A stretch of DNA of 64,000 nucleotides from Desulfonatronum lacustre DSM 10312. Lineage in GTDB: Bacteria > Desulfobacterota > Desulfovibrionia > Desulfovibrionales > Desulfonatronaceae. Made by a program: the position numbers and the translations under genes. Shown piece by piece: positions 1 through 64,000 of the stretch. The stretch lies in assembly GCF_000519265.1 (NCBI RefSeq), contig NZ_KI912608.1:1928582-1992581 (forward strand). Reading direction: 5' to 3'. Below the pieces are notes generated by a model. That model saw only the letters and a program-made list of their open reading frames with translations, had not been told where the DNA came from and did no database searches. The first letter of the stretch is position 1, and each line of letters starts with the position of its first letter.

Positions 1-425
1 AGGCGCCAGCCTCGCCGACAGTTGCCCCGGAGGACCAGACCGCGGTTCAAGAACAAGCTCAAGACTCTGAGGAAGCCCCAACGGTACGCCCGGACATGAG
101 TCTGCAAATGGTCGAACTGGACAATATGCAACTGACTCGCAGACCAGGGAACCTTCGTGCGGACTTCGAGATCCGCAATCTTTCCAACGAACTCATTTCC
201 GGGGCTATCTCCGTATCCTTCCTTAACAAGGACGACCACACCGCTCCGGCCCTGGGCAACGAGGAAATCCCCCGGTTCAGCATCCGCAACTTCCGTCCCG
301 TTTCCACGCGTCTGCACTTACCTCCGGATTTAAACCTGGACGACGTGACCCGGGTTCAATTCGTGGTCACGGACTCCGATGGCACGGACGTTCTGGTCAA
401 GACATATCCAATCGACCGAAATTAA
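1..425 (+). CDS. Hypothetical protein, C-terminal part (cut by window edge)
   Basis: The frame is open from the first bases of the window to a TAA at 423-425, so this is the 3' end of a gene that begins upstream; the ATG at 96 is internal. The first 30 or so visible residues are a linker rich in Ala, Pro, Gln and Glu. They are followed by about 110 residues that look like a beta-rich domain with alternating hydrophobic residues and few charged clusters. A proline/acid linker before a small beta domain is common in membrane-anchored or secreted proteins, but I recognise no family. A strong hairpin terminator follows 30 bases downstream. The function is unknown. Confidence 0.6.
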   Translation, partial: APASPTVAPEDQTAVQEQAQDSEEAPTVRPDMSLQMVELDNMQLTRRPGNLRADFEIRNLSNELISGAISVSFLNKDDHTAPALGNEEIPRFSIRNFRPVSTRLHLPPDLNLDDVTRVQFVVTDSDGTDVLVKTYPIDRN

Positions 426-454
426 CCCCGCAATCGGCATCGCTCAAAAAAAAT

Positions 455-484
455 CCGCCCTGGCTGAGTTTTCAGCCAGGGCGG
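455..484. terminator. Bidirectional rho-independent terminator
   Basis: A 13-bp perfect stem (455-467 with 472-484) closes a 4-base loop. On the plus strand it is followed by a short T run (CCTTTT). On the minus strand it is followed by nine T. It lies between two convergent genes, the truncated plus-strand gene and cydB, and can serve both. Confidence 0.9.
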
Positions 485-548
485 GCCTTTTCGATCCCTT
501 GAACGGTTTCCACCATCCACTCCAGGATGAAGCGTTGGAGGTCGTCTA

Positions 549-1574
549 TCAGTAGGCTTCCTCGTACTCCAGATCCGCATCCGTGATCTTGTGACCAAAG
601 GTGATATGCAACCACGCCTGGTAGGCGATGACCAGAGGCACGAACACTAGGACCACGCCCAGCATGATCTTCAGAGTCAGTTGGCTCGAAGCGGAATTTG
701 CGATGGTCATGCTGTAGGCCGGATCCAGGCTGGAGGGCAAAAGCGCCGGGAACAGGCCGATCACTCCGAAGAGGGTCACGCTGATGATGCTCACCGCCGA
801 AGCCCCCCAGGCCAGAAGCATGGACCGCTTGCCCAGAAAGACGCGGGCTTGGATCAGCCCGATCACGGCCAGGAGCAGCACGACGAACAAGAGCGGATTG
901 TTCAGGTAGTTATCGAAAAGACTGGTGGCGAAGGCGGTCATCACAAGGAAAAGGACCACCACGGCCATCAGGGCAAGCCACAGCTTCTCGGCCATGGCCG
1001 CGGCCCGGTCCGCGATGGGCCCTTCGGACTTGACGCCCAGCCACAAACTCCCGTGCAGGGAAAACATCAGCACGAACAAGACCCCGCCCAGCAAACCATA
1101 GGGGTTGAGCAAATCCAGCAGCCCACCTTCATTGATCCCCTGGGCGTTGAGCGGAATGCCTTGAAAAATGTTCGCGAACGCCACGCCCAGCAGCAGGGCC
1201 GGCAAAAAGCTGCCCGAGACGTGGCAAAAATCCCAGACCTTGCGCCAGCGCTCGCTGTCCACCTTGCGCCGGAACTCGAAAGACACGCCGCGCAGGATCA
1301 GGGCGAACAACAAGAGCATCAACGCCGTGTACAGACCGCTGAACAAGGCGGCGTACGTGGCCGGAAAGGCCGCGAAGGTGACCCCGCCGGCGGTGATCAA
1401 CCAGACTTGGTTGCCGTCCCAAAAAGGACCGGCGGCATTGTACATGATCCGTCGATCCCGCTCATCCTTGGCCAGAAAGGGCATCAGCGTGCCCATCCCC
1501 AGGTCGTATCCGTCCAGGGCGAAATAGACCGCCCAGAGCACGCCCCACAATATGAACCATGTGGTTTCCAACAT
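549..1574 (-). CDS. cydB: Cytochrome bd quinol oxidase subunit II
   Basis: This is the membrane subunit that pairs with CydA in the bd-type oxidase, which oxidises quinol and reduces O2 to water without pumping protons. The 341 residues are mostly hydrophobic with about eight or nine membrane spans. The N-terminus has the family signature W-x10-DGYDLG, and the segment GPFWDGNQVWL near residues 49-59 is typical of CydB. It is shorter than the E. coli protein, as is usual outside enterobacteria. It lies 61 bases after cydA on the same strand and ends before a strong terminator, so Rrf2 regulator, cydA and cydB probably form one operon. In an anaerobe the likely job is O2 removal. Confidence 0.95.
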   Translation of the reverse strand: MLETTWFILWGVLWAVYFALDGYDLGMGTLMPFLAKDERDRRIMYNAAGPFWDGNQVWLITAGGVTFAAFPATYAALFSGLYTALMLLLFALILRGVSFEFRRKVDSERWRKVWDFCHVSGSFLPALLLGVAFANIFQGIPLNAQGINEGGLLDLLNPYGLLGGVLFVLMFSLHGSLWLGVKSEGPIADRAAAMAEKLWLALMAVVVLFLVMTAFATSLFDNYLNNPLLFVVLLLAVIGLIQARVFLGKRSMLLAWGASAVSIISVTLFGVIGLFPALLPSSLDPAYSMTIANSASSQLTLKIMLGVVLVFVPLVIAYQAWLHITFGHKITDADLEYEEAY

Positions 1575-1635
1575 ATCGTTATCTCCTTGATGGTCGATTG
1601 GGTTCGAATCATGCCGACCGGATCAGCCGACAAGA

Positions 1636-3012
1636 TCAGGCCGACGCTCCCTCGGGCCGCGCGGAAAAACCGGAGCCGGATTCCGACGCCGCGGTTTTCT
1701 TGTCCTCGGAGGATTTGGGCCCCTTTCGCCCATGATACATCAAAAGGTAGATGTCCACCGCCACCAGCAGCCCGTAAATCAGACCGAAAAGCAGCAACGA
1801 GAACCACACCTGGCCAACACTGATCCCCGCGGAAAAGGCGTCCTCCGTGCGCATGATCCCGTTCACGATCCATGGCTGACGGCCCACCTCGGCCACGAGC
1901 CAGCCCAGTTGAATGGCGATGTAAGGCAAGGGGATCACCCAGGGCAGGACGCGGAGCAACGTGGGAGACGATTCCGGGTTCTTGCGCCGGATCCAGACCC
2001 ATGCGGCCAGTGCCGGGAAGAGGAACCCCAGCCCGACCATGGTCCGGAAGGAAACGAAGGTCAGCAACACCGGCGGGCGGTCCTCCGCGGGGAAATCCTT
2101 CAACCCTGTCACCTCCGCGTCGAAGGAATGATAGGCAAGCATGGACAAGCCGCCGGGAACGGGCAGAACTTCAACCAAATTCCGTTCATTGGCCGGATCC
2201 GGAATCACGAACAAATATTGGGGGGCGCGGTTCATGGTGTCCCAGTGGGATTCCATGGCCGCCAGCTTGGCCGGTTGATATCTGGCCACAGTGGAGCCGT
2301 GATGATGCCCCTGCACCACCAGAGCCAGGGCGAAGACCAGGGTAAAGGGAGCGGCGATTTGAAAGGAACGCTTGAAAAAATCCACGTTACTGCCCCGAGC
2401 CAGATGCCAGCCCGAAATGCCCAAAACAAAAAAACCGCTGAGTACATACGCCGAAAAAAGGACGTGCAAAAACTGTTGCCAAGCAAAGGGGTTGGTGACC
2501 AAGGCCGCGAAACTCTCCAGCTCGGCGCGATCCCCGCGCAGCACGAATCCCGTGGGATTCTGCATCCAGCCGTTGGCCATCAGAATCCAGAACGCCGACA
2601 CATTGGCCGCCAGGGCCACCAGCCAGATGCTGGCGTTGTGCAGCTTGGGGGACAGCCGATTCCAACCGAAAATCCAGACCGCCAAAAACGTGGACTCCAG
2701 GAAGAAGGCCAGGGTCGCCTCAATGGCCAGCAGCGAGCCGAAGATGTCTCCCACATAAGCCGAATACCGAGCCCAGTTGGTCCCGAACTGAAACTCCAGG
2801 GCAATCCCCGTGACCACGCCCAGGGCAAAGTTGATCAAAAAGAGTTTCCCCCAGAACTTGGCCATCCGCTTGTACACCTCGTCCCCGGTGCGCACCCACT
2901 TGAACTCCATATACGCCACCAGGAGCGACAGCCCCAGGGTCAGCGGCACGAAGATGAAGTGCACAAAGGTTGTGAAGGCGAACTGCAATCGCGACAACAA
3001 CAATACGTCCAT
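1636..3012 (-). CDS. cydA: Cytochrome bd quinol oxidase subunit I
   Basis: This is the heme-carrying, quinol-oxidising subunit of cytochrome bd (458 residues). Expected ligands are visible: His18 (heme b595 position), His183 and Met325 (heme b558 positions), and the paired acids Glu99 and Glu106 near the b595/d site. The periplasmic Q loop (about residues 240-320) carries the conserved Lys and Glu of the quinol site. It lacks the long insertion of the E. coli protein, so this is the short-Q-loop form. GRQPW is at 377-381. It sits 50 bases downstream of an Rrf2-type regulator on the same strand and upstream of cydB. Confidence 0.96.
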   Translation of the reverse strand: MDVLLLSRLQFAFTTFVHFIFVPLTLGLSLLVAYMEFKWVRTGDEVYKRMAKFWGKLFLINFALGVVTGIALEFQFGTNWARYSAYVGDIFGSLLAIEATLAFFLESTFLAVWIFGWNRLSPKLHNASIWLVALAANVSAFWILMANGWMQNPTGFVLRGDRAELESFAALVTNPFAWQQFLHVLFSAYVLSGFFVLGISGWHLARGSNVDFFKRSFQIAAPFTLVFALALVVQGHHHGSTVARYQPAKLAAMESHWDTMNRAPQYLFVIPDPANERNLVEVLPVPGGLSMLAYHSFDAEVTGLKDFPAEDRPPVLLTFVSFRTMVGLGFLFPALAAWVWIRRKNPESSPTLLRVLPWVIPLPYIAIQLGWLVAEVGRQPWIVNGIMRTEDAFSAGISVGQVWFSLLLFGLIYGLLVAVDIYLLMYHGRKGPKSSEDKKTAASESGSGFSARPEGASA

Positions 3013-3064
3013 TACTGAGCCTCCTTATTGTTGAAAATTCCAGACCGTCATATCGTCTCCGCCG

Positions 3065-3484
3065 TCATGGTCGGCAAGAGCGGTCAGCAACGTCCTTCAA
3101 TTCGGACAGCGGAACGCTCAAGGTCTCCCGCAACCCCGCCCTGGCCTTTTGCCAGACCTGATGCACCCCGCAAAAATCACTTCGCCCGCAACCGTCCGAA
3201 CGAATAATGCACTCGTTCAAAAAAATCTCCCCTTCAACCGCCTCGACCACGTCCAACAGCGTCACTTCCTCCGGCGCCTTGAGCAGCCTGTAACCGCCTC
3301 GCGCACCCTGCACGATCTGAATCAAACCGGCCCGAGCCAATTCCTGGGCGATCTTGGCCAGAAACGGGCCGGGAATATCCATGGCCTCGGAAATATCCCG
3401 CCGGGCAACAACCCCCCCCGTGCCCGCCGTGGTCAGGTAGAGCATGCAGCGTACAGCGTACTCTCCAGCCTTGGTCAACATCAT
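3065..3484 (-). CDS. Rrf2-family iron-sulfur transcriptional regulator
   Basis: This is a winged-helix repressor of the Rrf2/IscR/NsrR family, about 139 residues from the chosen start. The open frame reaches back to 3568, but the family begins with MLTKAGEYAV. The ATG at 3484 lies 11 bases after a GGAG, so I use it. The N-terminal half is the DNA-binding wing (PGPFLAKIAQEL, GARGGYRL). The C-terminal half has three cysteines spaced C-x6-C-x5-C, as in members that bind a [2Fe-2S] or [4Fe-4S] cluster and sense NO, O2 or iron status. It directly precedes cydA, so control of cydAB and of itself is likely. Which signal it senses cannot be read from the sequence. Confidence 0.88.
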   Translation of the reverse strand: MMLTKAGEYAVRCMLYLTTAGTGGVVARRDISEAMDIPGPFLAKIAQELARAGLIQIVQGARGGYRLLKAPEEVTLLDVVEAVEGEIFLNECIIRSDGCGRSDFCGVHQVWQKARAGLRETLSVPLSELKDVADRSCRP

Positions 3485-3513
3485 GATTTGTGCGTCTCCA
3501 TCCTGCAAAATAA

Positions 3514-3546
3514 AGGATAAATGCGATTTTTTTTGTCCTATATAGG
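3514..3546. promoter_or_regulatory. Candidate operator upstream of the Rrf2-cydAB operon
   Basis: The 117 bases between uvrA and the Rrf2 gene contain an AT-rich imperfect inverted repeat, AGGATAAA (3514-3521) and TTTGTCCT (3532-3539), with one mismatch and a 10-base spacer. A 10-bp palindrome, CCTATATAGG (3537-3546), overlaps its upstream arm. Rrf2 regulators bind dyads of about this size near their promoters. The assignment rests on position and symmetry only. Confidence 0.4.
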
Positions 3547-3600
3547 GCGCACGAAGCCTTGTCAACAAGGATCGCGTTGAGAACCATCAGCGCGATCCCT

Positions 3601-6360
3601 TCACCGCATCTCTCGTAAAAACTGTCCGGTCGCCGAATCCGGGTCGTCCCGGATCTGTTCGGGTGTACCGCTGGCCACGATACGGCCACCGGCATCGCCG
3701 CCGCCGGGGCCCAGGTCGATGACGTGGTCCGCGGCCCAGATCACGTCCAGATTGTGCTCAATGACCACCACGGATGCGCCCTTGTCCACCAGGCGTTGCA
3801 GCACGTGAATCAGCTTTCCGGTTTCGTGCATGTGCAGGCCGGTGGTGGGTTCGTCCAGGATGTACAGCGTTCCGGGGAGGCTGCGCTTGCCCAGTTCACG
3901 GGAGATCTTGATCCGCTGGGCTTCCCCGCCGGACAGAGTCGTGGCCGGCTGGCCCAGGCGTAAATACTCCAGCCCGACTTCCTGGAGCACCTCCAGGCGG
4001 CGCTCCAGAGCCGTGTAATTGGTGAAGAAGCGGCGGGCCTCGGCCACGGTCAGGTCCAGAACCTGGGCAATGTTCAGGCCCTTGTATTCGATGGCCAGGG
4101 TCTCGCGGTTGTAGCGCTGGCCGCCGCAGACCTCGCAGGTCACGAACACGTCCGGCAGGAAATGCATTTCCACCCGGATCTGCCCGTCCCCCTGGCAGGC
4201 CTCGCAGCGGCCTCCGGGTACGTTGAAGCTGAACCGCCCCGGAGCGTAGCCACGTTTGCGGGCTTCCACCGTGGTGGAAAAAATCTTGCGGATCTCGTCG
4301 AACACCTTGGTGTAAGTGGCCGGATTGGAGCGGGGCGTCCGGCCAATGGGAGTCTGATCAATGGCGATGACTTTTTCCACCCGCTCCAGGCCTTCGATAC
4401 CCCCGATCTTGCCCGGCGTGTCCACTTTGATCCCTCTGGCCAAGGCGATGTGCTTGTACAGAGAATCCACAACCAGGGAACTTTTGCCCGACCCGGAAAC
4501 GCCGGTCACGCAGACCAGAGCGGCCAAGGGGATGGTGCAGTCCAGGTCGCGCAGATTGTTCGTGCGCACCTCGTGCAGCGCCAAAGCGTCTTTGCCTTTT
4601 CGACGTTTTTCAGGTCCGGCGATAACGAGATCCCCCCGCAAATACTTCCCGGTCAGGGAATCCTCGTGGCGCAGCAGCCCGTCCACCGTGCCGTGGAAGA
4701 CCAACTCGCCCCCCAGGGCTCCGGATCCGGGCCCCAGTTCCAGGACATGATCCGCGGCCCGGATCGTGGCCTCGTCGTGCTCCACCACCAGCACCGTGTT
4801 GCCCCGCTCCTGCAAGTCCCGCAACGACGCCAGCAACCGGGCATTGTCCCGAGGATGCAGCCCGATGCTCGGCTCGTCCAGGACATAGGTCACGCCCACC
4901 AGGCCGGAGCCCAGTTGTCCGGCCAGCCGGATGCGCTGCGCCTCTCCCCCGGAGAGCGTGGACATGGTCCGAGCCAGGCTCAGGTAATCCAGCCCCACCC
5001 GGACCAAAAAATCCAGCCGGTGGACCAGTTCCTTGAGCAGCGGGCCGGCGATCAGTTCCTGCTGTCCGGTAAACCGCCGATCACGCAGCCATTCCAAGGC
5101 TCGAACCACGGGCAGGCCGCAAAACTCATGAATGTTCAGCCCCTCGACCCGGACGGCCAGGGCCTCGGGCTTCAAGCGAGCGCCCCCGCAAGCAGGGCAG
5201 GGCCGATTCTGTCGGAACCGGGACAGTTCGTCCCGCCAGACCGGTCCCAGCACCTGATGCCCCCGGTCCAGAAGCGGAACCACCCCTTCCCAGGATACGC
5301 TCGCATCACCCTGGAACAGGGCTTCCCAGGCTTGCGGCGAATACTCGGCCAGTGCCGTATCCAAGGTGAACCCATGCACCCGCCCCAGCTGTTGCAATCC
5401 GTCGGCATACCTGGCCAAGGCCGTCGCCTTGCGCCACGGAATGATCCCGCCTTGGCGCAGGCTCAAACCCTTGTTCGGGGCCAGCAGGTCCGGTTCAAAG
5501 TACTCCACGCTGCCGATGCCCGAACACGTCGGACAGGCTCCCTGGGGACTGTTGAAGGAAAACAGTTGCGGCGAAAGAGGCGGCAGACTGATATCGCACC
5601 GGGTGCACACCGAAGTGGTGCTGAAGACCATCTCCTCTCCGTCCACGATCTGAATGGAAATCCGGCCCTTGCCGTACTTCAGGGCCAGCTCCAAAGAATC
5701 CGCGAGGCGGTGGCGGATCTCCGGACCGGCCACCAGGCGGTCCACCACTAGTTCCAGGGTGTGGCGTTGATTCTTGGTGATCTCCGGAAGCGGCTCCAAC
5801 GGCAGCACCGCCCCGTCCACCCGCACCCGCACGAACCCCTGGGCCTTCAGCTTGCGCATCAGATCCTGCTGCGTGCCTTTCTGGTTTTCCACCAGGGGGG
5901 CCAGAAGCAAAAACTTTGTCTTTGTCGGCAACCCCAGAACAGCCTGGATGATTTCATCCTGGCTGCGCGCCTCAATGGCTTGCCCGCACTTCGGACAGCT
6001 CATCCGGCCCAACCGGGCGTAGAACACCCGCAAGTAGTCATGGACCTCGGTCACCGTGCCCACGGTGGACCTGGGATTGCGGGTCAGGGTCTGCTGCTCC
6101 AGGGAGATGGCCGGCGACAGCCCCTCGATCTTGTCCACCTGGGGCTTGTCCAGTTGCGGCAGGAACTGCCGGGCGTAGGCCGATAGCGACTCCACGTAGC
6201 GGCGCTGCCCTTCGGCATAGATAATGTCGAAAGCCAGGGTGGACTTGCCCGAACCGGACGGCCCGCACACCACCACCAGCTTGTCCCGCGGAATGTCCAA
6301 AGACAGATTCTTCAGGTTATGCTGGCGGGCACCTTGGATATGAATAACGGATTCAGCCAT
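3601..6360 (-). CDS. uvrA: Excinuclease ABC subunit A
   Basis: UvrA is the damage-recognition ATPase of nucleotide excision repair; it forms a dimer and loads UvrB on damaged DNA. At 919 residues it has the normal length. Two ABC ATPase modules are visible, each with a Walker A (GPSGSGKST near residue 32 and GVSGSGKSS near 615) and an LSGGEAQRI signature. Zinc-binding cysteine pairs occur as CxxC near 122 and around 250-280, and as CEAC and CEVC near 710-740. The start codon follows a hicBA terminator by only a few bases. I see no Shine-Dalgarno match, so expression may be weak or depend on read-through. Confidence 0.97.
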
Positions 6361-6366
6361 AAGAGA

Positions 6367-6391
6367 ATAAAAAAGGCCCGCGAGGGGCCTT
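6367..6391 (-). terminator. Terminator behind hicBA
   Basis: On the minus strand a 7-bp GC-rich stem (6385-6391 with 6373-6379) is followed by a T-rich run. It lies between hicA and the start of uvrA, so its T run falls just upstream of the uvrA ATG. Confidence 0.7.
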
Positions 6392-6429
6392 GTTGGTAAA
6401 ATTTATCGAGATCCACCGTCAAATGCCGT

Positions 6430-6645
6430 TTACAACGTCGCCATAAACTCATCTGAAGAAACTCCGGCCTGACGTAAAACCCCGGCAAGGGTTCCGGTCT
6501 TGATTTCCTTGTGCAACGGCACCACACAACCTCGGGCATCACGCCTTATGACCACATGGCTTCCAGACTGACGCATGACTTCAAACCCAAGGCGTCCAAG
6601 GGCCCGGACGACATCCGCGCCGGAAACGCGAGGCAATTTAGGCAT
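6430..6645 (-). CDS. hicA: HicA-type toxin, mRNA interferase
   Basis: This 71-residue basic protein has the HicA double-stranded-RNA-binding-like fold pattern: L-x-R-x-GF near residues 17-21, then the catalytic motif GSHVVIRR with His29 as the likely active residue. HicA toxins cleave mRNA and tmRNA during stress and are silenced by HicB. The gene overlaps hicB by 8 bases, typical of translational coupling. The order here is antitoxin first and toxin second, the reverse of E. coli hicAB but common in other bacteria. Confidence 0.88.
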   Translation of the reverse strand: MPKLPRVSGADVVRALGRLGFEVMRQSGSHVVIRRDARGCVVPLHKEIKTGTLAGVLRQAGVSSDEFMATL

Positions 6646-6844
6646 TCACGGGTACGTTGAACGTCGTGACAAGTGGATGGCCATGAAGCGGAGAAGAAAA
6701 CTCATCCAGATACAACGCCGTGGCTTCTTTCAGGTTCTCAATCGCCTCTTCCACGGTTTCTCCCTGAGTCGTCGTCCCTGTTTCCGGGTTGAGCGCAACA
6801 TACCCACCCTCTTCGGCCGGTGTAAGCACCGCGGTCAGTTCCAC
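6638..6844 (-). CDS. hicB: HicB-type antitoxin
   Basis: A 68-residue acidic protein with the HicB partial RNase H-like fold: an N-terminal strand (ELTAVLTPAEEGGYVALNPE), a G-x-T-x-EEA turn and an amphipathic helix (IENLKEATALYLDE). It neutralises HicA by direct binding. It ends after this domain and has no C-terminal ribbon-helix-helix or HTH domain, so it may not regulate its own promoter as longer HicB proteins do. It lies 42 bases downstream of the SLOG-like gene on the same strand. Confidence 0.85.
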   Translation of the reverse strand: MELTAVLTPAEEGGYVALNPETGTTTQGETVEEAIENLKEATALYLDEFSSPLHGHPLVTTFNVPVNA

Positions 6845-6886
6845 TTCGTCCTCCTGGAGGAATCAAGTTTCAAGCCTTTGAAAAGA

Positions 6887-7441
6887 TCACCCAAACGAGC
6901 GCTCGAACAACTCCGCCACGGCTTTCTTTCCGTTCTCTTCCAAAAACCGTGTCCCCGTCCCGGTAAAATGGATGTTTGCGATGGTCGGGGTGTCCTGGGA
7001 ATGCCAGGCGGCTTGCTCCCAGCGGAACCAGCCGTTTTTGGCCTGGTCGAAGACAAAGAGCGGCTTGTTGCAGATTTTGGCGAACTCAGCGCCCCAGCCG
7101 GTACCGCCCTTGACCGTGCCGTCTTCCTGGATGCTGCCGATGACGTAGATTTCCATGCCGTTATTGACCTGATACCAGATGGTCTGCAGGACTTTGCGCA
7201 TGATCGGCGCGTTGGAGTAGGTTCGGTTCAGCAGGCGGGAGACATAGGTCATGCTGACGTCCCCCCGGCGCAATTCCTCCTGGGTCAGGACCCGCATGCC
7301 CCGGGTCCGGGAGATCTGGTGGCCTTCAAAGGTGAAATTCACTTCCGCGACCCCAAACCGCTCAGCCATGGCCCCGAATTCCGCCTCCGCGCCCGTAGCG
7401 CCGCCACTGTACAGCGTGCAATCCCCTGCATTCAATTTCAT
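6887..7441 (-). CDS. SLOG/YpsA-like nucleotide-binding-fold protein, function unknown
   Basis: This 184-residue protein starts after a clear AAGGAG site. YSGGATGAEAEFG near residues 11-23 and a late glycine run, GGTGWGAEFAKICNKPLFVFD, near 112-132 fit the Rossmann-like SLOG group (relatives of YpsA, DprA and LOG lysine decarboxylase-like proteins). These bind nucleotides or nucleotide-derived ligands. The segment MYVSRLLNR...NAPIMRKVLQTIW between them is helical. Some SLOG proteins act in defence or stress signalling, and this gene lies immediately before a toxin-antitoxin pair. That association may be chance. I cannot name a substrate. Confidence 0.55.
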   Translation of the reverse strand: MKLNAGDCTLYSGGATGAEAEFGAMAERFGVAEVNFTFEGHQISRTRGMRVLTQEELRRGDVSMTYVSRLLNRTYSNAPIMRKVLQTIWYQVNNGMEIYVIGSIQEDGTVKGGTGWGAEFAKICNKPLFVFDQAKNGWFRWEQAAWHSQDTPTIANIHFTGTGTRFLEENGKKAVAELFERSFG

Positions 7442-7501
7442 AATATCTCCTTTTCATCCGGTAATTGAAGCATATTCATAAATCCGCACCAGCAGATCAT
7501 C

Positions 7502-8362
7502 TCAAAACGCAAGATCCAGCAATACTCCGAAAAACAATAACGCCGCCACCACGCCGTTCAAGGTAAAAAACGACATATTCAGCCGGCTGAGGTCCCTGGG
7601 GGAGATGAGGCGATGTTCCCAGAACAGAACCGCGGCGACAATAGCCCAGGCCAACAGGTACACCCAGCCCAGGGATGCGGCAAGGCCGGCCAGCAGAAAA
7701 AACAGGGCCGCCTGGACGTGGCTGAACCCGGCCAGGGCAAAGGCCGTCTCCAGGCCGAAGGCGGCGGGAACGGAATGCAGGCCGTGGGATCGGTCGAACT
7801 CCACGTCCTGAGCCGCGTAAAAAATATCAAATCCGGCCACCCAGAACAGCACGCCGAAAAACAAAAGCACAGCCGGAAGCGCGAACTGGGGATCAACGGC
7901 GATCCATCCGGCCACGGGGGCCAGCCCCAGGACCGAGCCCAGAAAGAAATGGCACAACCAGGTGAAGCGCTTGGTCAGGCTGTAGGCCGCGGACCAGAGC
8001 AGGGCCGGGACGGCCAGGAGCAGGCACAGGGTGTTCAAGCCCGCACAGGCCAACACGAAAACCAGGGCCGTGCCCAGGGCGAAAAAAGACGTGAACCGGA
8101 CGCTCAGCTCTCCGGTCACCAGTTGACGAGACTGGGTCCGGGGATTGAGGCGGTCGTAGCGCAGATCCAGAATGCGATTCATGGCCATGGCAAAGGAACG
8201 GACCATGACCATGGCTAAAGTCAGCAACAGAAACACCCGCCACCCCGGCCAGCCGCCGGCCGCCAGGAACGCGCCGGAGTAGGCGAACGGCAGGGCGAAA
8301 ACCGAGTGTTCGATCTTGACCATGGCCAAGACCATCCGCAATCGATGCCAGAAGATGTTCAT
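7502..8362 (-). CDS. mqnP: UbiA-family prenyltransferase, probably menaquinone (futalosine pathway)
   Basis: An integral membrane prenyltransferase of 286 residues with about eight or nine hydrophobic spans. The first aspartate-rich motif is NRILDLRYDRLNPRT (near residue 62) and the second is DVEFDRSHGLHSVP (near 186). Together they bind Mg2+ and prenyl diphosphate. UbiA, MenA and MqnP share this fold. I prefer MqnP, the enzyme of the futalosine route in many desulfovibrios, because no ubiquinone genes are near and these bacteria use menaquinone. The sequence alone does not exclude another UbiA-type role. It follows tyrS by about 20 bases. Confidence 0.75.
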   Translation of the reverse strand: MNIFWHRLRMVLAMVKIEHSVFALPFAYSGAFLAAGGWPGWRVFLLLTLAMVMVRSFAMAMNRILDLRYDRLNPRTQSRQLVTGELSVRFTSFFALGTALVFVLACAGLNTLCLLLAVPALLWSAAYSLTKRFTWLCHFFLGSVLGLAPVAGWIAVDPQFALPAVLLFFGVLFWVAGFDIFYAAQDVEFDRSHGLHSVPAAFGLETAFALAGFSHVQAALFFLLAGLAASLGWVYLLAWAIVAAVLFWEHRLISPRDLSRLNMSFFTLNGVVAALLFFGVLLDLAF

Positions 8363-8382
8363 AATGATACGTTGAATGACAT

Positions 8383-9621
8383 TTACCTGACGACAACCCG
8401 CATAAACCGCTTCTTCCCGACCTTCAGCACGTACTCTCCCGGCTCCAGAACCTGCTCGGGATCATGGAGCTTCTCGCCGTCCACGGTGCAGGCTCCCTGG
8501 CGGCAGAGGCGCTTGGCCTCGGCTCGGGACGGGCACAGGTCCGCCGCGTCCAAAATGGCCAGGAGCCGGCTTTCAGGGCCGTGAGTCGCCTGGAAAACAT
8601 CCATGTCCTCGGGGTTTTCCTTTCTGGCGAAGACCCGCTCAAAGGCGTCCTGGGCGGCCCGTGCCTGTTCCGCGCCATGAAACCGGGTCGTCAGCTCCAG
8701 GGCCAGCTCGACCTTGGCCTGCTTGGGATGCAGCCGTCCCTGGTCCACGTCGTCGCGCAACCTGGCCACTTCGGCCAGGGAACTATCGGACAGAAGTTCG
8801 TAGTAGCGCCACATCAGCTGATCCGAGACGGACATCACCTTGCCGAACATATCTCCGGCCAGCTCCTCGATACCGATGTAATTACCCAGCGACTTGCTCA
8901 TTTTCTGCACGCCGTCCAAACCTTCCAGGATCGGCACGGTCAGAATCACCTGGGGCTCCTGGCCGTAGTCGCGCTGCAACGTCCGCCCCATGAGCAGGTT
9001 GAACTTCTGATCCGTTCCGCCCAGTTCCACGTCCGCCCGCAGGGCCACGGAATCGTAGCCCTGAACCAGGGGATAGAGAAACTCGTGAACGGCGATGGGC
9101 TTGCCCGATGCGTAACGATTGGAAAAGTCCTCCCGCTCCAGCATCCGGGCCACGGTGTAGTGCGAGCAGAGCCGGACGAAATCCGCCGCGGTGAAGGCGT
9201 CCATCCAGTGCGAATTGAAGGCCACCGTGGTCCTGTCCGGATCGAGAATCTTGAACACTTGGCGCTTGTAAGTCTCGGCGTTGGCCAAGACAGCTTCCCG
9301 GGTCAGGGTCTTGCGGGTTTCGGACTTGCCCGAAGGGTCGCCGATCATGCCGGTGAAGTCCCCGATCAGGAAGATGACGTCATGGCCCTGATCCTGGAAA
9401 TGCTTCAGCTTTTGAATCAGCACCGTGTGGCCCAAGTGGATGTCCGGGGCCGTGGGGTCGAATCCGGCCTTGACCCGCAGGGGCTTGCCCCGGCCGATCT
9501 TGGTCTTCAGTTCTTCCAGGTCGATGATCTCCACCGTGCCGCGTTGAATTTGCTCCAGCTCGGCCTTGGTCACCACCCTTTTAGAGCACTCTTCCTTGCA
9601 ACTCATGTCATGGCTTTTCAT
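8383..9621 (-). CDS. tyrS: Tyrosyl-tRNA synthetase
   Basis: Class I aminoacyl-tRNA synthetase of 412 residues. The HIGH motif is HLGH at 62-65 and the KMSKS motif is perfect at 240-244. The tyrosine pocket is seen around [21 protein letters not shown]. The last 65 residues form an S4 RNA-binding domain ([15 protein letters not shown]). The first ATG overlaps the rny stop codon as TAATG, which suggests translational coupling. No convincing Shine-Dalgarno precedes it, and a start up to 15 codons later is possible. Confidence 0.96.
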
Positions 9622-11180
9622 TATTTGGCATACCCCACCGCCCGCCGCTCACGGATCACGGTAACCCGAATTTGTCCGGGGTAGGTCAGATTCTGCTCGA
9701 TCTTCTTGGTCAGATCATTGCACAACAAAAACGTCTTGTCGTCGTCCACCAGATCCGACTCCACGACGACCCGCAGCTCGCGCCCGGCCTGAATGGCGAA
9801 CGCCTTGGACACGCCTTCCATGCCCGTGGCCATGCCTTCCAGATCCTCCAAGCGCTTGACGTAATTTTCCAACAGCTCCTTGCGCGCCCCGGGTCGGGCC
9901 CCGGAAAGGCCGTCTGCCGCCTGTACCAATACGGCCATCACGCTCTTGGGCGGGACTTCCTCGTGGTGGGCGGCAATGGCGTGAACGATGTCCTTGCCTT
10001 CTCCGTACTTCTTGGCCAGATCCGCGCCGATGGTGGCATGAGGGCCTTCCACTTCATGGTCCACGGCCTTGCCGATATCGTGCAGCAGGCCGGCCCGCTT
10101 GGCCTTCTTCACGTCCAGGCCAAGTTCAGCGGCCATGATTCCGCAGACAAAGGCGACTTCCAAGGAATGTTGCAGAACGTTTTGGGAAAAACTGGTTCGA
10201 TAGCGCAACTGCCCCAGCAAACGGATGATTTCCGGATGAATGCCGTGAACGCCCACGTCAAAGGTGGCTTGCTCGCCCCATTCCCGAAGCTTGACGTCTA
10301 TTTCCTGCTCGACCTTGCGAACGATATCCTCAATGCGCGCCGGATGAATTCGTCCGTCGCTGATCAGCCGTTCCAGGGACTGCTTGGCCACCTCGCGGCG
10401 CAAGGGGCTGTAGGCCGAAAGAATCACGGTTTCCGGTGTATCGTCAATGATCAAGTCCACGCCCGTGGCCGCCTCCAGGGCGCGGATATTGCGTCCTTCC
10501 CGCCCGATGATTCGGCCCTTCATGTCCTCGCTGGGCAACGCCACGGAAGAAACGGTTTGTTCGGTGACGAACTCCCCGGCATAGCGTTGAATGGCCGTGG
10601 CCAGAATTTCCTTGGCCTTGCGGTCGGCATTTTCCCTGGTTTCGCTTTCAAGCTGGCGCAATGTCTTGGCCGATTCGTGTCGGGCCTGGCTCTCGATCTC
10701 TTCCATCAGCCGCTTCTTGGCCTCCTCGACGGTCAATCCGGAAATTTCCTCCAACCGTTTTTGCTGCGACAAGGTCATCTCCGCCAGCCGTTCTTCCTGG
10801 ACCGCGAAATCCCGTTCCCGCTGAATGAGATTTTTTTCCAGGAGAACAACCTCGCTCTCCTTCTGAGAGGCCTTTTCCAGCTTTTGCTCCAGCCGTTCTT
10901 CCTTTTCCTGCAACCGGGTTTCCTGTTTTTTCAGTTCGCTTTCCCGGTCCCGGTGTTCCTGTTCCTGCTCCTTCTTGCGCCGAAATATCTCGTCCTGGGC
11001 TTGCAGAAGGAGCTCCTTCTTTTGGACTTGCGCCTCTTTGCGGGCCTCCTCCAGAATCTTCCCGGCCAGTTCCTCGGCTTCCTTGACCTTGGTCCCGGAG
11101 ATGTGCCGCAGGGCCAGATGGACCACGGCACCTCCGGCCAGCAGGCCGAAAAGCAGTATAAAAACACTCTCTATCGACAT
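9621..11180 (-). CDS. rny: Ribonuclease Y
   Basis: A membrane-anchored endoribonuclease that initiates mRNA decay (519 residues). Residues 4-24 form the single membrane anchor. Residues 30-200 are a long, highly charged coiled coil. A KH RNA-binding domain follows ([15 protein letters not shown] near 228-242). The HD phosphohydrolase domain has HSLEVAF and [12 protein letters not shown] (near 345-385). The start follows GGGGAG by 7 bases. It is transcribed with tyrS and probably lies downstream of the 6S RNA gene in the same orientation. Confidence 0.97.
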
Positions 11181-11438
11181 GGGATTCTCCCCTTTTCCAA
11201 ATCATCTCGCCCATTCCAGCAATGGGCCGCACAAACGCTGTCGCACCCGCCATCAAAGGAACGAAATCGCCTGCATGCAGAGGTCGCCACGGGCGTGGCG
11301 TCATATGGGTCGGGGGATATAAAAAAGCCGAAACCGGGTGTTTCGGGGGAGGCTGGAAGGACGTGAACGGCGACGGACCGAGGACTGTGTTGAACGGAGA
11401 AATATCGAAAAAAACAACAGGCTTGTGTATCGATAAAA

Positions 11439-11612
11439 CCCCGGAAAGCCGTGTCATGAGCTTCTTTGAACCTTGCTTTGCAAGGTGGGCGCCACTGTCC
11501 GGACTTTAGGCTCCCCAGATGACTGGGTCTGCGCACCGCCCGGTTGGAAGCGGCTCCCGTTGGGACTATATTGGCTCAAAAAAGTACTCGATGATCACGA
11601 ACCTTCCAGGGG
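11439..11612 (-). ncRNA. ssrS: 6S RNA
   Basis: 6S RNA mimics an open promoter and binds sigma70 RNA polymerase. The minus strand right after the zapA stop has blocks matching 6S RNA in the correct order: TGAGCCAATAT, GGCGGTGCGCA, GGGGAGCCTAAA and CACCTTGCAAAGCAAGGTTC. The ends pair imperfectly: CCCCTGGAAG at 11612 with CTTTCCGGGG at 11439, and CGTG-TCAT-GAG within. This gives the long interrupted helix with a central bubble. The length of about 174 is usual, and the neighbour zapA is the same as in E. coli. A TTTTAT run follows the 3' end. The exact ends are estimates. Confidence 0.82.
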
Positions 11613-11618
11613 ATTGAA

Positions 11619-11915
11619 TTATTCCGACTGTGTATCAATATTATTCCCGGCAGTATCGTCTTGTTCCATCCGGTGAAGCAATTTTTCCAGCTTTGTCTCC
11701 AACTGCCCCAATTTTTTGCATGTCAGGAGATAATCATCCGCTAGACCCAGCGCTAAAAACGCCAGGAGTTTTTCCCTGCTCATATGTTTGCCCTGTGTTT
11801 TCAGCACGGCGAACCGCTCTTCGATCTCCTTTCTGGCGGCAACGACCTGGGCTTGATCCGCATCAGCCTTGAAGGCCAATTCAAACCCCAAGACTGATAT
11901 GGTATGACTGGGCAT
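11619..11915 (-). CDS. zapA: Cell division protein ZapA
   Basis: ZapA cross-links FtsZ filaments at the division ring. This 98-residue protein opens with the family pattern SVLGFELAFKADAD, followed by the long C-terminal coiled coil (residues 45-85) through which it tetramerises. It lies directly downstream of a ZapB-like coiled-coil gene and immediately upstream of the 6S RNA. The zapA-ssrS order is widespread in Proteobacteria. Confidence 0.9.
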   Translation of the reverse strand: MPSHTISVLGFELAFKADADQAQVVAARKEIEERFAVLKTQGKHMSREKLLAFLALGLADDYLLTCKKLGQLETKLEKLLHRMEQDDTAGNNIDTQSE

Positions 11916-11922
11916 GAGCAGA

Positions 11923-12099
11923 TTAAATAGCCGCTTCTTGAATTTTCTTCAAGAGGTTGTCAATCCGACTCAAAACTTCCTGTTTCTGATTTTTTTCCGC
12001 CTCCAGCTCTTCCCGGAGGCGAAGATTTTCATCTTCAACGGTTTGAATCCGTTGCAACAGTCGGTCAATTTTCTCTTCGAACTGAGTGAGTATGTCCAT
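11923..12099 (-). CDS. zapB: ZapB-like coiled-coil cell division protein
   Basis: A 58-residue protein that is almost entirely coiled coil, with leucines and isoleucines in heptad spacing (FEEKIDRLLQRIQTVEDENLRLREELEAE in overlapping heptads). The frame extends upstream to 12135, but the second ATG at 12099 (MDILTQF) fits the family and has an AGGA upstream. ZapB binds ZapA and stabilises the Z ring. The gene is only 7 bases from zapA on the same strand, which supports the call. The sequence is low in complexity, so the name depends partly on context. Confidence 0.65.
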   Translation of the reverse strand: MDILTQFEEKIDRLLQRIQTVEDENLRLREELEAEKNQKQEVLSRIDNLLKKIQEAAI

Positions 12100-12175
12100 G
12101 CGTTTCACATATCCTGGAAAGACAGAAATGATCAAGAAATAATTTAACCTGGATGTTCTTTGATTTGAGCGCCGG

Positions 12176-13552
12176 CTATTCCGGCTTCCGTCTGGCGAAG
12201 CACTGCTGCTTCCCGCGGGCCACGGCCAAGGAGGCGTCAGGTACGTCCTTGGTGATCACCGAGCCCGCTCCCACCAGGGCGTCAGCTCCGATCCTGACCG
12301 GGGCCACCAGCGCGGAGTTGCTGCCGATAAACGCCCTGGGGCCGATTTCGGTGCGGTGCTTGCGTTTCCCGTCGTAATTGCAGGTGATGGTCCCGGCACC
12401 GATGTTGACGTCTTCTCCGATCTCGGCATCTCCGAGATACGTCAAATGACTGGCCTTGGCATTCTTTCCCAGCCTGGCCTTTTTCATCTCCACGAAATTT
12501 CCGATTCGTGCACCCGCTTCCAAAACCGCATCTGGTCGCAAACGGGCATACGGCCCTACGACGCAGCCCTCTCCCACGGAGGCCCCCTCAAGATGTGAAA
12601 AAGAACGAACGACGCTTCCGGAGCCGATACGCGAATTCTTGAGCCAGGTATGGGATTCCAGGACCGCCCCTCGGCGGACATGCGCGGCTCCATACATCTC
12701 GCAAGGGCCGAAAATCTCCACCCCGGGCTCCACGACGACCCTCGGCCCGATGCTCACGGAATCAGGCAAATGGATCGTCACGCCGCCTTGCAGCAAGGCC
12801 TGAGCAATTCGCCGACGTAACGCATCCTCGGATGCGACCAATTCCAAGGGACTGTTCACGCCCATGCAGGCCAAGGGGTCTCCGGCGGCCAGAGTCCCCA
12901 CCCGCAAACCACCGCGCACCGCAAGGTCCACGAGATCGGTCAGATAGTATTCGCCCTGTTTGTTGTCGGCTGAAATTTTGGAAAGCAGCGGTCCCATGGT
13001 TGCAACCCGCAACAAGTAAATCCCGGCGTTGATTTCGCCGGTGGGCTCTCCGTGGCGCTTCGGGTCAAAATCCTTGGCTTCGATGATGCCGCGAACCGAC
13101 CCGGCGGCATCGCGCACAACCCGCCCGTAGGACAACGGGTCGTCCAGGGTTGTCGTCACGAAGGCCAGATCAACCCCGTCATGCATCATGGCCGCGCAGA
13201 ACCGTTCAAGCATCACACCGTCGATCAACGGCGTATCTCCGTTGATCACGAGACACCAGCGGACATTCCCGGCCAAAATTTCGGACCAAGCCGAGAGCAC
13301 GGCATGTCCTGTGCCCAGTTGCTCTTTCTGCAGGATGAACCGCTCACCCGGAAACTGCTTCCGGACCAAGTCCGCGCCGTGACCGATGATCGTGTACGCA
13401 CCCTCGCCCGCTAAAGGCCTGACGGCCTCCAAGACATACCACAGCATGGGTTCACCCAGCAGCGTGTGCAACACTTTGGGCTTGTCGGAATGCATCCGCG
13501 TCCCTTTGCCCGCCGCTAAAACCAAGGCTGAAAGTGATTGAACCGCTTGCAT
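12176..13552 (-). CDS. glmU: Bifunctional UDP-N-acetylglucosamine pyrophosphorylase / glucosamine-1-phosphate acetyltransferase
   Basis: GlmU acetylates glucosamine-1-phosphate and then couples it to UTP, giving UDP-GlcNAc for peptidoglycan and LPS. Residues 1-230 are the nucleotidyltransferase with LVLAAGKGTRM near the N-terminus. Residues 250-450 form a left-handed beta helix of hexapeptide repeats (for example IGARVVVEPGV-type turns and GAGTITCNYDG). The frame opens with two ATGs. The second, at 13552, has GAGG six bases upstream, while the first touches that GAGG, so I chose the second (458 residues). Confidence 0.96.
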   Translation of the reverse strand: MQAVQSLSALVLAAGKGTRMHSDKPKVLHTLLGEPMLWYVLEAVRPLAGEGAYTIIGHGADLVRKQFPGERFILQKEQLGTGHAVLSAWSEILAGNVRWCLVINGDTPLIDGVMLERFCAAMMHDGVDLAFVTTTLDDPLSYGRVVRDAAGSVRGIIEAKDFDPKRHGEPTGEINAGIYLLRVATMGPLLSKISADNKQGEYYLTDLVDLAVRGGLRVGTLAAGDPLACMGVNSPLELVASEDALRRRIAQALLQGGVTIHLPDSVSIGPRVVVEPGVEIFGPCEMYGAAHVRRGAVLESHTWLKNSRIGSGSVVRSFSHLEGASVGEGCVVGPYARLRPDAVLEAGARIGNFVEMKKARLGKNAKASHLTYLGDAEIGEDVNIGAGTITCNYDGKRKHRTEIGPRAFIGSNSALVAPVRIGADALVGAGSVITKDVPDASLAVARGKQQCFARRKPE

Positions 13553-13872
13553 AATCATCCTCGTTGGCTCACAGAGCGTGGTCGCTGCAGGTCAAACCAC
13601 GCGCCCTCTAAATGGCGCCGTCTCCCACGATTTCTCCAAAAGCAAAATAGCGGCTGAACCCAGCCGTTTTCCTCACCTCTTCTTACACGTGAGGTTGGCA
13701 TCAGGCAACCGAGCAAACAGGTGTGGCGGATCAAGTGGATGCGCCCTACCGGGGCGCACCTCCCAAAAAAAGCGGCCCCCCGTATAGGAGGCCGCTTCGG
13801 CGTTCGGAAAGGATGACGAAACCGGCCCGGCAAAGCCTCCGGCTCACGCATCGTTCTTCCAGCGAGGCTCGG
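13553..13872. other. Intergenic region between glmU and the GAK-type operon
   Basis: These 320 bases carry the glmU upstream region and, at 13770-13797, the terminator of the upstream minus-strand operon. Short open frames on both strands have no ribosome-binding site and no recognisable product. I see no RNA gene. Confidence 0.6.
13763..13797 (-). terminator. Terminator of the GAK-type operon
   Basis: On the minus strand an 8-bp stem, AAGCGGCC (13797-13790) with GGCCGCTT (13777-13770), closes a 12-base loop and runs into seven T. It lies 75 bases after the second amphi-Trp gene and marks the likely 3' end of the eight-gene operon. Confidence 0.85.
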
Positions 13873-14244
13873 CTAGCTGCGGGCTGTCTTGCCTTCGTCG
13901 TCGGAATCCATGTCCTGGACTTCCGGCATTTCGATCACCGGACCGCTGACCGCGAGCGACGATCCTTCATTTTCGGCGTCCTGTTCCGGTTCATCCGAGG
14001 AAATACTCATCTCCTGGGGAACCTCCCGGTACCAGGCCAGCTCCATCTCGAATTTTTCCTTCCCTTTTTTCGCGGTAGCCTTGACCTCCACGTCCACCAT
14101 CTTGTCCGGGCAAAGGGTCACGAACTGCTCGCCCTGTTGGACGCAGATTTTGCCCTCCTTCAAGGAATTCGCCAGATCCTCCAGATAGGTCACCACCTGG
14201 TTGACGTCCATCACGCCTTTCAACTTCACTTCTTTTTTCGACAT
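13873..14244 (-). CDS. Amphi-Trp domain protein with acidic tail
   Basis: Residues 1-75 match what I know as the amphi-Trp domain: a short amphipathic beta/alpha module beginning KKEVKLKGVMD and ending with the conserved FEMELAWYRE, where the Trp lies in a strand. The function of the domain is unknown. A 48-residue tail very rich in Asp, Glu and Ser follows (SSDEPEQDAENEGSS), which the second amphi-Trp protein of the operon (19352-19633) lacks. The start has GAGGAG seven bases upstream. It is the last gene of the GAK-type operon, separated from the CofD-like gene by 158 bases containing a perfect hairpin. Confidence 0.8.
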   Translation of the reverse strand: MSKKEVKLKGVMDVNQVVTYLEDLANSLKEGKICVQQGEQFVTLCPDKMVDVEVKATAKKGKEKFEMELAWYREVPQEMSISSDEPEQDAENEGSSLAVSGPVIEMPEVQDMDSDDEGKTARS

Positions 14245-14299
14245 GGCCGGCTCCTCTGATTGTTGGTTGTTGTTCCATTTCCCTGCAAGGGAGAAGTAT

Positions 14300-14323
14300 A
14301 TCCGGTGGTTTCAACCACCGGAT
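14300..14323. repeat. Perfect intercistronic hairpin
   Basis: An 11-bp perfect inverted repeat (14300-14310 with 14313-14323) around a 2-base centre lies in the 158-base gap between the CofD-like gene and the last amphi-Trp gene. No T run follows on either strand, so it is more likely an RNA-processing or stability element, or a protein site, than a terminator. Confidence 0.55.
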
Positions 14324-14402
14324 TGAGGCATATCATTGGCTTGAGTCCTGAAAAAAAGACATCGCATGCCGAAAATAAGTGTCGCTGCAGTCTTTCAAGT
14401 AA

Positions 14403-15608
14403 TCAGATCAGGGACAACAAGCTCCGAATCACCCTGTCTCCGTCCAGGAGGGCTGCCGAGGACGCGCCGGGGTCGCTTCCGGCCAGCGGGATGCGTAAAA
14501 CATCGACCCCCAGATCCCGCACGGCGGCCACGTCCACGGGCTGAGCGTAGCTCTCGTCGCGGGAGTCCAGGAGTACGAGGTTCAGCAGCCGCTCCACGGG
14601 CAGGTCGGCCACGCAGCTTCGGCGCAGGTAATGCAACAGGGCAGCGGTGTTGTCCGCCAGGGTCATCCCGAACTGTTCCGGGTCCATCCCGGCATTGGGC
14701 ACGTAGACCTTGGGGCAGTCGTTCTCGGCGATGGCCTGCCCTACGCCGTCAGGCAGCAGGTTGGCGATCAGGCTGGAATAGAAGCTGCCCATGGGAAAGC
14801 AGATCAGATCGGCCTGACGGATCAGGTTGCGCACCTTCTCGCGGATGGCCACCCGAACCGGCTCGCCCCGCGTATCTCCGGAACGAATGCAAACCCGCTT
14901 GACCCTGGAGGTGATGGGCGGTGCTTCCTTGCCCGTGAGCAAATGCTGGCCGACGATGATCTCACCGTTTTCCAGTTCCGCGGCCAGGTGCAGATAACGG
15001 TTCATGGTCGGCCGGACCACGCCGCGAACCTCGGCCAACTTGGAAAACAGAAAGACCACCGAGTCGATGCGCCGTTGGCTGGTCAGGTAGCCGGCGGCCA
15101 GGATCAGGTTTCCGATGCTGGCCCCGCGCAGATCGAAATCCTCCGGCATCTTTTCCTGGAAAATACGCAGATAATTGCGGACGATCTTGCGCATCGGGTC
15201 CGGGATGCGCCGTACCAGAGCGCCCCGGCCCGCAACCAGCCGTTCCAGGCTGTAACGCAGTTCCTCCGGGGCGGCGCTTTTGGCCAGCCGGTGGGCGAAC
15301 AGCTCCCGGACTTCCGGGTTGCCCTTCACGCTCTGGTCCGCCAGGGCCATCAACCTGCTGCGCAGATCCCCCACCGCGGGCATCCGGAAAGCTTCCCGCA
15401 ACTTGGCCGAACTGCCCCCGGAATCCAGGGGCGTGACAAGATGAATGGAATTGTGCGTGTAGCGAACCAGCTCCCGACTCAAGGGGTTCAATGCCGTGCC
15501 GCCGCTGAAAAACAGCACCCGCGGTCCCAGCTCCGGCGCCTTCAGGTACCGGGCCAGGCGCAGCTCGTCAGGAATCAGCGCGGTTCGGGAGATACGGATG
15601 TGTTGCAC
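14403..15608 (-). CDS. GAK-system CofD-like protein
   Basis: A 401-residue relative of CofD (2-phospho-lactate transferase) and YvcK/GlmR. The UDP-sugar/nucleotide-binding signature SGGTALNPLS is at 35-44 and TPLDSGGSSAKLREAF at 59-74. RGASIGNL (near 163) and the late MGSFYSSLIANLL and VYVPNAG segments are further family landmarks. CofD transfers a phospho-lactyl group in F420 synthesis, but the set of neighbours here fits the separate GAK-type group and no F420 genes are present. The start is GTG at 15608, with GGAG seven bases before it. It follows the kinase gene by 15 bases. Confidence 0.8.
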   Translation of the reverse strand: MQHIRISRTALIPDELRLARYLKAPELGPRVLFFSGGTALNPLSRELVRYTHNSIHLVTPLDSGGSSAKLREAFRMPAVGDLRSRLMALADQSVKGNPEVRELFAHRLAKSAAPEELRYSLERLVAGRGALVRRIPDPMRKIVRNYLRIFQEKMPEDFDLRGASIGNLILAAGYLTSQRRIDSVVFLFSKLAEVRGVVRPTMNRYLHLAAELENGEIIVGQHLLTGKEAPPITSRVKRVCIRSGDTRGEPVRVAIREKVRNLIRQADLICFPMGSFYSSLIANLLPDGVGQAIAENDCPKVYVPNAGMDPEQFGMTLADNTAALLHYLRRSCVADLPVERLLNLVLLDSRDESYAQPVDVAAVRDLGVDVLRIPLAGSDPGASSAALLDGDRVIRSLLSLI

Positions 15609-15623
15609 TGGTGAACTCCCTCC

Positions 15624-16772
15624 TCACCCCTCTCCCTGCTGCCCCAGATAGTGGACGCAGGCATCGGCCACATGGTCGAAGTCCACTCCGCCCCGGGCCT
15701 CGAATACCGTGCATTTTTTAAACATATCCAGATAGCTCTCAGGCTGGAAACGGTATGCGACGTCGGGCCGGGAGAGGAAGAACAGGCCCGGGGATTTGAT
15801 CACCGTGTCCAGCAGTTCCGGGCGTTGGGCCAGATCCACCAGTTCCAGGGAGGTGCGGGGATATTTGGGTTTCCAGTTCAGGATCACCAAGCCGACCATC
15901 CGGGCGGAGTCGAGAAATTTGCCCTGGCCGAAGCATTCATCCAGATAGACGTCGTGCTTGTGCTCGAGGTTCCACAGCTCGTCCGGCTCCATCCGGGCGT
16001 ACGCTTCCTTCTGGGAAGCGTCCAAAAGTCCGGACAGAGAGGGGTTGCCCAGAATCGTTCCCGGATTGACACGGGGAAGCTTGGCCACGCCGTGCATGAT
16101 CGGGCCGCCCTGAAGCGGATCCAATCCGGCGTCCTGGATCAACAGTCTATCATTGCTGACGAAGTCCAGGCCGCGGCGCATGATATGCAGGGCCAGAGTG
16201 GACTTGCCCATCCCGGAAAAACCGGCCAGGGCCAGACCGTTGCCGTTCAGGGAAACCCCGGCCGCATGGCAGAGCAGGCTGTTTCGATCCAGCATCCACT
16301 GGATGAAGCGGCTGTTGATGAAGTTGATCACCTGGTTGTCGTTGGCCAGGCAGGGGCCGACCGCCAGATGCGTTTCCCGGTCGAAATAAAAGAGCATCCC
16401 GGTGAGGCGCTTGCGGACGAACCGCCCCTCTCCATCCTCAAAGGGCAGATCCTGATACTCTTCCTTGATCTTGGTCTTGCCCGGATCAGGCTGCTTGGCC
16501 ATCCACGGCAGGCCTGGATTCCAAACATCCGTCTCCAGGGCGGTCACGGTCATGTCCGGAGCATCGCCGCTTCCGAAGTCCTTGCCCCGGTCCAGAAAAT
16601 CCCTGTAGTAGCGCGTAAGGTTCGTGACCAACGCGGGATTGTTCGCCCTCACGGCGATCCGGCAGTCTCCGAAGCGCAGCCGCAGCGACGCCCAGGCGTC
16701 TATTCCGGCATCGACTTCGGCGATTCGTTCCAGGAGTTCGACGCGGAGGCTTTCAGCCGGAACAGTGCTCAT
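15624..16772 (-). CDS. HprK-related kinase (type B, GAK system)
   Basis: This 382-residue protein resembles the catalytic core of HPr kinase. A Walker A loop GFSGMGKST is at 184-192, CHAAGVS precedes it at 168-174 (compare the LHAS of HprK), and SNDRLL at 206-211 occupies the place of the HprK acidic pair. The N-terminal 160 residues are unlike HprK. No HPr gene is near, so the substrate is probably another protein or small molecule of this operon. Its ATG overlaps the stop of the ATP-grasp gene by four bases (ATGA), indicating translational coupling. Confidence 0.8.
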   Translation of the reverse strand: MSTVPAESLRVELLERIAEVDAGIDAWASLRLRFGDCRIAVRANNPALVTNLTRYYRDFLDRGKDFGSGDAPDMTVTALETDVWNPGLPWMAKQPDPGKTKIKEEYQDLPFEDGEGRFVRKRLTGMLFYFDRETHLAVGPCLANDNQVINFINSRFIQWMLDRNSLLCHAAGVSLNGNGLALAGFSGMGKSTLALHIMRRGLDFVSNDRLLIQDAGLDPLQGGPIMHGVAKLPRVNPGTILGNPSLSGLLDASQKEAYARMEPDELWNLEHKHDVYLDECFGQGKFLDSARMVGLVILNWKPKYPRTSLELVDLAQRPELLDTVIKSPGLFFLSRPDVAYRFQPESYLDMFKKCTVFEARGGVDFDHVADACVHYLGQQGEG

Positions 16773-17644
16773 GATTGCACCCGATTCAGGACGTGCTCCG
16801 CAAAATGCACCGAGGCATCCAGGCCCCGGGCCTCAAGCAGGCCGCGAAAACCGCCGAAGGCCGAAACTTCGAAGATCATCGGTCCGTCCTTGGATTCCAT
16901 CACGTCCACGCAGGTGAAGTCCAGCTTGAACAGGTTCTGGGCCGTCCAGGCCAGATCGATGACCTCCTTGCCCGGCTCATAGCCCGCGTACTTGCCTCCG
17001 CTGGACGTGGACGTGTTCCAGGCCCCGGAACTCTGCCGGGCATACGTCCCGAAATACTCTCCCCCCAGGAAGACGATGCCTAGATCCTTGCCCGGCGTTT
17101 CCAACATTTTCTGGATGTACATCACGGGATTGCCCTGTTGTTGAAAGCGAATGATCCGCTCCCGGCATGAGGGGTCGGCCTGGATCACCTCCATGCCCCG
17201 GGCCTTGGAGGTGTAGAGCGGTTTGAAAACGGCCCTCCCGTATGTTTCCACGGCCTCCACCGCGGCTTCCACGTCCTCGGTGATGGTGGTCGGCGGCATG
17301 GGCATGTTTCCGGCCCGCAGGATCACGGTGCAGCTCAGACGATTGAGGGCCGAGAGGATGGCGGTCGGGTTGGAGAAGATGGGCGTCCCGTTCCGGGCCA
17401 GCAGCTCCAAAAGGCTCAAACGGTCTTGCATGTCCGGCGAATAGACCGGGCCGATCTTCTTCACGGTCAAGGCGTCGAAGGTCGACAGATCTTCACCGTT
17501 GAACCACATCCGTCCGCTGTCCAGGTCCATATGCACCCCGGCCATGTCCACGACGCGGCGAAAACCGGTCCTGGCCTCAAAAGCGTCGGCCAGCTTCTCC
17601 GTAGACCAACTCCCGGGATTGCCGATGACCGCTATCCGTTGCAT
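16769..17644 (-). CDS. GAK-system ATP-grasp enzyme
   Basis: A RimK-like ATP-grasp ligase of 291 residues. Family features are the N-terminal pre-ATP-grasp fold (RIAVIGNPGS), the lysine strand AVFKPLYTSKARGMEVI near 140-156, and the metal-binding end FTCVDVMESKDGPMIFEVSAFGG near 247-269. Such enzymes form amide or thioester bonds through an acyl phosphate. The frame extends to 17689, but the ATG at 17644 has AGGA seven bases upstream and begins the conserved fold. It is coupled to the HprK-like gene downstream and follows the PhoU-kinase fusion by 54 bases. Confidence 0.82.
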   Translation of the reverse strand: MQRIAVIGNPGSWSTEKLADAFEARTGFRRVVDMAGVHMDLDSGRMWFNGEDLSTFDALTVKKIGPVYSPDMQDRLSLLELLARNGTPIFSNPTAILSALNRLSCTVILRAGNMPMPPTTITEDVEAAVEAVETYGRAVFKPLYTSKARGMEVIQADPSCRERIIRFQQQGNPVMYIQKMLETPGKDLGIVFLGGEYFGTYARQSSGAWNTSTSSGGKYAGYEPGKEVIDLAWTAQNLFKLDFTCVDVMESKDGPMIFEVSAFGGFRGLLEARGLDASVHFAEHVLNRVQS

Positions 17645-17698
17645 GCGTCTTTCCTTTTGCTTCTGATGGAGTTTCGGGTTCGGAACCACCGGCCCAGG

Positions 17699-19345
17699 TC
17701 AATAATACCGATACCGCAGGATGTGATCCGGCACCTTGAATGTCTCCCAGGGCTTGCCGCGATGGGCCAGGACCAGTTCGGCGAGATAAATTCCCCTGAC
17801 GAACATGCTCGCAGCGAATTCCTCGTTCAATTCGAACCGGGTCGAGGTGATGAAGGAACGGATCAAGCCCAGAGCGAGGCGGATTTCAAAGGTCGCATCC
17901 TGGTGCTCCCGAGCGAATTGTCGGGCAAAATGCAGAAAGTGCAGGCCGACCTGATTCAGCTTGCATCGAACGACCTTGTCGAAAATCGGAATCCGGAAGT
18001 TGGACACCAGAAATACGGACACGTCCTGCAGATAATCCCCGTCCTTGGAGCGATGGACGTCGATGTAGTGAATGCGCTGCTCTTTCTGAGTATAGATAAT
18101 GTTGTTGCTGTTGTAGTCCCCGTGAATGAACACCGTAAACGGAGAGGTTGCCTTCCTTTCCACTTCGCGCAGTTGTTCCAGCAGTTCCATGGTCGAAGGA
18201 ACCTTCAGGCCGCAGAACTGTACCTGGGGCGCGTTGAATTCCGGATGGGCCACGAAAACGTCCTCGACGCGGGAAAACAACTGTTCGATGAACGTGCAGG
18301 GAAGCTCTCTGGTTTGGAGCGTTTTCTGCCAGATCATGGTCGCGGTTTCCTGAACCAGAAAAAACGCGTCCTCGAACGTCTCCTTGTCGTCGTTGAAGAC
18401 GATTTCCTGAAACGTGCATCCCGTCAAAAACTCCAACAGGATCGAAGCGTTGTCCCGGCTTTCCTGAAACCCGAACACCTTGGGCGTCAGGCCGGGCAGA
18501 ATCGCTTCCCATATCTGGATGTTTTCCCTTTCCTGGGCGATCTTCTTGAACTTGCCTTCCTTGAAGATGACCCCGGTGGAATCGCCCTGGCCGTCGCTGG
18601 AAACCTTCCCGATCCGGCAGCCTGACCGGGTTCCCCAAATGGATTCGAACTCCACCTCCCGCATCGGCAGGTCGAACCCCAGGTTGTCCAGGGATTCGCG
18701 CAGGGCCTGAAACTGGTTGATCTTCAGCTTCTCGCCGACCACGGAAAAGATCACCGCCTCCCCGATGTTCAGCAAAGAGTCCCCCATCCGCTCCAGATAC
18801 CGAAAGATGAACAAGGTGGTGATCAGGTTGTGGGTCGCGCGGCGGGCTTGAAGCTGGGAGATGATCGTGTCGAAATTGTGCTTGTAGAGCTTGTCCAGGA
18901 TGAATTCGGACCGGCAGATGCGCAAGGCCAGGGAGAGGTCCCGGTGGAACAGGGCGCGGACCACGATGTCCAGAGCCCCGAGAATCTGACGAAAAAACGG
19001 CCGGTATTCGTACTGATCCAGGAAGCGAGGATCGGAAAGATACTGCACCTGGCGGACGATATTCACGGAAAAATCGCTGATCCGCTCCAGATTGCTGCTG
19101 ATGATGTTCACGGCGCGGATAAAGTCGATCCCGGCCTTATCCAGATGGGCCTGGCTGTGCAGCCGTGAAAAACAGGTATTTTCTATGACGCTCTTGAAGT
19201 TGTCGATATAGTCGTCCCGGGAGGCGACCTTCTCGATGTTCGCGGCTTCCGGCGCGACCAGCACCTTCAGGGTCTCGTCCACCTGTTTGGCCACTTCCAA
19301 AACCATGAATTGGATTTTCTGCTCCAGTCCCTCGAAAGCGTGCAT
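17699..19345 (-). CDS. PhoU-like domain fused to aminoglycoside-phosphotransferase-like kinase
   Basis: This 548-residue protein has two parts. Residues 1-225 are a helical bundle with two PhoU-type repeats (FIRAVNIISSNLERISDFSVN and FIFRYLERMGDSLLNIGEAV show the E-R-x-x-D metal motif). Residues 245-548 look like an APH/choline-kinase fold: HGDYNSNNII (catalytic loop) and YIDVHRSKDGDYLQDVSVFL (metal-binding segment). A glycine-rich ATP loop is hard to see at the beginning of the kinase. PhoU proteins regulate phosphate uptake, so a phosphate-linked kinase is plausible. It lies between amphi-Trp and ATP-grasp genes with gaps of 6 and 54 bases. I know no characterised protein with this arrangement. 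Confidence 0.75.
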   Translation of the reverse strand: MHAFEGLEQKIQFMVLEVAKQVDETLKVLVAPEAANIEKVASRDDYIDNFKSVIENTCFSRLHSQAHLDKAGIDFIRAVNIISSNLERISDFSVNIVRQVQYLSDPRFLDQYEYRPFFRQILGALDIVVRALFHRDLSLALRICRSEFILDKLYKHNFDTIISQLQARRATHNLITTLFIFRYLERMGDSLLNIGEAVIFSVVGEKLKINQFQALRESLDNLGFDLPMREVEFESIWGTRSGCRIGKVSSDGQGDSTGVIFKEGKFKKIAQERENIQIWEAILPGLTPKVFGFQESRDNASILLEFLTGCTFQEIVFNDDKETFEDAFFLVQETATMIWQKTLQTRELPCTFIEQLFSRVEDVFVAHPEFNAPQVQFCGLKVPSTMELLEQLREVERKATSPFTVFIHGDYNSNNIIYTQKEQRIHYIDVHRSKDGDYLQDVSVFLVSNFRIPIFDKVVRCKLNQVGLHFLHFARQFAREHQDATFEIRLALGLIRSFITSTRFELNEEFAASMFVRGIYLAELVLAHRGKPWETFKVPDHILRYRYY

Positions 19346-19351
19346 GAATGC

Positions 19352-19633
19352 CTAGCCTTTTTCCTTGGCTTCAATAACCAGCGGACCATCCACGAACATG
19401 CTGCTCTCCGAGGCCTGCTCCCAGCGAAAACGCAAAACCATCTTCACCTCGCCGTCCTTTTTCTTGGTCTCCACGTCGAACTTGATCAGGCTCTGTGGTT
19501 CCAGAACCAAGCGCTTGTCCTTCCAGGAAAATTGCAGCTTGCCGTTCAGGAAGCCGTCGCTGAGCGCATTGAGATACTTGCCGATGGATTCCTTGTCCTG
19601 CAAGGATTCGTGCCGAAACTTTTCATCCGCCAT
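19352..19633 (-). CDS. Amphi-Trp domain protein (short)
   Basis: A 93-residue member of the same family as 13873-14244, with the same pattern: a basic N-terminus, the strand KLQFSWKDKRLVLEPQ, and KMVLRFRWEQ ending the domain with the conserved Trp. It lacks the acidic tail. Two amphi-Trp proteins in one operon is a hallmark of this locus. It ends six bases before the PhoU-kinase gene. Confidence 0.8.
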   Translation of the reverse strand: MADEKFRHESLQDKESIGKYLNALSDGFLNGKLQFSWKDKRLVLEPQSLIKFDVETKKKDGEVKMVLRFRWEQASESSMFVDGPLVIEAKEKG

Positions 19634-19690
19634 GTTCGTTCTCGCTTTATTGTAGTTGCAATGCCCAAACTCCAGCCTTGGGAAATCTGC

Positions 19691-19730
19691 CTCCTGCCCC
19701 CCGACTCCTGACTCCTGAATTCCGACTTCT
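19691..19730. repeat. Degenerate heptamer repeat (site 1)
   Basis: CTCCTG / ACTCCTGA / ATTCCGACT units in a 108-base gap within the GAK-type operon. It has the same sequence type as the repeats at 30873-30940 and 40566-40613 on the same strand, and the inverted copy at 37261-37293. Confidence 0.6.
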
Positions 19731-19741
19731 GTCTCTCTTTC

Positions 19742-20926
19742 TCACCCATCCAGTCGTGCTCGATATTCCTCAATGCTCCGCGCCCGGCTGGCATTGCCCA
19801 CGATCAGGCTTTTGCGGATGGACAGGTCGTCCCAGGCCGGCTGAACGCCGATGTCCCGATAGTACTTTTCAGCTTCGGCCTGGGCGGGGTCCTTGAGCTT
19901 TTCGGTCATGTGCGTGTCGTCGCCCATGAACACCAGCAAGGAGCGGTCGTCCACGCCCCGGCTCTTGTTCTGCCGGTTGATCACGTTGACCAGGAACTCG
20001 GTGTACTCCTGGGACTGAGGATTCCAGACCTCGTAGCCGTCCACGTCGTAATCCGCCAACAGAATCGGCCAGAACTGCTCCGGGTGCGGAACCACCACGC
20101 CACCACCCAAGGCCCTGGCTTCCTCGATAAACTCGGAGGTCCGGTAAAAATAGGTCGGGCTGAAATTTTCCTTGACCATACGCTTGACGGTCTTCAGGAA
20201 CACCTGGGCCCGGTGGACCAGGGATTCGGGATAAAGGTCCGCCTGGGCGGTGATGAACTCCCGGATCAGCTTGTTCTTGATCATGTCCCGGGGAAGGCTC
20301 TGCTCATGTTCGTCCAGGAGCATTCGCAGCTTCATGGCCTGTATCCGGGAAAATCGGACCACGTCCTCGTCCACTCCGGTTTCCTCGGCGGCCAACTGCA
20401 AATAGTCCTCGAACTTGGTGTTGGTGACCATGTCCAGAAAGGCGTACAACTGGCCGGAACGGTACCGGAAGGTGTGGTCCAGCATGGACTTGAACACGTC
20501 CGCGGATTCCAGCCTGCTGGTCCGGAAGTGCAGCAACAGCTGGACCTTGCGCTGGAAGCCGTGGGAATAGCAGTCCACCTCCACCCCGGAGTAGTCACCG
20601 TACTCCATGAGCACGTTGTGCTGGGTGGGAATGATCAATTCGCATGCCTTGCTGGGAAAGGTGCCCTCGATCCGTTTACGAATCAGATCCATGGGAACGT
20701 ACTCCGGGTGCCAATGAATGGCCAACACCTCGTCCTGCCGGGGCAGCACCTCCAGCGGGGTAACGATCCGCCGCACCTGCTCCGGGGTCAGTTCCTGGGA
20801 CGTGATCGCACGGAAGCACGCAACGTCCGCCTCGGTCAATCGCGGCGGATACTCCAAACTCTTCACCACCATTTTGGAGTCGTCCCGTTTGACGATTTCC
20901 ATTTTCCTACTTTTCACGGCCAACAT
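19742..20926 (-). CDS. PHP-superfamily metal-dependent hydrolase-like protein
   Basis: A 394-residue protein with scattered metal-ligand motifs of the PHP phosphoesterase superfamily: IHWHPEYVP (His71, His73), VPHPEQFWP (His281), DVDGYEVWNPQ near 294-304, and MGDDTHMTEK ending with His339. The spacing fits a trinuclear metal site, with helical insertion between residues 130 and 270. The frame continues upstream to 20977, but the ATG at 20926 is preceded by GGGAGG at five bases. It is the second gene of the GAK-type operon, 29 bases after the XXXCH gene. The substrate is unknown; a phosphate monoester or a phosphorylated product of the neighbouring kinases is a reasonable guess. Confidence 0.6.
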   Translation of the reverse strand: MLAVKSRKMEIVKRDDSKMVVKSLEYPPRLTEADVACFRAITSQELTPEQVRRIVTPLEVLPRQDEVLAIHWHPEYVPMDLIRKRIEGTFPSKACELIIPTQHNVLMEYGDYSGVEVDCYSHGFQRKVQLLLHFRTSRLESADVFKSMLDHTFRYRSGQLYAFLDMVTNTKFEDYLQLAAEETGVDEDVVRFSRIQAMKLRMLLDEHEQSLPRDMIKNKLIREFITAQADLYPESLVHRAQVFLKTVKRMVKENFSPTYFYRTSEFIEEARALGGGVVVPHPEQFWPILLADYDVDGYEVWNPQSQEYTEFLVNVINRQNKSRGVDDRSLLVFMGDDTHMTEKLKDPAQAEAEKYYRDIGVQPAWDDLSIRKSLIVGNASRARSIEEYRARLDG

Positions 20927-20955
20927 CGCGCCCTCCCTTTGCTCGTGCTTTCCGG

Positions 20956-21639
20956 TCAATCGTACTTCTTGTGACATTGGGTCTTGAGCGTGTTCAGCAC
21001 GTGCGTCGCCTGGTACGCGGCCTCCAGATCCTTGCGCTGAACCGCGTCGGCGAATGCGGCCACGGCCTCGGTGTAGGCGGAATAGAATTCATCACCCTTG
21101 CCCGGATACCGGACCATGTCCGCGGAGTCGCGCAGGAATTCGTCGATATCCATCTGGGACGGCCAACTGTTTTCATGCAGGGAGTACATGATGTTCTTGA
21201 ACGACTTCTTCATCCGTTTTTTCAAGGAACCATAGCTCCCGCCGGGTTTGCCGAGCTTTTGGGGCATGCCCGATACTTGCACCTCAAATGCCTCCCCGGT
21301 CCGGTCCTGGTCCTGGTCCTGGTCCTGGTCCTGAGTCTGGCCCTGGTCCTGCTCCAAATCACGGGGCTGGGCATCCAATCCGTTACCAGCAACACTTTCG
21401 ACTTCTTCCAGGTCATCGGGGAGATCGAACGTGCGATCACCGGATGAAATCCGGATCTTCACATCCGCCATGCCCGCGGCGTTGCGAATAGTCAGCGATA
21501 TCTTCTCCACTGAGTTCCAGGCGAGTTCCATGGTGTCCAGACTCAACCGTCCCCGCTCCATGGCATCGGCCATGCTACGCAGAATTTCCGCTAACTGCTC
21601 CGGGGAGCAGGTCATCTTCATTTTGTCTTCACGTTCCAT
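20956..21639 (-). CDS. GAK-system XXXCH-type protein
   Basis: The first gene of the operon, with an excellent AGGAGG site. Residues 1-75 resemble an amphi-Trp-like helix-strand module (MTCSPEQLAEILRSMADAMERG, then ISLTIRNAAGM). A linker of alternating Asp and Gln follows (about 98-113), encoded by five tandem GGTCCT hexamers on the plus strand. Residues 130-227 are helical and end with LKTQCHKKYD, the Cys-His end for which I know this family as 'XXXCH'. Such a module occurs near heme-binding or small phosphocarrier-like domains, but I see no second ligand. It is probably a partner or substrate of the operon's enzymes; that is inference. Confidence 0.7.
   Translation of the reverse strand: MEREDKMKMTCSPEQLAEILRSMADAMERGRLSLDTMELAWNSVEKISLTIRNAAGMADVKIRISSGDRTFDLPDDLEEVESVAGNGLDAQPRDLEQDQGQTQDQDQDQDQDRTGEAFEVQVSGMPQKLGKPGGSYGSLKKRMKKSFKNIMYSLHENSWPSQMDIDEFLRDSADMVRYPGKGDEFYSAYTEAVAAFADAVQRKDLEAAYQATHVLNTLKTQCHKKYD
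21303..21332. repeat. In-frame hexamer microsatellite in XXXCH gene
   Basis: Five exact GGTCCT units on the plus strand encode alternating Asp-Gln on the minus strand. The unit length keeps the frame when copies are gained or lost. The flanks contain two diverged copies. Confidence 0.9.
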
Positions 21640-21689
21640 GGAACCTCCTGTTTATCCCTTTAAAACTCCGTACGCGCCAAGAACTCAAA

Positions 21690-21735
21690 AAGAAAAAGCC
21701 CGTCGCGCTCAGGACGCTGAACGCGACGGACCTTT
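21690..21735 (-). terminator. Terminator-like hairpin upstream of the GAK operon (possible attenuator)
   Basis: An 8-bp perfect stem CCGTCGCG/CGCGACGG (21700-21707 with 21722-21729) runs on the minus strand into CTTTTTCTTTTT. It lies 60 bases before the start of the first operon gene, in the direction of that operon. No minus-strand gene ends upstream of it, so it may regulate read-through from a promoter further up (21740-22200) or end a short transcript. Confidence 0.6.
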
Positions 21736-22442
21736 TCGAATGGAGGTGCGAGGCAGATGGAGAGTGCCCTTGGAAGGGTTGGTTTGCATGACGATCATGT
21801 TACAATTTCCAGACGATTTGATGGCGTGTCCCATTTAATGACCTGAATGGCATGCTCCGTTTTGTCGTCGAATGCGGATTAAAATCCGTGACGAGTATTC
21901 CCCTGATGCCGTCCGTCGTCAATCCAAGGCTCGCCGGTCGAATATTTCTGTCGCGCGCGCTGCGGGAAGAGCAATTCCCAACGCCCCCACTGGCCCCACC
22001 ATGTAGCCATCCGCAAAAATCAGAAAACAAAAACATACCCAACGAATACGACAATTTCGCGTCATCGGCTCAGCGAGGCCCCTACCGAACCCTTCTTGAC
22101 GGGAGCGACCAATTACACGGCAATTCTCCACAAATAAAAACAAAAACTTCCTAAAAGCAAAGTTGCTCACCACAAGAGCAAACAAAATTACCGGTAATGA
22201 CGCATTATTAACCCACAAATAGTAAAAAATACTCTGGTAAATACATATATAAATTTGACACGCAATGAAATAGACATAAATACAATACCGTTCGCTTCAC
22301 ATTTCAAGAATAGCCAAAATACTTCTTTCACTATCCTCAAAAAAAATCGCAATTTTTTTTTGCGTATGCTGGTTTTCCTTCCCCTTTCTTATCTCTTTTG
22401 CGAATCGCGGATTTTCAGTTTTTCAAAATAGTGAAATTCATG

Positions 22443-22471
22443 TTGACGAACCACCATGTTTGATGTAATTT
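22443..22471 (+). promoter_or_regulatory. sigma70-type promoter of the betaine transporter operon
   Basis: TTGACG (22443-22448), a 17-base spacer and TAATTT (22466-22471) lie 58 bases before the proV-like ATG at the end of an AT-rich stretch. The -35 matches 5 of 6 consensus positions and the spacing is ideal. Confidence 0.6.
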
Positions 22472-22529
22472 ACTGAGATAACGTAGCCAGACGGCTGTTC
22501 TTCATCATCCAACAACAGAGGACGCTTTC

Positions 22530-23747
22530 ATGTCAGAAACCACCCGGGAACCGAAAATTCGCGTCGAGCACCTGACGAAGATTTTCGGCTCCAACTCCAA
22601 GGAAGCCTTGAAGCTGCTTCAGTCCGGGGTCGGGAAAGACAAGATTCTGGAAAAGACCGGGTGCGGGGTGGGCGTGGCGGATGCCAGCTTTACCGTGGCC
22701 CCCGGAGAGATCGTCGTGGTTATGGGGCTTTCCGGCAGCGGCAAGTCGACCCTGGTCCGGTGCATCAATCGCCTGATCGAGCCCACCGCCGGCAAGATCC
22801 TGATCGACGATCAGGACATCACCACCCTGTCCATGGACGAGTTGCGCCAGGTCCGGCTGACCAAGCTGGGCATGGTCTTTCAGAATTTCGCCCTGTTTCC
22901 CCATCGCACGGTTTGTCAAAACGCCGAGTACGGCCTGGAAATCCAGGGCATGGACCCGGCCAAACGGCGCGAGAAGGCCATGATCGCCCTGGAGCAGGTT
23001 GGCCTGAAAGGCTGGGAAGACTACTACCCGGTCAATCTTTCCGGCGGCATGCAGCAGCGCGTCGGACTGGCCCGGGCCCTGGCCCTGGATCCGGACATCC
23101 TGCTCATGGACGAAGCCTTCAGCGCCTTGGATCCCCTGATCCGCGGGGACATGCAGGACGAATTGATCAATCTGCAAAGCAAGATGCAGAAGACCATCCT
23201 GTTCATCAGCCACGACCTGGACGAAGCCCTGAAGCTCGGGGACCGGATCGTACTGATGAAAGACGGAGCCATCGTCCAAATCGGCACTGCGGAACAAATC
23301 CTGACCAACCCGGCCAACGAGTACGTTTCCCGCTTCGTGGAAAACGTGGACATCACCAAGGTACTCACCGCGGAGTCCGTGATGATCAAGCCCAAGGCCG
23401 TGGTCTTTCTCGCGGCCCACGGACCCAAATCCGCGCTCCGCTTCATGCAGAAGCAGGGGCTGTCCCAGATTTTCGTCCACGATGAAAAACATAAGGTCAT
23501 CGGCTACGTCACGGCCGACGAGGCTTCCGAGGCCACCAAACGCGGCGAGACCGAGCTGCACCACATCATGCAGACCGACTTCGTCAGCGTTCCCCCGGAC
23601 ACCCCGGCCGCGGACCTGATTCCGATCATGGCCAACCTGCCCCATCCGTTGCCGGTCGTCGGCACTGACGGCAGACTGATGGGAGTGATCATTCGCGGGT
23701 CATTGCTGGCGGCCTTGGCCGAACGTGGGAGGAACAACGATGCCTAA
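22530..23747 (+). CDS. proV: Glycine betaine/proline betaine ABC transporter, ATPase
   Basis: ATPase of an osmolyte importer (405 residues). The ABC domain carries Walker A MGLSGSGKST (near 70-79), the signature LSGGMQQRVGLARALA and the Walker B LLMDEAFSALDP. The last 120 residues are two CBS domains, which sense ionic strength in OpuA-type transporters. ProV of E. coli has the same length and plan. The start has AACAGAGGA upstream. It overlaps proW by 8 bases. Confidence 0.93.
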   Translation: MSETTREPKIRVEHLTKIFGSNSKEALKLLQSGVGKDKILEKTGCGVGVADASFTVAPGEIVVVMGLSGSGKSTLVRCINRLIEPTAGKILIDDQDITTLSMDELRQVRLTKLGMVFQNFALFPHRTVCQNAEYGLEIQGMDPAKRREKAMIALEQVGLKGWEDYYPVNLSGGMQQRVGLARALALDPDILLMDEAFSALDPLIRGDMQDELINLQSKMQKTILFISHDLDEALKLGDRIVLMKDGAIVQIGTAEQILTNPANEYVSRFVENVDITKVLTAESVMIKPKAVVFLAAHGPKSALRFMQKQGLSQIFVHDEKHKVIGYVTADEASEATKRGETELHHIMQTDFVSVPPDTPAADLIPIMANLPHPLPVVGTDGRLMGVIIRGSLLAALAERGRNNDA

Positions 23748-24567
23748 AATACCTATTGGAGCGACCATTGAGGCGATCATCGACTTTTTGGTCACCAACT
23801 TCTCCTTTCTGACCATCGCCTTCACCAGGGTCATGGAGATCGTGATCCGGGCCATTGAAAACGGCCTGCTGTTCCTGCCGCCTTGGCTGTTCATTCTGCT
23901 TGCCGCCGGATTGACTTTCTGGCTGACCAAGAAACGAGGCATCGGTATCTTTACGCTGCTGGGCCTGGCCCTGATCTGGAACATGGGGTTGTGGGTGCCC
24001 ACGGTGAGCACCATCACCCTGGTGCTCATCGCCACCCTGACCGCCCTGAGCATCGGCATTCCCATCGGGATATTGGCGGCCCTGCACAGCGGCGTGAACC
24101 GGGTCGTGCAGCCGGTTCTGGACGTCATGCAGACCATGCCGGCCTTCGTCTACCTGATCCCGGCGATCCCCTTTTTCGGTCTGGGCAAGGTGGCCGCCAT
24201 CTTTGCCACGGTGATCTTCTCCATGCCCCCGGCCATTCGTCTAACCTGCCTGGGCATCAAGCAGGTGCCGCGCGAATTGGTGGAATGCGCCGACGCCTTC
24301 GGTTCCAACAAGTGGCAAAAGCTGTTCAAGCTGCAACTGCCCCTGGCCACGCCGACCATCATGGCCGGCGTCAACCAGACCGTGATGCTCGGCCTTTCCA
24401 TGGTGGTCATCGCGGCCATGATCGGCGCACGGGGCCTGGGCGGCGAGGTCTGGCGGGCCATCCAGCGTCTGCAGATGGGCAGCGGCTTCGAAGCCGGTCT
24501 GGGCATCGTGATCGTGGCCATCATCCTGGACCGCGTCCTGCAGCACTTCGGCACCAAGAAAAACTAA
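23740..24567 (+). CDS. proW: Glycine betaine ABC transporter, permease
   Basis: A membrane permease of 275 residues with about seven spans and the EAA loop (CADAFGSNKWQKLFKLQLPLA near residues 185-205), the contact point for the ATPase. The ATG at 23740 is preceded by GGAGG at seven bases, so I prefer it to the upstream ATG at 23725. It lies inside the end of proV, which indicates translational coupling. With proV and the binding protein it completes a ProVWX/OpuA-type importer for betaine or choline-like compatible solutes. Confidence 0.92.
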   Translation: MPKIPIGATIEAIIDFLVTNFSFLTIAFTRVMEIVIRAIENGLLFLPPWLFILLAAGLTFWLTKKRGIGIFTLLGLALIWNMGLWVPTVSTITLVLIATLTALSIGIPIGILAALHSGVNRVVQPVLDVMQTMPAFVYLIPAIPFFGLGKVAAIFATVIFSMPPAIRLTCLGIKQVPRELVECADAFGSNKWQKLFKLQLPLATPTIMAGVNQTVMLGLSMVVIAAMIGARGLGGEVWRAIQRLQMGSGFEAGLGIVIVAIILDRVLQHFGTKKN

Positions 24568-24602
24568 CCCTCAACCTAATCTGAAACCAAGGAGGTTTTA
24601 TC

Positions 24603-25460
24603 ATGATGAGTAAAAAACTGTTTCGCATCCTGCTGGCCCTGTCGGTCATTCTGTTGGTGACCGCCGGTACGGCGTCCGCTCAGGACAAGTCCGTGCGTAT
24701 CGCCTACGTGGAATGGGACTGCGCCGCGGCCAGCACCCACGTGGTCCAGGCGGCTCTGGAAGAAATGGGCTATGACGTGGAAATTCTACCCGTGGCCGCC
24801 GCGGCCATGTGGCAGGCCGTGGGCACCGGCAACGTGGACGGGATGGTCACCGCCTGGCTGCCCGTGACCCACGCCGACTACTACGAGCGAGTCAAGGACT
24901 CCGTGGTAGACCTGGGCCCCATTGTCGGCGGCGCCAAGCTGGGTTGGGCCGTACCCTCCTACGTGACCATCGACTCCATCGCTGAAATGAACGACCATGC
25001 GGACAAGTTCAACGGTCGGATCATCGGCATCGATCCGGGCGCCGGCCTGATGCGCCTGTCCGAAGACGCGGTGCGTGAATACGGTCTTACCAAGTTTGAA
25101 TTGATCGAAGGCAGCGACGCCACCATGACCGGGGCCCTGAGCAACGCCGTGGACCGCGATGAATGGGTGGTCGTCACAGCTTGGTCCCCGCACTGGATGT
25201 TCGGCGTCTGGGATCTGAAGTACCTGGACGACCCCAAGGGCATCCTGGGCGGCGAAGAAAGCATCCACACCATCGTCCGCCAGGGCCTTGAGGAAGACAA
25301 GCCGGAAGTCTACAACTTCCTGAAGAACTTCGCCTATGAAAGCCCCAACCAGTTGCAGATGATCATGGCCTGGAACCAGGAATCCGGCGCGGACCGCCTG
25401 GAAAACGCCAAGCGTTTTCTGCGCGAAAACCCGGAGCAGTTCGAGAGCTGGAAGAAATAG
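24603..25460 (+). CDS. proX: Glycine betaine-binding periplasmic protein
   Basis: Periplasmic solute-binding protein of 285 residues. A signal peptide (basic start, hydrophobic core ILLALSVILLVTAG, cleavage probably after TASA) precedes the mature domain. Aromatic residues typical of betaine boxes are present (YVEWDCAAAS, TAWLPVTHADYY, TAWSPHWMFGVWDLKYL). AAGGAGG lies seven bases before the ATG. It is the last gene of the operon and is followed by a strong terminator. The ligand is a quaternary ammonium solute; I cannot tell betaine from related ones by eye. Confidence 0.92.
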   Translation: MMSKKLFRILLALSVILLVTAGTASAQDKSVRIAYVEWDCAAASTHVVQAALEEMGYDVEILPVAAAAMWQAVGTGNVDGMVTAWLPVTHADYYERVKDSVVDLGPIVGGAKLGWAVPSYVTIDSIAEMNDHADKFNGRIIGIDPGAGLMRLSEDAVREYGLTKFELIEGSDATMTGALSNAVDRDEWVVVTAWSPHWMFGVWDLKYLDDPKGILGGEESIHTIVRQGLEEDKPEVYNFLKNFAYESPNQLQMIMAWNQESGADRLENAKRFLRENPEQFESWKK

Positions 25461-25486
25461 ACTCCTTGCCTCTTATACGAACAAAC

Positions 25487-25515
25487 AAAAAGGCCGCCCA
25501 TTGGGCGGCCTTTTT
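25487..25515 (+). terminator. Terminator of the proVWX operon
   Basis: GGCCGCCC (25492-25499) pairs with GGGCGGCC (25503-25510) over a 3-base loop, extended by A/T pairs on both sides and followed by TTTTTG. It could also stop minus-strand transcription from the neighbouring phosphorelay. Confidence 0.92.
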
Positions 25516-25584
25516 GTTTGCGCGGCGCGTCTCCGTGCCGGCCCCTAAAGCCATCGCCAAAACTTCACCCGAAAAGAACGGTTC

Positions 25585-27153
25585 TCATCTCCCGCAATGC
25601 CGCCTGACCATTTCCTCCAAGTCCTCGATCCGGACCGGCTTGGCCAGATAGTCGTTCATCCCCACGTTCAGGAAGCTCTCCCTGTCCCCGGGCATGGCTT
25701 TGGCGGAAAGCGCGATAATCGGAATGTCCTTGATGCGTCGCAGGCTTTCCCAGGTTCGGATGGCTTTCGTGGTCTCAATGCCGTCCATTTGCGGCATTTG
25801 CACGTCCATCAGGACGCAATCGAAATTGTCCGTTGCCAGCAGGTCCAAGGCCTTTCGACCATCCTCGGCCACAGCGACGTGATGTCCGACACGCTCCAGC
25901 AACAACCGCACGGTGATCTGATTGGCCGGATCGTCCTCGGCATAAAGGATGCTCAGCCCTCCTTTCTTTTCTCCGGGCCATGTTCCTGGACGATCCAGAT
26001 CCCCGGTACCGCCTTCGGGCATCATGAGCGGCAAAAGCACATGGAACGTAGAGCCTTCTCCCGGAACGCTCTCCACGGAAAGGTTTCCCTCCATCAAATC
26101 CACCAGCCGCTTGACGATGGTCAATCCCAGCCCCGCGCCCTGATATTTGCGGGTGATGGAGGAGTCCTGCTGTACGAACGGCTTGAACAGATCATCGAGT
26201 CGGTCCTCCTGCATGCCGATCCCGGTGTCGGACACCGAAATCAGCACGCGCAGCCGATTTCCCCGATTCATCCCCACCGGCGCGACGTCCACGCGGACCA
26301 GTCCCTTTTCAGTAAACTTCACGGCATTGCCGATCAGGTTGAAAAGAATCTGGCGCACCCGGACCGCGTCGCCCAGCAGAGTGGCCGGAATGGCCGGATC
26401 ATACCGTCCTTCCAGACGGATGTTCTTCTCTTCGGCCGGCAGTGAGAACAAATCCATGGCCGAATCCGCCACGTCCCGAAGATTGATCCGGTCCTTATGA
26501 ACTTCCACCTGGCCCGAGTCGATGCTGCAAATGTCCAGAATGTCCGAAAGCAGCGCGGCCAGGCGCTCCGCCGAGGTCAAGGCCAACCCCATGAAGCGCT
26601 TTTGATCAGGGTCCAACGGCGTGGTTTGCATCAACTGCAACAGGCCCATGATTCCGTTGAGCGGCGTGCGGATCTCATGGCTCATGTTCGCAAGAAACGC
26701 GCTCTTGACCTCGTTGGCGGCCTCGGCCGCCTTTTTGGCCACCACCAGAGCCTCGTGAGCGGCTTTCTTGTCCCGACGGTTCTCCGCCTCCTTAAGTTCC
26801 CGCATGACCGCCGGCGCGAGCCTGGCCAGCTTGTCCTTCATGACGAAATCATGCACCCCGGCCTTCATGGTCTCCACGGCCATCTCCTCGCCGATGCTCC
26901 CGGAAACCAGGATGAACGGGATGTCCAGGCCGCTGCGCTTCAGAACGTCGAGGGCCTGGAACGAATCGAACTCGGGCATGACGTGGTCGGAAACGATCAG
27001 GTCCCAGGGCTCCGATCCCAAGGCGTCTTGCATGGCCTGCCTCGTTTCCACCCGCTTATGGACCAGCTCCAGCCCGGCCTTTTTCAAGGCCCGGACAACC
27101 AGCAACACGTCGTCTTCGGAGTCTTCAACGATCAGTACGCGCAACACGGACAT
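25585..27153 (-). CDS. Hybrid histidine kinase: receiver-kinase-receiver
   Basis: A soluble 522-residue signalling protein in three parts. Residues 1-120 are a receiver domain ([24 protein letters not shown] with the phospho-Asp). The HisKA-HATPase kinase follows, with H-box His159 in [12 protein letters not shown] and the late [14 protein letters not shown] second receiver occupies the last 120 residues ([11 protein letters not shown]). It has no membrane span. The second ATG (27153) has GGAGG six bases before it. It lies three bases downstream of the single-domain regulator and is probably its relay partner. Confidence 0.88.
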
Positions 27154-27155
27154 TT

Positions 27156-27605
27156 TCATCCTCCCTTGGGAAGCGGGGGTGATTCATTCAACACCAGCCA
27201 GTACAGACCGAGCTGACGGACGGCGTCTATGAATTGCTGAAAATCCACCGGCTTACGGATATAGCTGTTAGCGCCGAGGCTGTAGGTCTCCAACCGGTCC
27301 CGCTCCTCGCTGGAAGAGGTCAGCATGACCACGGGCAGCAGCTTGGTCGACTCGTTGGCGCGAATCCGGCGCAGCACCTCGATGCCGTCCAGTCGCGGGA
27401 GCTTGATGTCCAGAAGGACCACCTGCGGCTGAACGCCCACGTCCCTCCCGGCATACGCCCCCTGCCCGAAAAGGTAGTCCAAGGCCTCCACCCCGTCTTC
27501 AGCCACCACCAACTCGTTCAAAATGTTATTTTTTTGTAGTGCTCTCCGAGTGAGTAGGACATCATCGGGATTGTCCTCCACCAGGAGAATGATTTTGCGA
27601 GACAT
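27156..27605 (-). CDS. Rcp1-type single-domain response regulator
   Basis: A 149-residue receiver domain with no output domain. Phospho-acceptor Asp66 is in VVLLDIKLPRLDG, acidic residues Glu10/Asp11 sit at the N-terminus and the conserved Lys is in YIRKPVD. The short insert between helix 2 and strand 3 (YLFGQGAYAGRDVGVQ) is typical of Rcp1-like regulators that pair with phytochrome-type or PAS kinases. GGAGG lies five bases before the ATG. It sits between a PAS kinase and a hybrid kinase, so it may carry phosphate between them. Confidence 0.9.
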   Translation of the reverse strand: MSRKIILLVEDNPDDVLLTRRALQKNNILNELVVAEDGVEALDYLFGQGAYAGRDVGVQPQVVLLDIKLPRLDGIEVLRRIRANESTKLLPVVMLTSSSEERDRLETYSLGANSYIRKPVDFQQFIDAVRQLGLYWLVLNESPPLPKGG

Positions 27606-27616
27606 CCATACCTCCG

Positions 27617-28996
27617 TTAAACAAGTTGATCCCCGACGGCCGAAACATCCGGAAGGGTGAAGAAGAAGGTCGCCCCCTTGTCCGGTTCGGCTTGGGCCCA
27701 GATTCTCCCGCCATGTCGCCTGATGATCCGGGTCGTGGTCGCCAACCCGATTCCCGTCCCGGGAAACCGTTCCAAGGAGTGCAGGCGTTGAAACGCCGTA
27801 AACAATTTTCCGGCATAGGTCATGTCGAATCCAACGCCGTTGTCCTTGAGAAAAAAGACCTCCTCGTTGCTCATCATGCGCCGTCCGAACTCGACCCTGG
27901 GGCGATGGGCGTATCGGGTGAATTTCCAGGCATTGTCCAGAAGGTTCTCCAGAACGATCAGAATCAAGGTCGGGTCGGCGGTGGCGATCAACCCCTGTTC
28001 CACGACGGTTTCCACGTCCCGCTCCGGCTCGGACTCCGACAAGCCGACCAGAACGTCCTCGGTCAATTGACTGAGGTTGACGTTCGTTACACTGAGTTCA
28101 GCCCGTGACACTCGGGACAGCTTGAGCAGATCGTCAATAAGCAGCCCCATGCGCTGGCTGGCCTTGCGCACCCGATCCAGGTAGTCCCGCCCCTGGTCGT
28201 CCAATTGGCCGTGATAATCCTCCAGCAGAGCTTGACTGAATCCGTCGATGCCGCGCAACGGGGCGCGCAGGTCGTGGGACACGGAGTAGCTGAAGGCCTC
28301 CAGTTCCTGATTGACTTCCTCCAGCCGGGCGGTCCGCTCCTTGACCCTCAGCTCCAGTTGCTGGTTCAGCTCCCGCAGTTCCTCCTCGAATCTTTTCTTT
28401 TCCGTAATGTCACGAACGAAAACAACGGCTCCGTGACGTCCCTGAAACTGGAAGGGGGCGGCGCTGACGTCCACGAAAAACTCAACTCCATCAAGCCTGA
28501 GATGGGTTTGTTCAAGTGATGGTACGGCTTCTTTTGCCTCGTTGAGCAGGCGTATTCGCGCCCGGACTTCTTGGTGGTGTCGAGGATGTACCCGCTCCAG
28601 GACCGAGCGCCCCAAAAGGTTTTCCGGTGAAGCCGCTCCATAGAGGTTCAAAGCCTGCTTGTTGAGATAGGCAAAGACGCCGCTGGTCTGAATAAAGATG
28701 GGTAGAGAGGCGTTGTCCACCAAGCGACGAAATTGATGCTCGTGGAGAATCAACTGCCGGCCCTTTTGCTCCAGAAGCAGAACCTGTTTTCTGAGCGCGA
28801 AATAGAGCAGAATGGCCGTGACCAGGACGAAAAACCACCCTTTGTAGGTCTGTAACCTGATCAAAGTGCCTGGGTCGTCGACCAACAAAGCCAGCAGATG
28901 ATCGGAAAAGGCGATCCAAATCCCGGCCACCAAGGCATAGGCAATGGCGGTACGTGAAGGAATATACGATTTGAGCTGGCTGTTGATTTCCGGCAT
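27617..28996 (-). CDS. Membrane PAS-domain histidine kinase
   Basis: A 459-residue kinase with two membrane spans near residues 14-35 and 52-70, no sizeable periplasmic loop, and a PAS domain at about 85-205. A HisKA domain follows with His241 in SYSVSHDLRAPLRG, then a HATPase with DNGVGFD and GTGIGLAT. The H-box and the downstream Rcp1-like regulator match the group of phytochrome-like kinases, though there is no GAF-PHY photosensor here. It heads a minus-strand operon with the two following genes. The signal is unknown; the short loop suggests a membrane or cytoplasmic cue. Confidence 0.9.
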   Translation of the reverse strand: MPEINSQLKSYIPSRTAIAYALVAGIWIAFSDHLLALLVDDPGTLIRLQTYKGWFFVLVTAILLYFALRKQVLLLEQKGRQLILHEHQFRRLVDNASLPIFIQTSGVFAYLNKQALNLYGAASPENLLGRSVLERVHPRHHQEVRARIRLLNEAKEAVPSLEQTHLRLDGVEFFVDVSAAPFQFQGRHGAVVFVRDITEKKRFEEELRELNQQLELRVKERTARLEEVNQELEAFSYSVSHDLRAPLRGIDGFSQALLEDYHGQLDDQGRDYLDRVRKASQRMGLLIDDLLKLSRVSRAELSVTNVNLSQLTEDVLVGLSESEPERDVETVVEQGLIATADPTLILIVLENLLDNAWKFTRYAHRPRVEFGRRMMSNEEVFFLKDNGVGFDMTYAGKLFTAFQRLHSLERFPGTGIGLATTTRIIRRHGGRIWAQAEPDKGATFFFTLPDVSAVGDQLV

Positions 28997-29354
28997 GGAG
29001 CGTCGCCGCGGTTGAGCAATGAGGTGAAGGAAGAGGGGGCCAAAAAGCGAAGGAATTGACTTGATTTCAAAGATAGAAAACGCACGGCTCGCGTAGGTCG
29101 GCGCATATTCGACGAACCTACTCTGCTTTCTTATTGCAAGCCAGCGTCAATCGCAAGCATGCCCGACACGATTCGCCGCCGGCATTTCTCGCCGCCCCTT
29201 CCTCCGGCATTGTACATCCGACCAAATCCCGCTAAACAAACCGGCACCTCTTCGTGTCCGAGCCTGGAAACGCCACAGCCTGAACCGGATGCTCAAGCCG
29301 CAAAACCGCCGGATCAAGGCGCGAGCAAGACCGATCCCAACCTTCCTACCTTAC
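28997..29354. other. Divergent intergenic region
   Basis: These 358 bases separate the kinase operon (minus) from the DMT transporter (plus). They must hold both promoters. No hairpin, repeat or RNA gene stands out, and no -35/-10 pair is clear enough to mark. Confidence 0.5.
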
Positions 29355-30236
29355 ATGGATACCCGACAACGCACGGCATACGCCTACGGTCTGGCCACGG
29401 TCCTGCTCTGGTCCACCGTGGCCTCGGCCTTCAAGATTTCCCTGCGCCACGTGGACCACATCCAGTTATTGTGCGTCTCCACCCTGGTCTCCGCCCTGAC
29501 CCTGCTGGCCGTCCTTGTCGCCCAAGGCAAACTGCGCTCCCTGCGCGGCCTTTCCGGCGCGGACCTGGGCCGCTCCGCTCTGCTGGGACTGCTCAACCCC
29601 TTCCTCTACTACCTGATCCTGTTCAAGGCCTACGACCTCCTCCCGGCCCAGGAGGCCCAGCCCCTGAACTACACCTGGGCCATCACCCTGGCCCTGCTCT
29701 CCATCCCTTTGCTGGGCCAGCGGATCACAGGCCGCGACTTTTTGGCCATGGGCGTGAGCTACCTGGGCGTGCTGACCATCTGCACCCGGGGCGACCTCCT
29801 CGGACTGTCCTTTGCCGACCCTCTGGGCGCGGGGCTGGCCCTGGGCAGCACCGTGATCTGGGCCCTGTACTGGATCTTCAACACCCGGGATGCCATGGAC
29901 CCGGTATTGCGGCTGTTCCTGAACTTTGCCTTCGGGTTCGCGTACATCCTGCCCGTGACGTTCCTGTTCTCCGATCCCCTTGCCGTAAACCTCCCCGGCC
30001 TGCTCGGCGCGGCCTACGTGGGCGTCTTCGAAATGGGGATCACCTTCATCTTCTGGCTCAAGGCCCTGAAGCTTTCCCGGACCACGGCCCAGGTGGGCAA
30101 TCTGATCTACTTCTCGCCGTTCCTCTCACTGATATTCATCCGCATATTTGTCGGTGAGGAAATCCTGCCCTCGACCATTGTCGGCTTGGGGGTGATCATT
30201 TTAGGGAACGTCGTGCAAAAGCGCTCGGAAGGATAA
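29355..30236 (+). CDS. DMT-superfamily (EamA) transporter
   Basis: A membrane protein of 293 residues with ten hydrophobic spans in two EamA halves (VLLWSTVASAFK at the start of the first, GTVIWALYWIFNTRD-like start of the second). DMT exporters move amino acids, amines or other metabolites out of the cell. The substrate cannot be inferred. The open frame reaches up to 29289, but MDTRQRTAYAYG at 29355 fits the family, and the 22 upstream codons are basic and unlike a membrane protein. It stops just before nth. Confidence 0.82.
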   Translation: MDTRQRTAYAYGLATVLLWSTVASAFKISLRHVDHIQLLCVSTLVSALTLLAVLVAQGKLRSLRGLSGADLGRSALLGLLNPFLYYLILFKAYDLLPAQEAQPLNYTWAITLALLSIPLLGQRITGRDFLAMGVSYLGVLTICTRGDLLGLSFADPLGAGLALGSTVIWALYWIFNTRDAMDPVLRLFLNFAFGFAYILPVTFLFSDPLAVNLPGLLGAAYVGVFEMGITFIFWLKALKLSRTTAQVGNLIYFSPFLSLIFIRIFVGEEILPSTIVGLGVIILGNVVQKRSEG

Positions 30237-30237
30237 A

Positions 30238-30872
30238 ATGAGCGAAAATATCAACGCTCGCGCCACCCAAATCTCCGCCCGCCTCCACTCCCGCTACCCG
30301 CTCCCCGTGACCATGCTGGACTGGAAGAATCCCTGGGAGTTGCTGGTGGCCACGGTCTTGGCGGCCCAGTGTACGGACGCCCGGGTGAACATGGTCACGC
30401 CGGAATTCTTTCGCCGTTGGCCGGGTCCGGGGGAATTGAGCGTCGCGCCACTTGACGAAGTCGAGAAGGTGGTCCATTCAACGGGCTTTTTCCGGCAAAA
30501 AGCCAAGAATCTCATCACCTCGGCCAAGCGCATCATTGAGGTGTACGGCGGAAAGGTGCCGGAGACCATGGCCGATCTGCTCACCCTGCCCGGCGTGGCC
30601 CGCAAGACCGCGAACATCGTGCTGTCCAATGCCTTGGGCAAGCACGAAGGCATCGCCGTGGACACCCACGTCCGCCGCCTCTCGTTCCGCCTTGGCCTGA
30701 CAACCTCCACCAATCCAACGATCATTGAACGGGATATGATGCAGCTTTTCCCTCGCGACCAATGGGGCGACATCAACCATCTCCTGGTCCTCCACGGCCG
30801 GGACACCTGTACGGCCCGCAAGCCTCGCTGCCCCGACTGCATCCTCACGGCCCTCTGCCCCAAACACGGACT

Positions 30873-30879
<7 letters not shown>
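30238..30879 (+). CDS. nth: Endonuclease III
   Basis: A DNA glycosylase/AP lyase for oxidised pyrimidines (213 residues). The helix-hairpin-helix with catalytic lysine is LPGVARKTANIV (near 119-130), and the catalytic aspartate lies in IAVDTHVRRLS. The four cysteines of the [4Fe-4S] cluster are at the C-terminus with C-x6-C-x2-C-x5-C spacing. The start is one base after the transporter's stop, so the two are coupled. The stop codon lies inside a heptamer repeat. Confidence 0.96.
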
Positions 30880-33771
<2,892 letters not shown>

Positions 33772-33772
<1 letters not shown>

Positions 33773-34674
33773 TGCTCGGCCCGGATCGTCTGGATCATGT
33801 CGCCGCGAACGCCGTGGTTCCGGAGCAGCTCGTCTGCTACGTCCAGGCCGTGGCCGGGAGCACGCCGCGCCTGTTCGACACCTGCCTGGGCTACGAAACC
33901 CCGGACGATCTGGTGCTCATCGGCTACCCTCTGCACGATCCCCCGCGGAGCCTATTGGACGAGCAGGCCCTTTCCCGGTCCGTGGATCTGGCCCTGGAAT
34001 CCAGCTCGGCCCCAAAAATCACCGTCCTCGCGGCCACCCGCCCCAAACAGGCTCCCGCCGTCACGACGGGAGAGGCTTCTTCGGAAGACTCCTCGGACAG
34101 TATCCAGGACGCCTACCTGGCCCTGCCCATTCCCCCGCCCGCACCAAAACAAAAACTGCGCAACCTGCTGCGCCGGGCTGAGCGTGAAGTGGTCCTGGAT
34201 CAGGGCCGAACCTTGAACAAGGATCACCTGGCGCTGATCGACCGCTATTTGGAGTACCGGGATCTGGAACCGGGAACGCGGCTCATCTTCCGCAACATCC
34301 CGGCCTATGTGCAAGCCTGTCCGGGCGTGTTGGTGGTTTCCGCCTGGTTGGATCGCAATGTCGATACTCCGCGCCTGGCCGGTTTCACCGTGGGAGACTT
34401 CACCTCCCTGAGCACGGTCTGCTACATGTTCGCCTTCCGCGACCCGGACATCGCCCCGCCGGGAACCGCGGACCTGCTCCTGCACGCCCTGCTCCAGGAA
34501 GGCGAAAAGCGCGGCCAGGTCCGCATGAACCTGGGCCTGGGTATCAACCCGGCCATTCGGTACTTCAAGCAAAAGTGGGGAGCGGAGACCTTTCTGCCCT
34601 GTGTGGAGACGAGCTGGGAGCGGCGTCCGAGGGGATGGTTAGAGCGGCTGAGACGCTGGAGTACGAAGAAATGA
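33772..34674 (+). CDS. GNAT/FemAB-like acyltransferase domain protein
   Basis: A 300-residue protein whose second half repeats the motifs of the preceding gene's N-terminal part: GLGINPAIRYFKQKWG near 253-268 in place of GLGVNPGIRRFKEKWG, and a similar start (LDHVAANAVVPEQLVCYVQAVAG against the neighbour's IHYMKAVSGG). The two therefore arose by duplication. The middle (residues 95-125) is a Pro/Ala/Ser-rich linker. The ATG overlaps the preceding stop (TGATG). A transferred group cannot be named. Confidence 0.6.
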
Positions 34675-34735
34675 TGTGGATCGATTTAGAGTCGGTCACA
34701 CTTGGAAAATGTAAAAAAACGGAGCGCGAACGCCC

Positions 34736-35335
34736 ATGGCTACGGCTACTCAACAAAGCTATCAGATAATCTGGGACCACGAACAACGGTTCGCCAAGGA
34801 ACTGGCCCGCCGGGTCGTGGAAAAGCCCAGGCTGACCGTCTGGCGGGTCCTGTTCCCTCCCTTCTTGATATATCACTACCTCAAGCTGCGGGAATACCAG
34901 ACCGACCTGGAGAGCTTCGCCAAAGGAGTGGTCCGCTCGAAAATCCTGGCCATGGAATCGGCCTTGGAGGAGACGACCACCGGCAAGAAGGATGCGGCGT
35001 ACAAAAGCGTCTTCGGAGCCCAGGACCCGGAAAGCGCCCCCGGCGAGATACGGTTGCGCAACGCACAGGTCGCCGAGGTGGAGCTGCTCAAGGCGCACTA
35101 CCTGAAGCTTCTGCGGAGCCAGGGTTCCAGCTACCAAGCCCTGATCAAGAAGACCTACAAAAGCACCGGCGAATACCGCCGCTTCCTGACAAAACTGGCC
35201 CAGACCGAGGACGCCGTCCAGAAAGAGGTGCTGCACCTCCACCAAACCAGCGCCACGGCCCAGGCCGTCAGCCGAAAGATGCGGGAGACGGCCAAGAGTT
35301 TGCGGGACGAAGAGGTGAAAGCCTTCTTTGGATAG
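34736..35335 (+). CDS. Conserved helical protein, paralogue 1 of 3, function unknown
   Basis: A 199-residue, mostly helical protein. A basic-hydrophobic segment near residues 33-48 (WRVLFPPFLIYHYLKLR) is the only likely membrane contact. It shares its architecture with 36644-37255 and 37375-37986: an N-terminal EQRFAKELARRVV motif, a middle ESALEE-type helix, and a HYLKLLRSQGSSYQALIKKTYKS block near 122-145. No catalytic motif is visible. It follows the acyltransferase-like genes by 61 bases. Confidence 0.55.
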   Translation: MATATQQSYQIIWDHEQRFAKELARRVVEKPRLTVWRVLFPPFLIYHYLKLREYQTDLESFAKGVVRSKILAMESALEETTTGKKDAAYKSVFGAQDPESAPGEIRLRNAQVAEVELLKAHYLKLLRSQGSSYQALIKKTYKSTGEYRRFLTKLAQTEDAVQKEVLHLHQTSATAQAVSRKMRETAKSLRDEEVKAFFG

Positions 35336-35477
35336 TCTTGGGGCATGCCGGCGGGGTTCGAGGAGCGAAACGCTCCGTCCCGTGACTGTCCACGGCATGG
35401 GAATGCATTCCTATCGCACGGCGCACGGCTTCGGCTCGCGCATCCGCTCTGGCTCTTCGGCTTTGTGTATTGATGGA

Positions 35478-36527
35478 TCACCTCTTCCGCTTCGGACAGT
35501 TCCGGCAAATCGTGGCCGGTCTGTTTTTTTCCAGGCCTTCACGGAACTGTTCGTAGGGTTTTCCGCGCCAGAGTACGGGCAGCAGTTCGTCGTTGACGTT
35601 GCCGAAGGTGACCCGGCTGTATGGCGCGGGTTGGCCTTGGCGGGCGTATTCGGCTTGGTCCACGGGGACGTTGGCGTAGACACAGGGAGAGATTTCGCCG
35701 TCCGCGGAGACGAATAGGGTCCGCTGGACGTTTTCGGCGCAGACCGGCTCGTCCTTGCCCCTGGAGGCGAAGCTGGGCGTGTGGATGGTCACGCCCAGCT
35801 TCACGGCCGCCTCGCGTAGCCGGGCGAAGCGTTCTTCCAGGGCGTGGCGTTCCTGGTCGTCCTTGGGCGCGAGCACTTCCTCGGAGAGTTCAATTCCCGG
35901 CTCGAAGTCCAGGACGCTGACCACGGCCTGTTCCACCCCGTGGTCGGCCATCAGCCGGGGCAACCCTTCCAGGTCGTCCAGACCGGAGCGCAGCAGCATG
36001 TAGGCGATGTGTACCACGGGCTTGACGGTGCCCCGTTCCTGTTTGACCCGCTGGACCATCTTCATTTTTTCCAGCACCTTGACCAACGGCGCTCCGGCCC
36101 GGGCCGGATCGTTGCGTTCCGGCGTCGTGCCGGTCAGGGAAAAGGCCAGGATGTCCAGTCCGGCCTCCAGGACCTGAACCAGTCGCTCCTCGGTCAACAG
36201 CATGCCGTTGGTGGTCACGCCCACGGTGCATCCGGCCTCCTTGGCCAGACGGACCATGGTCGGAAATTCCGGATGCAGAAACGGTTCTCCCCAGCCTTGC
36301 AGGTAGGCCAGCTTGGTCTTGCGCAGGGTCGGCAGCAAACGCCGAAACGTGTCCAGGGACATGAAGCGGTCATGCCAGTGCTCGCGGTACACGGTTCGCG
36401 GGCAATAGGCACAGGCCGCGTTGCATTTGGACGTGACCTCGATCTGCATCCAGTCCTTGGGATTCAGCAACACCTTGTGCTCCCACCATTGCCGCACTCT
36501 TCCGGCCAAGGAATCCGTCGCGCCCAT
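35478..36527 (-). CDS. Radical SAM protein with SPASM-like C-terminus
   Basis: A 349-residue enzyme. The SAM-binding 4Fe-4S motif C-x3-C-x2-C is in TSKCNAACAYCPR near residue 34. A GGE-like motif (LQGWGEPFLHPEF near 75-87) and NGMLLTEE follow. The C-terminal part has cysteines in CAENVQRTLFVSADGEISPC and a final CRNC, as in SPASM domains that bind auxiliary clusters. Such proteins modify peptides or proteins, or act on small molecules. No candidate peptide is seen, but the enzyme sits between two paralogues of a family of unknown function. Confidence 0.85.
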   Translation of the reverse strand: MGATDSLAGRVRQWWEHKVLLNPKDWMQIEVTSKCNAACAYCPRTVYREHWHDRFMSLDTFRRLLPTLRKTKLAYLQGWGEPFLHPEFPTMVRLAKEAGCTVGVTTNGMLLTEERLVQVLEAGLDILAFSLTGTTPERNDPARAGAPLVKVLEKMKMVQRVKQERGTVKPVVHIAYMLLRSGLDDLEGLPRLMADHGVEQAVVSVLDFEPGIELSEEVLAPKDDQERHALEERFARLREAAVKLGVTIHTPSFASRGKDEPVCAENVQRTLFVSADGEISPCVYANVPVDQAEYARQGQPAPYSRVTFGNVNDELLPVLWRGKPYEQFREGLEKNRPATICRNCPKRKR

Positions 36528-36643
36528 GCCGTTTCCTCCCTTCTCGCGTTTTGCCTTTCCAGTGGAAAAAGACTATCTTTTCAACTTTTGTTTTCATGTA
36601 ACAGGCTCGCCAACCCACCACAACTTCCCCCAAGGAGTCCCAC

Positions 36644-37255
36644 TTGTCACTGAATTTACGGGAAAAGTACGATATCATCCTCGCCCACGAACGGCAGTTC
36701 GCCTACCGGCTGGCCAAGGACGTGGTCAAAAAGCCCGAGGTGTCGGTCTGGATGATCTTGTTGCCGGTACTCTTCGTGCACCACATGATGAAAATGACCC
36801 AGTACAAGACGGGTATCCATACCTTTGCGAGCAATATTCTGGGCACGAAAACAAAGGCCTTGGACAAGGCTCTTCAGGACGTAGAAACCGGAGCAATCCA
36901 GGAATACGGTCCAGCAGATTATTTCCCCGATGTGCCGCTGGAGTCCAAACAGGAGATCGAACTGGCCGACAAGCAGATCAAGGTTTTGAGCCTCATGAAA
37001 CAACACTATCGAACCCTGCTCGAACAATCCGGAAACGCTCTGGAAGATTTGGTCCGGGGCGCATACGGGTCTTCCGGCGCGTATCGATTCTACCTGAACA
37101 AACTGGCCGAGGCCGAAGACGTGATCAACCGCCACTTGCGGGAGAATTTCCATACCTCCGAGGAGGCCGGGGCGGTCATGAGCCGGATTGAGGAACGGAT
37201 GGCGGAGATGCGGGAGGAGGAGCTGCGGTTTTTCTTTCAGGGAGAGGCGGTTTGA
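36644..37255 (+). CDS. Conserved helical protein, paralogue 2 of 3, function unknown
   Basis: A 203-residue protein starting at TTG, with a clear AAGGAG six bases upstream. It matches paralogue 1: ILAHERQFAYRLAKDVVKKPE near the start, WMILLPVLFVHHMMKMTQ as the hydrophobic stretch, and QHYRTLLEQSGNALEDLVRGAYG near 125-147. It has no detectable enzyme motif. It lies just upstream of paralogue 3 and divergent from the radical SAM gene. Confidence 0.55.
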   Translation: MSLNLREKYDIILAHERQFAYRLAKDVVKKPEVSVWMILLPVLFVHHMMKMTQYKTGIHTFASNILGTKTKALDKALQDVETGAIQEYGPADYFPDVPLESKQEIELADKQIKVLSLMKQHYRTLLEQSGNALEDLVRGAYGSSGAYRFYLNKLAEAEDVINRHLRENFHTSEEAGAVMSRIEERMAEMREEELRFFFQGEAV

Positions 37256-37260
37256 AAGAG

Positions 37261-37293
37261 GAGGATTCAGGAGTCAGAATTCAGAATTCAGGA
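37261..37293. repeat. Degenerate heptamer repeat (site 3, inverted)
   Basis: The units read TTCAGGA/TTCAGAA on the plus strand, the complement of the units at sites 1, 2 and 4. It lies just after the stop of paralogue 2. Confidence 0.7.
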
Positions 37294-37374
37294 GGCGAGA
37301 AAAGGTAACTGCCTGTGATGGAACCGCGTTTCCGTTTGGAGCGCGGTTTAATGTTTTTTCGGAAGAAAGCTCTG

Positions 37375-37986
37375 CTAAAATGCGTCGTCCAGTGCCCGCT
37401 TGCGGACGTCTCGGATGGCCTTTTGCTTGCTCTGGATGTACGGCTCCGGCCAGGTTTTTCCCAGGGCCTCCACGACTCCCTGGTCAATGGCGTGTTCCAC
37501 CTGCTCCATGCGGGTCAGGAATTCCTGGTATGCCGGTCGGTCCCGATAGGCCCCGCGAACCATCAGCAGGTATTCCCGCTCCCTGGTTTGCAGCAGTCGC
37601 AGATAGTGATCCATGAGCAGGTCCATCATGGCGGACAGGTTTTCATAGACCTCCCGGGACTCCAGCTTCTGCTCGCGCATCCAGAACTCCCGCAGTTCCC
37701 CCTTCATTTCCTGCCGAGGGCGCTCCGTGTTCCCGGACCGGACGACTTCCTCCGCCGCCCGCAAGGCCGTTTCCTTGAAGCGCAAATGCTTTTGGCTGAA
37801 CTGCGTTGTTTCTTTTTTACGAACGAAATATTCGACCAGAAATTTAAATGGGATGAAGTTGTACCACCACGGCGGCTGGGTATCGGCGCGGCGGAAATAG
37901 ACCACCCTGGAGGCGAACTCCCGTTCCTCGGCCAGGATAGCCTTGAGTTGGACCTTGAGAAGTTTGGATTCGGGATCAATGGGCAC
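37375..37986 (-). CDS. Conserved helical protein, paralogue 3 of 3, function unknown
   Basis: A 203-residue protein with a GTG start. It shares KLLKVQLKAILAEEREFASRVVY at the N-terminus, the YNFIPFKFLVEYFVRKKE hydrophobic stretch and MDHYLRLLQTREREYLLMVRGAY near 125-147 with the two other family members. It is convergent with paralogue 2 and downstream of the first YeiH-like operon on the same strand. Its function is unknown. Confidence 0.55.
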   Translation of the reverse strand: MPIDPESKLLKVQLKAILAEEREFASRVVYFRRADTQPPWWYNFIPFKFLVEYFVRKKETTQFSQKHLRFKETALRAAEEVVRSGNTERPRQEMKGELREFWMREQKLESREVYENLSAMMDLLMDHYLRLLQTREREYLLMVRGAYRDRPAYQEFLTRMEQVEHAIDQGVVEALGKTWPEPYIQSKQKAIRDVRKRALDDAF

Positions 37987-38112
37987 GGAATAAACGCTCC
38001 ATTTGGAGGGGATCGAAAAGATTGCCGTGGTCTGTAAGCAGTTCTGTAAGCGGATTTTGTTCGCTCGGGAAGACGTGGCGAGGTGGATTGCGAAACAGAA
38101 GCTGACCCGGCG

Positions 38113-38430
38113 TCAATCGTCCTTTTTCTCGCCTCTGCCCAAGGCCCCACGCATGAAACTCATGGCCTCGGAGACCTCTTGGATACTGTCCCAGTACCAA
38201 GCTCCGACGTAGATATCCCGCTCGCGCAACGCCTCGATGGTCCGACTTTTCCCCGTGACTCGCTCCAGGTTGGCCAGGATGACGACAAAGCCGACGATCA
38301 AGGCGATACCCAAGGCCAAGCGCGCCAGACCGCGCCATCGACTGTGGTCTTCGCGTCGCAAAGGGGAAGCCGGGGACGGTTTCCCGTCCCCGGCCTGTTG
38401 GTTGTTGGAGGACAATTTTCCCTGCTCCAT
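38113..38430 (-). CDS. Small single-span membrane protein, partner of the YeiH-like transporter
   Basis: A 105-residue protein. Residues 36-54 form one membrane span (LALGIALIVGFVVILANL). The tail after it, with VGAWYWDSIQEVSEAMSFMR, resembles the tail of the small protein at 44782-45042 (TGTYWYSQCENTALAQMHIR), which also follows a YeiH-like gene. The gene begins 15 bases after the transporter stop, so they are co-transcribed. It may be an accessory subunit of the transporter. No characterised family comes to mind. Confidence 0.6.
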   Translation of the reverse strand: MEQGKLSSNNQQAGDGKPSPASPLRREDHSRWRGLARLALGIALIVGFVVILANLERVTGKSRTIEALRERDIYVGAWYWDSIQEVSEAMSFMRGALGRGEKKDD

Positions 38431-38444
38431 GCAGAATCAGGCGA

Positions 38445-40226
38445 TTACAGGCCCATGGACATCAGCCGGTCGGTGACGTCGCGGAACAGGACCATGAACA
38501 TGATGTAGGCCACGAAGGCGGTAAGCAGGAGGTTGAAGCTCTGACCGCAAACGTACAGGATCAGTGCCTTGCCGCCCTTCAGGGGCTCCTTGAGTTCCTT
38601 GTAGCTGATGCTCAAGCCGATGCTCACGAAGGCGATGGCGAAGAACCAGTCACGGAAGCCATTGGCCCAGGCCAGGGCTCCACTACGAATCATGGCCTGC
38701 TGCCAGTCTTCCCCCATGCTCGCGCCCAAGGCGGAGAAAATGATGGACGCGCCGATGAAACCCAGAATGAACTTGGGGAACCGGTACCAGATTTCGGACA
38801 GGGCCCCGGCGGCGGTGAACTTCATGGGGGTGGATCCGGCGGCGCAGGCGCGTTCAGGCTCAACCTTCAGGCACCAGTAGGCGGCCACGCCAAAGGCCAT
38901 CACGCCGATCATCACGTTCTGGATCATCTTGATGGTCGCGGCCACGTACATGGCTTCCGGACCGATCAATTCACCAGCGGCAACCACGGAACCGGTGTTG
39001 TCAACCGTGCCGCCCAACCAGGCGCCGGCCCAGACCGGATGCATGCCCACCCAGTTGGCAAAGGTCGGCAGGGCGAAGATCATGACCACCACGAAGATCA
39101 TGGACATGCCGATGGCCAGGGTCAATTCTTCCTTCTTGGCCCGGGAGGCGGCGGCGGCGGCGATGGCCGCGGACACGCCGGAAACGCTCATGTCCGAGGA
39201 AACCGTGATGTTCAACTGCTTGGATTCCACCTTGATCACATTCTGACCGAACCAGTAGGTACCGATGAGCACGATGGGCGTGACCACCCAGGTGACGAAG
39301 ATACCGGGCAGACCGACCATCAGGATCAGGTTGATCAGGATGCTGGCGCCCAGAAGGACCAGACCGGTCTTGATGAAGTATTCGGTTTGGGCCGCTGTCT
39401 TGAGAAACTTGGGCGTTCCAATGGTGTTGGAGATGAGCATGCCCAGCGCGATACCCCACAAGACGTAGGAGAATCCGTAGGCTCTGATGGTTTCCTGCCC
39501 GGCAATGACGTAGGAAAGAACCGCCAGCCCGAAAACAATGGGGAAGCCGGCAAAATACTGCCCTAGATTATAGCCCATGAACTTGCCGCCAATGGCAAAA
39601 ATCAAGGCCGTTATGACCATCAGCCCCAACAATGTGGGAATCCGGTTGAAGGGCTGGGTATTGGCCGCGCTACGAGCGCTGGAGTGGCTGCTCCGGGCTG
39701 CGCGCCACTCACCCAGTAGGGCGCGGGCTTCCTGGTTCAGCTGGGTGTTCTGAAAATTCGCTTCCCTGGCCAGATCCTCAGCAGCCTGGGCATTGGCCCG
39801 GGCTTCGTTTAGACGATCGGTGGCCCGCTGCAGGCGCTCGGCGTTGGCTGCGCGGATTTCAGCCGCCGCGGCCTCGCTGCGGTACAGGGAGTCCAGAGGA
39901 TTGCTACTCCACCGACCTGGCTTGGCAAGATAACTGTTGATGGTCTTCAGAAAACCGTGATCGCGGGCTCTAACGGAGTTCAATTTGGCCTCGGCCTCTG
40001 TATAGGCAATTGTCCGGAATCCGGCCATTTCCGACTCACGTTCCATGGTTGCCCGAAATTCAGCCATGCTGGCAACGTCCGGCTTGGCCGCCATGGCCGC
40101 AAGTACCGCCAGGATGAGAATCAACCCACCCAGCCAGATGGCCCACCAGTCCTCGGTGGTGTGCATCTGGGTGATCATGGGGATTTTGGTTTCAGTAACC
40201 ACATTGTCCGTTTGATTTTCCGCCAT
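38445..40226 (-). CDS. YeiH-family putative sulfate exporter with N-terminal extension (module 1)
   Basis: A 593-residue membrane protein. Residues 205-590 form the YeiH/putative sulfate exporter (UPF0324) core of about ten spans, with the conserved stretch SDMSVSGVSAAIAAAAASRAKK and GMHPVWAGAWLGGTVDNTGSV. The first 200 residues are added: one span near 29-48, then an alanine-rich coiled coil. Typical YeiH proteins are only about 330-480 residues. Its GGAGG site is eight bases before the ATG. A sigma54-type promoter lies 130 bases upstream, and a heme-c kinase and NtrC-type regulator are divergently encoded. A role in sulfur-anion export is a prediction. Confidence 0.78.
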   Translation of the reverse strand: MAENQTDNVVTETKIPMITQMHTTEDWWAIWLGGLILILAVLAAMAAKPDVASMAEFRATMERESEMAGFRTIAYTEAEAKLNSVRARDHGFLKTINSYLAKPGRWSSNPLDSLYRSEAAAAEIRAANAERLQRATDRLNEARANAQAAEDLAREANFQNTQLNQEARALLGEWRAARSSHSSARSAANTQPFNRIPTLLGLMVITALIFAIGGKFMGYNLGQYFAGFPIVFGLAVLSYVIAGQETIRAYGFSYVLWGIALGMLISNTIGTPKFLKTAAQTEYFIKTGLVLLGASILINLILMVGLPGIFVTWVVTPIVLIGTYWFGQNVIKVESKQLNITVSSDMSVSGVSAAIAAAAASRAKKEELTLAIGMSMIFVVVMIFALPTFANWVGMHPVWAGAWLGGTVDNTGSVVAAGELIGPEAMYVAATIKMIQNVMIGVMAFGVAAYWCLKVEPERACAAGSTPMKFTAAGALSEIWYRFPKFILGFIGASIIFSALGASMGEDWQQAMIRSGALAWANGFRDWFFAIAFVSIGLSISYKELKEPLKGGKALILYVCGQSFNLLLTAFVAYIMFMVLFRDVTDRLMSMGL

Positions 40227-40358
40227 GTGAAAAACCTCCTTAAATGTTGCGGGTTGGTACCATCAACGCGGTCCTCTCACGCCATACCGGAAAGCCCTCT
40301 GCAAACCGCCTTGACATGAACCGCGTAACCGTGACGAGTGAATCTTTTCTCAAGCAAA

Positions 40359-40373
40359 GCAAACTCCGAGCCA
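40359..40373 (-). promoter_or_regulatory. Sigma54-type promoter upstream of YeiH-like gene 1
   Basis: The minus strand reads TGGCTC-N5-TTGC, with the GG and GC dinucleotides exactly ten bases apart as sigma54 requires. It is placed about 130 bases before the ATG. The NtrC-type regulator encoded nearby has the GAFTGA motif needed to activate such promoters. Confidence 0.6.
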
Positions 40374-40565
40374 AGCGATCCACATTGCCAGAAAATAAAA
40401 AATTAATATTTCATATCAAAGCATTAAGAACTGCACCCAAACCATTTCCATAAGTGCCTTTTGATCATCGCCCTTTCACCAGAAACATCTATTAGCACCA
40501 CATTGACAACTAAAGTTTGCAATACGACCATGTGTGACATATGCTCCGCACCACTGCTCCTTTCA

Positions 40566-40613
40566 ACTCCTGACTTCTGAATCCTGAATCCTGAATCCTG
40601 AATCCTGAATCTT
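40566..40613. repeat. Degenerate heptamer repeat (site 4)
   Basis: ACTCCTGACTTCTGAATCCTGAATCC-type units, with the last four almost identical (AATCCTG). It lies 15 bases before the sensor kinase start. Confidence 0.85.
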
Positions 40614-40627
40614 GTTCGAGGTCCGCC

Positions 40628-43210
40628 ATGCCTCCCAAAAGCCCCGCCGATGAAACCAGCCAGTCAGGCAAAAGCCATCTCTTCCACAAATCCTTGGGAT
40701 TCAGATCCAGGTTCCTGGTGGCCACGGGTTTGAGTCTGCTCCTGGTCTGCTTCGCCGGAGCCTACCTGATCTATCTGCGCGAAACGGCGCAGATGGAAAA
40801 ACACGCCTACGAAAAGACCATGATGGTCATGGCCGCGGTGGAGGCCAGCCGCAAGTACGTTCGTGACGAACTGCGGCCGCGAATGTCCGAGGAATTCGGT
40901 GAGGAGTTCTTCATGGTCCAGGCCATGTCCACCTCCTACGTCGGACGGGCCGTGATGGACAATTTCAATCAGGTTCTGCCCCACTACGAATACCGGCGAG
41001 TGGCCCGCAACGCCCGCAATCCCAGGTCCGAGGCCAACAGTCTGGAACTCTCCATGATCAATCTGTTTCAGCTCAATCCGGAACTCCAAAACTGGCAGGG
41101 CACGCTGAACGTCGAGGACGAAAAACAGTTCATGCGCTTCAAGCCCGTCTACTTCGAGGAATCCTGCATGAGCTGTCATGGCGATCCGGTCCACGCCCCG
41201 CGGGACATGCTGGACATGTACGGCACGGAACGCGGATTCTGGAACCAGCCCGGCGATCTGGCCGGGGTGATGGCCGTGGGCATTCCGGTGCACAAGGCCC
41301 TGGCCGAGATCCGGGATCAGGCGGCCTCGGTCTTTTTCTCCCTGTTTCTGGGGGCAACCCTCTTCTTTCTGCTCATGGCCTTCATCTTCAACCGAGCCGT
41401 GGTCAACAACCTGCACGGAGTGCTGAATATTTTCCGGGAGGAAGCCGAAGAAAAAAGCCTGCGCGAATATCTGCCCAGCCCAAACCCCATGGATCCACGG
41501 GACGAAATCCAGGAGCTGACCGAAGCCGCGGTAAGCATGTCCGATCATCTGCGCCGTACCAAACAGGAGTTGAAGAACTACGCCCAGGACCTGGAAGGAA
41601 AAGTGGCCCGTAGGACCGAGGCCTTGCAACAGTCCGAACAGCTGCTGCAAGAGAAGGTTCGGGCCAGAAAACAGGAGTTGCAGACCCTTAACGCCCTGGC
41701 CGAACTGACCACGGCGGCGGTCTCGCTGTCCGAAATCCTGCCCCAGGTCCAACAACGCACGCTCCAGGTCTTCCCGGCCCAGGGCTCCGGCATCTACCTC
41801 TACGACAAGGCCCACCAGCAACTGACGCTGCAATACCAGGAAAACGCCGCCGACCTGCCGCCCGCCGTTCCCTTGCAACACGTCGTCCCCACAGTCCTGG
41901 AAGCCCGGCCCAATCGGCTGGTGGACGCCATTGCCCAGGCCGCCAATGGTCAGGCCAGCTGCTTCGACCGCCGGGAGGCAGCCGGCAATCTGAACATTCC
42001 CCTGCTCTGTCGCGGCGAAATCCTCGGAGTGCTCTCCTTTATCGGCGTGGACTGCAAGTTCGTCACCCAGGAACAGATGGAACTGCTGCTGTCCATCGGC
42101 CGCCAGATCGGCATTGCCGTGGAAAGCTTGCAGAACATGGAGAAACTGATTCAGAGCAAGGAACTGCTCCAATCCGTGTTTGACGGAATCACCGACCAGG
42201 TGGTGTTGATGGGCCGGGATTTCGGCATCCGAATGGTCAACAAGGCCTACACCGAACGCTACAACGTGGACACGGAAGAGGTCATCGGGCGAAAGTGTTT
42301 CGAGATCCACGGCAGCGGAGAAAACCCGTGCAAGGAGTGCGGCCTGAAGACGGCGATGCACACTAGGTCGGCGGTGGTCTACGAAAGCAGTTGTCCGGCC
42401 CAACAAGGCATCTTTCAGGTCCATTGCTATCCGGTCACGGACGAGCAGGGGGAAGTGGAAAGCGTCATCCGCTACGTCAAGGAAATCACCGACCAAAAGC
42501 ATGTGGAGCAGAAGATCCAACAGACCGAGAAAATGGTGGCCATGGGCCAGTTGGCCGCCGGCGTGGCCCATGAGATCAACAATCCTTTGGGGGTGATCCT
42601 CTGCTACGTGGAGCTGCTCAAGCGTCAACTCGCCGACTACCCCCAGGGACTCAAGGACCTGAGCACCATTGAAAAGCAGACCCTGAACTGCAAGCGCATC
42701 GTCAGCGACCTGCTGCACTTTGCCCGCAGTCCGGAGACCAAGAAACAGACGGCGTCCTTCAACCAGATCGTGGACGACGTCCTGACCATGGTCGCCGAGC
42801 AGTTCAAGAAGCAAGGCGTCATCGTGGAGCAAAGACTGGATCCGGACCTGCCTTCGCAGAGCATGGACGTGAACAAAATGAAGCAGGTGGTCCTGAACCT
42901 GCTGATGAACGCCCATCAGGCCATCGAAGGCCGAGATGGCCGCATCACCTTGGAAACCGACTCCTTCCCCGCCGCCAAAACCGTTCGTCTCGTGATCCGG
43001 GACAACGGGCACGGCATACCGGAATACATCCAGGATAAAATTTTCGATCCGTTTTTCAGTACCAAGAACACCGGGGAGGGGACCGGCCTGGGACTTTCAG
43101 TGAGCTACGGCATTGTCCGGGAACACGGCGGAGAAATCAGCGTCCTGAGCAAACCAGGAGAATGGACGGAGTTCCGGATCGATCTTCCGCTGGACGGAGA
43201 GAACAATTGA
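40628..43210 (+). CDS. Membrane sensor histidine kinase with c-type heme motif in the sensor domain
   Basis: An 860-residue kinase. Spans lie near 29-50 and 232-255, with an intervening periplasmic domain of about 180 residues of the DUF3365/Tll0287 type. It contains CMSCH at 180-184, the CxxCH heme-attachment motif of c-type cytochromes. Cytoplasmic parts follow: a HAMP-like helix, a GAF domain (about 370-495), a PAS domain (505-625) with cysteines in NPCKECG, HisKA with His648 in GVAHEINNPLG, and HATPase with GTGLGLSVSYG. It is encoded 31 bases before its NtrC-type partner. A redox or gas signal at the heme is likely. Confidence 0.85.
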   Translation: MPPKSPADETSQSGKSHLFHKSLGFRSRFLVATGLSLLLVCFAGAYLIYLRETAQMEKHAYEKTMMVMAAVEASRKYVRDELRPRMSEEFGEEFFMVQAMSTSYVGRAVMDNFNQVLPHYEYRRVARNARNPRSEANSLELSMINLFQLNPELQNWQGTLNVEDEKQFMRFKPVYFEESCMSCHGDPVHAPRDMLDMYGTERGFWNQPGDLAGVMAVGIPVHKALAEIRDQAASVFFSLFLGATLFFLLMAFIFNRAVVNNLHGVLNIFREEAEEKSLREYLPSPNPMDPRDEIQELTEAAVSMSDHLRRTKQELKNYAQDLEGKVARRTEALQQSEQLLQEKVRARKQELQTLNALAELTTAAVSLSEILPQVQQRTLQVFPAQGSGIYLYDKAHQQLTLQYQENAADLPPAVPLQHVVPTVLEARPNRLVDAIAQAANGQASCFDRREAAGNLNIPLLCRGEILGVLSFIGVDCKFVTQEQMELLLSIGRQIGIAVESLQNMEKLIQSKELLQSVFDGITDQVVLMGRDFGIRMVNKAYTERYNVDTEEVIGRKCFEIHGSGENPCKECGLKTAMHTRSAVVYESSCPAQQGIFQVHCYPVTDEQGEVESVIRYVKEITDQKHVEQKIQQTEKMVAMGQLAAGVAHEINNPLGVILCYVELLKRQLADYPQGLKDLSTIEKQTLNCKRIVSDLLHFARSPETKKQTASFNQIVDDVLTMVAEQFKKQGVIVEQRLDPDLPSQSMDVNKMKQVVLNLLMNAHQAIEGRDGRITLETDSFPAAKTVRLVIRDNGHGIPEYIQDKIFDPFFSTKNTGEGTGLGLSVSYGIVREHGGEISVLSKPGEWTEFRIDLPLDGENN

Positions 43211-43241
43211 GCGTGCACGCGAACGAATAAGAGGAACGACC

Positions 43242-44657
43242 ATGCATCAATTCAGCGTACTCATCGTGGACGATGAGCGGGACATGCTTGACGGGTTGCG
43301 GCGGATACTGCCTTACGAACTGGACAACACGAACATCACGGTCACGCCCAGTCCTTTGAAGGCTCTGGAGATGGTCTCCGAGACCTCCTTCGACCTCGTC
43401 CTGATGGATGTCCGGATGCCGGAAATGAACGGCATGGAGCTTCTGGAGCATGTCAAAGCTGCGGACCCCAAGGTGACCGTGATCATGATGACGGCGTACG
43501 GAAACATCGAAATCGCGGTGCAGTCCATCAAAATGGGGGCCTACGACTTCATCACCAAGCCCTTCGACATCCCGGACCTGGTAAGGCTGATCAGAAAAGC
43601 CCTGGAACGCAGCGGCTTGATTCGGGAAAACCAGAGCCTGCGCCAAAAGATCTCCGAAAAGACCATGCTGGAGGAGTTCGTGGGGCAGAGCCCACCCATG
43701 CGCCAGCTCTACGAGACCATCCGTTCCGTGGCCGGGACCGACTATCCCGTGTTGATCCGGGGCGAGTCCGGCACGGGCAAGGAGCTGGCGGCCAAGGCCA
43801 TCCACGCCTTGAGCCGACGGGGCGAAAAGGTCCTGGTCTCCGTGAACTGCCCGGCCATTCCGGAACACCTTCTGGAAAGCGAGCTGTTCGGACACAAAAA
43901 AGGCGCCTTCACCGGTGCCCTGAAAGACCACAAGGGTCTTTTCGTCGAAGCCAACGGCTCCAGCCTGCACCTGGACGAAATCGCGGACATCCCGGTTTCT
44001 GTGCAGACCAAACTCCTGCGCGCCCTCCAGGAACAGGAAATCCGCCCCCTGGGCAGCAGCGGGAACAAAAAGGTGGATGTCCGGATCGTGTCCACCACCA
44101 ACCAGGATCTGGAGCATAAGATCCAGGACAAAAGCTTTCGGGAAGACCTGTTTTACCGCCTGAACGTGGTCAGCGTCCGCACCCCGCCCCTCAGGGAGAT
44201 CGTCGACGACATCCCCCTGCTCGTCCACCACTTCAACCGCTTGTCCGCCGTCGAACTGAACACCGCTCCCAAGATCGTCTCCTCGGACCTCCTGGAGGTC
44301 CTGATGCACAGGGAATGGCCGGGAAATGTCCGGGAATTGAAGAACTTCGTGCGCAGACTGATCATTTTCTGCCCTGGCGAGGAGTTGAACCTGTCCGTCC
44401 TGAAAATGGTCGACGGCCGGCACTCCACGCGTCCCACAACGGAAAACGCGGCGGGAACCGGCGAGGTCGAATCCTACGCCGAAGCCAAGGCCAGGGCGGT
44501 CAACGCCTTTACCGCGGAGTACGTGGGCGACCTCCTCTCCAAGGCCGGAGGCAACGTCTCCCAAGCCGCCAAAATGGCCGACATGAGCCGGGTGGCCCTC
44601 CAGAAGATCATCCGCAAGATGAATATTAGTCCGGTGGAGTATCGGGCGGAGTCGTGA
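43242..44657 (+). CDS. NtrC-type sigma54-dependent response regulator (module 1)
   Basis: A 471-residue activator: receiver (Asp56 in LVLMDVRMP), AAA+ ATPase with Walker A GESGTGKE at 174-181 and GAFTGA at 221-226 (the sigma54 contact), and a Fis-type helix-turn-helix at the end (NVSQAAKMADMSRVALQKIIRKM). It is the likely partner of the heme-c kinase just upstream and the likely activator of the YeiH-like operon at 38113-40226. A long perfect hairpin terminator follows. Confidence 0.93.
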   Translation: MHQFSVLIVDDERDMLDGLRRILPYELDNTNITVTPSPLKALEMVSETSFDLVLMDVRMPEMNGMELLEHVKAADPKVTVIMMTAYGNIEIAVQSIKMGAYDFITKPFDIPDLVRLIRKALERSGLIRENQSLRQKISEKTMLEEFVGQSPPMRQLYETIRSVAGTDYPVLIRGESGTGKELAAKAIHALSRRGEKVLVSVNCPAIPEHLLESELFGHKKGAFTGALKDHKGLFVEANGSSLHLDEIADIPVSVQTKLLRALQEQEIRPLGSSGNKKVDVRIVSTTNQDLEHKIQDKSFREDLFYRLNVVSVRTPPLREIVDDIPLLVHHFNRLSAVELNTAPKIVSSDLLEVLMHREWPGNVRELKNFVRRLIIFCPGEELNLSVLKMVDGRHSTRPTTENAAGTGEVESYAEAKARAVNAFTAEYVGDLLSKAGGNVSQAAKMADMSRVALQKIIRKMNISPVEYRAES

Positions 44658-44696
44658 ACTGAGAATCGACCGCGGTTCCTGGACAGCAATAAAATG

Positions 44697-44740
44697 AAGC
44701 GGCCCTGGAAAACCGAGATCGGTTTTCCAGGGCCGCTTTT
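44697..44740. terminator. Strong bidirectional terminator
   Basis: A 20-bp perfect inverted repeat (44697-44716 with 44719-44738) with a 2-base centre ends in TTTTTT on the plus strand. It lies between the NtrC-type gene and the convergent module 2 operon. Confidence 0.95.
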
Positions 44741-44781
44741 TTGTTTATCCGGAGCCTTGGCCGTCCGCCGGGCGGACCGGG

Positions 44782-45042
44782 CTACTGGTTGCGCAGGGTA
44801 TTGCGGATATGCATTTGGGCGAGCGCTGTGTTCTCGCACTGGGAGTACCAGTAGGTACCGGTATCCACGTTGGAGTCGGCGATGGCCTCCATCACCGGGC
44901 GAATGTGCGGCAGGGTCTGGCCCCAGGGCAGCACGACATAGGCCATCACCCAGACCAGGATCACGCCGACGGCCAGTCCGATCCAGCCTTTCAGCTTCCC
45001 GTGGCCGCGCCGACCGCCCTGATCGTCTTTTGACGCATGCAT
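44782..45042 (-). CDS. Small single-span membrane protein, partner of the second YeiH-like transporter
   Basis: An 86-residue protein. The frame extends to 45075, but ATG 45042 has GGGAGAG five bases upstream. The basic N-terminus is followed by a span near 20-40 (GWIGLAVGVILVWVMAYVVL) and a tail with TGTYWYSQCENTALAQMHIR, similar to the tail of the small protein at 38113-38430. It follows YeiH-like gene 2 by 36 bases. A shared partner role is inferred from the repeated arrangement. Confidence 0.6.
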   Translation of the reverse strand: MHASKDDQGGRRGHGKLKGWIGLAVGVILVWVMAYVVLPWGQTLPHIRPVMEAIADSNVDTGTYWYSQCENTALAQMHIRNTLRNQ

Positions 45043-45078
45043 GACCGCTCTCCCTTGGATTTTACACCCGACCAACGA

Positions 45079-46833
45079 TTAGCCCATCAGACTTTCGGTG
45101 ACGTGCGGGAATACCACGAAGTACATCAGGTAGGCCACGAGCAGCGTCAGGATCAGGTTCAGGGTCTGCCCGCAGACGTACAGGATGACCGGCTTGCCGC
45201 CCTTGAAATGTTGGGCCATTGACCGGAAGTCGGAGGACAGGCCGATGCTGGCAAAGGCCAGAATGAAGAACCATTCCCGGATCGGGCGGGAGAAGCCGCG
45301 CAGCACCCCCTGGTCGATCATCACGTCGCCGACGCTGCCCATGGTGATCAGCATCCAGGAAAAAATGATTGAGGCGGCGATGAAGCCCAGCACGAACTTG
45401 GGAAAGCGGTACCAGATTTCCATCTTGCTGACCTGCTGACCGGGCACGCAATCCACCCGGGCGCACCAGTACACGGCCACGCCGAAAGCGATCACGCCGA
45501 TGAGGATGTTCTGGATCATCTTCACGGTCGCGGCCACGAACATCCCGACCTCGCCCAGGAAGGCTCCGGCCGCCACCACCGCGCCGGTGGAGTCGATGGT
45601 CCCACCAATCCAGGCGCCGCCTAGGACCGGGTGCATGCCCACGGAGACGATGAAGGTTGGCAGGGCGATCATCATGATCGCGGTGAAGAGCATGGACAAG
45701 CCCACGGCGATGGTCAACTCCTCCTTCTTGGCCCGGCAGGCCGCGGCCGTGGCAATGGCCGCGGACACGCCGCAGACGGACATGTCCGCGGAGATCGTGA
45801 TGTTCAGGGTCTTGGACTCCATCTTCAGAACCCGCTGCCCGAAGATGTAGGTCAGGATGAGCACCGTGGGGGTGACGACCCAGGCCACGACCACGCCGGC
45901 CTGACCGATGAGCATGATCTTGCTGAACAGGATTTCAGCGCCCAAAAGTACCAGGCCGGTCTTGATGTAATACTCGGTCTGCAGGGCCGGTTTCAGGAAG
46001 TTCGGCACGCCCACGGTGTTACTGATCAGCATGCCCCCGAGAATGGCCCAGATCAGGCCGCCGAAACCATATTCGCGCATGGTATTCTGTTGACCGATCA
46101 TCTCCGCGACAACAGCCAGCAGGAAAACGAACCAAAAGCCCTTCATCAGGTTGGTCGAACCGATGCTCATGAACCGGGCACCGACACCGAAAAAAAGCGT
46201 AAAGAGAATCATGATCCCGACCATATAGGGGATCTTGTTGTAGGCCTGGACCGTGGCTCTGGAGCGCAGGCTGCCCCGCTCCTTTTCCCTGGCCTGACGC
46301 CATTCCCGAATTCCCGCCTCGGCCTCTTCGTTGAGGGTTTCGTTGCGGAACCCTTCCTCAGCGGCCAGCGACTGGAGCTCCTTGGCCCGTTCCAGAGCGG
46401 CCTTGGTCGCTTCCTGAGCTTCCTTGTAGGCCGGTTCGGCCGCGGCCCGCCGCTCCGCGGCCGCGGACTCGCTCAGATAGAAGGACTCCATGGGGCTGCT
46501 CGTCCACCGGCCCGGCATCTCCAGCCACTTGGCGATAGTTTTGCCGTGGGGCTCATTGCGCGCCCGCAGTCCGGACATGGCGTCGTTGGCCCCGTGCCAT
46601 TCGATGGTATGGAACGGCGCGCGGGCATCCTCGACGGCCATGGTTGCCTCGGCCTTGGCCAGTTTCTCGTGCATGTCCGCCGGCGGTCTGGGTAAAAAAA
46701 TGACCAAGCCAATGACCAGGATCGCAAAGCCCAGCCAAATCGCCCACCAGTCCTCCTTTTTCCACAGTTCGGACCATTCCCATTTTCCACGGTCGATGAC
46801 GATATCGGATTGCTGCTTCGAAGCTTCGGCCAT
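45079..46833 (-). CDS. YeiH-family putative sulfate exporter with N-terminal extension (module 2)
   Basis: A 584-residue paralogue of 38445-40226. The core shares SADMSVCGVSAAIATAAACRAKKEE and GMHPVLGGAWIGGTIDSTGAV with it, and the N-terminal 200 residues again have one span (AIWLGFAILVIGLVIFLP) and a coiled coil rich in Ala and Glu. The frame opens at 46965, but ATG 46833 (MAEASKQQ) has AGGAGG upstream. A weaker sigma54-like site lies about 120 bases before it. The two permeases differ in many loops, so they may serve different anions. Confidence 0.78.
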   Translation of the reverse strand: MAEASKQQSDIVIDRGKWEWSELWKKEDWWAIWLGFAILVIGLVIFLPRPPADMHEKLAKAEATMAVEDARAPFHTIEWHGANDAMSGLRARNEPHGKTIAKWLEMPGRWTSSPMESFYLSESAAAERRAAAEPAYKEAQEATKAALERAKELQSLAAEEGFRNETLNEEAEAGIREWRQAREKERGSLRSRATVQAYNKIPYMVGIMILFTLFFGVGARFMSIGSTNLMKGFWFVFLLAVVAEMIGQQNTMREYGFGGLIWAILGGMLISNTVGVPNFLKPALQTEYYIKTGLVLLGAEILFSKIMLIGQAGVVVAWVVTPTVLILTYIFGQRVLKMESKTLNITISADMSVCGVSAAIATAAACRAKKEELTIAVGLSMLFTAIMMIALPTFIVSVGMHPVLGGAWIGGTIDSTGAVVAAGAFLGEVGMFVAATVKMIQNILIGVIAFGVAVYWCARVDCVPGQQVSKMEIWYRFPKFVLGFIAASIIFSWMLITMGSVGDVMIDQGVLRGFSRPIREWFFILAFASIGLSSDFRSMAQHFKGGKPVILYVCGQTLNLILTLLVAYLMYFVVFPHVTESLMG

Positions 46834-47225
46834 TTCGCTTCCTCCTGAGAAAAGGTGTTCGTGAATGATCAAGGCCCTGGACGCGGGGAGCCTCAAAACG
46901 CGGCTCGTTCCCAGGACCTGCCCGTTCCGGGACCATCCCGGCCTTCTCGCGGAAGCAAAAAGCAAGCCTGACCAGCTTCAAAAAGAAAACACCATTTTTT
47001 CAGTATATTGCAAGAACACAAAAGCGCAGATGCCATCCTGGGTTGATGCTATCCCTGCTTGGCATTGCAAGCCTGGATTTGCATTTCAAAGGCGGAAATT
47101 TACAAGGCGTTGAAGGCCGAGTAGGATCTTGGCGCAATCCTGTGCGGCCGGAATCGCGACGGGAAGGACGCACCCGCCCTATCCGGCCACAAGGTCTTCA
47201 ACCCTTTTCGAGGTTCCAGCTCCAT
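46834..47225. other. Divergent control region, module 2
   Basis: These 392 bases hold the sigma54-like element at 46955-46968 for the minus-strand permease and the upstream region of the NtrC-type gene. An open frame continuing upstream of the NtrC start to 47043 lacks a ribosome-binding site, so I do not count it. Confidence 0.5.
46955..46968 (-). promoter_or_regulatory. Possible sigma54-type promoter upstream of YeiH-like gene 2
   Basis: Minus strand GGCTTGCTTTTTGC keeps the required GG-N10-GC spacing. The -24 half (AGGCTTG) matches the consensus less well than module 1. It sits at a similar distance from the gene (about 120 bases), which supports it. Confidence 0.4.
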
Positions 47226-48656
47226 ATGACCCAGCAGCAACTCCTGATCATTGACGACGAAGTGGATATGCTCCAGGGGCTGAGCCGCGTGCTCTCCCTT
47301 GAATTGGAAGGTGTTTCCGTGGTCACCGCATCCAATCCGGTGGAAGGGCTGGAACTGATCGGCACGCGCACCTTTGAGCTGATTCTGCTGGACATCCGAA
47401 TGCCGGAGATGGACGGGATGGCTCTGCTCGCCCGCATCCGAGAGACGGACCCCAACGTCACCGTGATCATGATGACCGCCTACGGCAGCATTGAGACCGC
47501 GGTGGAAGCCATCCGGCAAGGGGCCTACGACTTCGTGACCAAGCCTTTTGAAATCCCCGACCTGCTGCGGGTTCTGCGCAAGGGTCTGGAACGCGGTCGA
47601 CTGATCCGCGAAAACCTGAACCTGCGGGCCAAGATTTCGGAACAAAACTCGTTCGCGAACTTCGTCGGCCAGACCGCGCCCATGCGCCGACTCTACGACA
47701 CCATCCAGGCCTTGGCCCACACCAATTATACGGTGCTCATCCGCGGCCAGAGCGGCACGGGCAAGGAGTTGGTCGCCCGGGCCATCCACGACCTGAGCAA
47801 GCGCAAATCCCGCCCCTTTCTTGCGGTGAACTGCCCGGCCATCCCGGAACAGCTCTTGGAGAGCGAGCTGTTCGGGCACAAAAAGGGAGCGTTTACCGGA
47901 GCGGATACGGACTATGTCGGGCTTTTCGAAGAAGCCGACGGATCGACACTGCTTTTGGATGAAATCGGCGATATTCCCGTCACCCTGCAAACCAAGTTGC
48001 TGCGCGTGCTCCAGGAGCAGGAACTGCGGCCTTTGGGCGGGGTTAAGAGCAAGAGGATCAACGTGCGCATCCTGGCCAGTACCAACCAGGACCTGGAAAA
48101 GAAGATCAACGAGCGGACCTTCAGGGAGGATCTGTTTTACCGGCTGAACGTGGTCACGGTCCGTACGCCGACCTTGCGGGATATCCGTGAGGACATTCCC
48201 CTGCTCGTGGACCACTTCAGCAAAAAATTCTGCGCGGAACTGGAAATCCCGACCAAACGCTTTTCCCCGGCGGCCACGGAAGAACTGATGCGCCGCAACT
48301 GGCCGGGCAACATCCGGGAGCTGCAAAACTTCGTCCGCCGGATGCTGATTTTCTGCAAGGATGAAGAAATCGAAACCCTGCACATCCACGCCGTGGAACA
48401 CCCCGGCGCGAGCCCCGTACAGTCACTGGTCCTTCAATACGCCAACATGACCCTGGAGCCCTACATCGAGGCCCGCAACCGGATGCTGGAACAGTTCACC
48501 CGCTCCTACGTGCAAAACCTGCTCTTCACCACCAACGGCAACATCTCCAAGGCCGCCAAAATGGCCGGACTCAGCCGGGTGGCCGTCCAGAAGATCATGC
48601 GCCGCATGGGGCTGCACTCTCCGGACTTCCGGACCACCGTCCACTCTCCGCAGTAG
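47226..48656 (+). CDS. NtrC-type sigma54-dependent response regulator (module 2)
   Basis: A 476-residue paralogue of 43242-44657 with the same order: receiver with Asp56 in LILLDIRMP, AAA+ with Walker A GQSGTGKE and GAFTGA, and a Fis-type HTH (NISKAAKMAGLSRVAVQKIMRRM). The frame extends upstream to 47043, but the receiver begins at MTQQQLLIIDDE (ATG 47226). No dedicated kinase gene accompanies it, so it may be phosphorylated by the heme-c kinase of module 1 or by an unlinked kinase. Confidence 0.92.
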   Translation: MTQQQLLIIDDEVDMLQGLSRVLSLELEGVSVVTASNPVEGLELIGTRTFELILLDIRMPEMDGMALLARIRETDPNVTVIMMTAYGSIETAVEAIRQGAYDFVTKPFEIPDLLRVLRKGLERGRLIRENLNLRAKISEQNSFANFVGQTAPMRRLYDTIQALAHTNYTVLIRGQSGTGKELVARAIHDLSKRKSRPFLAVNCPAIPEQLLESELFGHKKGAFTGADTDYVGLFEEADGSTLLLDEIGDIPVTLQTKLLRVLQEQELRPLGGVKSKRINVRILASTNQDLEKKINERTFREDLFYRLNVVTVRTPTLRDIREDIPLLVDHFSKKFCAELEIPTKRFSPAATEELMRRNWPGNIRELQNFVRRMLIFCKDEEIETLHIHAVEHPGASPVQSLVLQYANMTLEPYIEARNRMLEQFTRSYVQNLLFTTNGNISKAAKMAGLSRVAVQKIMRRMGLHSPDFRTTVHSPQ

Positions 48657-48712
48657 CCGGCGGAAGGTCCGCAGGGGGGAGACTCGCCCGGCGACAAGGA
48701 AGATGAGCCGGG

Positions 48713-49048
48713 TCAGGTCTCCGGCTGGCACATGTGGCAGATGCCGACGACCTTTTTCAGGTCCACCACGAAGGCGATGCCCGCGCCGGGTGTGTTCAGG
48801 TTGCCCTGGACCAGAATGGCGTCAAGAACGGTTTGGGTTTTTTCCTGGGGGACGATGGTCAAAATGATGTCCTTTTCCGGCTCGATGGGGATGCCCCACA
48901 GTTTCTTTTGCTCCCGGATTCCGGTGCCCCGACCGGGAATGATCGTCCCCCCCTCGGCCCCGGCGGACTTGGTGGCCGAAATAATGGTCTCGCTGCCGCC
49001 CTTATTCACGATGGTGACGATCAGGTCAAAGGGAATATTCAGGTCCAC
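48713..49048 (-). CDS. P-II-like signalling protein
   Basis: A small alpha/beta protein of about 111 residues resembling GlnB/GlnK: a ferredoxin-like fold with the loop SAGAEGGTIIPGRGTG in place of the P-II T-loop and PGAGIAFVVDL as the B/C-loop region. I see no tyrosine at the usual uridylylation site. The C-terminus ends in CHMC. The GTG start at 49048 has AAGGAG six bases upstream, whereas a TTG at 49054 would touch it. It is the third gene of an operon with two membrane proteins, and P-II proteins often gate the transporter encoded next to them. Confidence 0.7.
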   Translation of the reverse strand: MDLNIPFDLIVTIVNKGGSETIISATKSAGAEGGTIIPGRGTGIREQKKLWGIPIEPEKDIILTIVPQEKTQTVLDAILVQGNLNTPGAGIAFVVDLKKVVGICHMCQPET

Positions 49049-49050
49049 GC

Positions 49051-49779
49051 TCAACTCCTTTTCTTCACGGAAGTGACGATCAGTCCAAGGACCATGACCG
49101 AGAGAATCGGGGCCATGGCCACCAGGGCAATCAGGCCGAAGCCGTCCAGGACGGGATCCCGGCCTTCCATCGCCGTGGCGATGCCCAGGGCCACGGCGAG
49201 CACGAAGGTCACGGTCATGGGACCGGTGGCGACTCCTCCGGCGTCAAAGGCGATGGCGACGAAGGTCGGGTCGCAAAAGCGCATCAGCACCAGGGCCAGG
49301 AGATACCCCGGCACGAGAATGTAATGGATGGGCACGCCGTAGATGATTTTGGCCATGCCCAAGCCCACGAACAGGGCCACCCCGAGGGACAGGGTCGCGA
49401 GAATGGTCTTCTCGCGGATACTGCCCGCCGAGGCCTTTTCCACCTCGTAACTCAGGATGTGCACCGCCGGTTCGGCGATGGTGGCCACCAAGCCCAGTAA
49501 AAAGCCAATGAGGATCAGCGGCCAAGTCGTTTCCATGGCTCCCAGAATCCCTCCCATGGCCGTGCCCACGGGCATGAACCCCACCTGAACGCCTTGCAGG
49601 AACAGAATCAATCCCACGACGCACAGCACCACCCCCTTGATCATGTTCAGCACGAACGTTCGGGGCAGCTTGAGGTAGACAAGCTGGAAAAACAGGAAAA
49701 ATACCACCAAAGGGGCCAGGGCCTGCAAGACCTCCAGCGAGACGTGGCTGAAATCCAGAAAGGCCAGAATCGTATTCAT
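49051..49779 (-). CDS. DUF1538 membrane protein (B)
   Basis: A 242-residue membrane protein with about seven spans. The central motif AFDAGGVATGPMTVTFVLAL is shared with protein A (AFDAGGVTTGPVTVPFILAL), and both have AEP between spans. The family is a putative transporter of unknown substrate. It starts inside the stop of protein A (ATGA overlap) and ends next to the P-II-like gene. Confidence 0.75.
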   Translation of the reverse strand: MNTILAFLDFSHVSLEVLQALAPLVVFFLFFQLVYLKLPRTFVLNMIKGVVLCVVGLILFLQGVQVGFMPVGTAMGGILGAMETTWPLILIGFLLGLVATIAEPAVHILSYEVEKASAGSIREKTILATLSLGVALFVGLGMAKIIYGVPIHYILVPGYLLALVLMRFCDPTFVAIAFDAGGVATGPMTVTFVLAVALGIATAMEGRDPVLDGFGLIALVAMAPILSVMVLGLIVTSVKKRS

Positions 49780-50471
49780 CCGTAAATCATCCCCAAAATC
49801 ATCACGCCGATCACCGGCCCGATGGAAGCGAGCCCTACCAAACCGAAACCGTCGGAAAAGGAGGACCGTCCGCCCATGACCGCCACGGCGCCCAACCCCA
49901 GAGCCAGGATGAACGGCACGGTCACCGGACCGGTGGTCACGCCCCCGGCGTCAAAGGCAATGGGCACGAAGGACGCTGGCGCGATGAAGGAAAGGACGAT
50001 GATCAAAAGGTAGCTGACGCCGTAGAGCCAGGCGATGGGCACGCGCAGCACGATGCGCAGCATGGCCAGGGCCACGAAAAACGCCACTCCGGCGGCCACG
50101 GTGTAGATCAACACGTTACTGCTGACCATCCCGTCGGAAACGATATCCACCTGATGGGCAAGCACCCTTACATCCGGCTCGGCCACGGTCACGGCGAACC
50201 CGAGGATAAAGGCGAATACAAGCATAAAGATCATTGAGCCATGCTTGGGCAGCTCGCTGCCCACGGCCTCGCCCATGGGCAACAGCCCAACCTTGACCCC
50301 CTGGAGAAACAGCAACAAACCGGCCAGGACCATGGCAGCGCCGATGAGAAACCGCGCGAACACCTCCCAGGGCAGATGGACGAGAAAGACCTGAAGCAGA
50401 ATGACCACCACGGAGATGGGCAGCACGGCCAGAACGACTTCCTTGAGGTTTTCCTTGAAGTCGGATTTCAC
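49776..50471 (-). CDS. DUF1538 membrane protein (A)
   Basis: The first gene of the operon, 231 residues from the chosen start and about seven spans. The frame opens at GTG 50528, but GTG 50471 has GGAGGAG six bases upstream, and the 19 codons before it are unlike the family. The motif AFDAGGVTTGP lies near residue 180. DUF1538 genes often occur as pairs; two half-transporters forming one unit is plausible. Confidence 0.72.
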   Translation of the reverse strand: MKSDFKENLKEVVLAVLPISVVVILLQVFLVHLPWEVFARFLIGAAMVLAGLLLFLQGVKVGLLPMGEAVGSELPKHGSMIFMLVFAFILGFAVTVAEPDVRVLAHQVDIVSDGMVSSNVLIYTVAAGVAFFVALAMLRIVLRVPIAWLYGVSYLLIIVLSFIAPASFVPIAFDAGGVTTGPVTVPFILALGLGAVAVMGGRSSFSDGFGLVGLASIGPVIGVMILGMIYG

Positions 50472-50665
50472 TGAGGGCTCCTCCAGGCTGAAGGAAGAAA
50501 GAGATGTTACGTGTTTCGCATTTACCACGAGGGGAAATGCAAATCAAACTTGCTGGGCTGTACGCTCGGTGAAACCGGAAAATTTCGTCCAGGATACCGT
50601 CTACCTTGCCGACGCCGTCCCCCCTGTCGCGGAGGGCGGCAGCCTTGTTGTTGATCCATGGAACG

Positions 50666-50702
50666 AAAAAAGGGGTTGCAAGCATCTCGCCTGCAACCCC
50701 TT
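50666..50702 (-). terminator. Terminator of tRNA-Pro
   Basis: An 11-bp stem (50670-50680 with 50692-50702), with an 11-base loop, is followed on the minus strand by a run of six T. It lies 8 bases after the tRNA 3' end. Confidence 0.92.
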
Positions 50703-50710
50703 GAATTTTC

Positions 50711-50787
50711 TGGTCGGGATGAGAGGATTCGAACCTCCGGCCTCAGCGTCCCGAACGCTGCGCTCTACCAAGCTGAGCCACATCCCG
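50711..50787 (-). tRNA. tRNA-Pro, anticodon CGG
   Basis: 77 bases with an encoded CCA end. The acceptor stem CGGGATG pairs with CATCCCG. The anticodon stem is CAGCG/CGCTG around the loop TTCGGGA, giving anticodon CGG (proline codon CCG). The T arm has GGTTCGAATCC. A terminator follows and a plausible promoter precedes it. Confidence 0.97.
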
Positions 50788-50798
50788 TAAAAAAGGTA

Positions 50799-50826
50799 TT
50801 CATACCTATTTTTAGACGGAATGCAA
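50799..50826 (-). promoter_or_regulatory. Promoter of tRNA-Pro
   Basis: Minus strand TTGCAT (50826-50821), 16 bases, TATGAA (50804-50799). The start would fall about five bases before the mature tRNA. The match is moderate. Confidence 0.45.
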
Positions 50827-51025
50827 GAGTTCTCTTTTCGTCTGATCTTTTCAATGGTTCCGTTTCAATCTCGTCACCGAATTAAAAGCGATCATTCAAA
50901 CCACGACGTGATTTTTTTCCCCTTGACCTTGTCTTCTTCAATCAGGCAAAGTGCCGCGAATGAAGTGAATATATCCGTTAATCACCGCCGAAGGCGGTCA
51001 GTCCAAGCATGATTGAGGATACTTT

Positions 51026-52552
51026 ATGGTTGTGAATGAGGAGCCCAAAGCGAGCATCCTGATTGTCGACGACGAACAAAGCCTGCTGGACATCTGCAAG
51101 GAAGCGTTGACCGAAGCCGGGTTTACCGTCCATGTCGCTCATGACGGACCATCCGCCCTGCGTATGCTGAGCCATTTGCCTGGGCTGGATCTCGTCATCA
51201 GTGATCTGCGAATGCCGACAATGAGCGGCTTGGAACTTTTAAAAAAGCTCAAGGACGGCCACTCCGAGGCTGATTTTTTGATCATGACCGGCTTCGGGAG
51301 CATTGAAACGGCGGTGGAGAGCATCCGTCTCGGAGCGGCCGACTATCTGCCCAAGCCGTTCAACATCAGCCACCTCCTGCTCAAGGTTGAACGTATTCTC
51401 CAAATCCGGCGCAACCGCGAAGACCGCAAGAAACTAACCAACATCGTTCGGGTCCTGAACCTCAGCCAGGCCATGAACACCAAGCTGGACATGAAGTCGT
51501 TGACCAACGAATTCCTGTCCCAGGTGCAAAAGAACTTCAATCCGGACGGAGTGGTGCTTTTCCTCCAGGACAACGAGGGGCTCCAGTCCAAAGCCATGCG
51601 TGGCAGCCTGTTGCGCAACAATCCGCAACTCGGAACCTGGGTCAAGCTTCTCGGAGAGCGGGTGTTTCGCCAACAACTTCCGGAACTGATCCTCTTGAGC
51701 AAAAAGGGGCCTCCTCAGTTGAGCACCGAAGGCCCTCCTCCGGACGCCTCCATCACCTCCATCATGGCCGCGGCCATGCCCACGCGCATGAAGAGCGTCG
51801 GCTCCATCGTGCTGTTGCGCAACACCGACAAGCCGGACTTCACCCGCGAGCATTCCCAGCTGCTGAACGTCTTTGCCGCCCATACCGCGTCGGCATTCGA
51901 AAACGCCCGGCTCTACGGTCAACTCTGGGACATGAACCTGGAGGTCATCCGATCCTTTGCCCAGGCCGTGGAAGCCAAGGACGTCTATACGCGAGGCCAT
52001 TCCGAGCGGGTCGCCATCTACGCGACGCACCTCGGCAACCGGCTGGGGCTGTCCAAGGAAGACCTTCACCTGTTGTACACCGGGGGCATCCTGCACGATA
52101 TCGGCAAAATCGGCATCCCGGACGTCATTCTGAACAAACCCTCCAAGCTCACAACCGAGGAATTCACCGTGATGCAGCGCCATCCCGAGCTGGGGCGGGC
52201 GATCTTGAATCAGGTGACCTCGTTCGGCAACATCCTGCCGATCATCTTCTACCACCATGAGCGCGTGGACGGCACCGGATACCCCATGGGCCTGCAACAG
52301 GAAGAAATCCCCTTTCTGGCCCGCATCCTCAGCGTCGTGGACTCCTTCGAGGCCATGACCTCGGACCGGGCCTACCGCAAGGCCCTGCCCATGAACGTGG
52401 TACGGGATATCCTGCAAGAAGGGGCCGGCCAACAATGGCAGGACGATCTGGTCAAAATATGGTTGGAAGAAGCCGAGAAACCCGACTTTAAGAACCTGCG
52501 CCAGGTCAACGTTACCGGCCATGTGGAGTTCCAGGACGTCGTCGACGCGTAA
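51026..52552 (+). CDS. Response regulator with HD-GYP domain (cyclic-di-GMP phosphodiesterase)
   Basis: A 508-residue protein. Residues 10-125 are a receiver (LIVDDEQS, LVISDLRMP). About 150-305 is a GAF-like segment (FLSQVQKNFNPDGVVLFLQDN). Residues 320-490 are an HD-GYP domain with GHSERVA, GILHDIGKIGIP and HHERVDGTGYP, all intact, so it should hydrolyse c-di-GMP. GAGG lies seven bases before the ATG. The downstream gene is cheB, but 115 bases separate them. Confidence 0.92.
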   Translation: MVVNEEPKASILIVDDEQSLLDICKEALTEAGFTVHVAHDGPSALRMLSHLPGLDLVISDLRMPTMSGLELLKKLKDGHSEADFLIMTGFGSIETAVESIRLGAADYLPKPFNISHLLLKVERILQIRRNREDRKKLTNIVRVLNLSQAMNTKLDMKSLTNEFLSQVQKNFNPDGVVLFLQDNEGLQSKAMRGSLLRNNPQLGTWVKLLGERVFRQQLPELILLSKKGPPQLSTEGPPPDASITSIMAAAMPTRMKSVGSIVLLRNTDKPDFTREHSQLLNVFAAHTASAFENARLYGQLWDMNLEVIRSFAQAVEAKDVYTRGHSERVAIYATHLGNRLGLSKEDLHLLYTGGILHDIGKIGIPDVILNKPSKLTTEEFTVMQRHPELGRAILNQVTSFGNILPIIFYHHERVDGTGYPMGLQQEEIPFLARILSVVDSFEAMTSDRAYRKALPMNVVRDILQEGAGQQWQDDLVKIWLEEAEKPDFKNLRQVNVTGHVEFQDVVDA

Positions 52553-52667
52553 CCGATTCCCTTTTGCACCTCGCCCTCGACGCGACGCATTGTTCCGCCA
52601 TCAACCTGCAACCATCAACTTGCAACGAGTCAGGTGAATTTCCCCCCTGACTCCGTAGAGACGCCCA

Positions 52668-53732
52668 ATGATCAAAGTACTTGTTGTTGACGATTCCGCC
52701 TTCATGCGCAAGGCCCTGAGCACCATGCTCGACGGGGACCCGGAAATCCAGGTCGTGGGCACGGCCCGGGACGGATCCGAAGGCCTGGACAAGGCCCGCC
52801 AGCTCCAGCCGGACGTGATCACCATGGACATTGAAATGCCGCGCATGGACGGGTTGACCGCCCTGCGGCACATCATGATGGAAATGCCCCGGCCCGTGAT
52901 CATGGTCAGTTCCCTGACCACCGAAGGCGCCGAAGCAACCCTGAAAGCCATGGAACTCGGGGCCGTGGACTTCATTCCCAAGCAGCTCTCCCGGGTCTCC
53001 CTGGACATCGTCAAAATCGAAAACGACCTGCGCTCCAAGGTCAAAATCGTAGCCAGACGCAAAATCCGGGCCCCGCGCGCGCCACGCAAGATCGAGACGG
53101 TCTCCGTGCCGACGATGGGCAAGCCTTCCCTGGACGCCATACCCAAAAAAGGACCTCAGTCCCGGGACGTCGTGGCCATCGGCGTGTCCACCGGCGGACC
53201 GCCGGCCATTCAGAAAGTCCTGTCCAAGCTTCCGGCGAACTTTCCGGCCTGCATTCTCATCGCCCAGCACATGCCCCAGGCCTTCACCGGTCCTTTCGCC
53301 AAACGCTTGGACGCCGTCTGCCAAATCAAAGTCAAGGAAGCCGAAGCCGGAGACCGGGTCCAGGCCGGCGTGGCCTTTGTCGCGCCGGGGGGGCAGCACC
53401 TGTCCATCGATCAAAAAGTCAGCCGGATCGACCTGCTGGTCAGCCCCGAGCCCAAGGAAGCCCTGTACAAACCCTCGGCCAACGTGCTCATCGCCTCCGT
53501 GGCCCAGGGCGTGGGCAAACGAGGCGTCGGCGTGATCCTCACCGGCATGGGCAGCGACGGCCTGGAAGGCATCAGACAGCTCAAACTAAAAAATGGTTAT
53601 ATTCTGGCTCAGGACGACGCCAGTTGCGTGGTATACGGCATGCCCAAGGCCATCGTGGATGCCGGATTGGCGGATGAAATCCTGGATATCGACGACATCG
53701 CCCAAGGCATCATGAACGCCTTATATCGGTAA
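52668..53732 (+). CDS. cheB: Chemotaxis response regulator protein-glutamate methylesterase
   Basis: CheB removes methyl groups from chemoreceptors (354 residues). The N-terminal receiver has Asp10/Asp11 and the phospho-Asp in VITMDIEMPRMDG. The methylesterase domain shows the catalytic serine in IGVSTGGP, His in IAQHMP and Asp in GMGSDGLEG. No other che genes are present here, so it may act with a receptor array encoded elsewhere. It may also belong to an alternative chemosensory pathway. Confidence 0.92.
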   Translation: MIKVLVVDDSAFMRKALSTMLDGDPEIQVVGTARDGSEGLDKARQLQPDVITMDIEMPRMDGLTALRHIMMEMPRPVIMVSSLTTEGAEATLKAMELGAVDFIPKQLSRVSLDIVKIENDLRSKVKIVARRKIRAPRAPRKIETVSVPTMGKPSLDAIPKKGPQSRDVVAIGVSTGGPPAIQKVLSKLPANFPACILIAQHMPQAFTGPFAKRLDAVCQIKVKEAEAGDRVQAGVAFVAPGGQHLSIDQKVSRIDLLVSPEPKEALYKPSANVLIASVAQGVGKRGVGVILTGMGSDGLEGIRQLKLKNGYILAQDDASCVVYGMPKAIVDAGLADEILDIDDIAQGIMNALYR

Positions 53733-53847
53733 GGCGTCAAATGCTCTTGGCAGCGCCGATGCTTTGTGCTATTATGCACAAGCTTTTTTTGAGGATAATG
53801 ATATCGGTTCCGAATCACCATGAAAATGTAACAAGAGGAGGTCATGA

Positions 53848-54771
53848 ATGGCTGTTTATGTTGTAGGACACAAGAGTCCCGATAGCGACTCGGTTTGCGC
53901 GGCGATCGCCTTGGCCGATCTGAAGAGCAAGCTCGGCGTGGAAGCCAAGCCGGCAGCTCAGGGCGAACTCAATCCGGAAACCAAGTTCGTGCTGGACAAG
54001 TTCGGCGTCGGTGCTCCGGAAATCGTCACGGACGCCGAAGGCAAGCAGATCTTTCTGGTCGACCACTCCGATCTCGCCCAAAGCCTGGACAACCTGGGCA
54101 AGGCCGAAATTCTGGGCGTCGTGGACCACCACAAGCTGGGCGACGTCACCACCCCCAATCCCATTGAAGCCTGGATCTGGCCGGTGGGCTGCACCTGTAC
54201 CGTGATCAAGGCCATGTACGATTTCCACGGCGTGGAAATTCCCAAAAGCATCGCCGGAATCATGCTCTGCGCCATTGTCAGCGACACGGTCATCTTCAAG
54301 TCCGCCACCTGTACACCCAAGGACGTCGAAGCCGCGGACGCTCTGGCCAAGATCGCCGGCGTGGCCGACAGTAAGGCCCTGGGCCTGGAAATGTTCAAGG
54401 TCAAGTCCGCCGTTGAAGGCACCCCAATCCGGGAACTGGTCTTCCGGGACTACAAGGACTTCAACATGAGCGGCACCAAGGTCGGCATCGGCCAGTTGGA
54501 GGTCGTGGACCTGTCCCTGCTGGACGGCGTCAAGGACGCCCTGTACGAGGACATCCAGAAGGTCAAGGCCGAAAAGGGCAACCACAGCGTCTTCCTGCTG
54601 CTCACCGACATCATGAAGGAAGGCTCGGAAATGCTCATCGCATCGGACGATCCTTCCGTTGTCCAGAAGGCCTTCGGCAAAGCCCCCGAAGGCCACAAAG
54701 TCTGGCTGGACGGCGTGATGAGCCGTAAGAAGCAGGTCGTGCCGAACTTCGAAAAGGCTTTTGCCGGCTGA
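53848..54771 (+). CDS. ppaC: Manganese-dependent inorganic pyrophosphatase
   Basis: Family II PPase (307 residues) that hydrolyses pyrophosphate. The DHH-type motifs are VGHKSPDSDS near the start (first metal ligands), DHHKLGD near residue 98, and the C-terminal SRKKQ for substrate. Sulfate activation releases pyrophosphate, so sulfate reducers need it. GAGGAGG precedes the ATG. A strong terminator follows. Confidence 0.95.
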   Translation: MAVYVVGHKSPDSDSVCAAIALADLKSKLGVEAKPAAQGELNPETKFVLDKFGVGAPEIVTDAEGKQIFLVDHSDLAQSLDNLGKAEILGVVDHHKLGDVTTPNPIEAWIWPVGCTCTVIKAMYDFHGVEIPKSIAGIMLCAIVSDTVIFKSATCTPKDVEAADALAKIAGVADSKALGLEMFKVKSAVEGTPIRELVFRDYKDFNMSGTKVGIGQLEVVDLSLLDGVKDALYEDIQKVKAEKGNHSVFLLLTDIMKEGSEMLIASDDPSVVQKAFGKAPEGHKVWLDGVMSRKKQVVPNFEKAFAG

Positions 54772-54794
54772 TCGCGACCACGCTGAAACGCACC

Positions 54795-54835
54795 AAAAAG
54801 CCCGGGCAATGGATCATTGCCCGGGCTTTTTTTTC
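54795..54835 (+). terminator. Terminator of ppaC
   Basis: A 17-bp perfect stem (54795-54811 with 54815-54831), with a 3-base loop and eight T at the end, is also usable from the minus strand (A run). Confidence 0.95.
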
Positions 54836-54880
54836 AAACCTCTCGCAGCTTGCGATGCGCGAGGCACACCGATCAAAAAA

Positions 54881-55162
54881 TCATTCAATGGTGATGAGGT
54901 CCTTCAACTTCTCGAATGTCGCCTCTCCGATGCCGCTCACGTTCATAATGTCTTCAGGAGCTTCAAAAGGGGTCTGCTCGCGATATTCAATAATGCGCTG
55001 CGCCAGAGCGGGGCCAATTCCCGGCAATGTCTGCAACAATTCGACCGGAGCCTCATTGATGTTCACCTTGGGCTGCGCCTCGACAGTAGAAACGTTCACC
55101 GCCAGGCAAAAAACCATGGCGACGAGCCAAACGCCGAGAACGCCCTTGAAAACACGCTGCAT
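54881..55162 (-). CDS. Exported helix-hairpin-helix protein, ComEA-like
   Basis: A 93-residue protein. A signal peptide or single anchor (VFKGVLGVWLVAMVFCLAVN, cleavage perhaps after VEA) is followed by a ComEA-type HhH domain: VNINEAPVELLQTLPGIGPALAQRIIEYR, then VSGIGEATFEKLKDLI. It binds DNA non-specifically and serves DNA uptake in competent bacteria. Small exported forms exist widely without proven competence. Confidence 0.85.
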   Translation of the reverse strand: MQRVFKGVLGVWLVAMVFCLAVNVSTVEAQPKVNINEAPVELLQTLPGIGPALAQRIIEYREQTPFEAPEDIMNVSGIGEATFEKLKDLITIE

Positions 55163-55470
55163 ACGTCATTACCTCCTTTGAAGATGTGAGACAAAGGGCC
55201 GTGGGCGACAATCACCCGATGACCGTTTGCATTTTTCGTTACCGACAACCAGCGAAAAATGCAACGCATGGTAACATTTTTACCCAGGAAAAATTTGTTC
55301 TCAACACCTCACCCGCTATCTGAAATCGGTATCGAAATCGAAATAGCGATCGAAATCGAACGTCATGTCCAAGAAGATGGCCCAATCACGGGGTGATGCA
55401 TTTTTCAATTCCGATTCCGATTCCGATTCCGATTCCGATTTCGATTCCGATTTCGATCGCCCCTGACATT
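55163..55470. other. Intergenic region with hexamer inverted repeat
   Basis: These 308 bases lie upstream of the ComEA-like gene and downstream of copZ. The only structure is the hexamer repeat pair at 55321-55459. No RNA gene is seen. Confidence 0.6.
55321..55459. repeat. Inverted pair of hexamer tandem repeats (left of his block)
   Basis: The left arm (55322-55360) repeats ATCGAA-type units. The right arm (55408-55459) repeats CCGATT/TCGATT about eight times. The arms are mutually complementary over much of their length and could form a long imperfect hairpin around a 47-base loop. A relative lies at 57790-57869. Confidence 0.85.
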
Positions 55471-55668
55471 TTATCCCAGGTCGTGCCCGGCCTTCTTCAG
55501 TGCCTCCCGGATGGCCTCCTTGGAAACCGGCTTGGTTTCACTAAACCGGGCCTCACCCTTGTCCAGAAAAACCTGAATATCCTGAATCCCCTCGATACCA
55601 CTCAGCGCCTTGGTCACCGCATTCACGCAGTGCTGGCAGGACATCCCCGTCACCTTGATCGTCGTCAT
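55471..55668 (-). CDS. copZ: Heavy-metal-associated (copper chaperone-like) protein
   Basis: A 65-residue ferredoxin-like protein with the metal-binding GMSCQHC (Cys11 and Cys14). It resembles CopZ/Atx1 and the N-terminal domain of copper ATPases. It starts inside the hisA stop (ATGA overlap), an unusual place. No copper ATPase lies near, so copper is the usual but not the only candidate metal. Confidence 0.88.
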
Positions 55669-56429
55669 TTTGTTCCTCCTCGTGCGCTTGCGTCACTTGT
55701 TTCCCGGCCCGCGATCCAGGCCAGGGCTTCCGGGAAATCCAGGGTGCCCTCATAGATGGCCCGACCGGTGATGATCCCTTCCAGGCCTTGACCTGACAGC
55801 GGGAACAGGGTCTGAACGTCTACCAATTTGGTCACCCCGCCCGCGGCGATGACCGGGATGTCGGTGCTCCGGACCAGCTGCTCCATGGCCGGGAGGTTTA
55901 CGCCGCTGTGCATCCCGTCCCGGCTGATGTCCGTATAGATGATAAAGGCCGCGCCCTGCTCTTCAAGTCGGGGCAGAACCTGATCCACGGTCAGACCGCT
56001 GTCCGCCACCCAGCCCTTGGTCTTCAGCACCCCGTCCACGGCGTCCAGGGACACGCCGATCCGTCCGGGCAAGGCCGCGCAGAGTTCCCCGAAGGCTTCC
56101 GGCTCTTCCAGGGCCATGGTGCCGATGATCAGCCGCCGGACCCCGGCTTCCAGGTAGCGTTTCGCGGTGGTCAGGTCGCGAATCCCGCCGCCAAGCTGCA
56201 CCGGGATCGAGACCTCGGCGCAAATCCGCTTGATCAGCTCGAAGTTCACCGGCAGACCGTCAAACGCGCCGTCCAGGTCCACCAGATGCAGCCAGGCCGC
56301 GCCCAGGTCCGCCCAGTGCCGGGCCATGGCCGCGGGGTCCGGGGAAAAGACCGTGACGTCGTCCGCCCGGCCCTGGCGCAGCCTGACGCATTGTCCGTTC
56401 TTGATATCAACGGCGGGAAAAAGAATCAT
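55665..56429 (-). CDS. hisA: ProFAR isomerase (histidine synthesis step 4)
   Basis: A TIM-barrel isomerase (254 residues) converting ProFAR to PRFAR. The aspartate near the N-terminus is in [14 protein letters not shown], and the second is in [13 protein letters not shown]. The two phosphate-binding loops, QLGGGIRD and IAAGGV...[11 protein letters not shown], are intact. It starts inside the end of the lipoprotein gene and overlaps copZ. Confidence 0.95.
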
Positions 56430-57076
56430 AAACCCATCTCCCGCAGTCCTTCACGCAGCCCGTCGCGGACCAGTTCCTTGGCGGGCAGCCATTTTCCGCC
56501 CCGGCGAAAAAACCTGCCGGCCTGCAACAGATCCTCGCTCAACGAGCGTTGCCGCTCGTCATACTGAAACCGCCCGGCGACGAACTGGTTCTGAACATCC
56601 AGCAGGGTCAGTTCCAATACGACCATGCCCGGCTCGGTCACGCCCCACTCGCCGCCTTCACGTTCCTTCCACTCCAGCACCTGGGGAATCAGGAGATAGT
56701 CGGTCTGGACGCACCGGCCGACATCCATCCAGTAGCGCAACCCGGAAACACCGGCCTGCTCCCCTCCCATTTTGGACAGAATCAGCTCCTGGCATTGCCT
56801 GGTGCCCTCGGTCCCCAGAAAAGGACGATCCTCTTTGGCCCGCAGCAGCTCGGACAGCATGCCGTCCAGTTCTTCCAGCAAATCAGGCGACAGCGTGACC
56901 GATTTGTCCGCACGGGTGCTGGAGAGCATCTGCCACCCCTGATGGGGCTGGTGAAACCCGGCCACTCCCAACGTGGCCTGGGAGGGCAGCGGCGTCCCGG
57001 CGGGCTTGGGAGCGCATCCGGCCAGAAGCAGAATCATGCAGCACAGATACGGAATCAACGAAAAACGACTCGTCAT
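56426..57076 (-). CDS. Lipoprotein of unknown function
   Basis: A 216-residue protein with a lipobox (ILLLAGC, the first 17 or so residues being the signal peptide), so it is likely attached to a membrane. The mature part has no motif I know; it is mixed alpha/beta with a region ([18 protein letters not shown]) suggestive of beta strands. The frame opens at 57208, but ATG 57076 begins the lipoprotein signal and lies one base after the hisB stop. It is inserted between two his genes, which is unusual. Confidence 0.65.
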
Positions 57077-57077
57077 A

Positions 57078-57665
57078 TCAGCAACTTCCTTTGGTGCTCG
57101 GCACACCGGTACGGGTCCTGGAAACAGCCTGGCGCAGGGACATGCCAAGGGCCTTGAACGCCCCTTCCACGAGATGGTGGCCGTTGCGGCCGTAGCGATA
57201 CTGAACATGCAGGTTCATCCGGGCCTCCTGGGTCAGGGACTTGAAGAATTCCCGCCAGACGTCCTTTTCCTCTCCGGCGATCAGAGCAGGCAGCGGCTCG
57301 TCGTCGTACACGAGATACGGCCTGCCCGAGAGATCCACCACGACTTCCACCAAGGCCTCGTCCATGGGAACCACCGATGAGCCCAGCCGGACGATCCCGG
57401 CCTTGTCCCCCAGGGCGTCCGAGAGGGCCTTGCCCAGGGTCAGGCCCACGTCTTCCAGGCTGTGGTGCGCGTCGATATGCAGGTCCCCGGCGCAGGTCAG
57501 ATTCAGGTCGAAGTCCGCCCAAAAAGCCAACAGATGCAGCATGTGGTCGGCGAACCCGACGCCGGTCTGGATGTGGGTCGCCCCGGAACCGTCCAGGACC
57601 AGTTCCAGCTTGATGGATGTTTCCTTGGTCGTCCGCTCCGTCGCGGCTTTGCGAATCTCGTGCAT
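57078..57665 (-). CDS. hisB: Imidazoleglycerol-phosphate dehydratase
   Basis: A 195-residue enzyme of step 6 of histidine synthesis. The duplicated metal-binding half-motifs are both present: GFADHML with [10 protein letters not shown], and [13 protein letters not shown] near 158-170. It lacks the phosphatase domain of E. coli HisB, as in most bacteria. It heads an operon with lipoprotein, hisA and copZ. Other his genes are not in the window. Confidence 0.95.
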
Positions 57666-57977
57666 ATACCGTGTCCCGCCTTGCGTTTTGATGCAAAAAG
57701 GACATTTTCTCCCGGAAGACGACCGCTGTCAATGCAACCGTCGGGAACGTCCAAGGCAATCTTGTTCTCGAACCACAGGCGTTCTTGGGTCGGTATCGAA
57801 ATAGAAATCGCGATCGAAATCGATTTCTGGTAATGTTCCGATTTCGATAGCGATTTCGACTTCGATGATTGCTGCCCCACCCTTGCGGGCTTCCCCTGAA
57901 CACCTTGCAATTCAATTACTTGAAATTACAAATATTTCTAAAGAACACAAATCTCTTACGAGAATGTCCCGGCCCTA
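57666..57977. other. Intergenic region with hexamer inverted repeat
   Basis: These 312 bases lie between hisB and the DUF4416 gene (both minus). Apart from the repeat at 57790-57869 I see nothing. Promoters for hisB must lie here. Confidence 0.6.
57790..57869. repeat. Inverted pair of hexamer repeats (right of his block)
   Basis: ATCGAAAT / ATCGATTT-type units arranged as an inverted pair around position 57830. It has the same sequence type as 55321-55459. Both sites lie just outside the his-lipoprotein-copZ block. Confidence 0.8.
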
Positions 57978-58514
57978 TCAGTCGGTACAAACGCCCAGCT
58001 TCACCCGGTAGCCATGGCGCAGTACGGTCAATTGGGCTTGCAGGGCCGGATCGGCGTAGTCCCGGAAGGTCCAGGGCAGGGAGCGCCACTTCCCGGCCTG
58101 AAAAATCAGGGTCAGGTCGGCGAAGACGCCCTGGCCGAGATAAATGCGGTGGGTGAAGTTCTTGCCCGTGGCCAGCACGAACCGCTCCTGGGTCAGCAGT
58201 CCCGGGTCCAGATTGAACAACCGCTTGCCGTCCCGGACATGACGCTGTTCCAGTTCATGGGCCCACAACTTGATCTCCCGCAACCGATCCTGCCCCACGA
58301 CCTGGGCGAACCCGAGCAACCGACGCTCCAACGGCGCTCCGAACTCCGCCTGGTAATACGTCGTTTCCGTGAACGGCAACGGCTTCCCCACGGTTTCCAG
58401 CGGCCCGAGATACGCCTCCAGCTCGGATCGTAGGTCCGGCCAAAAAACGTCCCACCGGGCGCTGAACAGGGACAAGACCATCAGGGCCGGAAGAGGTTCT
58501 TTGGGAATGCTCAT
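57978..58514 (-). CDS. DUF4416 family protein
   Basis: A 178-residue conserved protein without a membrane span. The start, PKEPLPALMVLSLFSARWDVFWP, and the late TEETYYQAEFG- and NLDPGLLTQERFVLATGKNF-type segments are hallmarks of the family, which I know from desulfovibrios and other deltaproteobacteria. Function unknown. It begins three bases after the kinase gene's stop and is presumably co-transcribed with it. Confidence 0.75.
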   Translation of the reverse strand: MSIPKEPLPALMVLSLFSARWDVFWPDLRSELEAYLGPLETVGKPLPFTETTYYQAEFGAPLERRLLGFAQVVGQDRLREIKLWAHELEQRHVRDGKRLFNLDPGLLTQERFVLATGKNFTHRIYLGQGVFADLTLIFQAGKWRSLPWTFRDYADPALQAQLTVLRHGYRVKLGVCTD

Positions 58515-58517
58515 GGT

Positions 58518-60599
58518 TCAGGCTCGTTTCGGTGATGCCACCACATCATCAGACAGTTTGAACGGCAAAACCACGTACACCGTGGTTCCCTCGCCCACGA
58601 CGCTTTCCACGAAGGCGTGGCCTTGCAGCAGGTCCACGATCCGTTTGACGATGGCCAGCCCCAGGCCCGCGCCTTGGTGTTTGCGGGTGTAGGAGCCGTC
58701 CACCTGGACAAAGGGCCTGAACAGCCCGCCGAGCTTGTCGTCGGGAATGCCGATCCCGGTGTCCGAGACGGTGAACAATATCCGGACGTCTTCTCCCCGG
58801 ACCGGAGCCAGGGGCGTCATGTCCACCCGGACCTCGCCGCGATCCGTGAACTTCAGGGCGTTGCCCATCAGATTGAACAGCACCTGCCGAATCCGGGCCT
58901 CGTCCCCGACGACCCGCGGGGGCAGGGCCGGGTCCAAGGTGCATTTCAGGTCCACGCCCTTGTCCCGGGCCTGCACCGTGAACAGCTCCATGACGGAATT
59001 TCCCAGGTCCCTGACCGAAAACTCGGCCTCATAAATCGACAGTTTCCCGGCCTCGATCATGGACAGGTCCAGAATGTCCGAAAGCAGACGGGTCAGGCGG
59101 TTGGCCGAGGTGAAGACCATCTGCACGTATTTTTGCTGATCCGCGTCCAGGGTCGTGGCCTGCAAGAGCTGCATCAGTCCCATGATGCCGTTCAAGGGCG
59201 TGCGGATTTCATGGCTCATGTTGGCCAGAAACTCACTCTTGGCCTTGTTGGCGGCCTCGGCCTGCTCCTTGGCCTGAAGCAGATCCCGTTCGGCCTGCCT
59301 GCGCTCGGTGGCGTCGCGGATGATCATGCTGGTCACGTCGCGGCCTTCGCAGTCCCGGAAAGCGGACGAACTGACCTCCGCGGGGAACCGGGAACCGTCC
59401 TTGCGGGTGAAGGTCAATTCACCCAACGCCTTCCCGTGGGCGCATCGCTGTTCCAGCAACTCCGGAAGCCGGGGGTCCGACATGTCCACCAGCCCGCGGC
59501 GGCCCGCCTGGATGATCTCCTCCTCCGTTCGCCCGAACATGGCGCACGCCGCGGGATTGGCCGCGAGAATCCCGCCCTGGGGCGTGGTCAACAGGATCGC
59601 GTCCAGGCTGTTTTCGAAAAATGCCCGGTACTTCTGCTCGCTGGCCGCAAGCTGGCGCGTCCGCAACCGGACCTGCCGCCGCAAGGCCCAGGACCACAAC
59701 AGCGCGACGAGCAGCAGCACGACCAACGGCAGCAGCACCATCCCGAAATACCGCGCGAAGTCGAGAAACGAGTGCGGACCCTCTTCGTAGACCCCCATCC
59801 ATTTTTCATAGATCCGACGGTATTCGTTGTTGTCCCTGAGCACCTGCAAGCCTTCGCTGAAAAGGGCCAGAAGATCGTCCCGCCCCTTGAGCACGGCATA
59901 GCAAAAACCCGCGGAAAACAACGAATGACGGCCCACGAGCAGGTTGTTCCAACCATCCTTTTCAATCCAGTACATCGCGGAAAGCCTGGGCAACAGGGCC
60001 ACCTCGTGCCGCCCCCGGGCCAGTTCGCGCAGCACGTCCCGCAAGGAATCGACAACCGCGGCCTGGCCTTCCAAACCATGGTCCACGACGTAATCGTGCA
60101 TGATGTCGCCGCGCTGGACCACGAGACGCATCCCGGCCAAATCGGCCAAATCCCTCGGCGGGTCGACTTCGCCCTTGCGCACCACGGCCACGTAATGAAT
60201 GACCGCGACCGGAGGGCTGAAATCATGGGTCGCATCCCGTCCCGGGGAGTAAAGCATGCCCTGGATCACGTCGATGTCGCCCTGGATCAGTTGTTCGCGA
60301 ACCACCGGCCAAGGATCCAGACGGATTTCCAGGTCCATCTCCATCGCCTGGGCAACGGCCCGGGTCAGGTCGAGCATGAATCCGGCGGGAGCGCCGTCCT
60401 GATCAAGAAAGGCGAACGGAGGATAGTTGTCGTCGCCGCTGACGACGATGGGCCGCCCGCTCGCGATGCCGTCGCCCGGCACGGGGAACACGAGCACGGC
60501 CAACAGGACCACCGCGACCAGCACCATAATCCGTTTCAACGCCGTTCCGGACGACCTCACGCTCGCACGGCTGATGTCATGCATAATTGACACGTTCAT
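58518..60599 (-). CDS. Sensor histidine kinase with periplasmic solute-binding sensor domain
   Basis: A 693-residue kinase. A signal/anchor segment at residues 21-40 is followed by a periplasmic SBP_bac_3-like domain (about 50-270, as in amino-acid-binding proteins, e.g. [22 protein letters not shown]). A membrane span ([13 protein letters not shown] near 292-310), a PAS domain (325-445), HisKA with His463 in [12 protein letters not shown], and HATPase with [13 protein letters not shown] complete it. No receiver domain is attached. ATG 60599 has AGGGG five bases upstream. It is probably co-transcribed with the DUF4416 gene. Confidence 0.85.
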
Positions 60600-60697
60600 C
60601 GCAACCCCTGGCTTTCCGACGCGGACACGTCGATATCTTGTCGTCACCTTGCCGCCCGGATGACGGACTCACCGCCTCGTCCATCCAAATCGAAATC

Positions 60698-63643
60698 TCA
60701 CCGCTCCAAAACCTCCCGAATCACGGCCTCCAAATCCCGCAATTGATACGGCTTGCCGATAAAGCCCTTGGCGCCGGCGGACAGGGATTGTCGACCGTGC
60801 CCTTCCGATGAGTAGCCGCTGGCGATCACCACCTTGACCAGCGGGTCGGCGCGCAGCAGTTCTTGCAGGCATCTGTGCCCGCCCATGCCGGGCATGTTCA
60901 GATCCAGCAGCACCAAATCGATTCCCTCGCCCTCCCGGCGGTATGTTTCCAGGGCCTCTTCCCCGCTGACCGCGCTTTTCACCTTGAACCCCAAAGCCTC
61001 CAAGGCCTCACGGGTCAATTCACGGATTTCCGGCTCGTCGTCCACCACCAGAATGGTTTCTCCCTGGCCATGGCCCGTGGCCAACGGGCTGTTCCGCTCC
61101 GTCTCCTCTTCCGGCGCATGTCCGTCCGCCGCGGGCAGGTAGATTCTGAACACGGTCCCCTGCCCTGGTTCGCTGTAGCATTGGATGTAGCCGCCGTGGC
61201 TCTTGACGATGCCGTACACCGAGGCCAGTCCCAGCCCGGTACCCTTGCCCACGGTCTTGGTGGTGTAAAAGGGATCAAAAATGTGAATCAGTGTTTCCTT
61301 GTCCATGCCGCGGCCCGTATCCATGACGGTCAACAGCACGTGGCGGCCGAGATCGGAGCCGGGATGCATCCGGACAAAGCCTTCGTCCAAAACCACGTTG
61401 CCGGTTTCGATGCGAAACATTCCTCCGTCCGGCATGGCGTCCACCGAGTTGTTCGCCAGGTTGAGCAGCACCTGTTCGATCTGTACGGGATCGGCCAAGA
61501 GCGGCCAAAGCCCGGGATCAAGACGCGTTTCCACGGCGACCATCTTGGGGATGGTCCGCCGCAGCATGTCCGCCACGCCTTCCACTTCCCGGTTCAGGTC
61601 CACCGGTACCCGACATGATCCCTCCTTGCGACTGAACAGAAGCAATTGCCTGACCAACTGGGCGGCCCGCTGGATGGAATGCAGCGCGGCCTTCAGGCGG
61701 TCGACGTCAGGATGGTCGTCGGACTTGCCCGCAAGCAACAGCTCGATATTGCCGCCCATGGCCTGGAGCAGGTTGTTGAAATCGTGGGCCACGCCTCCGG
61801 CAAGAATGCCCACGGATTCCATCTTCTGCGCCTGGAACAACTGGGCCTGCATTTTTTCCCGCTCCGCCTCGGCCTGCTTGCGCTCGGAGACGTCGTAGGC
61901 CAATCCGCCCACCGCTCTCCGGCCGTCGGCCAGGATCAAGGCGAACTTGACGTCATTCAACCAGCGTTGTTCTCCTCCGATGTGAGCCAGATATTCCAGC
62001 TCGATTCTATCCTGTTCACCGGAGAGAATCCGCCTGTCCGCCTCCTCGAGCAAATCGGCGGTCGCCGGATCGAAAAGCGCCCGCGCCGAATCCCCGCCGG
62101 CTTGACCGGCCGAGACGTTCACCAATTTCGCAACCCGCCTGTTTCTGTACACATGGGCGAGACTCTCGTCCTTAATGTAAGCGTACACCGGGGTCTCATC
62201 CATGAACGCCTGAAAACGTTGCTCGCTTTGCCGCAACCGCTCCTCCACGGCATACTCCTCGGTCACGTCACGGAACACCAGCACCACGCCGGTTATCGTG
62301 CCTTGGCGGTCGCGGATGGGGGCCGCGCTGTCGGCGATCTGGTATTCCTCGCCATCCCTGGAGAGCAGCAGGGTGTGGTTGGCCAGACCCACGATCCGGC
62401 CGGACTGAATCACTTGATGTACGGGATTTTCCATGACCTTCCGGGTCCGGGCGTCGACGATGCGAAACACTTCGTTCAACGACTTGCCTTTGGCTTCAGC
62501 CAAAGACCAGCCGCAAAGCTTTTCCGCGACCTGATTCATATTGGTCACCAGACCTCGGGCGTCCGTGGCGATCACGCCGTCGCCGATGGAATGCAGGGTG
62601 GTGGCGAGGTTCTCCTCACTGGCCTGCAGGTCCCGAGTCATCTTTTCCCGCTGGCGGATATTCCAGGCCATTTGCACGACCAGCACCAGGAGCACGGCGG
62701 AGAAGGCCGTCAGGACGCCCAGAAAAAGACGGGTCCGGGTGGACAAGGCCGCCTCGGCCAGCTTGCGCTCGGTTTCGTCAAGGATCAGGGACAGCATCAC
62801 CCGGTGTCCGTTCAACAGCACGACCTCGGCGGACCACAAGGCGTACCTGGCCTCTCCATCCTTGGTCATGAACTGGATCGGCTCGTCCTTGAAGAACCCT
62901 TGCTCCGCTATCTTGGCCACGATGCGGTCCCGGTCCGCGGGATCGGCCCAGATGCCGACCTCCTTGGAAGTCCGTCCGATCATTTCCTCTCTGGCATACC
63001 CGAGCATCTCGTTCCAGCGTTCATTGACGTCCAGAAACAACCCGGTTTCGATCTCTGAGATGACCAGCGGCGCCGGACTGGAGTGAAAGGCCTTGGCGAA
63101 CCGCTCCTCGGACTGCTTACGATCCGTGATGTCCAACACGGTGAAGGTCACTCCGGCGGACAGGTCCTCCGGGTCCAGGGGAGTCGAGGAAAGGATGACG
63201 TCCAGGACGGCCCCGTCCTTGCGCAGCCAGCGGGTTTCCACGGACCCCGTACCCTTTTGGGAGATTTGACGATATTTTTCCCGCCCAACGTAGTCGTAGT
63301 CCTCCTGCGTGGGGTAGAGCATCCGCGCGCTCTGGCCGATCAGCTCCTCCCGGCTGTAGCCGGTCAGCTCCAAAACATAGTCGTTGACACTGACGATCAC
63401 CCGGTTTTCCACCATCCCGATGCCCGTGGGCGCGGTCTGGAGGATGGTGGCCAAAAGCTGATCGGCCAGCGAATGCCTGTCTTCCCCTTCGAGCTCATGA
63501 GAAAACGACGGCACGGCGAGCAACATCAAAAACAATACCAGCAGGCATGTCCCCGGCAGCCCGGAAATCGAACCGCCGGTTCCCTGCCTGTTCGCAACGA
63601 AACAAACCCGAATCTCAGAGCTTTGATCCTGGAGTGTGGTCAT
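60698..63643 (-). CDS. Multi-PAS hybrid sensor histidine kinase with C-terminal receiver
   Basis: A 981-residue kinase. An N-terminal hydrophobic segment (LLVLFLMLLAVPSFS) is followed by several PAS domains, in two blocks separated by a membrane span (VLTAFSAVLLVLVVQMAW near residue 310). HisKA has His620 in AGGVAHDFNNLLQ, HATPase has GTGLGLASVYGIV, and a receiver at about 860-981 has LVLLDLNMPGMGG. The FNN box after the histidine is that of PAS kinases that drive multi-step phosphorelays. No response regulator lies adjacent. The input is unknown. Confidence 0.87.
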   Translation of the reverse strand: MTTLQDQSSEIRVCFVANRQGTGGSISGLPGTCLLVLFLMLLAVPSFSHELEGEDRHSLADQLLATILQTAPTGIGMVENRVIVSVNDYVLELTGYSREELIGQSARMLYPTQEDYDYVGREKYRQISQKGTGSVETRWLRKDGAVLDVILSSTPLDPEDLSAGVTFTVLDITDRKQSEERFAKAFHSSPAPLVISEIETGLFLDVNERWNEMLGYAREEMIGRTSKEVGIWADPADRDRIVAKIAEQGFFKDEPIQFMTKDGEARYALWSAEVVLLNGHRVMLSLILDETERKLAEAALSTRTRLFLGVLTAFSAVLLVLVVQMAWNIRQREKMTRDLQASEENLATTLHSIGDGVIATDARGLVTNMNQVAEKLCGWSLAEAKGKSLNEVFRIVDARTRKVMENPVHQVIQSGRIVGLANHTLLLSRDGEEYQIADSAAPIRDRQGTITGVVLVFRDVTEEYAVEERLRQSEQRFQAFMDETPVYAYIKDESLAHVYRNRRVAKLVNVSAGQAGGDSARALFDPATADLLEEADRRILSGEQDRIELEYLAHIGGEQRWLNDVKFALILADGRRAVGGLAYDVSERKQAEAEREKMQAQLFQAQKMESVGILAGGVAHDFNNLLQAMGGNIELLLAGKSDDHPDVDRLKAALHSIQRAAQLVRQLLLFSRKEGSCRVPVDLNREVEGVADMLRRTIPKMVAVETRLDPGLWPLLADPVQIEQVLLNLANNSVDAMPDGGMFRIETGNVVLDEGFVRMHPGSDLGRHVLLTVMDTGRGMDKETLIHIFDPFYTTKTVGKGTGLGLASVYGIVKSHGGYIQCYSEPGQGTVFRIYLPAADGHAPEEETERNSPLATGHGQGETILVVDDEPEIRELTREALEALGFKVKSAVSGEEALETYRREGEGIDLVLLDLNMPGMGGHRCLQELLRADPLVKVVIASGYSSEGHGRQSLSAGAKGFIGKPYQLRDLEAVIREVLER

Positions 63644-64000
63644 AACATGAGCCTTTTCTTTGTGTCTCGGTGAACCAGGTTCATATCGTCATCGCTTTGC
63701 AACTCGCCCATGCCTTACGAAAGATAAAGGAATCGGCACGATCTCAAGCTATCTGAAAAACCGGCCAATGACGAGCAAAAATCTGGCAAACAAGTCGAAT
63801 TTCAGCAACAAGAAATCAGGCCGAGCCTCGTGATCGTTTCTGGTGTTTCCCCATACAACCCATCCTACAGTGAATGCCTACATAAACGGATCACCGCGAA
63901 CAGAAGTCTTCCGGCACCTTCTTGACCTGAAAATAGGAGTTGATGTTTTTGCCTTCTCTTGCCTAAACTGACACGAAAAAGTCCAGTTCGCCCAACGATT
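63644..64000. other. Upstream region of the multi-PAS kinase (window edge)
   Basis: 357 bases with no open frame of note and no repeat; it contains the kinase promoter. The next gene to the right is outside the window. Confidence 0.5.

Follow-up and report, generated by a model that had tools for sequence, protein, structure and literature searches.

A PhoU-APH fusion kinase as a conserved, constant but unnamed part of the orphan GAK system

Introduction

What is the role of a PhoU-type helical bundle that is joined, within one polypeptide, to a kinase of the APH type? The question is raised by a gene of Desulfonatronum lacustre DSM 10312 that lies in a 64,000-nucleotide stretch of DNA (hereafter, the window) of a genome consisting of a single 3.76-Mb contig. 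The initial annotation described the gene product as a fusion of these two domains and proposed that its operon is governed by phosphate availability. The analysis below leads to a different setting for the protein: the fusion is a conserved two-domain kinase that forms a constant but unnamed part of the orphan GAK system. Membership of this system is new relative to the initial annotation.

A PhoU-type bundle fused to an APH-type kinase

The interval first assigned to the gene (17699-19345) is exact, as an open reading frame with an ATG start spans precisely these positions. Its strand, left unstated in the initial annotation, is the minus strand, and the plus strand of the same interval contains stops in the frame translated there. 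Pfam detects PhoU in the protein in two stretches (2.2e-23; 82.9 bits against a cut-off of 23.5) and two kinase families in the C-terminal half, namely EcKL (3.8e-7, over the cut-off) and APH, which passes narrowly (4.1e-5; 23.9 bits against a cut-off of 23.2). Both PhoU and APH matches are present in 24/24 aligned family members including that of the window (E 0.001 for APH); this alignment omits one member with broken frames (G046) and one cut by a contig end (G193). When searched against solved structures, the 24-member profile matches PhoU at 5e-20 and APH(3') at 8.5e-5, and a profile of 18 kinase halves matches solved APH(3') at 1.4e-5. The AlphaFold2 model of the fusion, calculated from an alignment of just five sequences, has a mean pLDDT of 42, too low for the model to be used. 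On the basis of these profile and family matches, the fusion of a PhoU-type bundle to an APH-type kinase is real, as had first been proposed.

The family names invite the reading that the protein is an aminoglycoside resistance enzyme, since its top NCBIfam kinase match is APH_3p (8.4e-7) and the solved kinases matched are AphA1. The APH_3p match reaches 28.7 bits, far under the cut-off of 205, and the fixed position of the gene beside GAK genes in two distant groups argues against a resistance enzyme, leaving this reading highly improbable.

The kinase half retains its catalytic residues

Passages of PMC3691515 describe the active site of APH(3')-IIIa, in which Lys44, Glu60, Asp190, Asn195, and Asp208 are the key residues, and the Brenner motif H-x-D-x-x-x-x-N. 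Both kinase signatures of the initial annotation, H408-G-D410-Y-N-S-N-N415 and Y-I-D429-V-H-R432-S, are found in the C-terminal half. The residues K262, E272, H408, G409, D410, N412, N415, D429, R432, S433, D437, and D441 are invariant in 27/27 sequences, a count made without two of the three Tritonibacter plasmids and from which the 18 profiled kinase halves were drawn. The comparison of active-site residues that the initial annotation had suggested thus finds the catalytic Lys and Glu, the HxDxxxxN motif, and the Mg-binding Asp of the APH superfamily kept in every sequence. K262 and E272 were assigned by motif and position, as the HMMER alignment to AphA1 (4feu) is confined to the C-terminal part. 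In that alignment, the D-x-x-R of the fusion falls on D-V-G-R of AphA1. The F/Y-x-K motif given in passages of PMC3691515 is inexact in the window, where it reads I-F-K. The APH(3') Lys that binds ATP, the Glu paired with this Lys, the catalytic Asp, and the Mg ligands all have their equivalents among the invariant residues.

The residue that follows the DFG position hints at the possible substrate class. Passages of PMC4702295 describe an Arg at DFG+1, specific to APH3, as holding the neighbour of the phosphorylated hydroxyl, and the fusion family carries an Arg at this position (R432) in 27/27 sequences. Mean pairwise identity among the 27 sequences is 40% in the PhoU half and 44% in the kinase half; the PhoU half is therefore not simply decaying. 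The constant role of the fusion looks like kinase activity, not phosphate sensing, to judge from the pattern of residue conservation.

The fusion lies within a complete set of GAK genes

The GAK system is represented in NCBIfam by TIGR04356, TIGR04357, and TIGR04358, which are linked here with TIGR04354 and TIGR04355. The full gene set (ATP-grasp, HprK_rel_B, CofD_rel, amphi-Trp, and XXXCH) occurs above the cut-offs within 13873-21639 of the window, in the same operon as the fusion. Read 5' to 3' on the minus strand, the run consists of genes for the XXXCH protein, a 411-aa protein, amphi-Trp A, the fusion, the ATP-grasp enzyme, HprK-related kinase B, the CofD-like protein, and amphi-Trp B (Table 1). 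Amphi-Trp A is directly upstream of the fusion with a gap of 7 bp. After its GAK model, the ATP-grasp enzyme matches MptN, a methanopterin glutamate ligase, best in NCBIfam (2.7e-42, under the cut-off). Neither the fusion nor the 411-aa protein matches any GAK model in the NCBIfam release searched.

Table 1. Features of the GAK operon and of the fusion kinase in the window
Feature	Position	Strand	Evidence or remark
XXXCH domain protein, first gene of the run	20956..21639	minus	TIGR04358, 95.4 bits (cut-off 40)
411-aa protein	19742..20977	minus	Unmatched to any family of Pfam, NCBIfam, or PADLOC
Amphi-Trp domain protein A, 93 aa	19352..19633	minus	TIGR04354, 62.6 bits (cut-off 31)
PhoU-APH fusion kinase, 548 aa	17699..19345	minus	PhoU-type ~1-225, APH-type kinase ~236-548
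Catalytic loop IHGDYNSNNII, residues 407-417	18095..18127	minus	H408, D410, N415 form the Brenner motif
D-V-H-R-S, residues 429-433	18047..18061	minus	Mg-binding Asp and Arg at DFG+1
GAK system ATP-grasp enzyme	16769..17689	minus	TIGR04356, 431 bits (cut-off 300); next after the fusion
HprK-related kinase B	15624..16772	minus	TIGR04355, 443 bits (cut-off 200)
GAK system CofD-like protein	14403..15608	minus	TIGR04357, 533 bits (cut-off 340)
Amphi-Trp domain protein B	13873..14244	minus	TIGR04354, 68.6 bits (cut-off 31)

The literature searched contained no paper on the GAK system and none on a PhoU-kinase fusion, although different wording could find more. In that literature the system, present here in Desulfonatronum-type bacteria and Rhodobacterales, is known only by its family names. 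Other settings for the operon were also considered. A defence system was rejected, as PADLOC matched none of the eight proteins. A cell-wall link through the neighbouring GlmU was likewise set aside: GlmU had no match in the 35 stretches scanned, and its position beside the operon therefore looks local.

Co-occurrence with GAK genes across the phylum

The initial annotation asked whether the fusion exists elsewhere. It does, in 22 of 297 genomes of the phylum among the matches listed and in five Rhodobacterales plasmids. A genome was counted where the match reaches through the kinase half (G046 and G193 included); the remaining matches listed cover the PhoU half only, to residue 258 at most. 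In the same sample, grasp_GAK is present in 21/297, HprK_rel_B in 20/297, and CofD_rel_GAK in 25/297 genomes. Among the matches listed, the fusion is shared by 20 of the 21 grasp_GAK, 19 of the 20 HprK_rel_B, and 16 of the 25 CofD_rel_GAK genomes, and its co-occurrence with grasp_GAK across the 297 genomes has a Fisher p of 8e-28. The sole grasp genome lacking the fusion among the matches listed (G078) has a completeness of 62%, and its contig breaks off within the grasp gene, at the flank where the fusion would be expected.

The fusion and the ATP-grasp gene are directly adjacent on the same strand in 17 of the 20 shared genomes. The gap, measured to the BLAST-aligned grasp start, is -12 to 52 bp in 16 of these; the seventeenth is G046 with its broken frames. 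In the remaining three genomes, the two genes are at two sites (G213, G277) or on two contigs (G042). A contig search that reached close relatives only (four loci) found Desulfonatronum and other Desulfovibrionales MAGs, 74-94% identical, each with the fusion next to the grasp gene, at a gap of 196 bp in one (L036). The fusion is thus a constant part of the GAK system, present in 20/21 grasp genomes and 5/5 plasmids; the assignment is our proposal, not that of NCBIfam.

Several genomes depart from the full arrangement. G219 (L061) and G241 (L064) carry the fusion with amphi-Trp and have no grasp, CofD_rel_GAK, or HprK_rel_B matches, an arrangement that is a reduced form of the GAK system. No HprK_rel_B and CofD matches were found in G118, and no CofD matches in G040, G042, and G295. 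Because these six genomes are without some of the partners, the fusion does not need the whole GAK set. An HD protein lies beside the fusion in G241; it passes the NCBIfam dGTPase cut-off and is for that reason excluded as a phosphatase partner.

A few further observations concern the make-up of individual loci. G219 also has a relative of the 411-aa protein. The GAK operon is split in G277 (L041/L042) and G213 (L043/L044), with a second HprK_rel_B beside the fusion. In G046 (L059), stops or frame changes interrupt the genes for the CofD-like protein, the fusion, and the 411-aa protein, and those for grasp and HprK are open, reflecting either decay or an assembly error. CofD_rel_GAK occurs without the fusion in nine of the 297 genomes (including L065, L066, and, in genus g3, L068, L069, and L070), seven of which belong to one genus of the same order.

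The system in Rhodobacterales plasmids

Five Rhodobacterales plasmid records, from Qingshengfaniella, Pseudooceanicola, and three Tritonibacter mobilis, encode a relative of the fusion with 29-32% identity over 97-98% of its length. A grasp_GAK relative (E 1e-20) is present in these five plasmid records and in no others. In all five, the fusion is directly upstream of the ATP-grasp gene with an 8-bp overlap, and the gene order is fusion, ATP-grasp, HprK-related kinase B, histidine phosphatase, metallophosphoesterase, and amphi-Trp, which places amphi-Trp at the far end of the run, away from the fusion. No XXXCH-named feature is present in the five plasmid tables, which are incomplete. The fusions are annotated in these records as 'phosphotransferase' or 'aminoglycoside phosphotransferase family protein'. 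Their PhoU halves are weaker, with Pfam values of 1e-9, 0.0022 (below the cut-off), and 2.4e-5 in the three scanned. Phage records hold no full-length relative of the fusion; six match the PhoU part only.

The PhoU half and the case for phosphate control

The metal motif of PhoU is E(D)xxxD, as given in PMC5686610. In the window both motifs are kept, in the two E-R-x-x-D helices that the initial annotation had pointed out (N-L-E87-R88-I-S-D91 and Y-L-E185-R186-M-G-D189). They are not kept throughout the fusion family. In the first motif, E87 and D91 are retained in 22/27 sequences; the five losses are the three aligned Rhodobacterales fusions and the GAK-less G219 and G241. In the second, E185 is retained in 24/27 and D189 in 25/27; one or both residues are lost in the three Rhodobacterales fusions and kept in G219 and G241. 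In a phylogenetic tree with 15 stand-alone PhoU rows (13 of them different), the PhoU halves form one group with a support of 100/100, which fits a single fusion event.

The homology of the N-terminal half to PhoU, as detected by Pfam, favors a model in which this half senses phosphate status, directly or via Pst/PhoR, and switches the kinase, so that the operon would belong to the phosphate economy. Genomic context lends the model some weight. Genes for pst-phoU adjoin the GAK operon in two of the 22 fusion genomes among the matches listed: a permease, an ATPase, and phoU, read as pstA-pstB-phoU, in G089 (L048), and the end of pstB, phoU, and a histidine kinase in G130 (L058). In G161 (L065), a genome without the fusion, a lone CofD_rel_GAK follows pstB-phoU. 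The pst names are our reading of permease and ATPase matches beside PhoU. A rough binomial estimate, made post hoc with a rough genome size, gives 0.009 for 2/22 and 0.0005 for 3/24 when G161 is included. Five fusion loci (G172, G089, G295, G254, and G130) have a PIN-PhoH gene nearby; PhoH is, however, a name and no proof of phosphate control. No phoU/pst cluster is present in the window or in the remaining fusion stretches scanned, some of which are short.

A scan for Pho boxes of the E. coli type returned one of 22 upstream regions at p <0.05, as chance gives, and three controls were blank too. The scan omitted L062, which is too short, as well as L059, L061, and L064; for some loci the region was placed relative to the aligned start instead of the true one, and for cut operons relative to the first gene that is there. 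The two lowest p values of the 22 are those of the loci that adjoin pst-phoU, L058 (0.04) and L048 (0.07). The highest-scoring Pho-box-like words of the window, L033, and L034 match 9, 9, and 10 of 14 positions (p 0.67, 0.63, and 0.14), and they coincide with an upstream block conserved in four genomes. Against phosphate sensing, the residues of the PhoU motifs are mostly lost in the Rhodobacterales fusions and the kinase residues never change in the 27 sequences. Furthermore, elsewhere in G000 a response regulator read as PhoB is followed by a pair of adjacent PhoU-type matches. The case for phosphate control is thin but not empty, and the model is considered unlikely. The initial proposal of an operon governed by phosphate availability stays a hypothesis; the window free of a phoU/pst cluster, the score below the NCBIfam cut-off for PhoU proper, and the loss of PhoU motifs in some family members speak against it.

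Side observations were made in the operon leader (21639-21804, minus strand). A terminator-like hairpin of 20 pairs (21737-21692) precedes the first start codon by ~50 nt, and the stretch CCTCGCACCTCCAT could pair with the Shine-Dalgarno region. The block TGTnACnTGAnCGTCATG lies upstream in the leader at 21804-21787. Both blocks are conserved in L033, L034, and L035; of the two loci scanned for the hairpin, it is present in L033 and absent in L034. In sequence, the leader looks like an attenuator, and Rfam returned a single match on it, far below the cut-off. As a candidate regulon site, TGTnACnTGAnCGTCATG was rejected: it has two other matches in the genome (two mismatches), none beside genes readable as Pho genes.

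The 411-aa protein

Nine residues of the 411-aa protein (H88, H90, H120, E133, H150, H298, P299, D354, and H356) are invariant in 21/21 members. By the order of its conserved His/Glu/Asp motifs alone, we take the protein to resemble a PHP-type metallo-phosphoesterase. A PHP identity was set aside, as three approaches gave it no support: none of the 21 members has a PHP match at E 0.1, no solved structure matches at E 1, and two proteins of the genome that match PHP (one of them slightly below the Pfam cut-off) reach probabilities <1% in hhalign. BLASTP finds no significant match between the 411-aa protein and the Rhodobacterales metallophosphoesterase. The AlphaFold2 model, made from five sequences, has a mean pLDDT of 41.

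A proposed second kinase of the GAK system

The fusion is best read as a second GAK kinase, an active APH-type enzyme that would work with the ATP-grasp enzyme, the HprK-like kinase, and a small amphi-Trp protein; judged from sequence and gene neighbourhood, the probability of this reading is put at roughly 60%. The C-terminal half is predicted to transfer phosphate from ATP to a hydroxyl. The acceptor probably belongs to a pair of neighbouring hydroxyls, such as an amino sugar or a sugar-like compound would carry, because the residue after DFG is always Arg, as in APH3 enzymes. The N-terminal bundle may link the kinase to its partners, as a docking or allosteric domain, rather than sense phosphate, by analogy with stand-alone PhoU, which acts on PhoR (passages of PMC4423584). 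The phosphorylated product would then be used by the ATP-grasp enzyme, which may form an amide bond, and by the CofD-like protein. A phosphoesterase of the same run would trim or reset the product, possibly the 411-aa protein here and the metallophosphoesterase together with the histidine phosphatase in Rhodobacterales. A peptide or protein may be the substrate of the HprK-like kinase, in the manner of its lasso-peptide homologues, which, in passages of PMC8498205, phosphorylate the C-terminal Ser of lasso precursor peptides. The substrate and the order of steps in this pathway are guesses.

The lasso-peptide kinases of PMC8498205 also make peptide substrates fit the operon, and the kinase half of the fusion could instead phosphorylate a protein partner (amphi-Trp or XXXCH) with the PhoU half as the docking site. 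Amphi-Trp A is the upstream neighbour of the fusion in the non-plasmid loci that have both, even in G219 and G241, which lack the GAK enzymes. XXXCH proteins keep a C-H near the C-terminus in 14/14 loci, with a Lys three residues before the Cys in 13. Nevertheless, small molecules are the substrates of the named APH-type kinases in the comparison, neighbouring hydroxyls are suggested by the Arg at DFG+1, and the incomplete plasmid tables have no XXXCH-named feature. A protein substrate is accordingly regarded as rather improbable, more so than phosphate control.

A broader version of the second-kinase reading is offered tentatively, and is considered rather unlikely. The product of the GAK operon may be a sugar-like cofactor or signal, phosphorylated, ligated, and as yet undescribed, assembled by two kinases unrelated to each other together with an ATP-grasp enzyme and a CofD-type protein; a metabolite kinase would here have taken up a PhoU-type bundle as its allosteric or docking domain. 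This would be a use of PhoU outside phosphate uptake, one that has outlived the loss of the metal motifs in one lineage.

Relation to known families and implications

The fusion combines features of two known families and differs from both. Like PhoU (PF01895; TIGR02135), it has two PhoU repeats, with E(D)xxxD motifs in most members; in contrast with PhoU proper, it is fused to a kinase, scores below the TIGR02135 cut-off (79.9 bits against 130.25), forms a separate group in the tree, and has lost the first motif in 5/27 family members and the second in three. The Brenner motif, the Mg-binding Asp, the Lys, the Glu, and the DFG+1 Arg are shared with APH(3')/APH (PF01636) and EcKL (PF02958), whereas a score far under the resistance-enzyme cut-off, the extra N-terminal PhoU-type domain, and another genetic setting distinguish it from APH(3').

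As one of the most constant parts of the GAK system, the PhoU-APH kinase adds a second kinase to it. Its active-site residues, the predicted substrate class, and a catalytically dead mutant would provide a handle on GAK function. More generally, a PhoU-type bundle can stay the fixed partner of a metabolite-type kinase even without its metal motifs.
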